From: Cephalotus follicularis
Lineage: Eukaryota; Streptophyta; Magnoliopsida; Oxalidales; Cephalotaceae
NCBI GenBank assembly: GCA_001972305.1
Contig: BDDD01000542.1
Coordinates: 248,001-312,000, forward strand
Reading direction: 5' to 3'
Length of the DNA stretch: 64,000 bases
Of this stretch, positions 1-64,000 are shown in pieces. The first letter of the stretch is position 1. Each line of letters opens with the position of its first letter. A program made the translations under genes and the position numbers. The notes below the pieces were generated by a model, which saw only the letters and a list, made by a program, of their open reading frames with translations, was not told the origin of the DNA and did not search any database.

Positions 1-521
1 CGCATACATAGTTTGTTAGTTTAAAGGTTGCCATACTTTACTTTCACCTTTATACTTACAATAATGCATAAAAACAAGAAAGAAAGTTTAACCTAATTAT
101 GCTACTTAATGTAATAATTACAATTTGATAAAAACTCTAAAAGTTTCCATATTTTCCGCCCAAGCCGTGCTAAGCGTTGATGTGTTGTCTCTAGGCGTTG
201 ACGCTTTCTTTGAAAGTGTTGCTGCTTTAAGTGTATCATACAATTGTTACATCTCTGAGTGCTGACATTTTCCTCTTAACCACTGGTGTTTTAGTCATTA
301 AGCGCTGATGCTTTCTTTCTGATTGTCGATGCTTTGATGCAAATTCTGCAGAACTAAAGCTTTTGTCTTCAATTTTCTCCAATTGAACTAATCTTTATGC
401 ACTTTGATCATTTTTCTCCTTTACCTGCAAATCAATACAATACAATCGCAGTAATCTGTTCCAAGCATAAAAACATAATAATTAAATCCTTAAAAACAAC
501 ATATTTTTATTCTAAACAACA
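1..521 (+). mobile_element. 3' end of an LTR (Tat/Athila-like), running in from outside the window
   Basis: The last ~100 bases (about 420-521) match, with substitutions, the last ~100 bases of the Tat/Athila-like fragment ending at 28863, including the shared stretch around CCAAGCATAAAAA and an AT-rich run before a terminal CA. The segment stops at ...ACAACA and copia integrase coding sequence follows at once, so I read it as the right end of an LTR inserted in copia F. Positions ~155-330 hold decayed copies of a GCGTTGACGC-type palindrome. Family assignment is inference; the start lies outside the window. Confidence 0.55.
155..330. repeat. Decayed palindrome array (AAGCGTYGACGCTT type)
   Basis: Four or so copies related to AAGCGTCGACGCTT, several with CpG changed to TpG (AAGCGTTGATG, GGCGTTGACGCTTTC, AAGCGCTGATGCTTTC). 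The same palindrome is abundant in solo LTR K (37440-37860, 38610-38770). Confidence 0.6.
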
Positions 522-2780
522 TGGAGTCCTTTTCAATATGTGAGCCATGTTTGATTGGCATGATGACCAAATCTCCCTTCTTTGGGGATAGAGAAAGGAT
601 AGTGGACATATTGTATTTTGTCCGTACTCACATTTGTGGAACAATGTCAGACAATGCAAATGAAGGTTTTCACTAGTTCATTACCTTCACCAACGACTTG
701 TCATGGTTTGGGTAGGTGTTTCAGGTGAAATACAAATCTAAATCCTTTGAGAGAGGCTCAAGGAATTTAGACTAGAAGTAGAGAAGCAAATAGGGAAGCC
801 CATTAAAATACTTCAGTGGGACCAGAGAGAGTGAATATCTGTCTGCAGAATTCTGACATTATCTGAGAGATAATGGAATTCTCTCTCAATGGACACCTCC
901 TGGAACACCATAGTATGATGATGTATCCAAACGGAGGAATTGGACCTTAGTGAATATTGTCCAATCCATTATGTCTTTTACCTATCTTCCTATCTCCTTC
1001 TGGGTTCAACACTGCAGTTGACAGCGTTCATCCTAAACCGGATTCCTTTGAAATCCTTCATCTCCATATCTTACGAGATATTTAAATGGAGGAAACCCAG
1101 CCTAAACCTTTTGAGGGTTAAGGGCTGTCCGTCTTATAAAAGAAGGCGAGAACCTTCTAAGCTGGAGGCACGATTGGACCATTGCCAGTTTGTGGGATAT
1201 CCTAAGAAGTGTTTAGGATTACATTTCTACCATCCCATCCAACAAATGACCTTTGTTTCGCGTATTGCAAAATTCCTAGCAAGGAATACCTGCTTGCAGG
1301 AAGCAATGAGAGTAAGGTATAACTAAGAGAGTTACCACTGGGTAATAACCCACAGGACGATAAGGAATTAGAGGTTAAATCCTCTAAATACACTGTTGGG
1401 GTGGGATCCCAACCTAAGATGGGATCTCAGTAAGGCACTCATCGTGTGAGGATATCAGGCAAGGTTTTAACAGCGCCTGAGAGATATGGTTTTCTCGGGA
1501 AAAGGCACTGATAAACCTAACAACATCACTGATGTCGAGCCTATCAGCTACTAGAAAACAGTGAAGAGCACTGATTCCAGGACATGGCTGGGAGCCATGA
1601 AATCCCAAATGGACTCCATATACGTCAACCAAGTGTGAAACTTGGTTAATGCTCCTGTGGGCAGGCTGCCCATTGGTTGCATTTATATCTTCAAGAGGAA
1701 GATAGGCATTAATGAAAAATGTTGAAACCTTTAAAGCGCGAATGGTCCCAAAAGGGTATAGACTAAGACAAGAGGTCAACTATACCAAAAATTTCTTGCA
1801 AATCACAATGCTTAAGTCCATTCAGATTGTGCTTGCTAATGCCGCTCATCGTGATTATAAGCTATGGCATATGCATGTCAAGATGGCCTTCATGGAGGAC
1901 CATCTTGAAGAGGACATTTAAATGTCCCGACCCAAGGGGTTTACATCCGATGAGCATCCGCACAGAGTGTGCAAGCTCTATAGGTCTGTATATGACCTTA
2001 AGCAAGCAGCCTGTAGCGCCATTATAATTTTTTTGGCTTCATCAAAACGTTGATATGCCTTATGTCTACCGAAAATAGGATAACCCAGATATTACTTTCT
2101 TGGTACTATACGTGGACAACAAACTACCCATTGAGAATAATGTTGATATGTCACAGTCCATGTCAGTATAACAAACCAAGAACTTCTCCATCAAGGATTT
2201 GGGAGAGGCTTCCTAAGCACTAAAAAATTGTCAAGAGGATTTTTATATACCTGAGAAGAGCTCAGGATATCTTCTTGACATATGGAGAAGATAGTGAAAT
2301 TGAAACAAAAAGGTCATACCAACTCTAGTTTCAATTGTGATTCAGATGATTGCAATTCCGTTTCAGGATATGTGTTTATCATAAAAGGAGGTGTAGTGTG
2401 ATTTGGAGGAGTTTAATGCAGAAGAGTATTGTAGACTCCACCATGGAATATGAGTATGTTGCAACCTATGATACCGAAAAGTAGATATTTGGAAGCGGAA
2501 GATCAGTGTGGAACTTAATGTAGTTCTATCCATTGTTCGTCCAGTTATGGTGTACTGAGACGACGATAGGGGGCCTTTGCACAAGCCATGGAATGCAGGT
2601 CTCATTACTGCTTTAAACTTATAAAGCGATGGTATCATTAGATCAATTCGATCATCAATAGAGGAAACGTCTTTCATGAGAGATTTACGATGGTAACAAA
2701 CATAGCAGACCCACTGACCAGTGCCATGAGCTGTATAGAACTCGAGAGACATAAAAAGTACGACATGCTTAGGCTATAGG
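522..2780 (+). mobile_element. Ty1/copia fossil 'F', pol part
   Basis: Conceptual translation shows copia pol domains in order: a GAG-pre-integrase-like stretch near 535-600 (CEPCLIGMMTKSPF), integrase core to ~900, the post-integrase region at 940-1330 (FILNRIPLKS, FVGYPKKCLG, FYHPIQQ), reverse transcriptase from ~1712 (VETFKARMVPKGY, DYKLWHMHVKMAF) and RNase H to ~2760 (ADSTMEAEYVA-like, ADP near the end). The right end continues beyond the CACTA insertion at 16027. The element is badly broken, with well over fifteen lesions, and clearly old. LTR, gag and protease lie left of 522 and are not in the window. Confidence 0.85.
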
Positions 2781-2793
2781 CACTACAAGAAAA
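2781..2793 (+). repeat. CACTA left terminal inverted repeat
   Basis: CACTACAAGAAAA; pairs with 16014-16026 (one mismatch). Preceded by the AGG target duplication at 2778-2780. Confidence 0.95.
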
Positions 2794-2796
2794 TTG

Positions 2797-3012
2797 ATTT
2801 TTTGAAACGCACCTTTTTTAAACGACCGTGTAATCAATTTCAAAAAGTATAAGCATTTAAAACGGTTACTGTGATCCGTTTCAAAAAGTATAAGCATTTG
2901 AAATGGTTACTGTGATCTGTTTCAAAAAGTATAAGCTTTTGAAATGGTTACTATGATCCGTTTCAAAAAGTTATAACTATTTGAAACGGTCGATAATTAC
3001 CGTTTCAAAAAG
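2797..3012 (+). repeat. CACTA left subterminal repeats
   Basis: Five to six copies of a 30-40 bp unit containing GATCCGTTTCAAAAAGTATAAG with TTTGAAATGGTTACT. Copies occur in both senses (GAAACGG and CCGTTTC), so the region can fold on itself. In En/Spm such arrays bind the element's TNPA-like protein; that role is inferred here. Confidence 0.85.
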
Positions 3013-3071
3013 CGAATTTTATCAGCATTAAACAAAGTAAAAATTAACAAATCAACTTAAAATAAAAAAAT

Positions 3072-3497
3072 GGCTAAACTACAAATTTAGTACTTGAACT
3101 TTCATTAAATTTGCAATTAGGTACTTGAACTTCATTTGTGTTCAATTAGGTAACAGAACTTCAAAATCGCGTTCAATTGGATACCTTCCGTCAACATATC
3201 ATAACGGTCACTAACGAAAAGAAAACGTGGCAAGCGACGTGGCTTTATGAAATATTAAACAAATAGAAATTTTTGACGTGGCATCTGATATGAAAATATG
3301 GACATGTGTCGACTTTTCATTGGTTGAAAAAAATGGGCAAAAAATATAGAACAAACACACGATCACAAAAAGAAAAAAAACGCACCTTCAATTCTGCCAC
3401 GAACCCTAACTTTCACTCCTAAATCCATCACAAACAAAAATCATCTTCTCAATCAATTGAATCCCTAAATCCATCCTATATAAACCTAAATCACTAC
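3072..3497 (+). repeat. MULE left TIR
   Basis: About 426 bp, pairs with 11681-12039. The right copy lacks about 65 bp found here (around 3125-3195). Contains a TATATAAA box at 3477-3484 that would drive the transposase gene. Confidence 0.92.
3477..3484 (+). promoter_or_regulatory. TATA box in MULE left TIR
   Basis: TATATAAA, followed by an A/C-rich leader and a probable 5' UTR intron (donor near 3643, acceptor ending 3836) ahead of the first transposase ATG at 3851. As in MuDR, promoter activity within the TIR is expected. Confidence 0.5.
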
Positions 3498-6369
3498 AGA
3501 TTCAAGAACTTATTCAACCACAGATTCAAAGCACGAAACCCTAACCTTACATCATCTGATTCGACAAATTCAAAATAGAAAACTCAAATCTGTAAACATG
3601 TTATCGAAACTGGGGTTACGAAGTTAGAAGATTCAAAGAGGTAATTCTCTTTCTAGTCACAGATAATGGCGTATATTATTTCTTTGTCTCCGAAATCCTT
3701 GTTAGGTTACTGGTACCTTTTTTTTCTGTTTCTTTTTTGTTCTTTTAAAGTCTTCACAATATCATATGTAGGTTTATTACTTTTTTGACATTATCGTCCC
3801 ATTACGGTACTTACTTGAATTTTTAAATTTTTGTAGTGTACTACCACACAATGTGCAATAGTGGAAGAGTGACACTGGTGTTTTTCCATGGGGGGAATTT
3901 TGTGGGCATGCCAGACATTAGGTATGTCAATTGTTTACAGAGTGAAGTGCGAAATTTTGATGTTGATCATATAGCTTATTTTGAATTGGTTGCAATTGCT
4001 AAGGAGTTAGGATATCATAATTTAGTGAGAATGTTTTAAAGGGTACCTGACATGCCTCTAAAGGAGGGTTTAAGACTAATAGTCGATGACAAAAGCACTA
4101 ACGAGATGCTTAATTTGTTAGCTATAACCCATAAGTTAGAGATTTACTTTGAACATGGAGTTGATATACCTCAAATAGTCCCTGAACCACACAATAAGGG
4201 TAGTAATGAAGACATAAATGATGATGAGAATTTAAGTGGGAAAGGGAATAGGAATTCTAATGAGGCTTATGAGGCTGAGAGCAGTGATGACAATGAGATC
4301 AGCAGTGATGGGGATGAGGTCCCAGTTGATGTGGAGTTTTCAAGTGATTTTTATGGGGATGAAGAAGATGTTAAGAATTTTGCTGAAGATAACATTGAAG
4401 AAGATCTTGGGGCTTATTCAGTGAGCAGTGATTCAGAAGATATAGATTTTGAACCAGTGGGAAAGGGTGGCAGTAGTAACAAGGAGGGGGGTAGTGAAAG
4501 TGAATATTTTGACTCTGATGACTTAGGCAGTTATAGTGAGGATAGTGAGGATGGTGAACTTGTAAGAAGGAAGAGTCAATTTCCATCTTACTGTGTTGAT
4601 GACAAGGTTCCATACTTTGAGGTTGGTATGCTCTTTGATAGTGTGAAACAATTTAGACAAGCCATCACAAAATATTCTGTGGCTAGAAGAGTTGAAATAA
4701 GCATGCCAATTAATGACTTAAAGAGGGTTCAAGCCAAATGTGTAAAAGGTTGTCCCTAGTATATATATGCAAGTATCGAGAGGAATGACCAGTCATTTAA
4801 AGTGAAGACTTATCACAATGAGCACAAGTGCAACCACAAATTCAAAAACAAGAGAGTCACAACAAGATTCATTGCTGCTGAATTCAAAGACAGGATAATA
4901 ACTTCACCAAAATGTAAACTATTGGAAATCAAAGAATGGTGCAAGAAAGAATTTAAAGTGAATACTGGCATTAGTAAGTGCATGAGGGATAAAGGTATAG
5001 TAATTAAAGAGATGGAAGGAAATCACAAGGAGCAGTTTGCCATGTTAAGGGATTATGGAGAGGAATTGTTAAGGACTAACCCTGGGAGTATAGTAAGAAT
5101 AAAAACTGAGAGGATTGGGGGAGATGATGGGCCATTGTTGTTCCAAAGAATGTATGTATGTTTTGATGCTTGTAAAAAGGGTGGTTGGCTGGGTGTAGAC
5201 TTATCACTGGTATGGATGGGTGTTTCTTAAAGGGACTGTGTAAAGGTGAGCTGTTAACAGCAATTGGGAGAGATGGAAACAACCAGATGTTTCCAATATC
5301 ATGGGTTGTAGTAGAGGTGGAGTGCACGGATTCTTGGCGGTGGTTCATTCAATTACTTATGGTGGATATTGGGACAACTAATGGCTATGGGCTGACTATA
5401 ATATCTGACCAGACAAAGGTATTAAATTCTATTTTAAACCAGTAACATATTATGCTTCCTTTGTTCATTCTATTACATATCTGTTTTCTGAGTTATTGAT
5501 TTGTTTTTTTCTTGTTTTCTTTTTTTGTCCTTATTTATAGGGATTACAGCAAGTTCTTGCTGAGCTCATGCCACATTTGGAGCACAGGATGTGTGCAAGA
5601 CATATTTACCATAATTGGTGCAAGAAACATGTTGGTAGAGAACTAAAGAAGCGATTTTGGATTGCTGCAAAGTCTACAAATGTTCCACAATTCGAGGATA
5701 ACATGAAGATTATTAAGGGCATGAACAAGGGGGATCCACATGATGACATGATGAAACTAAATCTGAGGCATTGGTGCAAGGCATACTTCAGCACTCAACC
5801 AAAATGTGATATCAAAGATAACAACTTGGCTGAGACTTTTAATGGATGGATCCTCCAAGCTAGGACAAAGGCCATTGTGTCAATGCTTGAAGACATAAGG
5901 GTTGCAATTATGAGGAGAATTCATGAGAAGAAGATAAATGCTGACAAATGGAGTGGGGACATTGCACCAAGAATCTTGAAAAAATTAAATGACAACAAAA
6001 AGGTGGCTGACAATTGCAGTTTAGATTGGAACGAGGAGTTGGGGTATGAAGTGGTTCATGGGGTTGATAGGCATAGTGTCATTCTACATGAAAGGAGTTG
6101 CTCCTGCAGAGAGTGGGATCGGACTGGACTACCTTGTCCACATGCAATTTGTGTGCTGAATTCAGACGAGAAAGCACCTGAAGACTATGTAGCCCATTGG
6201 TACAAAAAGGAGTTCTACTTGAATGCCTACCAATACCCAATTCAGCCAGTTAAAAGCTCAAAATTTTGGTCAAAGACAGGATTGGACCCAATTCTATCAC
6301 CACCATTCAAGAAAATGCCTGGAAGGCCAAAATTGTGTAGAAGGAAAGATCCACTTAAGCCAAAGAAGC

Positions 6370-9319
6370 TGTAATATCCCGTTTTTCCGTTTAGAATTGT
6401 CGGGCTTTTCGATTTGTTTCGTGTGGGCTGTCGATTTTTTTTTCGGTTTGTGGACTGCCCGTTTTTCGGTTTGTTTTGCTTTTGGCTAGGCTAAGCGGGT
6501 TTTGGCCTTAGCCTAGTGTGTTTAGACATTAAGTCCATGAATAAATGAAACAATTTTTGGCTTTTTATTTATGTGTTAAAACTAATTTCAGCATTTAAAA
6601 ATTTTAAAAACCCTATTTTATGATAAAATTTGCTTTCTCTCCCACACTCTCTCTTTCTCTCCCGCCACCCTCTCTCCCTCTCTCTCTCCTTCAGCCGCTG
6701 TCACTGGCGTCGATACGGATATGGCACCGACGAAGGCACTGGTCGAACCCCCACGAGCTCCCGAGTCCACCGGACCCAACCCCCACACCGGACAACGACC
6801 CCTTCGGCGTACGCGACATCTTCTCTCTCCCGCATCTGTTTGGCGTCGATTCTCCCGCTCTGATGATCGGCACGACAAGCCAAGGTCATATTTGACATCC
6901 TGGCGTCGAGATGAAGCGAACCCGACCAACCTCGACCCTTGGCGATGCCGAAAAAGCAGATCGACGCAAAGTCAACCGCGGTCAAATGTCTTCGTTCCTG
7001 CCAAATGCGGCGGCGTTGTGGCAAACACGCCCCGGATATGTGATCCCCGACCTCCAACGCTTCAGATCCGCCCTTTTCAACGTCTGATCGGCAACGCGTG
7101 ACAGACACACGCCAGCCAGCGGCGGCGCGTGAGCCCACACGCGGCAATCTCCGACGACATGTTTTGGACAGTTTTTGACTCCGTTCTCCGCATAGGTCTG
7201 ATCCGCTCTGATTCCACGGCATGATTATGGCTCTGTTATCTGTTCCGTATGCTTTCGATATTTGCAACAATTGATGAGCGGTCTAGAGAAGTCTCGATAT
7301 ATATTCTTGAGGTCGTTTTTGGTGATCGCATGAGGTATGGATTCTATCGTTCTTTGGCTATCTGATTTTATTGAAACAATCCAATTTCACTTTTATGATT
7401 AATGTACGGATTATTCTTTCGTTCTTGGATACTCCCTTCGATTTTATTTGAATAAAGTCAATTTTACTGTTTAATGATTATGTACGGATAACTCTTTCTT
7501 TGATACCCTTCTATTGTTTTTATTAGAGTAAAAAGTTAAATTTACTTTTAGGAATAAAGCACAGATTCTCTTTCCTTGATATCTCCTTCGGTATTGTTGA
7601 GATAAATTCGGTTTTGTTTAGTAAATGAAGTACGTGTCTTTGTTTCTTGATACACTCTTATCGATTTTATTAGAGTATAAATTCAGTTTTATTTTGCGAA
7701 TAAAATACGGATTCTTCGTTTTGGTTATCATTCGGTTTTATCTGAATTGAATCTGTTTTGTTTTAATGACATGTACGGATATTCTACTCTTTGCTACTCT
7801 CTTCGATTTTAGTGAAATAAAACCAGTTTTGGACATCTGAATTATTTGAAATGAATTCAGTTTTATGAATATGTTTCCTTTGGTTTTATGAACTAAGTAT
7901 ATTTGGTATGCTTCGAAATAAAGTCAGTTTGATATTTTACGAAAACGATTATATTTTCTAGCTTTATAAATTCAGTTGTGATATGTCTCTATATTGTGAA
8001 AATAAAAGAGTTGTCTTTTGATTATGAAAGTATGCGTTATGTGAAACTATATCGTTGAGAACGATTTATGATTATGTTTTGGGAAACCCTTCTATGTGTT
8101 TTAATTGATTTTGATGAAATCAAAGTTTTTGAAATGGTGAATTACTGAGTTTTTGTACCCACCTATGGGGCGTACCATAGACATGTTGTGGGCCTGGCAC
8201 GGGGGCATGACACTTTCCGTAACGGTGTGATTAGTTTACGGCGTCTCTCTGTGATATCCTTGGATCGGATTTGTGATAGAGGCGTATGGATCGATCCTAG
8301 TTATATGATTTGGGATATGTTATGATATGGGAATTGTACGTGTAGTGTCGTACACTGCAATTCTATTTGGCAATGTGGAATTAGCTACTCCCTTGCTATA
8401 TGTGTTTCAATATGTGATATGTTATGTGGCTCAGTATGGAACTTATGTTTTGAAAAGTTTGTCATACGTTTTGAAAGTTATGGATTTGGTTTTTATGAAA
8501 GTTCATATGTGACTTCAAAGAATGTTTAAACTGATATATTGCTTAAGATTTTTGTTTGGAGTTAACTTTGAAATCTTACTGCTTTCAAATTATCGTTTAT
8601 CGTTTAATGTCTTGTTTTGTTCCGTAATCTGTTTGTTTCGTACTGTTCAGAAACTGTTTTCTTTTGTTCCGTAAATTGTTCTATTCTGTTTCGTAAAGTG
8701 TTTCATTTCATAAAATGTTTTGTATCGTATAGTGTTTGTTTCAGATACTGTATTGTGCATGATATTATTCTGTTTCGAATACTGTTTCATTTTGTAAACT
8801 GCTTTGTTTCGGATACAGTTATGTTTCGTACTGTTTTGTTCGTAAACCGTTCTGTTTTGATTCGTAATTATGTTGTTTCGTAATTGATTTGTTTTATAAA
8901 CTATTCGTAAACTGTTTTATGATTCTATATCCGTACTGAGATTTTCTCAGCCACGTTTTGTTTTCCATGCGGCAGGTTTTTAGGGACAGAATGGGCAATT
9001 GTGATGAGAGAGTTACCCTATGTAAGAGGATCATCTAGGAGTTCGATCCAGTTATGTTTTTAGTGGTGTTATGGTCGTGTACAGGCCAGTTATCTAAACA
9101 GTATTGTGATTTTTGGATTATGACATTTTGGTTGATGACAAAGTTTTCAGATTATGTTTCAGATTCAGTTTATATTCCAAGATGATACATGTTTTCAGAT
9201 TTTTAGAACCACCACGTATTGATTAAGATTAAGATCTTTGTTATGTTTTTAGTTCAGTTTTGTGTGACACACCGATCCCGAATCGGGAGTAATCCCGGTT
9301 CCGAATCGGGGGTGTTACA
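6370..9319 (+). mobile_element. Solo LTR of a Ty3/gypsy (probably Tekay/Del-like) element
   Basis: Begins TGTAATATCCCG and ends GGGTGTTACA, with perfect 5-bp duplication GAAGC (6365-6369 and 9320-9324), inserted in the transposase gene between the SWIM and CCHC parts. 2950 bp. A CT-rich block follows an AT-rich stretch near 6600-6690, a GC-rich block spans 6690-7200, and a long T-rich tract with repeated GATTTTATT/ACGGAT-type units fills 7320-8000. A segment around 8160-8260 is shared in opposite orientation with solo LTR I (50280-50340). No gag or pol sequence remains. Confidence 0.9.
7320..8950 (+). repeat. Degenerate T-rich short repeats in the solo LTR
   Basis: Region 7320-7930 holds about eight loose copies of a ~70-bp unit around TACGGAT..TCTTTC..GATACTC..TTCGATTTTATT. 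Region 8600-8910 holds many copies of a ~20-bp unit around TGTTTCGTAAACTGTT. Both are internal LTR expansions; no reading frame of note. Confidence 0.7.
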
Positions 9320-9982
9320 GAAGCAAAGGGCAGGGAAGCTAGCCAGGACTGGGAGGAGGATGACTTGTAGAGTTTGTGGATCGCAAGGACATAACAAAAT
9401 AGGGTGTTCTATAGTAAGTATTTTACATATATTACCATAATTTATTGTCTTTCAACTATTTTATAATTACTGTGTGTTTTAATTATGGATGAACAGGTGA
9501 CTGGACAAACAGACCAAGTGACTCCTATAGACAATGAAGAAATACAAAGAATGAAAGCTAAAGAAAAACAGGATAAAGAGGATAAGAGATTGAAGGATAA
9601 GCAAGAGAGAGAATAGAAAAAAAGACAGGGAGAAAATGGAGAAACAACAGCAGAGGGCTAGGGAGAAGCATGAGAGGGAGGAGATGAGGAGTGCAACAAC
9701 TGGTTGAAAAAGGCAGAGAGGTCCAGGGATATACACTGACATTGATACTGGAGTGCAAATTCTCAATGTAAGTTTCATCTAAACATTCATGATATGAAAT
9801 AATGTACCCAAAGATGACTTGTAATAATTTCTGTCACATGTAGCATGGTACAAAGCATGCAAGATTCATTTCACCCGGGGACAGCAACATGGGGCAGAGG
9901 AAGAGTTGGAGGAACCAGCAAGAGAGGGTTGAAAGCAGTAACCATGACCAAATGCAATCCAATATGACCCAAGGCAGCCACT

Positions 9983-10334
9983 GCTGAAGACTTGATGTAT
10001 ACTTTGTGCAGCTAAAATTATACTTTGTGTAGCCACTATCAGTGATGTTGTGACAGATCTTATTTTGATTCATGTATAGCTGCTTCATACTTTGTGCAGC
10101 TAAAATTATATTTTATCAAGTTCTACTATTTCCTTTTGTTGTTGAAAGATCCTATTTTGTAAGCTGTTACATCACTGATCAATCTAGTCTTAACTTTCAT
10201 TGTGAACATGTGTTTATTCATTATGGCTGAAGACTTGATGTATACTTTGTGCAGCTAAAATTATACTTTGTGCAGCCACTATTAGTGATGTTGTGACAGA
10301 TATTATACATTGTGCAGCCACTATCAGTGATTGT
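9983..10334 (+). repeat. Direct repeats in MULE 3' part
   Basis: A ~75-bp unit (CTTGATGTATACTTTGTGCAGC...GTTGTGACAGAT) at 9990-10061 recurs at 10230-10301, with partial copies near 10089-10118 and 10305-10334. It lies between the two convergent genes. The stretch 10335-10650 is AT-rich with CACAATCACAATCA-type simple sequence and no gene I can support. Confidence 0.7.
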
Positions 10335-10656
10335 GAATGCTGTCAATGTGACTTTCAAAAGCTATTTTGTACAAGATAAATTAGCTTCTTCTAGTAAATG
10401 CATTATAATTAACATAACGTTTCACAATCACATTGACAACATTCACAATCATATTGACATTCTCACAATCTACAACTGTGTCTTAATATTCATAGTCACA
10501 ATCACAATCACATTTCACTAACAAAGGGGAATATTTAATGTCATATATAACTAGAGGGTGGCAATAGTTTCACAACAAGTACCATAACTTCATATTACAC
10601 AAAAGTTACATTGCAATCATAAAATGCAGTTGAAAAGCTGATTACATTTCACCATC

Positions 10657-11641
10657 TCAGTATGGTAGATGACACACACACAAAAAAAAAGCCCAAGACA
10701 CCAGTAGCACAATCATGTATACTTTCTTTTGTCTGGCTTCTGTAGATGCCACCTTCAATTTCCTTTTCAAACTCTTGTTCTCCCTTTGCAATGCAGAAGC
10801 ATCCGTGTGCTGTTCCAAAGGCTCACAAGAATAATTTGTAAGAGCTCCATTATTGAGTTTCCTCTTGAGTGCCATATTTTCTGTTCTCAACTCAGACACT
10901 TGTGCCTTTAGCATTTTATGATTATCCCTTAGTTCCAAGATAACATCCTTTGCTCTCCCTGAAATTTCAGGGTCATGTCACAGGAATAAGTTGCATTTCT
11001 TAGCATGTTCCTACAATATATCAAACACCATATTAGGTAGTGTGTACTGTATTCAATAACCAAATAATGCAACTGTAAGCAACTACAAAGTGAAAACATG
11101 TCATAATTACATAGCACAAGTAAACATATTTGGATATGTGGTTTGATTGCAAGTTTAAGGAATCTCATTGCAATGACTTTGATTCATTTTATCAATAGTC
11201 CAACAACATTTGACAAAAAAAATACATATTGGAAAACCATGCTAACATTGTGTAATTAATTAAATTGCATCAATTCAATAAAATGTATGAGCTAAATCAA
11301 AGTAAATCGGGAAATTGAGACAAATCATGAAGTTGGGAGGGTTTAGTGATTAGGGTCTGATCTTTATACAAAAAAATTACAAGAATTATTGAAATTATAT
11401 AGTAAACAACTGTATTGACTGAGTAATCATGAAATAAAAAAATAGATTTAACATTAAAAATTATCACGATATAAATAAGGGAAAATAAAAAAGTTACCTT
11501 GTAACTCGGACAACTGTGAAATCTACGACCAGGGTTTGCATCACCCCAAGAAGTAATTCTTGGAGTATTAAGACCACAGTTGCAGATGATTCTTGGGTTA
11601 GTGAACTCATAGTTTGAAATCGAAGACTGCGAAGAAGACAT
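10657..11641 (-). pseudogene. GRF zinc-finger, coiled-coil, membrane-tail protein gene carried by the MULE
   Basis: Two exons on the minus strand. Exon 1 (11641-11498, 48 codons, phase 0) starts MSSSQSSISNYE and holds the first half of a GRF zinc finger (CNCGLNTPRITSWGDANPGRRFHSC). Exon 2 (11010-10657) completes it (KKCNLFL, then HDPEISGRAKDVILELRDN), followed by a heptad-like Lys/Glu/Leu segment and a hydrophobic tail (VYMIVLLVSWAFFLCVC) that looks like a C-terminal membrane anchor. Splice sites are GT/AG. One in-frame TGA replaces the usual Trp of the GRF finger (10979-10981); otherwise the frame is open. Small plant GRF proteins with this layout are common, function mostly unknown; GRF fingers can bind single-stranded nucleic acid. 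It sits where mudrB lies in MuDR, read from the right TIR toward the transposase gene. Whether it helps transposition or is captured cargo is unknown. Confidence 0.8.
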
Positions 11642-11680
11642 TTCACTTATCGCACTATTCGGTTTGAATTCAGTCGAGGT

Positions 11681-12039
11681 TGTAGCGATTTAGGTTTCTA
11701 TAGGATGGATTTAGGGATTCAATTGATTGATATGATGATTTTTGTTTGTGATGGATTTAGGAGTGAAAGTTAGGGTTCATGGTAGAATTGAATGTGCAAT
11801 TTTTTTCTTTTGGTGATCGTGTGTTTGTTCTATATTTTCTGCTTATTTTTTTTCAATCAATGAAAAGTCGATACGTGACTATATTTTCAGATCAGATGTC
11901 ACGTCAAAAATTTCTATTTGTTTAATATTTCATAAAGTTACGTCGCTTGCTGCGTTTTCTTTTCGTTAGTGGCCAAATGAAGTTCAAGTAAATAATTGTA
12001 AATTTAATGGCAATTCAAGTAATAAATTTATATTTAGCC
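11681..12039 (-). repeat. MULE right TIR
   Basis: About 359 bp, inverse of the left TIR with scattered substitutions and one ~65-bp gap. The counterpart of the left TATA box is altered (TATAGAAA). The GRF gene starts about 40 bp inside it, so this TIR probably acts as its promoter and leader. Confidence 0.92.
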
Positions 12040-12209
12040 TAAAAAAATTATAACTGAGACAACAGAAAAAAAAAACGACACGCACTCTCACTCTCTCACC
12101 CGTTCTCTCATCTCACTATCTCAGACTCTCACCGTTCACTGGTCTCCGGTCACCGGCAGGCCGGTCTCACCGTCTCACGCATGTACACGGCACACCTCTC
12201 TCTCTCTGT

Positions 12210-12217
12210 TTATAAAT
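12210..12217 (+). promoter_or_regulatory. Possible TATA box of the captured gene
   Basis: TTATAAAT within a CT-rich promoter-like stretch (12080-12300). It precedes a leader with AAACCCTAGA and a plausible donor CAAG|GTAATC near 12310. It looks like a captured host promoter rather than transposon sequence. Confidence 0.45.
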
Positions 12218-12403
12218 CCCCGAATCTCAAACCCTAGATCCCCAAATCATTCTCTGTTTCTCTCTTAATCTCTTGTGACTTCTCATCTCTCTCTTCATCT
12301 CTTGTGCAAGGTAATCTCTTCATCTCTTGTTACTGCTTTTTCTTTTTGTTTCATAGAATCATGTCGTTCGATTTTTTTTTTGTTAACTCACGGCAACGTG
12401 CAG

Positions 12404-12510
12404 ACCAACGGCTAATGCGATATGCACCGACCAGAAGCCGTTACAATCACGGTCACAGTCACAGCAGCCACGGTCACCGCCGATGCCAGCATTGCCTGTG
12501 CCATGAGTTC
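12404..12510 (+). pseudogene. Possible N-terminal exon remnant of the captured CXC gene
   Basis: After a possible acceptor (GTGCAG, ending 12403), one frame reads a Pro/Ser/Gln-rich stretch (QSRSQSQQPRSPPMPALPVP) that resembles the low-complexity region preceding the CXC domain in CPP/TCX proteins. Weak composition-only evidence. The region 12511-12803 is AT-rich intron-like sequence with nothing else I can support. Confidence 0.3.
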
Positions 12511-12803
12511 AATTTTGGTGACATTAGCTTTCACTTTCATTTTTTTATTTTTATTTTGAGGAATTCAAATATATTGAAGAAAGAAAGTGACAAGAGTTCA
12601 AAATTTTGTATTTTGTGTCTCTTTTTAAAAATAAAAAATGAAAATTGTGGAATGAAATGATACGAAACAGGTGGTTTTGATTGTTGTATGGAGATGGTAG
12701 TAAAAGAGCTGCTACGTTTTATTTTTTTGGCTGATATATGTGAATGTATAAGGATGGCTTTTGTGGTTCTTAAACCTCACACGGATGTGGTTTCCTTCAA
12801 CAG

Positions 12804-12887
12804 GTTACAGACCACAATCGAAGTAAAAAACGGCACTCCAAAGAAACAAAAGCAATGCAATTGCAGAAATTCTCGATGCTTGAAGTT
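12804..12887 (+). pseudogene. CXC-domain exon of a CPP/TSO1-like (TCX-type) gene, captured by CACTA
   Basis: The frame reads TIEVKNGTPKKQKQCNCRNSRCLKL, the start of the first CXC domain of CPP proteins of the TCX5/TCX6 kind (family pattern: EVKDGTPKKKKQCNCKxSRCLKLYCECF). These are nuclear DNA-binding proteins, part of DREAM-like complexes, that bind CHR-type elements through paired cysteine-rich CXC domains. Acceptor CAG ends at 12803 and donor GTAAGT starts at 12888. The next exon (13406) supplies the expected YCEC and then switches to anthranilate synthase. Only a fraction of one CXC domain remains, so DNA binding is not expected. Confidence 0.85.
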
Positions 12888-13405
12888 GTAAGTACATAAC
12901 CTCTTTTCTCTAAGATCTTAACATGAAAGATGCTTCATTTATAACTTTCTTTTCATTAAGTTCACGAATGTTGCCTGCCATAAACTAGACAAACTTTTAG
13001 CCCTTTTAGCTCCTTTTATGTTGAGATGATTCCTCCATGTGTGGTAGATGTCAAATTACTCTGCCCTTCATTAGTCACGCTGCTTTTTAAAGAAGTGTCA
13101 CTGTTTGTCTGAGTTTATTTTATAAGGAGTATTATTTGAAAAGGGTGACAATTCGCGTTACTAATCAATGTCCTCTTCGTTTTTTAACTTTTGGTCCTTG
13201 CTGATTGATCTTCTCTTTTAAAATGTACCCAGGAATCAGTTAAGTTGTTTGAGTTAATGTCAAATCTTAAGTCCATTTTCTGCAAATGCGTGGTAGTCTT
13301 AACATTGTCATTGTATTGCATATGAAGTATTGCCTTTTTGTTTTGAATGTTGTCATTTTCTTACATTTTTTTCGCAATCAAGAAGCACCTTTTTGCGATT
13401 GTTAG

Positions 13406-13496
13406 GTACTGTGAATGCCGAACATTTGCTGATCCATTTGAAGTTTATAGAGCATTGAGAGTTGCTAATCCAAGTCCATATATGACTTACCTGCAA
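13406..13496 (+). pseudogene. Fusion exon: CXC (YCEC) joined in frame to anthranilate synthase alpha
   Basis: Acceptor TTAG ends at 13405. The first base completes the Leu codon split by the intron, then YCEC (13407-13418) continues the CXC domain exactly where a CPP protein would. From 13419 the frame reads RTFADPFEVYRALRVANPSPYMTYLQ, the diagnostic sequence of anthranilate synthase alpha (TrpE/ASA), ending at a GT donor at 13497. The join lies inside the exon at about 13418/13419 and keeps the frame. ASA catalyses chorismate to anthranilate in plastids, the first committed step of tryptophan synthesis. This fragment covers only part of the chorismate-binding domain. Confidence 0.85.
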
Positions 13497-13589
13497 GTCT
13501 GTTTCTTTTTAAATCTATCTATAATTGCACTTCTATGTTTGTATATGTTCTGTGAGTAATTCTTATTGATACTCTATATTCTCCATTAG

Positions 13590-14754
13590 GCTAGAGCGTG
13601 TATTCTTGTTGGTTCAAGTCCATAAATTCTCACTCGGGTAAAGAAGGTAAAATATCAGATTTATTAACTTATTACTACCTTGATTTAAGAATATCATATA
13701 TTGATATTATGGACATATAATATTTACTGTGAATGATGCGCTAATATGCTGTTAATCTGTAAAGATTTACTGATCAAGGTGCTTTATTCTTAATCATATA
13801 AACAGAATAAAATCGAAAATCGGCCTCTGGCTGGAACAGTTCGGAGAGGCAAAACCACTGAAGAAGATCAAAAACTGGAAGCACAGTTGCTAAATGATCC
13901 AAAGGAATGTGCAGAACTTGTTATGCTGGTTGATTTGGGTCAGAATGATGTTGGAAAGGTTATTTTAATATGATTACTCTGTGTTGGTTATCAATGCAGT
14001 ATAAGAAAGCTTTATATTCATCCAACTCATTTTTGTATCATCGTTGACTGGATTACTTAAAACTTACGTTGCGATACCTTTGGTACCTGGATTGTCTTAT
14101 TACCAGCTTATTTCTTTTCAAACCATAAAGTGAACACACTCATTGCATGTCTTCCTCAAAACTTGTTAGTGGTTTAGGGATTTTTTCCTGTCCCATGTGT
14201 TATGATTTTTTCTGTAGTTTTATGGTGTTTTCAAAATACTTTATTCGGATTCATAGGAGCTTTTCACATTATTCAAAATCTTGTCTTGTGTAAACAAAAA
14301 AGAAACATGATTTTTCTTTCTAGAATATAACTCTCACAACTTTAGTTAAAGGCTATACCTTGTTGATATTAGGTTTCAAAATCTGGTTAAGTGAAGGTGG
14401 AAAGCTTATGAATGTTGAACGGTATTCTCATGTAATGCACATAAGCTCAACGGTGAGAATCGATGCTTGTACAATTGCATTATTTAACATTGCTACACAA
14501 CATGTGCGTTGCTATTCTCATGTAATGCACATAAGCTCAACGGTGAGAATCGATGCTTGTATAATTGCATTATTTAACATTGCTACACAACATGTGCGTT
14601 GCTCATGTAATTTTTGGTGTTGTGCTTTCCAAATGACATTTGAGTATAAAATCGACTTGCTTTATGCAGGTTACTGGAGAATTGCTTGATAATCTCACCT
14701 GCTGGGATGCCCTGCGCTGCATTGCCTGTTGGAACTGTTAGTGGAGCACAAAAG
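13590..14754 (+). pseudogene. Anthranilate synthase alpha exons captured by CACTA
   Basis: Four exons with GT/AG borders follow the fusion exon: 13590-13646 (ARACILVGSSP, ILTRVKK), 13806-13958 ([29 protein letters not shown]...[11 protein letters not shown]), 14373-14452 (VSKSG, MNVERYSHVMHISST) and 14670-14754 (VTGELLDNLTCWDALR, then out of frame). The order and motifs are those of plant ASA. Lesions: TAA replacing Glu in SSPEIL, TAA replacing Ser in SGSVKV, a one-base deletion before MNVER and a two-base deletion in ALRAALPVG; the conserved LVDLGRND has Gln for Arg. No downstream exon (VKAMELIDELE) is found, so capture stopped there. Introns are retained, so this came from genomic DNA, not mRNA. 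Confidence 0.9.
14423..14602 (+). repeat. 90-bp tandem duplication across an exon-intron border
   Basis: Unit 14423-14512 is repeated at 14513-14602 with about one mismatch. It duplicates the RYSHVMHISST exon end and its GT donor. Near-identity shows it is much younger than the capture. Confidence 0.95.
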
Positions 14755-15536
14755 GTTCAGTAATTTTGCTTTGGATCCCTTCTTGTCATTTACTTTTTAG
14801 CTGCTTGTTTTGGGATATGAATCAATGACAAAATCGCTCCAAAGTTGATGTGGAACTAGTCAAAATTAGTCTAAGTGAACATAAATTGGGTATTAGGTGT
14901 TCTGTCACAGCTTTGGCACTTGATGGAACATTTGGTCAAGTTTGACTCTCTGTCTCTCTCTTAATTTTATTGTCACTTTTTCCTGGTTAGTTACATACTT
15001 TTCACTTTCTTTTTATGTGTGCACGCCTGTGCAATATATGGTGTTACATTACGGCGATTTATTCTTGCCAAAATGTGCTGTAATTTGCCTCTGGTTCCAT
15101 GGCGTATGCTATATATATGGCATATACGATATTTATTCTTGCCAAATCGTGACTCTGAGTATTTTGCCTCTGGTTCCATGGCTCTCCTGTTGGCTTTAAT
15201 TTCCAGATTTTCTAGACTTGGCAAATTTTCTTGCAGTGCTTTCAAATCATTGGTTCATTGACAGCAGCACCTCCTCTGAGTATCACCAATTAATATGTTT
15301 AGAAGATTATCATTGCATTGAGTTAGCATTGCGTGAAGTACAAGAAAGCTGACCACGTTATTTCAACTTATGTATTTATCATCTAAAATCCTGTTCGTGG
15401 ATATTTTTAGTTTTTCTTTTAGAAAGTTGTTATTATATTGACTACATAATATACAGACAAATTAATTGTATCGCATTTTGATTTTTGATACTTTTATGTT
15501 CATTGTGTTTATTTACATTTAATCAATATAGTTTGG

Positions 15537-15540
<4 letters not shown>
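14755..15540. other. CACTA interior without recognised gene
   Basis: AT-rich, probably the remaining ASA intron sequence. A ~77-bp imperfect duplication containing TTTGCCTCTGGTTCCATGGC lies at about 15053-15185. No coding signal. Confidence 0.5.

Positions 15541-15541
<1 letters not shown>

Positions 15542-15569
<28 letters not shown>
15542..15569. repeat. (AT)n microsatellite
   Basis: Fourteen TA units without interruption inside the CACTA right arm. Confidence 0.95.
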
Positions 15570-15572
<3 letters not shown>

Positions 15573-15587
15573 ATTTAATTTGAGATT

Positions 15588-15660
15588 TAGCACTTGTAGT
15601 CCAGTCGATACAATGTTTGCTTCCTAATCATAATGTCGTGGGTTCGACCTCTATTTTGCA
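15588..15660 (+). other. tRNA-like sequence (SINE head or tRNA relic)
   Basis: Holds GGTTCGACC (15641-15649), a near-consensus RNA polymerase III B box, about 40 bases after TAGTCCAGTCGATA, a weak A-box/D-arm match. No closed acceptor stem, so not a working tRNA. It could be the head of a worn SINE. Confidence 0.35.
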
Positions 15661-15726
15661 CAACAAAAAATCAGATTATAAAAGATTTAAATGAATTTTA
15701 TATTATCTTTATTATTTTAAAAAAAA

Positions 15727-16012
15727 TACATTTTGAAACGGAAGCACAACTGTTTCAAAAAGCAATGTCTATTTTTTTAGCCTTTTGAAATGGATGGGTA
15801 CCCGTTTCAAAAAATTCAGTGTATCAATACTTTTTTGAAACGGTTTCGCCGTTTCAAAAGATAAGCTTTTTAAACGGTTTGTCCGTTTCAAAAAGTTTTT
15901 GTCACTCCAATTTTTTGAAATTCCATTTTTCTTTTTCAAAGCTGTTTCAAAATGCCTTTTGAAAATGAAAAACAACTCTTTTGAAACAATTACAATTCAT
16001 TTCAAAATGGTT
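15727..16012 (-). repeat. CACTA right subterminal repeats
   Basis: Same GAAACGG/CCGTTTC motif as the left array, about eight copies, in alternating orientation, ending just inside the right terminal repeat. Confidence 0.85.
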
Positions 16013-16013
16013 G

Positions 16014-16026
16014 TTTTCTTGCAGTG
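16014..16026 (-). repeat. CACTA right terminal inverted repeat
   Basis: TTTTCTTGCAGTG, the inverse of the left end with A changed to G at position 5. Followed by the AGG target duplication at 16027-16029. Confidence 0.95.
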
Positions 16027-17300
16027 AGGTCTTCCTGGGTTAAGGACCAAGTGGGAGATTGTTAGATTAGGGTGTTCCTGCATATCACGAGAGGTGACAG
16101 TATATATATATGTGAGACATTCCTTGATTTGAGGTGGTGTCCATGCAAGCCGAGAGACGGCTGCATGTATATATATTACACTCTTAAATTTACATTCTTA
16201 GTTTCAGTTATGTTTTAATGTGCATATTATCGTCTTGATTAATAAATCAATTGAATACAGATATAGCGCCTTGTCATTCGAAGGGTTGGATATCGTGCCT
16301 GGGAGGTTATGAGAATCAAATTCTTATTTCCTTCTAACAAAACGTTCCTAAGTGATAGGTTCACTTTCTTTGGGCAATTGTTAAACTATAAAGACTTGAC
16401 GTGTTATGCTTGCTCCCGGATCATGTGGATGATGGATTCTCTCATTGCCATTTGGGTTTACCTTAAAGTTGATGCGGGGTGCATGTTGGGAAGCATGTCA
16501 CTGAACCGACCCACCATAGGAAACCAATTTGGATAGTCAATACCTTTGTCGATCGGATTCATATAGTCTCGGTAGTGTATAGTCGATGGAGACTAGTAGG
16601 CCATACGTGACATGCGTTATGTCCTTAGACCTGAGCGGCTGACATGCATTATTTAGTAACCGCTTGGCTTTGATTTCTGCCTTCCCCAATTCAAGCCACG
16701 AGCTGGAAAAAGGGTTGTCTTTGGGTTTTGTGGGAGCTGCATTGAGATGTATGGGCGAGTGCGCAATAAGGGATTGTCACACCCATATTAAGGGTGACAG
16801 GCTCTATAATATCTGTGACCGTTGCATACTTAAATCCTGGCCAAGTGTAGGCAGACTGGAAACAGAGTTTCTGGGGAGGTTTGTCGATAGTTTCAGTGCG
16901 TTCATAGATTTATAGTTATCGCGATTTTTCCTAGGGGTTACATTTATCCAAACCCTACTCCGTGGTCGGAGCCAAGTATGACGAATTATACATGACACAT
17001 AAACCGATGACACGATAAAGCACTGGTTAACCGACTAACGATTGATAGACGTGGAACTTCGCTCCACAAATCCGGGGGATGATTGGATATCATACCAGGG
17101 CTATTTTGATAGTCTGGGACTATTAGGATAGTCGTACCAGAACTTTGGGATGTTCTGAGAAATTTATCATTGTACCGGGTACCAACCGAACTTTCGGGTC
17201 CCACCTGATTTTGGTACAGGTTGATGTGTATGGGACACATGTCATTTAGTGAGAGATTAACATATGAGAGATGTTACTTTGCTAGTGAGCATTTTAGTTG
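16027..17300 (+). mobile_element. Copia F right end: polypurine tract and 3' LTR start
   Basis: Directly after the CACTA target duplication the copia sequence resumes, with polypurine tract CCAAGTGGGAGAT (16047-16059) and LTR start TGTTAGATTAGGG at 16060, a common plant copia layout. The LTR's right end was not found; 17300 is a rough limit. The interior is non-coding. Confidence 0.65.
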
Positions 17301-18537
17301 CTGAACATATATCACTTCTTTAGAAGTGAATTCAAGCATCACCACAATATAATGTTCCATTCAAAGGGTTATTTGTTTAACATATGAATACAGTGGGTAT
17401 TTATTTGTTGATAGAGCGTAAGGGCAGGTGGATTTATCGATGTCGGACCTCTAATGGCAGGGGTCAGGCCTCAGATCACGAAGTCAGACCTCAGCCTCAA
17501 AGTCAAACCTTAGAGGCAGAGGTCAGACCTCAGAGGAAGAGGACATGCCTCGAAGTTAGAGCTTAGAGCTCAAAGGCATAGCTCAAAGGTAGAGGTCAGA
17601 GCTCAGAACTTGAAGTCTGAGATAGGAGCTCGAAGGCAGACCTCAGATGTAGAGGTCAAAGCTCAGAGGTGGTCTGAAATTGGGCTTGAGGAATGCCAAA
17701 TTTCGACTAGCCCATTTATGGCCCAAACATTAAAACATTTGCTAAGGTAAATGGCCGACCATTAAGTGGATAATAAGAGATATATGATAAAGTAAAAGTC
17801 TTGTCTTATTTAAGACAGGATAAAAGATATTTTTGGGATGATGATGATGACTCATAACTTGCACACTTATCACTCTCTCTAATAATTCACTTAGTCGCTT
17901 GTGAGCTCTCTCTTTTCTTCTCTTCTTTATGGCGTCTCTTAGTCTTCCATTGGAAGACATGGCTAGAGCTTGGAGCTCTTGAAGAGTAAAGAACAAAAAA
18001 ACCTTCTCTTACCCTCCATCATCACTTTAGGTGGAGATAGATTGTTATTTGCAATTTATCTTTACATATTGTGAAGATTAGTTTAGGATTTAAACACAAA
18101 CCTTCTCCATCTTCAAAGTGGCTTCACATTACCTTCAAGATGTGCCTTGTGGAATATTTTTTGTGAAGATAGAAGTTGGGATTCAAAGGTAGAGGGAGCA
18201 CACCAAGGAAGGAGTTAAAGACTAGGATATTGTCTTATAAACCTCCTTCTTTCTCCTTTTGGTTATGGGTTAGCCAAACCCTAATGGTTCCAAGAGGGAA
18301 TCATTGGATACCCTAAAGGTTTGTCTGCTCACAGGTTGGAGGTGATGGTCTAGGGTTTGGTGTGCAAATCCTTCACTATTTCTTTGGTTGGCTGAAGCTA
18401 GGGTTAGTGAAACCCTAGCTCCACCCATGTGCTCATTGCTTGTTTTTTAGTAGTTCTGATTGAATGTTACATTAGTGATTCTTGGCCTATTGGTACAATT
18501 ATGGACTTTGTTTCTAGTATGTCCCATTGCTTGGGGA
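17301..18537 (+). mobile_element. Copia LTR material (probable left part of the 5' LTR of copia 'E')
   Basis: Non-coding. After the target duplication at 20242-20246, the sequence interrupted by the solo LTR continues to an LTR end at 21137 followed by a primer site. I therefore infer that 17.3-18.5 kb and 20.25-21.14 kb are two halves of one LTR. The LTR start was not located; it could also be part of the 3' LTR of copia F. Confidence 0.4.
17440..17680. repeat. Array of GAGGTCAGACCTC-like units
   Basis: About twelve degenerate copies of a 15-20 bp unit built from CAGAGGTCAGACCTCAGAGG, nearly self-complementary around an odd centre. Confidence 0.8.
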
Positions 18538-18542
18538 CATAT

Positions 18543-20241
18543 TGTTAGAGATAAAGTCCTGCAAGCCAGAATGCCGAGCTTGCACTCACTCTATCTTGTA
18601 TATAACGATCTATATTCAATAGAGATGTTTATATTTTATCATTGTCTATGAGTTCATTTAATTGCTTTAATGCATATTTATTTAACTATATAAATGAATG
18701 TCCTGGAATAAGGTTAGAGAACCAAGTTCATGATGAGATCGTGATGTGAGATTCGGAATTTCAGTATACCTTATTTCGAATATTCCTGGCTATAGAATTG
18801 ACACTCAGAGCATGATCAATTAGGATAGACCAGTACTTATTGTTAGATCGGTAAGCAGAGGGTGACTGATCTGGTCGATGCTATGGCAACTACCTGGGTG
18901 CTCGTTGACTTAGTAACGAGTTCACTGAAGGTGACTCGCAAATAGAATGTCTGTATGGAGTTTTACTGTTTGTCAGATAGACTTCTAATTTTACAGCAGT
19001 GCAAGTGGTCCTTAGATATGAGTCGTCACTAGATGTCTTGTGCATAAGGTGCTATGTTTTGATGGTGCTTACATACATGTTCTATGAAGTGTATACATGC
19101 ATTAATTGGGCATAGCATGCTTGTGCATGGAGACATGTGAACGAGCAATACTGGATCCACTGCTTCCAGTAAAGGAAAATTATGCTTATGATGATTTTCG
19201 TTAGCAATTTAGTGCCTGGCTAGGCTAGCCGCAATATCAAGTGTCTGATGTCGTTGGTGCAATATTATAGGGGTACCTCTAATATGATTTAAGCTGACGA
19301 AAGATAATCACGTAGCTAAAGATTGAATTATTAGGGTCTGACATTATCCATACCCTAGATTTAATCAGAGCATTGTCAGTGGAGGGACTATACATGCATA
19401 TACCTGTAAATCGTAGTTCGTAGATAATTCATATTACCCGGGGGTCGTTATGCATTACTAGATGTCGATGTTGACGTGTATGATACCCGAGATTAAATTG
19501 ATAATTAATCTCGGAAGAAAAGAATTAAAAGATTTTTTAATTCCAAATGTCCGCAAATGTGTTTCCTATTATGTGATAATAAATACCTAATCGGATAATC
19601 GCGGGTTCCGCGATTTAATCCTACGGTCAGCGTAATAGTGAAACCCATAGGGTCACACACAATACAAACTGATATTTTCAACACCGTATGAGAGAAGAGT
19701 TATTAGGATAAATTTCCTAATTACATTTAATAAGATTAAATGTGCTTAATGTTGATTAAGCTTGGTTACTAATTAACTTTGAGAAAAGTCAAAGTGAGAA
19801 ATAATAAAGTGACCATATACATATAAAGGAGCCTTGGTTGGTTTTATTCTAGTCTAGCAACAAAAGAAAGAAAAACACCAAAAGCTCTCTTGTTCTCTCT
19901 CTTGGCCGAACCTACCATAGCAAGTTCAAGTGTTGATCAACTTGGTGGTTTTGCAAGATAAATCTTGGTGGTGAAGAAAAAGCTTGGTGTACATACCTTG
20001 GAGGCCTACCTACCTTGGAGGCTAGAGAACCCGTACTAGAAGGAAGGAGCCGCTCCATTTGGTGAGTGTTTTCTACCTCCTCATCCTTATATGTTGTCTT
20101 CTTTTTGTCTAACTACATGTATGCTGAATGATATTTGGATTGGACTTTATGGTTTTCTTGTCATGTGATGATGGCCGAATTTCTAGGGATACTTGCCTCT
20201 AGAATTTTTATTTCTTGTTAGCTTGCCATAAGGTTCCAACA
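18543..20241 (+). mobile_element. Solo LTR of a Ty1/copia element
   Basis: TGTTAGAGATAAAG at the left, GGTTCCAACA at the right, and perfect 5-bp duplication CATAT (18538-18542 and 20242-20246). 1699 bp. The same family occurs inverted as solo LTR G (56899-60758), which shares both termini and the segment around 19130-19500. A/T-rich U3, then a CT-rich leader near 19880. Confidence 0.93.
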
Positions 20242-20246
20242 CATAT

Positions 20247-21137
20247 TGGGTTAAAATTTTTGTTTGTAACCCTAAACTCTAAGTCCATTAATGCACCTCT
20301 TCCGCATAGAGCCTGGCTTACTCAATCTTTTCAACAGTTATATATATTAATGTATATTAAGTGTTCTGAGTCATTTGTTCAAGTCATATGGTGAAGACAT
20401 GACAAGCTCTCCACCAAGCACTTGTGATGTATTTTATATGTAAGCTAAAAGGAAGATATTTAAAGTTAGGGGACTTGTCATTTTGGAGAAGGAAGGGCCG
20501 ACCATAGATAGGAAAAAGGAGAAGAGGGGTTTTGACATATTTGAATAAAAAGCTTGGAGCTTAAAAACCTTCTCTTCTTTCTTTTCTTCCTTTAGTCACC
20601 ACAACCTAAGGTTATTAAAGGTGGAGTAAAGATTAATCTCTTGATTTTTATTCTTCTCTCTTTAACCATATATTAGGTTTTCTAGGTTCTTCATACACCA
20701 AGCTTTCCTTTGAGATTACTTCAGTCTTAGGAAGGTTTAAATAGTATGAAATGAAGCATGGATTAGAGACTTTGAAGCTTGGATTGAAGACTTTGGAGCT
20801 TGGAGGTCATTTTTGGTGCCAAACCCGTGAGCACCACAATGAGGAGGAGAGCTTGGAGTTTCCTTGACTAGAAGGTAAAAGAGAATGAGCCATCACATTT
20901 GGTATGGTTCTTTAAAACTCATTGGCACTTTGAGCTTGAAACCCTTTAGGCATGCTAGGGTTTGATTAGTTAAGATTTTCATTTGGATATCTTGGACTTT
21001 ATTGCTATTTTGGACATAAACTAGGGATTTTGTTTTTAAAGTTTTCGCTACCCTAATTTGCAAAATTATGTCCCCATGTATGGTTGCTAAGTTTATGCCC
21101 AAAATGACAATGGATTCTTTACCGGTTTCCTTCAACA
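20247..21137 (+). mobile_element. Right part of copia 'E' 5' LTR
   Basis: Non-coding; ends CTTCAACA, followed three bases later by a tRNA-iMet primer site. Contains a leader-like CT-rich stretch near 20570-20600 and repeats of TTGGAGCTTGGA. Confidence 0.65.
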
Positions 21138-21140
21138 ATA

Positions 21141-21152
21141 TGGTATCAGAAC
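21141..21152 (+). promoter_or_regulatory. Primer binding site (tRNA-iMet) of copia E
   Basis: TGGTATCAGAAC matches the initiator tRNA-Met 3' end complement (TGGTATCAGAGC) except one base. 21153-21378 is the leader or gag start of E, with no frame I can support, before the insertion of LTR D. Confidence 0.8.
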
Positions 21153-21378
21153 AACGTTACTAGCTCGCTATTACAGGATTCTAGTCATACCAAAATTGCC
21201 TGAAGTTATGAGCATGAATGCTCGTCATAAGTTCGATTAGATAATAATTATAATCAAGGATTCTTGTAGGTTCTCTACGAGAAGTCTTGATGGATGAAAG
21301 GAATGCAGAAAGAGCTGAAGTAAGCTCAAGTGATGCCGATCTTTAGAATGAAGGGAGAAGCATGAATGCAAGTATGAC

Positions 21379-22791
21379 TGTCACGCCCCAAACCATGAGG
21401 AAAACCCCCATGACTTGACGCGTGAGATCCTTCCTTTTAATCCATTCATATCATATTAATCACACTCCAAAAGTGTTATAAATTTAAAACTTTAAACAAT
21501 CATATTACATTAGCGGAATAATCAATTGAATACAATCTATCTCTTATAATCTCCCGAAAATCGGACATGTAGTATCCATTTATCGGACTATGGCCCTGTA
21601 AAGAAAAACACATTTCATATAACCACACTCCCGAAGGAAGAATCAACAGTTTATAAATGGGCTCAGCCCTCATCAACCACAACTTAAATCAGAAATATAC
21701 AATTTCAAATGCGGATATAATCATTTAAATATCTTAATGGGTGAACCCATTCCGATCCTTTACATCAGCACACATATCTAACTTACGCACTGTCACAAGC
21801 CGGCAGGTCATATAATGTTCAAAAGCGATTCTTATATAATATATGTTCATTTACATTGACTACCTTTATACAAAGATAGGTCGGAGGAGATATCAATCCT
21901 TACTCTGCAGTTTAACCTGGCTGGTCACTGCTGCGCGCTACGTGGATCTGAACTTGACCCATTCCATTACAATGAAATGGGTCAGCAGCCTATGGCTGTG
22001 TACAATATACATATGCAGTGAAATGTGCAGAATGAAGTAGGTATATATGTATGTGTCATGAGGATGCATGATAAACAGGAATGTCAAATGATATTAACAT
22101 AAATCATCCATGTTCAACGGTTCATAATTATAGCTATGTCATTCCATACCCTTACGCATTCTACTAGGAATATAGAGGCTGACCACATATATATACTGTC
22201 CCATACCAGCATATATATATATATAGTTAATTGTCCTATCTTCTCAATTCAATCTTAACAGTTTACTCCAAGACATATATAAGGGTTGTCTTCAGCCTCC
22301 TCTACTATAGCGACAGAATAAAGATGCTCCAACTCTTCTTAGATTCAATACAGGTTCTTTCGGCCTTCACTGCATCATTTCAACAGGCCACCGACGTTCC
22401 AAGTCATCCCGAAACACATACAGGCTCTTCTTGGCCTTCTCTGCTGAAGAAGGTATGAGTAGATCGAGGACTTTAAACCTTCTATTTATTCTTAAGGACA
22501 TTAAACCTATGTTCTATTGAGGACATTAAACCTCTGAGGCATGAGCAGGTAGAGGACATTTAACCTTCTTACTCTACTCGACAGGTATGAGTAGGTAAAG
22601 GACATTTAACCTTCTTACTCTACTATACCTCCTAAGGCATGCGCATGCAGAGGACATTTAGCCTTCTTACTCTACTCAGCAGGTATAGGTAGGCAGTGGA
22701 CATTTAACCATCTATGATGTACTATACCTCCTAAGGACTTTTAACCTTCTATATTCTATTGAGGACATTTAATCTCTTAAGGCACGAGCAA
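21379..22791 (-). mobile_element. LTR 'D' (gypsy-like, minus strand), truncated by element A
   Basis: Begins TGTCACGCCCC, the inverse of an LTR 3' end. The block 21541-21690 resembles 42060-42190 of solo LTR H (shared CGGACATGTAGTAT and CACTCCCGAAGGA). D is cut at 22791 by gypsy A, whose other end is outside the window, so its full length is unknown. No coding sequence. Confidence 0.7.
22440..22790. repeat. Tandem repeats in LTR D
   Basis: Six or more imperfect ~45-55 bp units around GGTATGAGTAGG..AGAGGACATTTAACCTTCTTACTCTACT. Confidence 0.85.
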
Positions 22792-23619
22792 TGTAATGCC
22801 CTTAAATATTAAAATGAATTATTATTTGGGCTTTAAGGAATTAAACCGCTAATTTGGGCCTTAGAAATTGTTCCCTTCCTTTAGGCCGAATATGGAAAGA
22901 CTTAGGGAAAGTGTTGTTGGGCTTCTAATGGACAAAAGAGAGGAAGATGAGCCTTGGGCCGTCCATATTGGAAATTCCAACCCACTTCCCTTTGCAGAGG
23001 CGACTATTTTGTGTAGCATTTTCTAGATTCTTCCCCACGCCATTATAAAAATGGAGGACTCCCATGAGACGCTTTTTGGAACTTCTCTCACACTCCCATT
23101 CTTGAGGAATCGAGATAAGGGAGAGAGTAGAGATGGGGTCTGGTGTCACGGGAAACAAGAAGGAGACAAATGCAAGAGCTTTCTCAAGAGAGTTCCATGC
23201 CTTATGTTCTCCCGTATAGATTCCCTTTTCCTGGAGCTGAAGGAGTAATAGAAGCGTGAAGAGGAAGAGCTAAGGTGCGTAGCGTTGAAGGAAGCCCATG
23301 AGCGAAGGGAGGAATCGCATAATCTCTGTTTTCAACCAAATCAAGGTAGGTTGCTATGTGCTCCTACCAGCATGTGTGTGTGTATTGTTTGTTCTGTGTG
23401 ATTGTATTGTATGTGTTGATGTATGCAATGCTTGAATTGTTGTGATTGTTATTGTGCTTGTTAGACTAGGACCTTGGTTGTTCTGTCTTAGAATGGATAA
23501 GTTAAGCTCAGTACTTAATAAGTACTTAGAGGAGAACCTAACGCTAAATCAGGCTAGTCTCTTGAGGACTCGAGTTTCTCGGCTCAAAGTCTGACTAGCT
23601 CATGCATGGTGAGCATGCC
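22792..23619 (+). repeat. A 5' LTR, first segment
   Basis: Starts TGTAATGCCC. TATA-like TTATAAAAA at 23043-23051, then a purine-rich leader. Ends at the insertion of B. Confidence 0.8.
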
Positions 23620-23788
23620 TGTGACGACCCGAATTCCCTTTTGTACTGTTCATGCATACATTGTACCGTATTGGACCATATCGAATTGTATTGAATTTAG
23701 ATATTCCTATATCTATTGTTATTGTATTGATTATATGCATGTATAATCAAGATTTTGGGCTGAGTTTCGGAGAGTTTGTCGAATTGAC

Positions 23789-23796
23789 TATATAAG
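23789..23796 (+). promoter_or_regulatory. TATA box of B LTR
   Basis: TATATAAG, conserved at 33324-33331 in the 3' LTR, ~20 bases before a CT-rich leader. Confidence 0.65.
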
Positions 23797-24317
23797 TCAA
23801 TTTCTCACTCTCATTCTCTCATTCTTTCATTCTTCTCTCTCTTTCTATCCTTCTCCCCCCCTCTCTCTCTTGCTGGCAGCTTCCCTCCATCTTCCTAGCA
23901 GCTGGATTTGCATCACCATCAACAAGGATAGCACTTGCAAGTTGTGGGTGCCGATTGAACAAGAAAGTAGCTAATTCTTGGGTGATTTCAGCCGATTGAC
24001 CGATTGTTAGCTCAACTTTTGAAGCTTCGTTAAAGGTAGGACTTCCCTACTTGATTGCCTATTACTTAATTGCATAATTGGTTGAATGATTGATTGAATT
24101 GAGTGATTGTATTGCATTGAATTGAAAAACTAGGGTTTTTATTGATTTCCTTGATCTAACTGATCTAGGAGGATTGAAACTGAATTTTGAAGGTTGTAAC
24201 TAGTTTTACTAACCTTAAATGATTGATTTTAACCCTTAGTTTTCAAGGAACGACTTTAAATTGGATTTTGACTTGAGATTGACCACTTTTTCTGCACAAA
24301 AAAATCGACCATGCCAG

Positions 24318-24671
24318 CAAAGACATCGACCCCAGCCCATGGACGTCGATGCCTTTCGCATTAGAATGTTGTATCCTTGATTCCGCAGCAAAGACATCGA
24401 CGTCTTTCAAAGACATCGACGTCTTCGCCTTGAGATGTCTTCTCCCCACGAAAGACATCGATGCTGAATATCGATGCGCATTCCCAAGCTACTATTATTA
24501 AATCGCGTCGACGTCTTTGTTAAAAGACATCGACGTCTTTCGGCCAGATCTCTATACAAATAGAGAAAGACATCGATATCTTTCAAAGACGTCGATGTCC
24601 TTCTACCGTTTTAAAAGAATGCCCTGATATGCATCGATGTCTTTGGCCAATGACATCGACGCCTTTCGGGC
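24318..24671. repeat. Palindrome array (AAAGACATCGATGTCTTT type), B 5' LTR
   Basis: About ten copies, some perfectly self-complementary over 18 bases, others with one or two changes (ATCGAC, GTCGAT), spaced irregularly. Conserved in the 3' LTR. Confidence 0.92.
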
Positions 24672-26015
24672 TGAATGGAACTTTTAACTATTTTAAAGCT
24701 AGTTTTCAACTCCTTTTCACGTTGCCGCTTGACCGGAGCCTCACTTGAGGTATTCAAGCATTTGAAACACAATTTTCTACAGTTTTCAAAGATTGAATTG
24801 ATAAATTGATAAAGTGACGGAGTGAGCCATAGGTGACGATCCAGTGACTTTCATCAACCAGATAGACATTCCTTTCTATCTCGTTGATTTGATTGACACC
24901 GTCTATTGGCTACTGATTGATTGATTGATTGAGCCATAAGTGTTATGAGTCTAAGTTCGGAACGTTGGACACTCATTCCCATTTCTCCATTAGACATCAC
25001 CACTTATCGGCATTGTACTGACAGATTGATTGATTGTATTGTATGGATCCTATAGAGTGACCTTATGACCCGTATAGGCATGTTAGGTTGTCGACTTTGT
25101 CCACCTATTTCGTCGATCGCGTCATTTACTGTATTGATCTGCTGAAGCGCAGTACTGTTACTGATTGACGATTGATGCTTCCGGAGGGTTGTAGCTCCCT
25201 AACGGTATAGTAGCTCCCCTATGGTTGTAGCTCATCGATACTGTACTGACCCAGCCGTAGGCTGGAAGACCTATGAGTCCCAACCTGATCAGTTTGAGAC
25301 AAATGGGTAGATCTCTCACCCTTTTCGAAGGACTACCTTCTGTGAGATTGATCATTGCTACTGATTGACACTGTACTGACCGAGGTTGCATGCTCTATAG
25401 GATATGATTGATTGGGTGTTTGATGTACCACCACTGAGTGTCTGCCATTGATTGATTGTTATAGATCCTATCCATATGTTCTGTTATGGGCCAGTGTCAT
25501 ACGGATAGTCTGATCGGCAACTGTACATATGCATTTGCCATGTCATGCATTGATATTGTACACCGCACATTGATATTGCATAGATTGTCACCGATATTGC
25601 ACATTGTACATGAAAACATGCTGCATGAGGTTTCTGCTTAGCCAGTGTGGCTAACCCCATCCTTCGGGGTGGGGCTGTGTTGTACATTTTGTGTGTGGCA
25701 TAGATAGGGTAGCAAGTAGCAGCGGACAGAAGGATTGAAGACTCGACTTGATCGCACGACTGCTTGGGTATCGCAAAAATGGTTGTGAGATATTGTAGTA
25801 AAAGGATTGAAATGTATTGTATTATAAAAGATTGGTATTGTAAAGGATTTGTATTGTATTGATGGTTTATTGTATTGTATCTTCCGCACAATGATATGTA
25901 TTGCAAAGTTTTAAGTTTTTCCGCATTTTTGTATTGCTAGTCCCGACCATTGTATTGTGTATTGGATTGAAAGTAATGCCACATGTCCGCCCTGCGGGTG
26001 CGGGGTGTTACAGAA

Positions 26016-26027
26016 TGGTATCAGAGA
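26016..26027 (+). promoter_or_regulatory. Primer binding site of B (tRNA-iMet)
   Basis: TGGTATCAGAGA, eleven of twelve bases of the initiator tRNA-Met complement, three bases after the LTR. Confidence 0.9.
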
Positions 26028-26974
26028 CATTGGTCGGCCTGCTAGTAAAGTATATTAATGCGTTGTTTGAGATTGACTGAATGGATTTGCATGATGTATG
26101 TTCTTGCTTATTCATGCCATTGTTTATTGGAAAAGAGATTGATATTGGAATTGAAAGAGATTGTATCTGATCATCCCATTGTTGAACCGCTTCTTAAAGT
26201 TGCAGCCTCCAGCATTTGTAGGACCCCCTGATCCTACTCTTGCTGAGTCCTGACTAACCCATTTGGAGAAGATCTCTGAGGTCTTGGGTTGTGATGATGA
26301 ACAGAAATTGGTTGGTAGACCATTCTTGGTCACGAGTAATGCATTGATCAATTACCGAAATGGTCTCATGAAGTTGAGTTTTGGAAAGTCGTCGATGGAC
26401 TTTAACATCTTTCGTTTGGGAAAGCATCAATCTGCCTTTGATGATGTCTACGTGATTCGCTCGATTTCTGATACTATTGATTCATATTTTAATATCGACT
26501 TTGATCGTAATTTCAAAAGGGAATTCGAGATTGAAGAAGTTAAAAAAAAGAATAGATTGATGTGGCTAGAAAATGAAGAAGCATTAGCATGGTTAGAAAG
26601 TAAGCTCAATGAGCCAACATCGGATAGTGAATGGGATCATCTATCCCATTACACTCACAAAATTGCCATGCCTGACCAAACGTATTTTGACGAAGATTTT
26701 GATAACAACTTCATGGAATGTTTGAGAGAGTTCGAGGAATTAGAGGTTACGAAAAAAGAGATTTTGAATTGGTTGGACGATGGGGATGTTGATTCGATTT
26801 TGGAAGTTCCATGGGACAATCTGTCCCATTTCACGCACAAGCTTAGCACACCATCCCACCCTCACACCATCCTCAAAATTAACTTTTTCTTTACTAAAGA
26901 TCAATTAGGATGGAGGGTGTGCATTCGTATGGACTATGTGTGTGATTGGTTGGTAGTCCGTGATTATTCTTGTT

Positions 26975-27240
26975 CTCTAGATGGTTTTTCCTAGTGGAAA
27001 TCCTATTGGGACGATGCTCACATTGTTTCTTGGCAATCTCTGTGTTTTGTTGACAACGTGTTTCATTGTTATTCTTCTCTTGATGGTTTCTATTGGTGGA
27101 GGTCTTGTTGGAATTGCTCTTATATTGATAAAATTATTTTCCCATATTGTGTGTTTAAGTTTTTTCAGGCAGGTAGTCATTGTTTTTACTGGTGGCAATC
27201 TCATTGGGATGATGTTTATATTGTTCAAACTATGCTTTCA
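26975..27240 (+). repeat. Imperfect ~90-bp repeats, Trp-rich
   Basis: Three diverged units around TTTCTATTGGTGGAGGTCTTGTTGG, each able to read DGFYWWRS.W...YI-like residues in one frame. Confidence 0.6.
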
Positions 27241-27697
27241 CGTGGTATTTTTGAGTTTGCTAAGACAGGTATTGGAGACGCGTTCGAAGTGAAAAGGAAG
27301 CGGGCACTAAGGAAGCGAACAATAACGTTTTTCGAAGTTAAAGCTGCATTGATTGAGGAGGCCATGGACTTTCATGAGCCTCGTTATTTTGAGCCTCCAT
27401 GATGATATTCGGTAAACCCCACCCCTTTGTTCTTTATTTTATTGCATTGTTTATTATATTTGTGTGATCATGCATGTTTCTTTTCTTTAGTTTGTTTCTA
27501 GTGCATTGAGGACAATGCAAGATTTAAGTATGGGGGGGGGGTTAGACCAAAGTTCATTTTAATTTTGAAAGTAGGAATAAGTGTTGATATGCTTAGAGAT
27601 AATAGAAAAACCCCATGGGAGATAATAAAAATTTTGTTTTCAAGGAAAAGAAAAGGAATGCATCTCGAGGTAGGAATTTTGTGCGAAAAGGTGATGA

Positions 27698-27792
27698 CAA
27701 GACGTATGAGTAGACATGCTAGGTCTATACGAAGTGTGGATTTTAATCATACAAGACGTATGAGTAGTCATGCTAGGTCTATACGAAGTGTG
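27698..27792 (+). repeat. 54-bp tandem duplication
   Basis: CAAGACGTATGAGTAG...GAAGTGTG at 27698 recurs at 27752 with one or two differences. Lies in the Tat/Athila-like relic after its polypurine tract. Confidence 0.9.
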
Positions 27793-30700
27793 TTCGTTGC
27801 GACAAATCTTATGAGTAGACTCCGTTGATTGAAACACCATTTATTCACCAACTTTCAGCTTCACCGACAAGATGTTTATGGATTTTAATCAGACAGACAA
27901 AGTGTGTGTGAAGACAGAAAAATTGAAGAACAAATAAAATATTCAAGGATTTTTATTGATGGAATTGAAACAATAACAATCTAGGTTTTGTTCTAACCCA
28001 AAAACCCTAAAAAACTAGCTACAAAACATTAAGAAAACTAAACTAAAAATTGGAGAAAGAAAAAGAAGGAGACCGTCTGCTTTGTGTTCTGCCTCCTCTT
28101 GTGCCGCTGCTCTTAATGTCATATATATATTGGCAGCTGACTTCTAAAACCTAAAGCAATGCATAATTGTCCCATTTGTAAAAGCAATCAAAGCTGGCAA
28201 TTTTTTTTATTTCCTTTCTTTGAATTGCGGCGCATGTGCTGATTTATTTTAATGCTGAGGCGTAACTTGTATGGTTTGCTTGTATGCTTCTCACAATTGC
28301 GGCTTGGACTTCTGCTGAAGACGCATGTTGCATGTTGCTGAAGCGTTCGTGGCGCATGTTCATTGCATGGAGGCATGATGCGCTTGGTGGCTGGGCATGG
28401 AGATGATGTATGGCATTGTATGCATGTTGACTTGAAGAATGCGGAAGGCAGCATCACAATTTGGGCTTAATGAAGATGACGTCATGCTGATGTAATCATT
28501 GAGCTCCACATGCTTCAACATTTGTTTTCTTATAATATTTCTTCATCGGAACTTCAGAATGACTCGGCCCAAGAATTAAAAGTGCTCCAAATAATTTTAT
28601 GAACAAAATGAGCCCAATATTCAATATCTTCTGAGCCTTAAATTTGGACTTCTCTCGCTGAAGTGGTTGCACTCCTTAACCGATTTTTTGACTTCAAACC
28701 ACTTTAACTCGAAAAGTAGCGTTTTATCTCCATTTTCTCTTATTCCGTAATAATAAGCATAATACCTGAAAATCAAATAAAAATAACCACAGTAGTCTAT
28801 TCCAAGCATAAAAATATAACAAATAACTCATTAAAAACCACACATTTTTATGCTAAATAGCAATGTATATGCTCCAAGGAGAAGCCAAGCACTGGTGGGC
28901 TATGGTTAACACGGATTGGACGAGAAATGGTACAGTCCGCTCTTGGGATGCCTTCAAAAGAGAATTCAATGACAGGTACTACCCTCAGGTAGAGATAGAC
29001 AGAAGAGATATTGAATTTGTTAACTTGGTACAAGGAATCATGACAGTTGCTGAGTATGAGGCTATATTCATGCAATTAGCTCGATCTGCCCCGTACTTAG
29101 TGGAAGGCCAAAAGCGTAGAGCAAAGAAGTTCCTTCGGGGACTGAGATTGGATTTGAGGAGGCAATTGACTCCTTTGGGATTGACCTCCATATCGGATAT
29201 TTCTTCCCGAGCTATGCAGCTTGAGGATATTGCAGCTGAGGCTAAATTGATGAGAGATATAGCCCGTACCAGGCCTACTCCTTCTTCTTGGCAGAGTGGT
29301 AGTGACAATGGCAGTGCTAAATCGCAGAATACTAATAGTGGCCCCTCACCTGGTTCTCATGGTAGCAATCAGGATAGCGAGAACCGTCTCGTTCTCGAAG
29401 GAGAGGCAAATCGAGGAACGCACGTCGAGGAGACTGATCTTCAGTACCTAGTTAGGGTACACCCTCCATATTTTTTGGGAGTGGTAATCAGAGTGCTACG
29501 GTTCCTTGTGTGCATTTTCAGAAGACCAATCATACTTCTGAGAATTGTAGATGGTTTTTGGGTCATTGCTTGGTTATGGTGGTTCTGACCACGTTGCTAG
29601 AGATTGTTCACAAAATCCCCGCTCCAGAGGATTTTATCAGACACAGTGGTCACCGCCTCCACAGGGACCGATTACCAGTGTATCGTCTTCTTCCCGTGGG
29701 ACTTCGCAGTCCAGAGGGAAATAGCCTTTGAGTTCTGCTCTGACAGTTTAGGCTAGAGTGTTTGCTATGGAACCGAGTGCTGCAACAGGGTCTAATGTTG
29801 TGATTGGAGGTACCATTCGACTCTTTCAGCTTCCAGCATGGGTTCTTATTGACTCGAGTTCATCCCATTCATTCATTGCATTGCATTTTGTCTCCCATGT
29901 TGGTTTGAGACCTGAGTACCTTCCTTTCTTGATGGAGGTATCCACACCTCTCGGTGAGTCAGCGACTACCGATCGAGTGTGTAGAGATTGTATTATTGAG
30001 ATTGATGATCGTTGCTTATTAGACGATCTTATTGTTCTTCCTATGGATAACCTAGATGTGATTCTGGGCATGGTTTGATTGTCTGCTAGCTTTGCTTAGG
30101 TGAATTGTCATCGAAAGGTGGTGGTTTTTAGTCTTCCGGGACGACCACCTTTTCGATTTCTTGGCACCTTAGAGCCATTGTTTGTTCTGATGATTTTGAC
30201 TTTGCATGCTGACAGATTGTTACGACAAGGATGCCAGGGGTTTTTGGCACATGTGCTCGATACCGATAGATGGCGGTCAGAACTGGAAGATATTCCAGTG
30301 ATCTGCGAGTCCGGAGATGTTTTTCTCGGGATTTGACATCTTTGCCACCGGACAGAGAGATAGAGTTTGTGATTGATTTGATACCGGGAACTGCAACGAT
30401 TTCTCGAGCACCCTACCGTATGGCACCGATAGAATCGAAAGAGTTAAAGATACAGTTACAGAATCTTCTGGACAAAGGTTTTATAAGACCTAGTACTGCA
30501 CCCTGGGGAGCACCTTTTCTTTTTGTCAAAAAGAAAGATGGATCGCTTCGAATGTGTATAGACTATCGACAGCTCAACAAAGTTACAGTGAAGAATAAGT
30601 ACCCTCTACCACACATTAATGAGCTGTTCGACCAGCTTAGAGGAGCGACAGTGTTTTCTAAGCTTAACTTGAGATCGGGCTACGACCAATTGAAAGTCAA

Positions 30701-33155
30701 ACCCGAGGATATTCCGAAGACGGCCTTCAGATCGAGATATGGCCATTATGAGTTTTTAGTTATGCCTTTTGGTGTGACTAATGCTCCCGCAGCTTTCATG
30801 GACCTGATGAACCGAGTGTTCAGACAGTATTTGGATCAGTTCATTGTAGTGTTCATTGACGACCTCTTGATCTATTCCAGGACCGATGAGGAGCATGCCC
30901 AGCACCTCCACATTGTATTGCAAACATTGAGAGATCATCGATTGTATGCAAAATTCGACAAGTGCGAATTTTGGTTATCAGATGTTGCTTTCCTCGGGTA
31001 TATTGTTTCTATTGACGGTTTATCAGTGGATCCATCGAAAGTAGAGGGAGTGAAAGTTTGGAAATGACCGACGAATGCTTCCGAAGTTCGCAGCTTCTTG
31101 TGTTTAGCAGGGTATTATCATCGGTTTGTTAAGGGATTTTCCCGTATTACTACACCGTTGACCAGATTGACACAGAAGAACACTGCCTTTGTATGAGATA
31201 GTGATTGTGAAAGAAGTTTTCAAGAGTTAAAGGATAGATTGATTTCCGCTCCTGTCCTAGCCTTGCCAGACGGGAACGAAGACTTTGTTGTATACACCGA
31301 TACTTTTGGAAATGGGCTTGGTTGCGTTCTTATGTAATACAACAAAGTGATTGCATATGCATCGAGAAAAATCAAACCACACGAAGAAAACTATCCAGTG
31401 CATGACTTGGAATTGGCGGCCATTGTCTTTGCTCTTGGGAAATGGCGTCACTACCTTAATGGGACCAAGTTCACAGTTTTTACTGATCATAAGAGTTGAG
31501 ATATCTCTTTTCACAAAAGGAATTGAACATGAGACAGAGAATGTGGTTTGAGCTTCTTAATGATTATGATTGCGATATTGAATATCATTCGGGAAAAGCA
31601 AATGTTGTTGCAGATGCATTGAGTTGCAAGCTATCTTGTATGACTCTTTCCCATATTCGTGTGCAACCTGCATTACCTGACCGGATTATAGATGTTCAGA
31701 TAGTGGACATTGAATTGTAAAAAGTGGCTACTGCTATTGATGAGGGATTGAAACCCGATTTCTCTCAATCTACATATGGGTTTTTGAGATACCGGAACAG
31801 GATTTGCATCCCAGCAGATAGCGAGTTGAAGGAAGAGCTCATTTCTCAAGCTCATAAATCTAGTCTCTCTATCCATCCAGGGAGTACGAAGATGTATCGT
31901 GACCTGAAACTTAGCTATTGGTGGATTGGCATGAAGAGAGAGATCTTGGAATTTGTATCGAGATGCCTCACTTGTCAGCAAGTTAAGGCAGAGCACCAGA
32001 GACTGGCAGGCTTGCTTCAGCCTTTGCTCATTCCTGAGTGGAAATGAGAGCACATTACCATGGATTTCGTGTCCAGGTTACCTCTGACACGCGATAGACA
32101 TGATGGTATATGGGTTATTATTGATCGACTCACGAGGTCGGCCCACTTTCTACCAATTCGGATGACTTATTCTAGAGAAAAGTTGTCCAGTTTGTTCATA
32201 AAAGAGATTGTTATAGCACATGGAGCTCCTGTCAGCATTGTTTCGGATCGAGACTCTCACTTCACTTTCAGGTTTTGGAGGAAGTTACCGGGAGCTATGG
32301 ATATAGAATTGAGTTTCAGCACTGCTTTTCACCCCAAACAGACGGTTTGTCCGAAAGGACCATTCAGAGATTGGAGGACATGCTTCGCGCATGCGTTCTC
32401 GACTTTGTAGGTAGTTGGGATGACTACTTGCATTTGATTGAGTTCTTGTATAACAATAGTTATCACGAGAGCATACAAATGGCTCCCTATGAAGCCCTAT
32501 ATGGTAGGAAGTGCCGATCGCCAGTTTGTTCCGATCAGGTCGGTGAAAGGAGTTTTTTCTTTGGGCCAGAGATTGTACAGATTTCGGCAGAGAAAGTGAA
32601 ATTGATTAAAGACCGATATATTGTTACTCAAAGTAGATAGAAAAGCTATGTTGATGTTCATCGCAGAGGCTTGGAGTTTAGTCATGGTGACCATGTTTTC
32701 CTCAAAGTGTCGCCCACTAAAAGAGTCATGAGAGTCGGGATGAAAGGAAAGCTCTCTCCCCGTTTTATTGGACCTTTTGAGGTATTGGATCGGATTGGCC
32801 AATTTGCTTATAGGCTTGCGTTGCCTCCAACATTGTCGGGAGTGCATAATGTGTTCCATGTTTCTCAGTTGAGGAGATATATTCGAGATCCTTCACACAT
32901 CATTAAGTATGGTCAGATTCAGCTAGAACCTGACTTATCGTTTATAGAGACTTCTATACATATTGTTGACAGACAGATCAGAGTATTGAGGAACAAGACC
33001 ATTCCTTTGGTCAGTGTTCTATGAAAGTATCATGGTTCAGTGGAGCGCACCGCGGAGCGCGAGGATGATATTAAAGAGACATACCCTTTCCTATTTGATT
33101 GATTGATCGATTGACCGATGAATCTGGGGACCATATTCTTTTAAGTAGGGAATAA

Positions 33156-35539
33156 TGTGACGACCCGAATTCCCTTTTGTACTGTTCATGCATACATTGT
33201 ACCGTATGGACCGTATCGAATTGTATTGAATTGAGGTATTCCTATATCTATTGTTATTGTATTGATTATATGCATGTATAATCAGGATTTTGGGCTGAGT
33301 TTCGGAGAGTTGGTCGAATTGACTATATAAGTCAATTTCTCACTCTCAGTCTCTCATTCTTTCATTCTTCTCCCTCTCTTTAGCCTTCTCCCCCTCTCTC
33401 TCTCTTGCTGGCAGCTTTCCTCCATCTCCCTAGCAGCCGGATTTGCATCACCAACAACAAGGATAGCACTTGCAAGTTGTGGGTGCCGATTGAACAAGAA
33501 AGTAGCTGATTCTTGGGTGATTTCAGCCGATTGACCGATCGTTAGCTCAACTTTTGTAGCTTTGTTAAACGTAGGACTTCCCTACTTGATTGCCTATTAC
33601 TTAATTGCATAATTGATTGAATGATTGATTGAATTGAGTGATTGTATTGCATTGAATTGAAAAACTAGGGTTTTTATTGCTTTCCTTGATCTAACTGATC
33701 TAGGAGGATTGAAACTGAATTTTGAAGGTTGTAACAAGTTTTACTAACCTTAAATGATTTATTTTAACCCTTAGTTTTCAAGGAACGACTTTAAATTGGA
33801 TTTTGACTTGAGATTGACCACTTTTTCTGCACAAAAAATCGACCCTGCCCAGTAAAGACATCGACCCCAGCCCATGGACGTCGATGTCTTTCGCTTTAGA
33901 ATGCTGTATCCTTGATTCTGCAGCAAAGACATCGATGTCTTTCAAAGACATCGATGTCTTCGCCTTGAGATGTCTTCTCCCTAGGAAAGACATCGATGCT
34001 GAACATCAATGCGCATTCCCAGGCTACTTTTATTGAATCGCGTCGCGTCTTTGTTAAAAGACATCGACGTCCTTCGGCCAGATCTCTATACAAATAGAGA
34101 AAGACATCGATGTCTTTCAAAGACATCGATGTCCTTCTACCGTTTTAAAAGAATGCCCTGATACGCATCGATGTCTTTGGCCAAGGACATCGACGCCTTT
34201 CGGGCTGAATGGAGCTTTTAACTATTTTAAAGCTAGTTTTCAACTCCATTTCACGTTGCCGCTTGACCGGAGCCTCACTTGAGGTATTCAAGCGTTTGAA
34301 ATACAGTTTTCAAAGATTGAATTGATAAATTGATAGAGTGACGGAGTGAGCCATAGGCGACGATCCAGTGACTTTCATCAACCGGATAGACATTCCTTTC
34401 TATCTCGTTGATTTGATTGTCACCGTCTATTGGCTATTGATTGATTGATTGATTGAGGCATAAGTGTTGTGAGTCTAAGTTTGGAACATTGGACGCTCAT
34501 TCCCATTTCTCCATTAGACATCACCACTTATCGGCATTGTACTGACAGATTGATTGATTGTATTGTATGGATCCTATAGAGTGACCTTATGACCCGCATC
34601 GGCATGTTAGGTTGTCGACTTTGTCCACCTATTTCGTCGATCACATCATTTATTGTATTGATCTGTTGAAGCAGTACTGTTACTGATTGGCGATTGATGC
34701 TCCCGGAGGGTCGTAGCTCCCAAACGGTATAGTAGCTCCCCCATGGTTGTAGCTTATCGATACTGTACTAACCCAACCGTAGGCTGGAAGACCTATGAGT
34801 TCCAAACCTGATCAGTTTGAGACAAATGGGTAGATCTCCCACCCTTTTCGAAGGACTACCTTCCGTGGGATTGATCATTGCTACTGATTGACATTGTACT
34901 GATCGAGGTCGTATGCTCTATAGGATATGATTGAGTGATTGGGTGTTTGATGCACCACCACTGAGTGTCTGCCATGGATTGATTGTTATAGATCCTATCC
35001 ATATGCTCTGTTATGGGCCAGTGTCATACGGATAGTCTGATCGCCAATTGTACATATGCATTTGCCATGTCATACATTGATATTGTACACCGCACATTGA
35101 TATTGCATAGATTGTCACCGATATTGCACATTGCACATGCATACATGCTGCATGAGGTTTCTGCTTAACCAGTGTGGCTAACCCCATCCTTCGGGGTGGG
35201 GTTGTGTTGTACATTTTGTGTGCGGCACAGGTAGGGCAGCAGGTAGCAACGGACAGAAGGATTGAAGAATCGACTTAATCGCACGACTACTTGGGTATTG
35301 CGAAGCTGGTTGTGAGATATTATAGTGAAAGAATTGAAATGTATTGTATTGTAAAAGATCGGTATTGTAAAGGATTTGTACAGTATGGATGGTTTATTGT
35401 ATTTTATCTTCTGCACAATGATATGTATTACAGAGTTTTATGTTTTTCCGTATTTTTATATTGCTAGTCCCGACCATTGTATTGTGTATTGGATTGAGAG
35501 TAATGTCGCGTGCCTGCCCTGCGGGCGCGAGGTGTTACA
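33156..35539 (+). repeat. B 3' LTR
   Basis: 2384 bp, colinear with the 5' LTR: TATATAAG at 33324-33331 and palindrome array 33855-34203. Confidence 0.93.
33855..34203. repeat. Palindrome array, B 3' LTR
   Basis: Same array as 24318-24671, with individual units diverged. Confidence 0.92.
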
Positions 35540-36206
35540 ATGTCAGACCATGAGTCATGTCGAGCATGCCAGACCATGAGTCATCCGAGCATGCCAAACC
35601 ATGAGTCGTCCGAGCATGCCAGACCATGCGTCTCCAGAGCACGCCAGACCATGTGTCTTCCGAGCACACTAACTCATGTGTGTCGAGCATACCAATCCAC
35701 ATGGTCACCGAGCACATTGGTCCTATGCGTGCCGAGCAGACCCATTCATTAGGACTTTGAGCACGGTTAGTCCATGCATGCCGAGCAGACCAGTCCACAT
35801 GGTCGCCAAGCATACTAGCCATGCACCCTGAGCAGATCATTCCTTCAAGACGTAGAGAAAACAAATGATTAATTAAATAGCATCTTAAGAGTGCCGAGCA
35901 GACCACCTTCTCTGCCTGATATGAGTATACACATAAAATTGTTAGCGACGTCCTATAACAGGTGAACTTAAGTAATGAATTCCGCATAGTGACTGTCCCT
36001 TAGCAGGTGAGCCCAAAAGGGGTGAATTCCGCCAGAACACGTGAACCTATGGGTGAATTCCATATAGCAGGTGAACCTCGGGCGAATCCACTTAGAAGGT
36101 GAACCTAAGGATGAATTCCGCCAGAGCAGGTGAACCTAAGGGTGAATTCCGCCAGAGCAGGTGAACCTAAGGTTGAATTCCGCATGGCGGGTGAACCTAA
36201 GGGTGA
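35540..36206 (+). repeat. A 5' LTR, middle segment with two minisatellites
   Basis: 35540-35850 carries ~20-bp units around CCGAGCATGCCAGACCATGAG. 35980-36206 carries ~31-bp units around GGTGAATTCCGCCAGAGCAGGTGAACCTAAG. The second array resumes after solo LTR K (38934-38975), proving K sits inside it. Confidence 0.85.
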
Positions 36207-37439
36207 ATTCCTGTCGCACCCCATTTTCATAACAATAATAAAAGTGGTGGCAATCAACATATTATTCAGCTTATGCAATTTTATGAATGATTTAAAACTT
36301 TTCAAATGGTTAATATTTGCGGAAGCATTCAAGATATAAGCTGAAAACATAACGTAACATGCATCTCATACTACATGTTACTAAAATACAATATTCTCAT
36401 TGTTAATTGCCCTCAAAACGGAGCATGATCAAAACATTATCCATCAAATCTCATTCAATACAGTAATCCATACTTAACAATTATCCATCAAATACGATAA
36501 ACATTGTTCCTCGTTTACAATAACAGTTTAATAACTCCAACAGGAAAATACAAGTCCATCAGATAACATTATTACAACTTCATTCTTCTCCAGGCTTGCC
36601 CATGTCAGTCCCACTGCATCAATCTGAAATTGTAGGGGGTTAGCCTTTGTCCTCACTAGGCTAAGTAGAGAAGATATATGTATAATTCGTGGTCAATAAT
36701 AATGCATGTCATGAATGGATGCACAGTGATGCAGTACAGTATATATATCAGTATATATATATATATTCACAGTACAGGTGCAACCCTATCAGGGATACAT
36801 CAATACAATCCAACAAACATGTCCTCAAAAGGACCAGTCAATCCAATCAGTACGTACGAGATCGTTGCCATCTCCTGGCCCCAACGTCGCACACACCATA
36901 CTTCAACCCCGTCTCCGGTCAGCTCGAAGCAGGTCAACAGTATAGGTTACTAGCACGACGGCTAAGTAATCAACAGTGGGTATCCCTAGCCATCTCTTGG
37001 TACCTAGAGCCTAACCCCGCCACTAGCCAACCATGGCAACCTCTGCCATGCAGTTAGTACCGCATAGTAACAATCACAGTCCAATTCAAGCAATTTGTAA
37101 AATAATTACTTGATCAAATATATTTGTCCAAATATATATCAATCCATTTTCAAATCGTTCAAAAGTTATAAACACTTGAATCAATGTATTTTCATTGTAT
37201 AGAAAATCCTTTAAACAGTTCACAATATTTCAAAATTACTTTCCCCAATCATTCGAAAATATAAATATTGTCAAATATACATTTTCGTACAAAATAATGA
37301 TTTATTCAAAATCATGCATGTATTTCTAAAATGATAAACACTTTTAGAAATCAGTCACATTCCAATCCACAGTTCAATATGCAATGCAAACATATGCTCA
37401 AATGCATCTAGACTCGATTCGGGGTCAACGCACGTCATT

Positions 37440-37860
37440 TAGGCGAAAATGTCCAAACCAGTAGCTTAAGCGTCGACGTTTAACCTATAGGCGTCGACGC
37501 TTATGTCCTCTAAGCGTCGACGCTTCCATCCTTAGCGTCAGTGCTTACTCCAGAACCTTACGCGTCAGTGCTTACTCCAGAACCTTACGCGTCAATACAT
37601 GTCCTGGGCGTCGACGCCTCGAAGTCAGGATCCTTGAGTGTCAGCACTTATCACCTTGGCGTCGACGCTTTGAGGTAGGACCTCAGGCGTTAACGTCCAT
37701 GTCTCCACCTTTACACATATATCCAAGCAGGGCATCGACGCTTTCTCTAAGCGTCGACGCTTTCTCTAAGCGTCGACGTTTATCATCAAACCAGTACGTA
37801 TTCTTCGCATAGCAGGTATAAGCGTCGACGCTTCCATCTTAAGCGTCGACGGTTACACAG
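37440..37860. repeat. Palindrome array (AAGCGTCGACGCTT type), K first block
   Basis: About fifteen copies, many perfectly self-complementary over 14 bases, with variants such as GCGTCAGTGCTT and GGCGTCGACGCC. Confidence 0.93.
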
Positions 37861-38609
37861 TCCAGAAACATCATCTTCCATGTTTAACGCAATACCAGGG
37901 GAAATCAATCAAGGCATATGCATTTCCAGCTCAATATTCACTCAATATTCAATATGCACGGTAAGTCATCATTTAACAGTAACCATGGTATCACATTAAC
38001 AGTTCATAGTCCAAGGAATCCATGCATTTCATCAATGATAAAACACTATTCTTGAACTCAAATATGCAAGCATAAATCCCCTACCTTTGGTTCCAAGTTA
38101 GGAATCCGAAAGTCCACCTCTTTAAGTTCGAACAGTAGCTCCTCCAAGCTTCCCAGGTTCGGCCATAGTAGCTCCAATCGAGCTTCCAACCAGGTTCACT
38201 CCAAGCTCCAAGCTTGGTCCAAAAATGGAGGTTCAACCTCTCTCTATCTCTTTGTGTTTCTTACCATTTTCTCTCAACTCTTTTTTTTGTTTCTTCTCTT
38301 TTTTCTTTTCTTTCTCAAGATGGCGTACGAAGAAGGAGAAGAGGAACACGTTTTATGGTGTGAAGCGTTCGCCTCTCTCTCTCTTTCCCTCTTCTACCGA
38401 ATGAATGGCAGTATCTGCCCTTTCCTTTCTTGCACATGACACACAAGTGTCACATTCTTTCATTCAGTTCAGTCACTGATGGCTAAGCGTCAGGGTGCAT
38501 GGTAGTGACATGATAACATGTCCAACACGTCTCAACTTGCATGTTAAGGCACTTGAAAAGTGGTCTCGACCTGCATCCTTGCACATGTTTCTGTCAGCGA
38601 CTGGTGTTC

Positions 38610-38770
38610 GACACTAAGCGTCGACGTTTACGCACAGCGTCAACGCTTATATCGTTTCAGTCAATGGTATCGACGCTATTGCTTGGCGTCGACGCTTTGC
38701 GTGCATGTCTTTTGCGCGCACAAAAGCATCCCTTGGCGTCAACGCTTTGATCCTAGGCGTCGACGCTTAG
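38610..38770. repeat. Palindrome array (AAGCGTCGACGCTT type), K second block
   Basis: Six copies of the same motif, on the other side of the CT-rich leader. Confidence 0.9.
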
Positions 38771-38933
38771 GCCAGTTTCTTGCATCTCTATTTTAATACA
38801 AAATCCTTAACACGTCTTACTCAAAATTGCAACATTGTAAATTGGGAAATCCATCATTCTGATTAATTTATGATAAAATTACAATGAGAATTACAACAGT
38901 ACATCAAATGAAAATCTCGGGCGTTACAATTCC

Positions 38934-39585
38934 GCAGGGCAGGTGAATCTAAAGGTGAACCTCACATAGAAATCAGAACAAGTTAGGTGAACTTTAAGTA
39001 ATAGCCAAACCAACTCCTCTACTTTATACATATATGATGAATTGTGAAGTCTGCCGTGAGTAGAGTAGTCTGAGGACACATTATGCACCTGTATGTATAT
39101 TGAGCTGTTACATATATGAACATGGGTAGTATTGTAAATTGCATGCACGCATTTCTCTGTTTATATTATATCTCATATGCTTGCGCATATAGTATCCTAC
39201 ACAACCATGGGTTGCTGACCCATTCTCTGAATGGTTTAGGTTCAAGTACAGGTGGAACATCCCAGCAACCCAAAGGATAAAGACCAGTGCGAGTCCTTGT
39301 CCTCAGCAGTGCAGTCCTGAAGACCAGCTTAGCAAGTAAGGATTTTGTATTTTTATGACCTGCCGGCTTGTGGCAGAGCCAATTGGATAATAATGTGTGT
39401 GTGTGTGTACATATATAGAGAGAGAGAGAGAATATATGTCTGAGCTTATCCACATGTTTTATTTGGAATTTATATCCGCATATAAGAGGTTGTGATTTAA
39501 AGTTTTAAATTTTATGGTAGCTGAATAGTAGTTAATTGTACGGTATGCCACTCGTGGGTCCCATCCCACTGTTCGGGGCATGACA
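38934..39585 (+). repeat. A 5' LTR, last segment
   Basis: Ends GGGGCATGACA just before the primer site. A compound microsatellite (GT, then AT, then GA runs) lies at 39392-39431. Resembles the end of the C LTR (48240-48642), including TGGTTGCTGACCCATTC. Confidence 0.82.
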
Positions 39586-39590
39586 ATTTT

Positions 39591-39602
39591 TGGTATTAGA
39601 GT
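39591..39602 (+). promoter_or_regulatory. Primer binding site of A (tRNA-iMet)
   Basis: TGGTATTAGAGT, close to TGGTATCAGAGC, six bases after the LTR end. Confidence 0.75.
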
Positions 39603-39707
39603 CGTACTATGCTGGATATGCCAGAATAGGACCCTTGGTAAGTGGAATTAAGATTTGATTGCGGATATTACATGTGGATATTGACCCATTCCTTTTATAC
39701 AATCAAA

Positions 39708-42700
39708 AGTATGGAAGGACGTTGAAGTAAAACTGCACGAGGAGCGAGAGCCGGGCCGTCGACTAAACGTACCCGAGCGAATGGAGATGCAGAGGAACAA
39801 GAAGAAGTTAATGTGGCTCAAGAAGCAGAAGCTGCTGCTTCTGCTAGAGAGGAACCTTGAGGTTTTATGAGGAGAATGCGTGCGATGATAAATCAGATGA
39901 GTGAGTTTATGCAACAACATGCGGCTGAAGTAGAACAACCACGTATTGCACGACCAGGTAGGCCTGCAGTAGAAGCCCCAGAACATACGTCAGTGGCGAG
40001 GCCAGCTAGGAGGGTTGAAGCAGCAAGAAGATCAGTTGATTAGCCTTTACGACGAGAGGATCCCTTAATCAGATTTTTGAAATTGAACCCTCCAGCTTTC
40101 ACATGGGATCCTGATGCCATTTCAGCCGAGAGATGGCTAATCCAATTGGAGAAAATCTTTTGAGTCATGGAATGTTCAGACTCACCGAAAGTTATCTTTG
40201 CAACATATATGTTACAGGGTGAAGCGGAGCATTTGTGGAAAATGATTGAAACTTCTTGGGAAGCCTTCGGGCTAGCATATTCTTGGGATACATTTAAAAC
40301 AGAATTTAATGAAAGATTCTATCCTGAAGTTGAAGTCGATAAGAGAGAGGCCGAATCCCTAGGCCTAACCCAATGAGATATGTCTGTGGCCCAATATGAG
40401 GCCAAGTTTATCGAGTTACCGAGGATAGCTCCCTATATGGTTAACACTTAATCAAGGAAAGCTAAGAAGTTTCTTATTGGACTTCGTCCCGAGATTAGGG
40501 AAAAGTTAGTGCCCTTACATTTGAGATCCTTCCTTGAACTGGTTAATAGGGATCGAAAGGTTGAAGCTTTAGCTCAACAGTTTCAGAACTTGGGAACCCA
40601 AACAGGCAGTCGGAGACCTGCTCCCTCCGGTGAATATTCAGGAAGAAGTTATGGAAGTAGTATTAAATCCCAAAAGTCCGGATATCATAGTAGCCTGAGG
40701 CAAGGTGAATCTCCCTGTAGTACTGGTAGCCCGGCAGGACCCTCAAGATTTGGAAGGCAATCTCGTGGTTCTCAACAGAGAAGATAGGGTCGTGATTCAT
40801 GACGGAGGTAACAGAGAAGGATAACATCACAGGGAGGATCTTCTTACCTAGTGATAGTGGCCAGGATTTTATTGAGCCATGCATACATTGTGGCGGCACT
40901 AACCATGCCTTAGACGATTGTTGGTGGAAAAATAGCAAGTGCAGGAATTGTGGAGCCATGGATCATATGGTGGCTGAATGTCCCCATAATAGATTTAATC
41001 CGGGAGACCAGACAGGGCAAGGATCGACCCGATCGCAAGGAAGTCTCCAGCAAGGCCGCCCTAACACTAGCTCACGAGGAGATCGCGGCAAGCAATCAAT
41101 GGGATCAGCACCTAAGTGTAAGGCATAGTATATACCATGGATCAAAGGGCCGTAGTGGGATCAGCTTCAGTGATTGGAGGTACAGTATTTATATCTCAAC
41201 TCTTGGCACGGACTCTTATAGACTCAGGCTTGTCTCATTCATATATTGCATCACATTTTATATATCGCATGGATATGGATCCGGAACCTTTACCCTTTGT
41301 TATAGAAGTCAGCGTACCAGTAGGAGAGTCTGTTACCTCCAAGTGGGTGTGTAAGTCTTATGCCATTGAGATTTCTGATCATATTCTTCCGTCAGATCTC
41401 ATAGTACTACCAATGGGTGATCTTGATATAATCCTTAGAATGGATTGGTTATCGACACACTATGCTCATGTGGATTGCAACAGGAAGGTCGTAACCTTCC
41501 GTATGCCAGGCCAGTATCCGTTCTAGTTCGTTAGAACATTAGAGCAGCAGTCAGCTCCGATGATATCTGCTATTCATGCTGACAGACTCTTGAGACAGGG
41601 TTGTGATGCTTACCTAGCACATGTTATCGATGACAGTAGATGGGTGCCAAAGTTGGAAGATGTCCCAGTTGTGTGCGAGTACCCGGATGTATTCCTATAA
41701 GAGTTAACATCTTTACTTCCTGAGAGAGATGTGGAATTTACCATAGACCTTTTACCAAGGACAACACCCATATCGAGAGCTCCTTATCGAATGGCCTCTC
41801 TAGAATTAAAAGAATTGAAAATACAATTATAGGAGCAACTCGATAAAGTTTCATTAGACTGAGTGTGTCTCCGTGGGGAGCATCGGTCCTATTTGACACG
41901 CTCGGACCCAGTCCGCTGGAATCCGTCGCGCCCATTATAAGGCCAAGCCTCCCATAAGAGACTCACCTCGTAGGTTCAGCAGAACAGGGTTTCGTAAATA
42001 CAATTTTTAAACAGAAAGTTTCTTCAAAACAGAAAAGTTTCTTGAAAAACTTAAAAAGAATTCTAACTCTTAAAATTTTACGAAAATCGGGCATGTAGTA
42101 TTCGTTTATCGTACTATGCCCCATGTAAAGAAAAACACGGTTATAAATGTGCTCAGCCCTCAGCAGACCACACTCCCGAAGGAGGAAATTTCACAAATAT
42201 ATCAAAATAAAGCGAGGGCTCCGCCCTTCTTATCAGAAACAGAAAACAGTTTATCGGACATCAGTCCGTCAACAGAAGGGTTGGGCTCAGCCTCAATCGT
42301 ATTATCAAAAATTAAAGCGTAAAATAAGGCTCAGCCCTTCTAAACAAAACCATAAAAACATTTACATAAACCATAATTGATGCAGAATTTAAAATGTTGA
42401 TGTAGTGATGGTATGCATATGTTGACCCTGGTAGGCATGCCCTTGTGGTTTAACCTCAACAGACTAACTGACTCCAGCTGACAGAGCTCAGCAGACTAAC
42501 CTGTCAGAACTAAAAACAGAAAACAGAGGAGGAGGTTAGTCCACAGGACTAGTGAGATGGAACAAACAGACTCCGCAGAGTTTTGCTCGCAATTATAAAC
42601 ATATCTTTGCAGAAAAGATATAACAGAAATATAAAACAACTAAAACAGAATTTCAGAAGCAGAAACAAAATCCAGAATATGATTTCTAAAACAGATTAAA

Positions 42701-45700
42701 ACAACTTAAACATAATATAAATTCAAAACCGACTTATAAAACCAATGTTTACAGAAATCAGTAGAAAACCAGATAAGAAAAACAGATTGAAATCATCAAA
42801 ATTTCATATATATAATAATCACAGAGTTTAAATAGATAAAATATATAAAGATGCAATGGGTCTACTAGGTAAGGTTGATGCCTGGGCCTCGTCGGACTGA
42901 ACTTCCAGTAGAAATAGTGGCAATGACACCGTCGTGTCAAAGCATCAGAACAGAAGTTCATACACGTGTAGACAAAGCCTCTCATGGGCATAAGATATGT
43001 AAGTAGTACAATACCGAGATCACCATGCATCTAAACATATTTAACAGATTTCAAAAGTATGGAATCTCATTTCCTCAAAATAGACTTTAAACATATTTAA
43101 ATAGATACAGAAATCAGCAGAGCCGTCAAAACAGAGTTAAAATAGATTTAAACAGATACAGAAACTGTTTTATTATCAAATACAGATATAACCGAAATAG
43201 CGTCATACTATGACTATCATCATGCGAGCATTTGAAAACATTAAAAGAAAGTTTCAGACATTAAAACTTTAACAGATTTCAGAAATGAACAAAAACCAAG
43301 TTCATTCAGATACAAAAATAAATAAGCGAACACGCTTAAACATTCAAAACATTTAAAGCATCTTAGAGTAAAAAGGGTTAAAGAGAGGTGTTCCACTCAC
43401 AGAACACACGAGCAAGTCCCATGACTAGTCGCCTCCATAGAAGACCTCAAAGGTAGGATCCTCTACCAACAGACATACAGACAACAGACCATCAGAACTC
43501 AAACACTTACTATGCCGAGCAATGCGTTATGCAATGAAATGCATACAGATGTCAGAAGACTATAATCAACTTATATGGTCGACATAAACAGAAGTCTGAT
43601 TATTAAAACATCTTTTAAACCTTGAATTTAAACACCATTTTGAAAATCATTAAAGTCCAAATGGTTGTCTAGGTTATCCAATTTCGAATCATATACGCAA
43701 TCAACTTCATAATATCGCAGAACAGATATAGAAATACAGAAATCGGCGGAAAACGGAACTAAGTTTAGAATTTACCGAAAGCCTACGAAATGGGGCACGA
43801 AGCCGAAATCCCAGAACGGAACCAGAGCGGATCACGCCTACGCGGAAAGCGGATTCAGAAAGCTGTCAGAAACTGGCTGTCGGAGGTTACCGGCGCATGG
43901 GCTCAGGCGCCACCGCTGGACGATAAATGCCAGCCACGCGCGGTAGCCGGTCAGCAGTGGAGGTCGTATCTGGTGGGTCGGAGGACGGAGATCACAGATC
44001 TGAGGCACGTTGGCCACGGTGCCGCCGTGTCTACCCGGAAAGAGCGCGTTTGACCGCGGCTGACTTCTTCGTCAATCTTCTATGTCGCGTCATCACAGGT
44101 CGGGGCTGGTCGCGTTCGAATCGCTGCGACGCCAGGATGCCAGATCTGGGCTTGCCTTGCCGTGACGATCTCCGGAGACGACGAATCGATGCAAAACAGA
44201 GGCTAAGATAGAGAAGCTTGTTGCGGTTGCACAGCGCGGTTGCCGGTACCGAGACAAGGTGCGACGTGCTCGGGGGACCGAGGCGGTCCTACTGGTGCCT
44301 TCATCGGCGTCAGTTCCGTAGTGACACCGGCGGCAGAGGCAGCAGAGAGACAGAGAACGAGAGAGAGGAAGGGAGAGACGGGGAGAGAGAAAGAGAAAGG
44401 CAAAAATGAGAGAGTTTTTGCATTTTGCATATAAATATCCAAAACGGACTAGGTTTTGCCTAGAATTTAACCGATGCGAACAGATTTTGGATATTTAGGA
44501 CATACCACTTGGCCTATTTTTCAAAATCAAAATCAATTTCAATAAGACAACATTTAATTTAAAGCACATAAACATTTATTTGTTATATAGATAAACCGTC
44601 ATAATAAAATCACACCGATAAAAATTTTATTAATGTCGCGATGCATATGTCGTGAATGCCAGAAAAATAGACCAACAGCTAGACAGACAAACAGAGGCCA
44701 TATAGGCTCACAGACACAGACTGCTGGGACACGGATGTCACACTATTTGTCAAGAAGAAAGATGGATCCTTAAGAATGTGTATTGATTACCGGCAGCTTA
44801 ATAAGGTCACTGTCAGGAACAAGTATCCGCTGCCGAACATTGATGATCTATTTGACCAACTGAAGGGATCTTCAGTATTCTCTAAATTGGATCTAAGATC
44901 AGGATATCATCAACTCAGAGTTAAGGCAGAGGACATCCCTAAGACAACATTTCGATCGCGATATGGACATTATGAATTCGTAGTAATGCCGTTCGGGTGA
45001 CTAATGCCCCTGTCGCGTTTATGAGTTTGATGAATAAGATATTTAGTCCATATCTTGACCAATTTATAGTAGTCTTCATTGATGATATCCTGGTATATTC
45101 CAAGTCCATAGAAGAGCATGGAAAACATTTGCACTTGGCATTGCAAAACCTAAGAGACCATTAGTTATATGCCAAGTTTAGTAAATGTGAATTCTGGCTA
45201 TCAGAGGTAACTTTCCTTGGTCATGTTATATCTAGTGCCGGATTGTCAGTAGATCCATCCAAGATAGAAGCAGTAAAGGAATGGAAAAGACCAACGAATG
45301 TGACGAAAGTCTAAAGCTTTTTGGGCTTGGCAGGATATTACCGTCGCTTTGTGGAAGGGTTTTCACGGATAGATATACCTCTGACTCGATTGACACAGAA
45401 GAAGGTAGCTTTTATATGGGATGATAATTGTGAACGAAGCTTCCAGGAGCTGAAGCACTGTTTGATTTCTGTGTCAATCTTGGCTTTGCCAGAAAGCAGT
45501 GAAGGTTTTGTAATATATAGTGATGCGTCAGGCAATGGCTTGGGATGTGTCTTGATGCAGAATGGAAAGGTGATCGCATACGCCTCAAGGAAATTGAAGC
45601 CCCATGAAGAGATTTACCCAACTCATGATCGTGAGTTGGCAGGGATAGTCTTTGCGTTGCATAAATTGAGGCACTACCTATATGGCACGAAGTTTGAGGT

Positions 45701-46741
45701 GTATACCAATCATAAGAGTTTGAATTATCTATTCTCTCAGAAAGACCTGAATATGAGACAAAGAAGATGGATGGAATTGCTCAATTATTATAACTGTGAA
45801 ATACAGTACCATCCGGGCAAAACTAATGTAGTCGCAGACGCTTTAAGTCACCGATTAGCTTGCCTAACAATTTCTCATATCCAGGCATGCTGGTGGTTAA
45901 TGGACAGAATTAGAGAAGCTCAAAGTAAAGATGGAGAATTACTCAAACTACCTTTGAGAGGGCGTGGAGGTTTGAAGCCCAACATTTCAGTTCTAAGCAG
46001 CAGATTGATCTGATATCAAGGTAGAATTTGTCTTCCAAATGACAAGGAACTTAAGGATGAACTGTTGTCACAAGCACATCACTCCAATTTCTCCGTACAT
46101 CCGGGGAGTACCAAGATGTACCGAGACTTAAAGCTAAGTTATTGGTGAAGCAATATGAAAAGAGAAATAGCTGAGTGTGTCATTTTCTGCCTAACATGTC
46201 AACAAGTTAAGGCAGAACATTAGAGACTGGCAGGATTACTGCAACCTTTGCTTGTGGCACAATGGAAATGGGAACACATTACGATGGATTTTGTAACAGG
46301 ACTGCCCAGAACAAAGAATAACTGTGATGCTATATGGGTGATCGTTGATCGCATTACCAAATCAACCCATTTTCTCGCGATCAAGACGACTTATTCCCTT
46401 ACACGGTTAGCAAACCTATACATTGCAGAGATTGTCAAGCTTCATGGAATACCAATTAGAGTGGTGTCCGACAAAGACCCCTGATTCACATCGCGGTTTT
46501 GGAGGAAACTGCAAGAAACTTTTGGTACCCAGCTAAATTTCAGTACATCTTTTCACCCCGGACTAATGGACAGTTTGAGAGGACTATTCAGACTCTAGAA
46601 GACATGCTACTAGCGTGTGTGTTAGATTGAGGTGGCAGTTGGGATGAACACTTGCCATTAGTATAGTTCTCGTACAATAACAGTTATCATGCCAGTATTG
46701 GAACGACACCATTCGAGGCTCTTTATGGATGAAAATGCAAA
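39708..46741 (+). pseudogene. Gag-pol remains of gypsy A
   Basis: Recognisable parts: gag (YMLQGEAEHLWKMIE, FNERFYPEVEVDKREA), two CCHC knuckles (CIHCGGTNHALDDC and CRNCGAMDHMVAEC), a protease-like region with the DSG-type site (LIDSGLSHSYI), reverse transcriptase ([28 protein letters not shown]), RNase H ([22 protein letters not shown]) and integrase ([28 protein letters not shown]). The order protease-RT-RNase H-integrase is that of Ty3/gypsy. Non-functional. Confidence 0.88.
41894..44742 (-). mobile_element. Solo LTR 'H' of a Ty3/gypsy element, in the RT region of A
   Basis: TGACACGC...GATGTCACA with perfect duplication CTATT (41889-41893 and 44743-44747). 2849 bp. In minus orientation a TATA-like ATTTATAT (near 44428) precedes a CT-rich leader (44340-44410). 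The GC-rich block 43790-44330 is related, inverted, to 6690-7200 of the solo LTR in the MULE. The left part resembles LTR D. Confidence 0.92.
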
Positions 46742-48642
46742 TGTAACACCCCAAAATTTCATAAATATGTATAACCTCTCTTTATTAAGGCATGGCACTT
46801 TGGGCTTGGAAATGGTCCCTATGGTACTGGGCCGAATTCGTTTTAAAGGAGAAAAAGGAGAAACCAATATCAAGAGAAATCTAGAACCTTCCATGTTGGC
46901 TATAAAAGAGAAAGTGGGGAGTGTGGGGACGGCTGTTGCATCATTTGGGGAAGAAGACAAGAGAGTGTCATTGTCTAGAGAGTTCTTGTCTCTCCTTCCC
47001 ACTCTTTATTTAAATCCCCTCACTTTCAACCATCAGAGAGACATGGAGAGAGCAACCCGGGTTAGTGAAGGAAGGAGCAATCGTTTGTCTTAGCCGAGGA
47101 AAGGAAAGCGTGAATCGAGACTTGACGGGTTTAAGGTAGGTTCTACTACCTACTCAGTACCTGTATTTTATTTAAATGTTATAGATGCTATGCACTGCTT
47201 TTATAAATGGCTAGACTTAGTGTATTTACTGAATGAGTAAAAGTTGTAACGTAGAATGAGTGTAATCATCCTCTGGAACTGTTGGATATTTCAAGTGAGT
47301 AATTATATACTATAAGGAATGTGTTAAATGAATGTTCAATGAGCTATAATGCAGACTACCGCGTCCGAGCATGCTTAGCCTTTGTGTCTGAGGAGGACTA
47401 GCGTGCCAGAGCATACACCCGTGCATGTGTCTGAGCATGCCGAGCATACCCGAGCATGCGTCCGAGCATGCCAGAGCATGTGCTAAGCATACCCGAGCAT
47501 GTGCCTAGCATACCCGAGCATGCGTCCGAGCATGCCAGAACATATGCCCGAGCACGCCCGAGCCTGCGGCCAAGCATGCTAGAGCTTGTGTTCGAGTTGT
47601 CCAACTCAAACTTGCCAAGCTGGCCTTCCCATAGGATCAGAGGACGATCTAGTTAATGAACTGTAAGTTAGACTGAGTGTAATGGCAGACTAAATGTAAT
47701 GTAGACAAACCTTTTAGAAAGAAATAGAATGTTAATGTTAAACTGATTAATCTGTAATGTAATGGGTCACCAATTGAGATGAACCATAACTTGGTCACCA
47801 TCAGAGATGAACCAGTAAAGCTATCGCCCGAGATGAACCAATAGGTCACCAGGAAAGATGAACCAGGAGGGTCACCGAGGTAGATAGCCTACGGTGAGAT
47901 GAGCCATAAATGTTAAATGAATGTTACTGTATAGTATAAAGTGTAGTGATAGAACTGTAATGAGGTCTGAGTTAAGGTAATGTAAATGTGTATGTTCCTC
48001 TTCTCTGCCTATAACGCCTAGAGCGCGTATATTGCTCTTCCTAAAGCCGAGGAATCCGAGGAACCCTGTCTGTCTAAAATGTAATGATTGTCCCACCTCG
48101 GCTGTAATGTCTGGAGTGTGTTTCCGCTCCTCCTTAAGCAAGGGAGACCGAGGAGGAATATAAAGGACTGTTAATGGTTTACGGAATGATATTAATGCCT
48201 GTACTGTATGGTTGAGTTTTTATTGCATCTCTCGTGACATACATGCTTATACTTGCTGCATTTGCACTTCACACATAGATGGGTAGTAGTTCCTACACAA
48301 CAGTGGTTGCTGACCCATTCTTGCTAATGGGTCAGATGCAGGTGGAGTTTCATATCAAGCAAAAGATTAAGGTGGTTGAGTAAGTCTTCTCCTCCAATGC
48401 AGTTCAATGGCCCAAGTGTATAGAAAGGAAATTGTATATTGCTTTTGACCTGTCGGGCTGTGGCAGAGCTTGTTGAACAGTATTGTATATATTGAGTTTT
48501 ATCCACATAAGTCATGGTTTAATGGATTTTCCGCATGCATTACTGTATGTTAAAATGTTTTATTTATGTTGATGGACTTGAATGGTACGGCTCGTAGCGC
48601 GTCAAGCCTTGAGGGTTTGCCCTTGGGGTTTGGGGCGTTATA
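46742..48642 (+). repeat. C 5' LTR
   Basis: 1901 bp, TGTAACACCCC...GGGGCGTTATA. TATAAAAG at 46901-46908. Minisatellites at 47365-47600 (GAGCATGCC units) and 47760-47900 (GGTCACC..GAGATGAACCA units). Confidence 0.93.
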
Positions 48643-48647
48643 GTTTT

Positions 48648-48659
48648 TTGTATCAGAGT
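48648..48659 (+). promoter_or_regulatory. Primer binding site of C (tRNA-iMet)
   Basis: TTGTATCAGAGT, ten of twelve bases of TGGTATCAGAGC, five bases after the LTR. Confidence 0.8.
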
Positions 48660-51334
48660 GCCAAGTTATTCTATGCTGGATATACCAGTATGGAGTCCTT
48701 GGCTTTTAAGGATTATTGCATGCGGATATGATAAGTGGATATTAACCCTTTATTCTTATACAAGGTGATCATGGACGGTCGTCGAAGTAGAACTGCTCGA
48801 GGAGCGAGAGACGAGCCGTCGATTAGACGTACTCGAGCTAATAGAGATGCAGAAGAAGTAAATGTAGCCCAAGAGACAGAAGTGACAGCTCCCAATCGAG
48901 CGGAATCTAAGGGCCTTATAAGAAGAATGGGTGCAATGATGGCCCAGATGAATGAATTTATGCAGCATTATGCGACTGCATCAGAACAAACCTCAGTCGC
49001 CAGACCCGATAGACGAGTGACTGAAACACCTGAACAACCTCCGGCCTCAAGACCCCTTAGGCGTTCTATGAAAGCGAGGAGATCAGTCGATCAGCCTACA
49101 CGCCTAGAGGATCCCCTAGTCAGGTTTTTAAGACTAAATCCTCTAGTGTTTACAGGGGATCCAGATGCAGTAGTGGCTAGGATATGGTTAATGCAAATGG
49201 AGAAGATTTTTAGGGTCTTGGAGTGTTCTGACTCCCAGAAGATTCTTTTCGCCACATACATGCTACGAGGCGAAGCAGAACACTGGTGGAAAATGATTGA
49301 AACCTCATGGGAGCAATCAGGGGTAGTCAGTTCATGGGATAAATGTAACACCCCCCGAACGGCGGGAGTCGTTACGGTTCCTAATCTGAGACTAAACATA
49401 ACCTATCATGAAACATGGCTCAATTTTATGCTTTTTATCAAAATACTAACTCATTTTTTATTCCAATTTGCGTGATGGTCTAAAACATATTATTCAAAAT
49501 CTAAAACATTGTCTAATACTTTATTCATAATATGAAACTTAAACATAGTCTGGAAAGTTAAACATAAACCAAAAGCTTAGACATAATTCTAAGTCATAAA
49601 CAGAAAGGCATAACATAGTTCGAATAGGGGTCCTAACATGACCATAAAGTAACTAAACATAACCGGTTCCATCTCCTAAGTGATCCTTATCATAGGTGAC
49701 ATCTCGCTCATCACACATTGCCCGGATGATGTCCCAGAATACCTGCCGCATGGAAACAAAAACGCGGCTGAGCAAACCTCAGTACGGATATAGAATCATA
49801 AAACATAAAACGATAATTTTAAAAGATAGAAAATACCTGAATCTTCAAATATCATATACTTTATGCATAAAATAATTTTACATTAATTTAAAAAAAAACG
49901 AGGGTAAGTAGTCATGCAATCAATTTAAAATGAATATCTAATTTTCAAAGCGTTATTCAATTTTAAAACATAAGCTAAGTTTAAAATCCCAAAACATATT
50001 CAAAACGAAAAACAAACAAACAGAGACTTATCCGATTCCAATATCTCATTACCGAGATCCAAAGCGCATACACATATGCGAAGTTACAAGGGGTTTGCAA
50101 GGCCCACATGCCAAACGGAAAGACGTGTACGGCACTACACAATCAATCCCCAAAATCCAAATCCTTAACATATCAGATACTAGAGTATACCCATACGCCT
50201 CTATCACAAAATCGGATCCATAAGTCCACCTCATGGGACTTATTCAAAACATAGAGAGACGCCGTAGTCGAATCACACTGCTACGGAAGTGTCACGTCCC
50301 CGTGTCAGGCCCACGACGTGCCTATGGTACCTCCATAGGTAGAAAATATCTCTGTGTATATCTTATTTCGAAAACATTGTTTTATTTCTAAAAACAATTT
50401 AAAAACGTAAACGCATTTTCTAAACATTTTCTGGACATAGCAAAATCATTACGTAACATCAACTCATTTATTTTTCACTATAAAGAGATGATCATTTCAT
50501 AACATAGCGTAACGTATCTTAGCATAAAAAATATAGTTGGGAACGTTTAATTTTATAAAATGTCAAAAACCAATTTATTTGCGTAACATATTATAAAACA
50601 TAATCAAGTCTATAAAACGAGATCATAGAATACAACTGATTTTAGTTTGATAAACAGATAGCCAAGGAACGATAGAAATCCGTACATTATTTATAAAGTA
50701 AAACTATCTTTTTATTTACTACAGTAAAACCGATAGGAGGGTATCAAGAAACGAAGATCCGTACGTTATTCATAAAGTAAAACTAACATTTTTACTCTAA
50801 TAAAATCAATAGGAGCGCCAAAGAAAGAATGATCCGTACTAAAAACATATTTGAATTCATTTTAGTAAAACCGAAGGAATAAGCCAAGAACGAAGAATCG
50901 ATACATTTTCATAAAAACATATAACTGATTTATTTTAATAAAATCATCAGAGTATATCAAGGAACGAAAAATCCGTACTTTAATCGTAAAAAGTGAAACA
51001 GAACAGTTTCAATAAAATCAGATAGCCAAGAAAGAAGGACAGTCGTACATTTCAACAAAACATGTAACTGATTTATTTTTATAAAAATCACCAGAGTGTG
51101 TCAAGGAACGAAAATCCGTACCTTAGGCGATCACAACAAAGATAGATGAATTGATCAACAATTTTAAAAGTCTCTCGAAGCACAAAAATCTAAAAGATGC
51201 AATTTTATACATATAAGGATTCAAAAATCACTTCCAAACATCAAACATTAATTTAACAATGCTTAAAACATGCTCCAAATCATTACAAAACCAAACGGAT
51301 GACAAAACTTGAAACCAGAAAAATTACTGGACAA

Positions 51335-51470
51335 TTCCAGTCGACTGTAACAAAATCCAGTCGACTACTCAAAGGGTGGCAGTCGACTGTATGGCATAGG
51401 CAGTCGACTACTCAACTGGGTATGAATCCAGTCGACTGTTCAATGGGTGGCAGTCGACTGTGCAAGGCAA
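51335..51470. repeat. Palindrome array (CAGTCGACTG type), in LTR I
   Basis: Six copies of (C)CAGTCGACTG/A, some perfectly self-complementary over 10 bases. The same motif is in LTR J. Confidence 0.93.
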
Positions 51471-51734
51471 CTTCACAGATCATTACCAATATTTGTCTAA
51501 GACTTTGATCTTTAACCATATACTGTCTTTAACTAATTATCAATACGTACGATACTTAATCTTATAACGAAGAGAAATTTCTTACTAGTGGGTAACGTAC
51601 TTGAAAACTAATACCCACAAATTTACGGTGCCAATTCAGTGTATTCTGGATATATTCACAAATTTTAGTAGACCATTACATCATTTTGCCAAAATTGTCT
51701 TTTAACCTTAATTTTGACGACACACAACGACAAG

Positions 51735-51830
51735 ACAGCTCGTCTTGTCAGCTGACAGGTAAATTTGTCAGCTGACAATCTGGAACTCATCAGCTGACGA
51801 AACATTTTGTCAGCTGACCAATTTCTAGTT
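51735..51830. repeat. Palindrome array (TGTCAGCTGACA type), in LTR I
   Basis: Four copies of a 10-12 base palindrome centred on CAGCTG, about 300 bases from the CAGTCGACTG array. Confidence 0.93.
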
Positions 51831-54800
51831 TCACAATCTGTTTATAACCATTACTAGACACTTCAGGGCTTGCTAACAATCTCAGAAACATTAACCAAAC
51901 ATACATGGCAGGGATTAAAAAGAGAACACACTAGCAACCTACATGAACATGCATTGGATATTATAAACAAAAATTCACTGCTAAACCATATCAATAGAGT
52001 AAAACAAACCTGGTATGATGATCAAAGGAGAACAAACGGATTCTAATCTTGCAGGTTCGGGTATTAGGCACAATGACACAATGGAGGCATATACAAAGAA
52101 TAATAACATACATATACAATATGAGAAAGACAATTTAGGTCATGGTAATGCAGAAAAGGAATCCAAAATCTGTTAGAATAGGGAATGAGGCAAAATTTTC
52201 GGGATTGAGGGAGAGAAAGGGAAGGCAGAATCGGTTTTGGGAGAGGAAGAAAGCAAGAGTACGGGAGAGGGAGGGAAGAAAATAGAAACAAAATAAAATT
52301 GCCATAATTCATTTATTTTATTTCCAATATAATACACTTTTGCCATATTAATAATTAAACTAATTTATAATACAAACAATTGGTTTTATCTTTCCCATAA
52401 TCCCTATTCCAATAATTTAGCAAAAGCCCAAAGATGGTATTATTTAGCCTAAGTCATAAAAGCCCAAAAATTATAATATCATATAGCTCATAAATTAAAA
52501 TAGGCCAAAATAATAATAAAAACTGATATTATATTTATACAAAATATAATTCAATTAATTTTACTTATTCATGTACATAGTCCAACCAATATAATAACAA
52601 AACATTAAATTTTTGCTTTTTCAACAATCATATTCTAATAAATATGAGAAGCCCTAAGTTTAAAATTATGTAGCCCAAAGATCACATTATGCCAACACAA
52701 CTAAATAAATCAAATTTAAAATCCGAAAATATGCACGTGAACGAACGGGGTATTACAATAAATTTAAAACAGAATTTAATGGACAATACTATCCTGAAAC
52801 ATAAGTGGATAAAAGAGAGGCATAATTTCTTAACCTAACTCAAGGTGATATGTCAGTAGCTCAATACGAGGCTAAGTTCACTGAGTTATCGAGAGTAGCT
52901 CCACACACGGTTAATACAGAAACGAGGATGGCTAAGAAGTTTCTTATAGGACTCAGACCGGATATCAGACAACAGCTAGTACCTTTACGGCTGAGATCCC
53001 TCTTTGAATTGTCTAGCAGAGCCAGCGACATTGAAGTTGTGAAATGAGATACATAATTTGAGAATTCAAACAACAATAAGAGATCTATATCTCCCAGTGG
53101 ACATTCTAGTAGGAGTTTTGGGGGCAGTAATAAGTCTCAAAGATCGAGGTATAGCAGTCGCTCTGGTCAGAGTGGATCCCCACACAGCATTGGTAGTCCT
53201 ACTGGTCCCTCCATATTTGGGAGACAGTCCCAGCAGAGAAGGAGAGGTCGTGGTTCTCAACGAAGAGATCGAGGATTATTGTCACCACAGAGGAGTCATT
53301 CCAGACTTGCTGACTCTAGCAGTCAAGCTCCTTATGAACCATGTGTATATTGTCAGCGTACGAATCACGCCTCCGACGATTGTTGGTCTAAAACTGGTAA
53401 ATGTATGGTGTGCGGAGCTACTGATCATAAAGTTGTAGAATGCCCTTATGGAAGGCACGATTATGGCATTCAGCTAGGACAGAGTGCGGCTTCACATCAG
53501 GGAGGTTCCCAACCGAGCTGTAATTCTGGATAGCAATATCAGGATCGTCCTAGCACCAGTTCAGGATGAGGTGATCGTGGAAAACAACCAATAGGATCAA
53601 CACCTACCATACAAGGTAGGGTATATGTTATGGATAAACAAGTCGCAGCAGGATCTGCCTCGGTTTTTGGAGGTACGGTTTACATGTTTCATTGTATGGC
53701 ACAAGCTCTTATAGACTCAGGCTCTTCCCACTCTTATATTGCATTACATTTTATACAACAAATGAATGTAGAGCCAGAGCCCTTACCCTTTGTTATAGAA
53801 GTTAGCACACAGTAGGAGAGTCTGCTACCTCCGAATGGGTGTGTAAGTCTTGTGCTATTGAGATTGCTGGACACATATTACTGGCAGATCTGATAGTGTT
53901 GCCGATAGGTGAATTGGATGTAATTTTGAGAATGGATTGGTTATCGGCACACTATGCTCACGTTGATTCTAACAAGAAGGTTGTGACCTTCAATATGCCA
54001 GGACAATCTCCGTTCTGGTTCATTGGAACCTTGGAATGTCAACCAATTCAAATGATATCTACTATACAGGCTGACCGACTATTGAGAAAGGGTTGTGATG
54101 CTTACCTAGCACATATTGTCGATGACAGAAGATAGATACCAAAGATTGAGGATGTTCTAGTTGTCTGTGAATACCCGGATGTGTTTTTGGAAGAATTGAC
54201 ATCCTTACCCCCTGAAAGAAATGTAGAGTTTACCATTGATCTCCTGCTAGGAACAACACCTATATCGAGAGCTCCCTATAGAATGGCCTCTCCTAAATTA
54301 AAGGAACTAAAAGTACAGTTATAGGAGTTACTCAATAAAGGTTTCATTCGACAGAGCATGTCTCCATGGGGAGCACCAGTCTTGTTTGTTAAGAAGAAAG
54401 ACGGGTCGTTACGAATGTGCATTGATTATCGGCAACTTAATAGAGTGACTATTAAGAATAAATATCCGCTGCCACATATTGATGAGTTATTTGATCAGCT
54501 TAGAGGATCGACGGTTTTCTCTAAGCTAGATTTGTGATTTGGATATCATCAACTCAGAGTTAGGAGGGAGGATATCCCGAAAACAGCTTTCAAATCACGT
54601 TACGGACATTATGAATTCGTAGTCATGCCGTTCGGGGTAACTAATGCCCCTGCTGCATTCATGAGTTTGATGAATCAAGTTTTTAGTCCATATGTTGATC
54701 GATTTATTGTAGTGTTCATCGATGATATCCTGGTGTATTCTAAGACAATGGAAGAACATGGGGAACATCTGCACTTGGCACTGTAAACCCTGAGAGAACA

Positions 54801-57800
54801 TCGGTTATATGTCAAGTTCAGCAAATGTGAATTCTGATTGTCAGAGGTAGCTTTTCTTGGTCATATCATTTCTAGTGCCGGCTTGTCAGTCAACCCATCA
54901 AAGATAGAAGCAATAAAGGATTGGAAACTGCCAACTAATGTAACAGAAGTTAGAAGCTTTTTGGGCCTGGCGAGATATTACTGTCACTTCGTTGAAGGAT
55001 TCTCCCGCATAGCCACACCTCTGACCCGATTGACAGAGAAGAATGTAGCCTTTGTATGGGATGAACAGTGTGAACAAAGATTTTAGGAGCTGAAACATCG
55101 ATTGACTTTTGCGCCAATCTTAGCTTTACCAGAAGGTAGTGAAGGTTTTGTGATATACAGTGATGCGTCAGTAGTGGCTTGGGTTGTGTCCTGATGCATA
55201 ATGGAAAGGTGATCGCTTACGCCTTAAGGAAATTGAAGCCCCATGAAAAGAAGTATCCAACTCACGATCTTGAGTTAGCAGCGATAGTCTTTGCGCTGCG
55301 TAAATGGAGGCATTATCTATATGGTACAAAATTTGAAGTGGATACTGATAATAAGAGTCTGAGGTATCTGTTCTCTCAAAAGGACCTAAATATGAGACAA
55401 AGGAGATGGATAGAATTGCTCAATAATTATAATTGTGAAATTCAATACCATCTAGGAAAAGCTAACATGGTTGTTGACGCCTTAAGTCATCGATTAACTT
55501 GCCTAACGATTTCTCATATTCAGATACGTCCGTGGTTGATGGATAGAATAAGGGAAGCTCAAGGTAAAGATGGAATCTTGCTTAAAATGGCATTGGATGG
55601 TCAAAGTGGGTTGAAACCCCACTTCTCAATCCAAAGTGACGGACTGATCAGATATTCGGATAGAATTTGTGTTCCCGATGACAAGGAATTGAAAGATGAA
55701 CTTTTGTCACAAGCACACCGCTCCAAATTCTCTGTACATCCGAGGAGTACCAAGATGTATCGAGATTTGAAGCTTAGCTACTAGTGGAATAATATGAAAA
55801 AGAAGATAGCTGAATATGTCGCTTCTTGCCTGACATGTCAGCAAATTAAAGCAGAACACCAAAGGCCAGCAGGGTTACTCCAACCCTTACCGGTAGCACA
55901 ATGGAAATGGGAACAGGATTCTGTGACTGGATTAACAAGAACAAGGACTAACCATGATGCCATATGGATGATCGTTGACCGCTTTTCTAAATCCACCCAT
56001 TTCCTAGCGATCAAGACCACCTACTCCCTTGAAGGGTTAGCAACTTTGTATATTCTAGAGATAGTTAAGCTCCATGGTGTACCAATCAATGTAGTGTCGG
56101 ATAGGGACCCTAGATTTACGTCCCGATTCTGGAAGAAATTACAAGCAGCCCTTGGTACCCAACAGTATTTTAGCACTGCTTTTCACCCCCAGATTGATGG
56201 GCAGTCTGAGAGAACCATTGAGACATTGGAAGACATGCTTAGGGCATGTGTGATGGATTGGGGTGGCAGATGGGATGAACACCTGCCATTAGTGGAATTC
56301 TCATATAATAACAGTTATCATGCCAGTATTGGAATGGCACTGTTTGAAGCTCTCTATGGATGGAAATGTAGAACCCCAATCTATTGGTTTGAAATGGGTG
56401 AACAAAGTTTATTAGGACCAGAATTGATACAGGAAACAACGGAGAAAGCTAAAGTGATACGGGAAAGGCTGTTAACGACTCAAAATAGATAGAAAAGTTA
56501 CGCGGATCACCGAAGAAGAGAGCTAGAATTTTCAGTGGGAGACCATGTTTTTCTTAAGGTCTCACCCCTTAAAGGCATTATGAGGTTCGGCAAGAAAGGA
56601 AAGTTATCCCCTCACTTTATAGGACCCTTTGAGATTGCCTTGCCTCCTAGTTTATCGAATGTGCATAATGTTTTTCATGTCTTAATATTAAGGAAATGCC
56701 AGCCCAACCCTTCTCAAGTTCTTCAGTGGGAATCATTACAGTTAGGACATGACATGAGCTTTGTTGAGACTTCTGTCCGAATCCTTGATCGTCAAATCAA
56801 ACAATTAAGAAGCAAGAATGTCCCCTTAGTAAAGGTATTGTGGCAACATCATGGAAGTGAAGAAACTTCGTGGGAGCATGAGGATGATATGAGAGCGGTG
56901 TTGGAACCTTAAGGCGATTTAAACAATAAAATATCTAGATGCATAAAAGCCTAATATATATATATATATATATCTCAATAAGGAGGAGTAGGCAGAATTA
57001 CTCACATTAATGGAGCGGCTCATTCCTTCTTCCTTTGAGTCTTCTTGCTTCCAAAAGCGAAGGTTCCTTGTTTTTATGAAACGGTTCTAGCCTCCAAGTG
57101 TAGAACGCCTCGAAGGTATCCACACCAAGCTTCAATTTCCAACACCCGGTTTCTCAAACCTTCAACTCTTGATTCTGTTCTTGAGAGAGAAAAGAGAGAA
57201 GACTCCAAAAGAACACAAAAACATGTACCTTAATCTCATTAAGGATAATTAATCTCATTAATTATAATTAGAAAATTATTATCCTAATTTTTCTCTCATA
57301 ACCGTGTTGGAAATATCAGCTCGTATTGTGTGTGACCCTATGGGTTCACTATTATGCTGGCCGTAGGATTAAATTATGACACTCACAATTATCCAATTAA
57401 ATATTTATTATCACATAAAAAAAATATTCTCTTGGACATATCGAATTAAAACTCTTTTAATTCTTTTCTTCCAAGATTAATTTATCAATTTAATCTCGAG
57501 CATCCCACCAGTTGACATCGACATCTAGCAATGTATAATGACCCTCAGATAATATGAATAATTTACGAACCACTATTTACAGGTACATGCACGTATAGTC
57601 CCTCCATTGACAATGCTCTCATTAAATCTAGGGTATGGATTATGTCAGACCTTAATAATTTAATCTTTAGCCTCGTGACTATCTTTCATTAGCCTAAATA
57701 ATATTAGAGGTGCCCCTCTAATATTCAACCAATGATATCACACTCTTGATATCGTGGCTAGCCTGACCAGGCGTTTAATTGCTAACGAAAATCATCCTGA

Positions 57801-59049
57801 GCATAGTCTTCTTTTACTAGAAGCAATGGATTCATTGTAACCAGTTCACATACCTCCATACATATGCGTACCATGTCCAACTAATGTGTCACACCCCGTT
57901 ATTCCATTACATAGAGACAACATATGCGGTGATATCAGGAATAATATCCTTATACATAAGGAAAGTACAACAACAACAACGGAGTGCAAATCGTTCATTA
58001 CAATTACAATACAACATAAAATAACAACCTTAAGTAGATCGAAGCTCCCCAAACTTCAGCAACGCGCCTTCCCGAATGCCTTCACTTAATCTGAACTTGT
58101 AGGGGTTAGCCGTTGTCCTCACTTGGCTAAGTAGGAAGATAATGCATGATAAAGAATATATAAATGCAACATGTATGACATTTTATATCGAAAATAACAT
58201 AATTAAGTATTCCAATATATAAGCAACCATGCCAAGTGGCCATAGACAATACAATTCAAGAATACCGCACAAGGGTAAAATCAATCTATACTGTGGTTGG
58301 GTGTCACATGTCGTTACCTCCTAGCACAAACTGTGCACCACCTATCCATTACCCTACGCTCCGAAGATGATAGATCAGGTAACATTTACTACCGGCGTTA
58401 GCGGGCAGTTTAACACATAAGATCTGCAAGGCATATAAGTTTGTTGGATACTCTAGCCAACTCCTGGCACATAGGATCACCTCCGTAGCCAGTGACCTCT
58501 GCCATCACTCGACTAACGGTATTAAACATAGACAACAATTCAATCAATTCAATAGTAATATTACATATATCAATAGTATGCAATATAAAAGTTGTTTTCT
58601 TTGGAAACACTTAACAATTCAGTAATCGTACATCTCGTAGGAGGAAAACGATATTCAGTACAATAATAGTACCTCTCATTGGAGGAAAATCAGTAATCAT
58701 TTGACAATATACATTTCAATTTGAAAACTGTAAGGAATTCATATTTGTGCTTAAAGTACTAGTTGGTTCAATCATTTGAAAATAAGGGACAGTAGTGTTA
58801 ATGAGCACCCTAAACAATATATACTAATTATAACAACAGTGAGGCACAGTAGCAATCCAAGGGTTCAATAAAGTCATTAGCATACCATAGTCATTCTTAC
58901 ACAACTTTCACAAGAAATGCATACATTGTCTAAATTCTGAAATGTAATTATATAAGGCCAGGATTGACTATCACAGTCACCCCATATGGAGGCCAGGTTA
59001 ATTACATTCAATTTAAGGCCCAATCAGAGCCTGTGTCAGAATTTTAATC

Positions 59050-59170
59050 CAGGACAGTCGGCTGTTCCCAAGAACAGTCGGCTGTTTGGTTGAGTAGTAG
59101 ACTGTTTGTTCTTAACAGTCGACTGGTTCGTTTGAGTAGTCAACTGTCATGAAGAACAGTCGACTGCTTT
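59050..59170. repeat. Palindrome array (CAGTCGACTG type), J first block
   Basis: Six copies such as ACAGTCGACTG, ACAGTCGGCTGT and TAGTAGACTGT. Confidence 0.9.
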
Positions 59171-59929
59171 GCCCAGAAAAGAGTAGGCAGTAGCAGGGTA
59201 TGTATTTCAATGTCCAAATACTAACTTAAACAACACATGCAATCAAACAGAAAATTAACCATACATGATATGCATAATATATCTTCCAAAAACATGTCAT
59301 TACCCCTACCTTAAGTGCTATCCCGAAATCAATTTGGATTTATTTCTCTCTTTAAAGTCCAAAGCTCCTTCACCAACTTAATCTTCCAATCTCAGCAGGA
59401 TTGATCTATACAATGCATGCTCGAAGGTTCAGTCATGTAATCAGTAAGTTTAAATTTACCATTTCTAAATTTGACATTATGGACAGTATACATGTAAACC
59501 GTATGTATTACTGTTAGCCTACAACTTCAACCATAATCCCAAATTGGAAGCTTACCAGGGATCAAGACTTCAACTCCTTCTTTGAGCTCCAATCCTTCAA
59601 CATGCAAGCTTCAAAATAATCTTTCTTTCCTTCAGTGTTTTCTAACAACCAAACCCTCAGGCAGCCTCTGTTTATAAGGGAGATGTATCCTCAATCCCCG
59701 TTTTCAGTCATTAATTCTCCATTCCCCTTCCTCCTTCTCTCTCTCTCACATGTTCACTTCTTTCTCACCTTTTCTCTTCCCATTTCTGTTTGCAGTTTGC
59801 AGGTCTGCAGAGCACATGCAAAGCATTCCTTTTTTGCATGCTCTGGTAGCTGGTGACTTCGCCTAACACCTGTCCCTCATGCAAGCTACAGCTCTATCTC
59901 GCATGCACAGACACCTGTTCTGTGCCGTT

Positions 59930-60060
59930 CCAGTCGACTGTATTCACTTGGCAATCGACTGTCCACTCCTAGCATCAAATAGTCGACTGTTCCCCTACGA
60001 CAGTCGGTTGTTCCTCCATAAACTAGGCAGTCGATTGTTACCCTGTAACAGTCGGCTGTC
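59930..60060. repeat. Palindrome array (CAGTCGACTG type), J second block
   Basis: Six copies (CAGTCGACTGT, CAATCGACTGT, CAGTCGGTTGT and others). The two blocks flank a CT-rich stretch near 59690-59790. Confidence 0.9.
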
Positions 60061-60810
60061 TTTCCTGATTTTGGTTGCTTAAGTTTATTTCCTCATTTCA
60101 ATTCACAACCACAATTCATATAACAATTAGACATTAAAATTCAAGTAAGTGCATGTTTTATTCATTAAGAGTACAATATACACGGATTGAAATTGCGGTT
60201 ATTACATAATGCATGTATACACTTCATAGAATATGTATTTAAGCATCATTAAAACACAGCACCTTATGCACAAGACATTCGGTGATGGCTCATGTCCAAG
60301 GACCACATGCACTGCTATAAAACTAGAATTCTGTAGTAAAACTCCATACAGATATTCTATCAACAGTCACCTTCAGTGAACTCATCAAACGAGCACCCAT
60401 GTAGTTGTCATAGCATCGCCTATACGAGTGCGTGTGAGATCAGTCACCCTCTGCTTACTGATCAGACAGTACGTGCTGGTTTATCCGGATTGATCATGCC
60501 CTGAGTGTCAATCCTATGACCAGGAAGATTCGAAATAAGGCATACCGAGATTCCAACCGTCACATCATGATCTCATCATGAACTTGGTTTTCTAACTTTA
60601 TTCCAGGACATTCATTTACAATTAATTAAGCATGTATTAATGAAACAAACTCATAGCCATTGATAAAACATAAACATCTTTATTGAATTTATAAATCGTT
60701 TATACAAGATATAGTAAATATAAGCTCAGTACTAGCTTGCAACACTTTATCTCTAACAAGCGGCATATCCCCACCTATTTTAACTATGGAATCTCGGGAC
60801 GAGATTCTTT

Positions 60811-60824
60811 TAAGGGGGGAGAAT
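60811..60824 (+). promoter_or_regulatory. Polypurine tract of C
   Basis: TAAGGGGGGAGAAT directly before the 3' LTR; primes plus-strand DNA synthesis in the family. Confidence 0.85.
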
Positions 60825-62718
60825 TGTAACACCCCGAAATTTCATAAATATGTATAAGCTCTCTTTATTAAGGCATGGCACTTTGGGCTTGGAAATGGTT
60901 CCTATGGTACTAGGACGAATTCGTTTTAAAGGAGAAAAAGGAGAATTAGACCGACTTCAGCCCACAATATGAAGGAAATGGCAACCAATATCCAGAGAAA
61001 TCTAGAACCTTCCATGTTGGCTATAAAAGAGAAAATGGGGAGTGTGGGGATGGCGGTTCCATCATTTGGGGAAGAAGACAAGAGAGTGTCATTGTCTAGA
61101 GAGTTGTTGTCTCTCCTTCCCGCTCTCGATTTAAATCCCTTCACTTTCAACCATGAGAGAGACATGGAGAGAACGACTCGTGGAAGTGAAAGAAGAAGAA
61201 ATCGTTGTTAGCCGAGGAAAGGAAAGCATGAATTGAGACTTGACGAGTTTAAGGTAGGTTCTACTACCTACTCAGTACCTGCATTTTATTTAGATGTTAT
61301 GCACTGCTTCTGTACATGGCTAGACTTAGTGTATTGACTGAATGAGTAGAAGTTGTAAGGTAGAATAAGTGTAATCGTCCTCTGGAACAGTTGGATATTT
61401 CAAGTGAGTGATTATATACTGTAAGGAATGTGTTAAATGAATGTTCAATGAGGTATAATGCGGACTAGCGTGTCCGGGCATGCTTAGTCCGTGTGTCCGA
61501 GGAGGACTAGCGTGCCAGAGCATACACCCGTGCATGCGTCCAAGCATGCCGAGAATACCCGAGCATACGTCTGAGCATGCCAGAACATGTGCGCGAGCAC
61601 GCCCGAGCATGCCAGAGCTTGTGTCCGAGTTGTCCAACTCACACTTGCTGAGCTGGCCTTCCCATAGGATCAGAGGACAATCTATTTAATGAAATATAAG
61701 TTAGACTAAGTGTAATGGCAGACTAAATGTAATGTAGACAGACCTCTTAGAAGGAAATAAAATGTTAATGTTAAACTGATTAATGTGTAATGTATGGGTC
61801 GCCAATTGAGATGAACCATAACTGGGTCACCATCCGAGATGAACCAATAAAGCTATCGCCCGAGAGGGACCAATGGGTCACCAGCCGAGATGAACCAGGA
61901 GGGTCACCGAGGTAAATAGCCTACGGGGATCACCGATTGAGATGAGACTAAGGGATCACCAATCAAGATGAGCCATAAATGTTAAATGAATGTTACTGTA
62001 TAGTATAAAGTGTAGTGATAGAACTGTAATGAGGTCTGACTTAAGGTAATGTAAATGTGTCTGTTCCTCTCATCTGCCTATAACGCCTAGAGCGCGTATA
62101 TTGCTCTTCCTAAAGCCGAGGAATCTGAGGAACCATGTCTGTCTAAAATGTAATGATTGTCCCACCTCGGCTCCTCTACCTGTAACGTCTGGAGTGCGTT
62201 TCCGCTCCTCCTTAAGGAAGGGAGACCGATGAGGAATATAAAGGACTGTTAATGGTTTACGGAATGATATTAATGCCTGTACTGTATGGTTGAGTTTTTA
62301 TTGCATCTCTCATGATATACATGCTTATACTTGCTGCATTTGCACTTCACACATGCGTGGGTAGTAGTTCCTACACAACAATGGTTGCTGACCCATTCTC
62401 AATAATGGTTCAGATGCAGGTGGAGTCACAGCAAGCAAAAGATTAAAGTGGCTGAGTAAGTCTTCTCCTCCAATGCCGTTCAATGACCCAAGTGTATAGA
62501 ATGGAAATTGTATATTTCTTTTGGCCTGCCAGGCTGTGGCAGAGCTTGTTGGACAGTATTGTATTTATTGGGTTTTATCCACATAAGTCATGGTTTAATG
62601 GATTTTCCGCATGCATTATTGTATGTTAAAATGTTTTATTTATGTTGATGGACTTGAATGGTACGGCTCGTAGCGCGTCAAGCCTTGGGGGTTGGCCCTT
62701 GGGGTTTGGGGTGTTACA
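60825..62718 (+). repeat. C 3' LTR
   Basis: 1894 bp, TGTAACACCCCG...GGGTGTTACA. TATAAAAG near 61022-61029, same two minisatellites (61495-61640 and 61795-61975) with different unit numbers from the 5' LTR. Preceded by the polypurine tract at 60811-60824. Confidence 0.93.
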
Positions 62719-62986
62719 CAGAACCCCGATCTGTTGGTTTGATGCTGGCGAACAGAGTCTTGTGGGACCTACGCTTGCACAAGAAACAACTGAGAAGACA
62801 AAGGTTATCAGAGAGAGGCTTCTAACAGCACAAAGCAGACAGAAGAGTTATGCAGACCACCGTAGGCGAGAGTTAGGGTTCGCCGTGGGCGATCACGTAT
62901 TCCTTAAAGTCTCTCCGACTAAAAGAATTATAAGGTTTGTCAAGAAAGGAAAGCTAGCCTCTCGAGTTATAGGACCTTTTGAGATC
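62719..62986 (+). pseudogene. Integrase C-terminal part of gypsy A, beyond C
   Basis: Reads PICWFDAGEQSLVGPTLAQETTEKTKVIRERLL, then DHRRRELGFAVGDHVFLKVSPTKRIIRF, the usual integrase C-terminal segment, and is cut at 62986 by LTR L. Confidence 0.88.
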
Positions 62987-64000
62987 TGTTGACGATTTAG
63001 TCTCAATCCTTGTTTTGATGATAACATATTTGCATTTAACAAGTTTACTTGATGTGCAAGAAATTAGAAGTTCATATCAAAGCCTAAAACCAATCTGCAG
63101 AAGAAGACATCAACTCTCAAGGAAAAGCATCGATGTCCGTACGAAAGAAGTTGACTCCTTCCAAATAACATCAACGTCTTTAGTGCAAAATCAATTACAA
63201 AGAAGACATCGTCCTTCCAGTAATGACATCGACGTCCGTATCAAAAGACATCGACTACTTCCAAAAGACATCGACTACTTCCTAGATGACATCGACTACT
63301 TCCAAGATAACATCGACGTTTTCAGACATTTTCTATTCCAGAAGCTACTGTATGAAATTGCAATTTAAGACATCGATCCTTACATCAAAGACATCGACGT
63401 CAATACAAAAGACATCGACGCCTTTCCATAGAGATCGACGCCTTTTACAGAGGAACCTGCATTCCCAGAAAATGCATCGACTCCAAGAGAAGAAATCGAT
63501 GTGATGTTCAAAGCTTCAATACCTGGAGATTTCCCAGAAAAGACATCGACGCCTTCCAAAAGAAGTCGACGCCTTTTTAAGCAAACAAAACCCAGGAAAC
63601 CTGGAACGGCTAATTCAAGCACTTACAACGGCTATCAACTGAAAAGAAATCGACGCCTTTTACAAAGAAGTCGACGTCTTTATACCAGCAGTAAAAATTT
63701 CAATAATTGCAACTACATATTATTAAATCAAAAGCTTCCACAAATCATGCAACGGCTACAAACCTCTTATGGCTATAAAAGGAAGCATGAAACCTCAGAA
63801 GAAGACACTGAAAAACACTGAAATACACTGAACTACATCAATTCAACAAGATCTACACAACATCAAAAGAGAGATAGAATTCAAGCATACTTGTGTGAAA
63901 AAGCTCAAAGTGTTCTATATTGTTTTACAAAGCTACTAAGCTTTATTCTTTAAGATTGTCTGAGTGTTTCATTTTGTGAGCTGAATTATTCACATCAACC
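62987..64000 (+). mobile_element. LTR 'L' (copia-like), running out of the window
   Basis: Starts TGTTGACGATTTAG directly after A integrase sequence. A TATA-like TATAAAA lies at 63774-63780. The first ~700 bases are dominated by GACATCGACGTC-type palindromes. Copia assignment rests on the TGTTG start and general look only. Confidence 0.65.
63100..63685. repeat. Palindrome array (AAAGACATCGACGTC type), in LTR L
   Basis: About twenty copies of the motif seen in the B LTRs, many truncated (AAGACATCGACTACTTCC), placed upstream of the TATA-like box. Confidence 0.92.

Follow-up and report, generated by a model that had tools for sequence, protein, structure and literature searches.

A CACTA transposon in Cephalotus follicularis carries pieces of a TCX gene and an anthranilate synthase alpha gene joined within one exon

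CACTA transposons and related elements are described as carrying host genes in several plants. The soybean element Tgm-Express1 is reported to hold pieces of five host genes, which are spliced into chimeric RNAs (PMC1947982). In the published model for Pack-CACTA elements, DNA lying between two neighbouring elements is captured (PMC13317346, PMC8903248). Maize Pack-TYPE elements are described as often holding several loci, the Pack-CACTAs holding the most (PMC8903248). According to the account of the Tpn1 family of Ipomoea nil, the termini are conserved, the inside is replaced by host genic DNA, and some of the captures are transcribed (PMC5105172). Here we describe a CACTA element of Cephalotus follicularis that carries parts of a TCX/CPP gene and of an anthranilate synthase alpha (ASA-alpha) gene. 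It lies in a stretch of 64,000 nucleotides, called the window below (C542:248001-312000 of the 1.58-Gb assembly). The features of the element are listed in the table, and positions without a contig name are those of the window.

Features of the CACTA element and of the sequences captured by it or inserted into it
Feature	Position	Strand	Remarks
Left 3-bp target site duplication (TSD) AGG	2778..2780	.	identical to 16027-16029
CACTA element, whole	2781-16026	+	TSD AGG on both sides
CACTA 5' terminus CACTACAAGAAAA and subterminal repeats of TTTCAAAAAG type	2781..3071	+	
MULE in CACTA, with terminal inverted repeats, 9-bp TSD TAAAAAAAT and transposase-like frame	3072..12039	+	
Insertion in MULE, ends TGTAAT...TGTTACA, TSD GAAGC	6370..9319	+	
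CACTA family 5' module: TC-rich leader, presumed noncoding first exon, start of intron	12049..12390	+	exon by eye
Captured TCX/CPP piece, from interior of parent exon 1 to interior of exon 3	12391..13418	+	96% to C6071:62346-63387
TCX exon 2, first part of CXC domain 1	12804..12887	+	Pfam TCR
Fused exon, TCX ...YCEC to ASA RTFADPFEVYRAL...	13406..13496	+	join within 13412-13418
Captured ASA-alpha piece, introns kept, 3' limit inside an intron	13419..15312	+	BLAST to 15267, alignment beyond
ASA exon, premature TAA at 13623	13590..13646	+	
ASA exon, open	13806..13958	+	
ASA exon, premature stop and 1-bp deletion	14373..14452	+	
ASA exon, 2-bp deletion	14670..14753	+	
Second TCX piece, further downstream in the same TCX gene	15309..15383	+	95% to C6071rc 5152-5229
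CACTA 3' subterminal region and terminus TTTTCTTGCAGTG	15384..16026	+	
Right 3-bp TSD AGG	16027..16029	.	

The structure of the element indicates that it is very probably a gene-capturing Pack-type CACTA, with TCX, ASA-alpha and second TCX pieces between family-typical ends and the fusion present in two broken copies. Terminal inverted repeats are present (CACTACAAGAAAA at 2781 and CACTGCAAGAAAA on the minus strand at 16014-16026), and a 3-bp AGG duplication flanks the element on either side. On the 5' side there are 41-bp subterminal units of the TTTCAAAAAG type at 2838-3012. Motifs of the GAAACGG type were found near the 3' end by reading, and they are common to its relatives. The ends and the 5' module are shared with dozens of matches in the genome. 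Host coding DNA with a parent elsewhere, by which Pack-CACTAs are recognized, is represented by TCX sequence from C6071 and ASA sequence from C6. The order within the element is family 5' module, TCX/CPP, ASA-alpha, second TCX and family 3' end. The copy is read as non-autonomous because its interior is taken up by the 5' module, the captured pieces, a MULE and the 3' end. By eye, the host surroundings read as a Copia-type retrotransposon.

Both parents of the fusion were found in the genome. A genome search with 12380-13520 gave six matches including the window. Among them, C113 matches over the full length (96%), C6071 over 12388-13418 (96%), and C6 from 13412 (93%); there are also two 72-bp TCX-exon matches, on C1791 (88%) and C11 (83%). 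The TCX gene on C6071 has an ATG and two CXC stretches, and the four exons read are all open. C6 is an ASA-alpha gene with exons open from AYKEAVLQ to the stop (the last border was joined by hand), and its exons further upstream are seen only as open stretches. The best NCBIfam match of its partial peptide is TIGR00564 trpE_most, at 445.5 bits and under the cut-off of 517.7. In BLAST alignments, TCX sequence at 12388-13418 corresponds to C6071rc 1831-2872 (96%, introns included), ASA sequence at 13412-15267 to C6rc 11567-13349 (two overlapping matches, 93.9% and 94.5%), and second TCX sequence at 15308-15383 to C6071rc 5152-5229 (95%). The fusion of TCX and ASA is confirmed, since both parents match with their introns and both matches end at the join. 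The ASA piece was extended by alignment past the BLAST limit to TATC at 15309-15312. About 25 bp within this extension are found in both the window and C113 copies and are missing from C6. When three ASA segments were searched against the 1.58-Gb assembly, no place was found beyond the window, C113 and C6, save 78-bp matches to an ASA exon on C9101 and C8215 (82%). Further ASA-like loci in the genome are C8215, C9101, C332, C1153 and C4937.

The fused exon is joined in frame and has recognizable domains on both sides. A preliminary description of this DNA had proposed that a CACTA element joined a CPP-type CXC gene to ASA-alpha in frame within one exon, with introns retained, and the parental loci, for which it had proposed a search, bear this out. 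The passage from CXC to ASA within exon 13406-13496 stands, and it is refined in that the join lies at 13412-13418 and an extra TCX piece is present at 15309-15383. This exon and exon 12804-12887 have AG/GT borders, and their joint reading is ...KQKQCNCRNSRCLKLYCEC/RTFADPFEVYRALRVANPSPYMTYLQ. The fused peptide crosses in frame from CNCRNSRCLKLYCEC to RTFADPFEVYRALRVANPSPYMTYLQ. In Pfam it matches TCR/CXC over the cut-off (E 6.5e-6) and Chorismate_bind under it (E 1.8e-4, 21.6 bits against 27), while the peptide of exon 13806-13958 and the first part of the following exon matches Chorismate_bind with an E-value of 4.9e-14. Eight PDB sequences match the fused peptide up to E 1, including anthranilate/aminodeoxychorismate synthase chains (best E 1.1e-4) and LIN54 (E 0.013).

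A second copy of the fusion shows that it was mobilised after capture. The 27-mer at the junction, with up to three mismatches, occurs at two places in the 1.58-Gb genome, the window and a CACTA copy on C113, and a reversed-pattern control gives none. Another CACTA copy with the same join, which the preliminary description had suggested looking for, is thus present. On C113 the copy includes the second TCX piece and reaches the CACTA 3' terminus TTTTCTTGTAGTG, and the flank that follows is unlike that of the window. It is interrupted by other insertions, and its 5' terminus was not found within the 20 kb examined. Since this copy ends as a CACTA and lies next to different sequence, the fusion has moved as a unit. 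For the TCX piece, K2P distances are.030 between the window and C113,.030 between the window and the parent, and.023 between C113 and the parent. For the ASA piece (up to 15140) the corresponding values are.047,.039 and.041. The split between the two copies is estimated at about 1-2 million years ago, on the assumption of 1.3e-8 substitutions per site and year. After sites gapped in any row were dropped, changes private to the window copy number 16 of 663 coding and 38 of 1981 intron sites, and those private to C113 number 9 of 663 and 40 of 1981, the coding value being the lower one in C113 (1.4% vs 2.0%). With such small counts there is no clear constraint on the coding sites of the fusion.

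Both copies contain further insertions or duplications. The MULE at 3072-12039 separates the CACTA 5' end of the window copy from the captured gene pieces. Its frame matches the Pfam SWIM family over the cut-off and a MULE transposase family just under it (E 1.5e-5, 25.8 bits against 27.6). The insertion within the MULE looks by eye like a solo LTR. ASA exon 14373-14452 ends, together with its donor, inside a 90-bp tandem duplication at 14423-14602 (99% identical), which neither the C113 copy nor the C6 parent has. In the C113 copy about 780 bp are inserted in the leader (C113rc 8701-9476), with ends GGATGGCAA...TTGCCAGCC; by eye this is perhaps a non-autonomous element of the hAT type.

The 5' module is shared by a family of loci that carry different gene pieces. 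Sequence 12070-12400 has 36 matches in the genome, of which two are the host-gene loci C447 and C2094. The region that the preliminary description had called promoter-like is therefore the 5' module common to the whole CACTA family. Twenty loci with this module were compared. The window and C113 continue from it into TCX, and of the other 18 loci 17 align up to 12390 and one up to 12386, with varying content beyond. TCX sequence is present in 13 of the 20, counting the window and C113. In the remaining 11 it begins at C6071rc 2883, and there are 10 bp between this position and the last TCX base of the window, 2872. TCX likewise starts at 2883 in C5231, which has shaggy-like sequence, TCX from 2883-4901 and 4892-5229, and then the junction TTTATCATC/TAAAAT with the CACTA 3' end. 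This junction is identical to the letter in the window, C113 and C5231. It follows that the junction arose once, and that the capture of TCX is older than the split between the shaggy and ASA types.

Other mosaics are found in the same family, so the TCX-ASA pairing, which was new to the preliminary description, is one of several. In a branch of the family that is widespread (L030, L055 and C5231), TCX exon 3 adjoins a GSK3/shaggy-like piece. In L030 the exon precedes TCX, and the join reads in frame. A 19-residue match to GSK3 chains (E 0.006) weakly suggests that this exon is GSK3/shaggy-like; its Pfam Pkinase match is under the cut-off (E 0.042), and no parental shaggy-kinase gene was found. 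L033 has DNA polymerase alpha sequence after the 5' module (PDB E 4e-10; Pfam zf-DNA_Pol E 5e-6). The pieces in L038, L042, L043 and C3446 are presumably GCN1/ILITYHIA-like; two of them matched no Pfam family, and one had no match among solved structures. L053 to L056 and C3446, taken up as candidates for the shaggy-kinase parent, turned out to belong to the 5'-module/SK-TCX loci as well. Similarity to the CACTA 3' end is present in L053 and L056 and was not seen for L054 and L055 in the comparison, and C3446 matches the sequence upstream of the module in L030. It is possible, but on balance doubtful, that the family is a layered capture platform. Such a platform would have a fixed 5' cassette (leader and presumed noncoding first exon) and interchangeable pieces. 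Repair synthesis within the element, rather than mobilisation of its neighbours, would insert new pieces into older captures, and shaggy-kinase and ASA sequence would each have replaced part of TCX in separate events, at break points 10 bp apart.

The 5' module also resembles sequence upstream of host genes. Positions 12104-12337 are 71-77% alike to the regions upstream of an oxoprolinase-type ORF (C447) and a PELOTA-like ORF (C2094), donor included. In the window the presumed noncoding first exon ends at 12310 and the donor is GTAATC. In the host loci the likeness lies at 554-776 of L061 (reverse complement) and 347-474 of L060, and its scores were reached by none of 400 dinucleotide shuffles, both loci having been picked by the genome search. 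The C2094 ORF matches Pfam eRF1_1 over the cut-off on one exon, and we take it to be PELOTA. No CACTA terminus motif was seen in the C447 and C2094 stretches examined. The sole match of the CACTA ends there is 26 bp in C447 (E 7e-4), and it is taken as chance. The likeness suggests that the promoter and leader in the transposon may be old host sequence, although the transfer could have gone from host to element or from element to host.

The fused exon could in principle reflect chance resemblance, an assembly error or a new gene, and each of these is improbable. If YCEC were only decayed ASA sequence, for which the parent has RFERR, the CXC part would be accidental, and TGTGAATGC does differ from TTTGAACGC of the ASA parent at only 2 of 9 bases. 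However, the TCX match continues through exon 2 and the intron into GAATGC and stops at 13418, and on this intron match to C6071 the chance origin is rejected. Neither of the findings that the preliminary description had named as refuting its reading was seen: 12804-12887 and YCEC match the TCX gene, and the join occurs only at two CACTA places. A fusion of host genes outside a transposon is rejected on the same distribution. That only two copies of the join exist might point to an error that joined two loci in assembly, but C113 carries the join as well, and its copy differs from that of the window in private substitutions and in the flanking sequence; this explanation is rejected with near certainty. 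A working new gene carried by the element is slightly less remote and still most improbable. The join is in frame, the splice borders are conserved, and a leader with a presumed noncoding exon lies upstream. Against this, the window copy has premature stops and deletions in its later ASA exons (13623, 14373-14452 and 14670-14753), in agreement with the earlier view that no full product is made, and an insertion breaks the second ASA exon of C113. The donor of TCX exon 1 is kept in C113 and lost in the window (GT to AT). A transcript of the window copy was modelled from 12240, a start placed by eye, with a donor after 12310 and splicing to exon 12804; the exon end used, 13497, is one base too long and lies after the join. 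This transcript has no ATG in its first exon and no in-frame ATG ahead of the join in the CXC frame. The first exons, earlier described as looking transcribable, retain conserved borders but lack a start for the CXC part on this model, which makes a fusion protein unlikely even before the stops are considered. With both copies broken downstream and no clear constraint, a working fusion protein from the window element is unlikely. At most, the family 5' module might give rise to a chimeric non-coding RNA, or there might be small RNAs matching the parents. As a new gene the fusion is without importance, being fairly young, under no clear constraint and broken.

The position of the ASA piece suggests that it was written into an earlier capture. 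On both sides of it are pieces of the same TCX gene, in native order, and it takes the place of about 2.3 kb of TCX, which suggests template switching during gap repair. The ancestral element would first have taken in a stretch of the TCX gene, and the middle of this stretch would later have been replaced by ASA sequence. In such an event DNA synthesis across a break or gap inside the element would have left the TCX template for the ASA gene and then returned to TCX, probably at the short matches GC (within TGAA[T/C]GC) and TATC. The fused product would then have transposed at least once and drifted since. At the first join the homology is 4 bp (TTCA; 3 bp with the copies' own letter), and at the second it is 2 bp (GC), part of a stretch that matches at 6 of 7 positions. 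The third join has 4 bp (TATC) and the fourth 0 bp. Homologies of 0-4 bp fit template switching and end joining alike and do not separate the two. We infer gap repair with template switching from this arrangement and prefer it as the somewhat more probable course. The main rival, which has a modest chance, is that the mosaic arose without template switching, through recombination or joint mobilisation of two Pack-CACTAs, of which one held TCX and the other ASA, as in the model of tandem insertion and remobilisation by Catoni et al. It invokes a mechanism published for Pack-CACTAs (PMC13317346, PMC8903248), and family loci with different gene pieces do coexist. However, the ASA piece has sequence of a single TCX gene to its left and right and is remote from the terminal repeats, and apart from the short C9101 and C8215 matches the search with three ASA segments gave no place beyond the window, C113 and C6. 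No intermediate of tandem insertion and remobilisation was seen among the loci compared. The tandem-insertion model can explain the first capture of TCX, but it does not easily explain the nested ASA piece. The ancestor could also have been an SK-TCX element such as C5231 rather than one with the whole TCX stretch, and the order of events would then change. Since both parents, a second copy and a relative sharing one junction are in the same assembly, the order of captures is legible at base level, and the system gives a test of the tandem-insertion model against internal gap repair.

The element resembles described CACTA systems in its general form and differs from them in how the captured pieces are arranged. 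Neither the TCX/ASA pairing nor capture of a shaggy kinase by a CACTA element was found in a search of one collection of open-access papers, and the pairing was not found in the part of the Tpn1 account available to us (PMC5105172). Set beside Tpn1 by description, the window element has the same conserved termini and host-derived interior (PMC5105172). Like the Pack-CACTAs of Arabidopsis and maize, it has non-autonomous CACTA ends around captured coding DNA; as described, those elements capture one interval between two elements, whereas in the window element the interior of an earlier capture appears to have given way to a second gene (PMC8903248, PMC13317346). Tgm-Express1 is likewise a CACTA with intron-containing pieces of several unrelated host genes. 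Its pieces are reported to be spliced into chimeric F3H transcripts, while the window element is a TCX-ASA-TCX sandwich with a join inside one exon (PMC1947982). Multi-gene capture by CACTA elements is already known, and to this the window adds the pairing of TCX with ASA-alpha.
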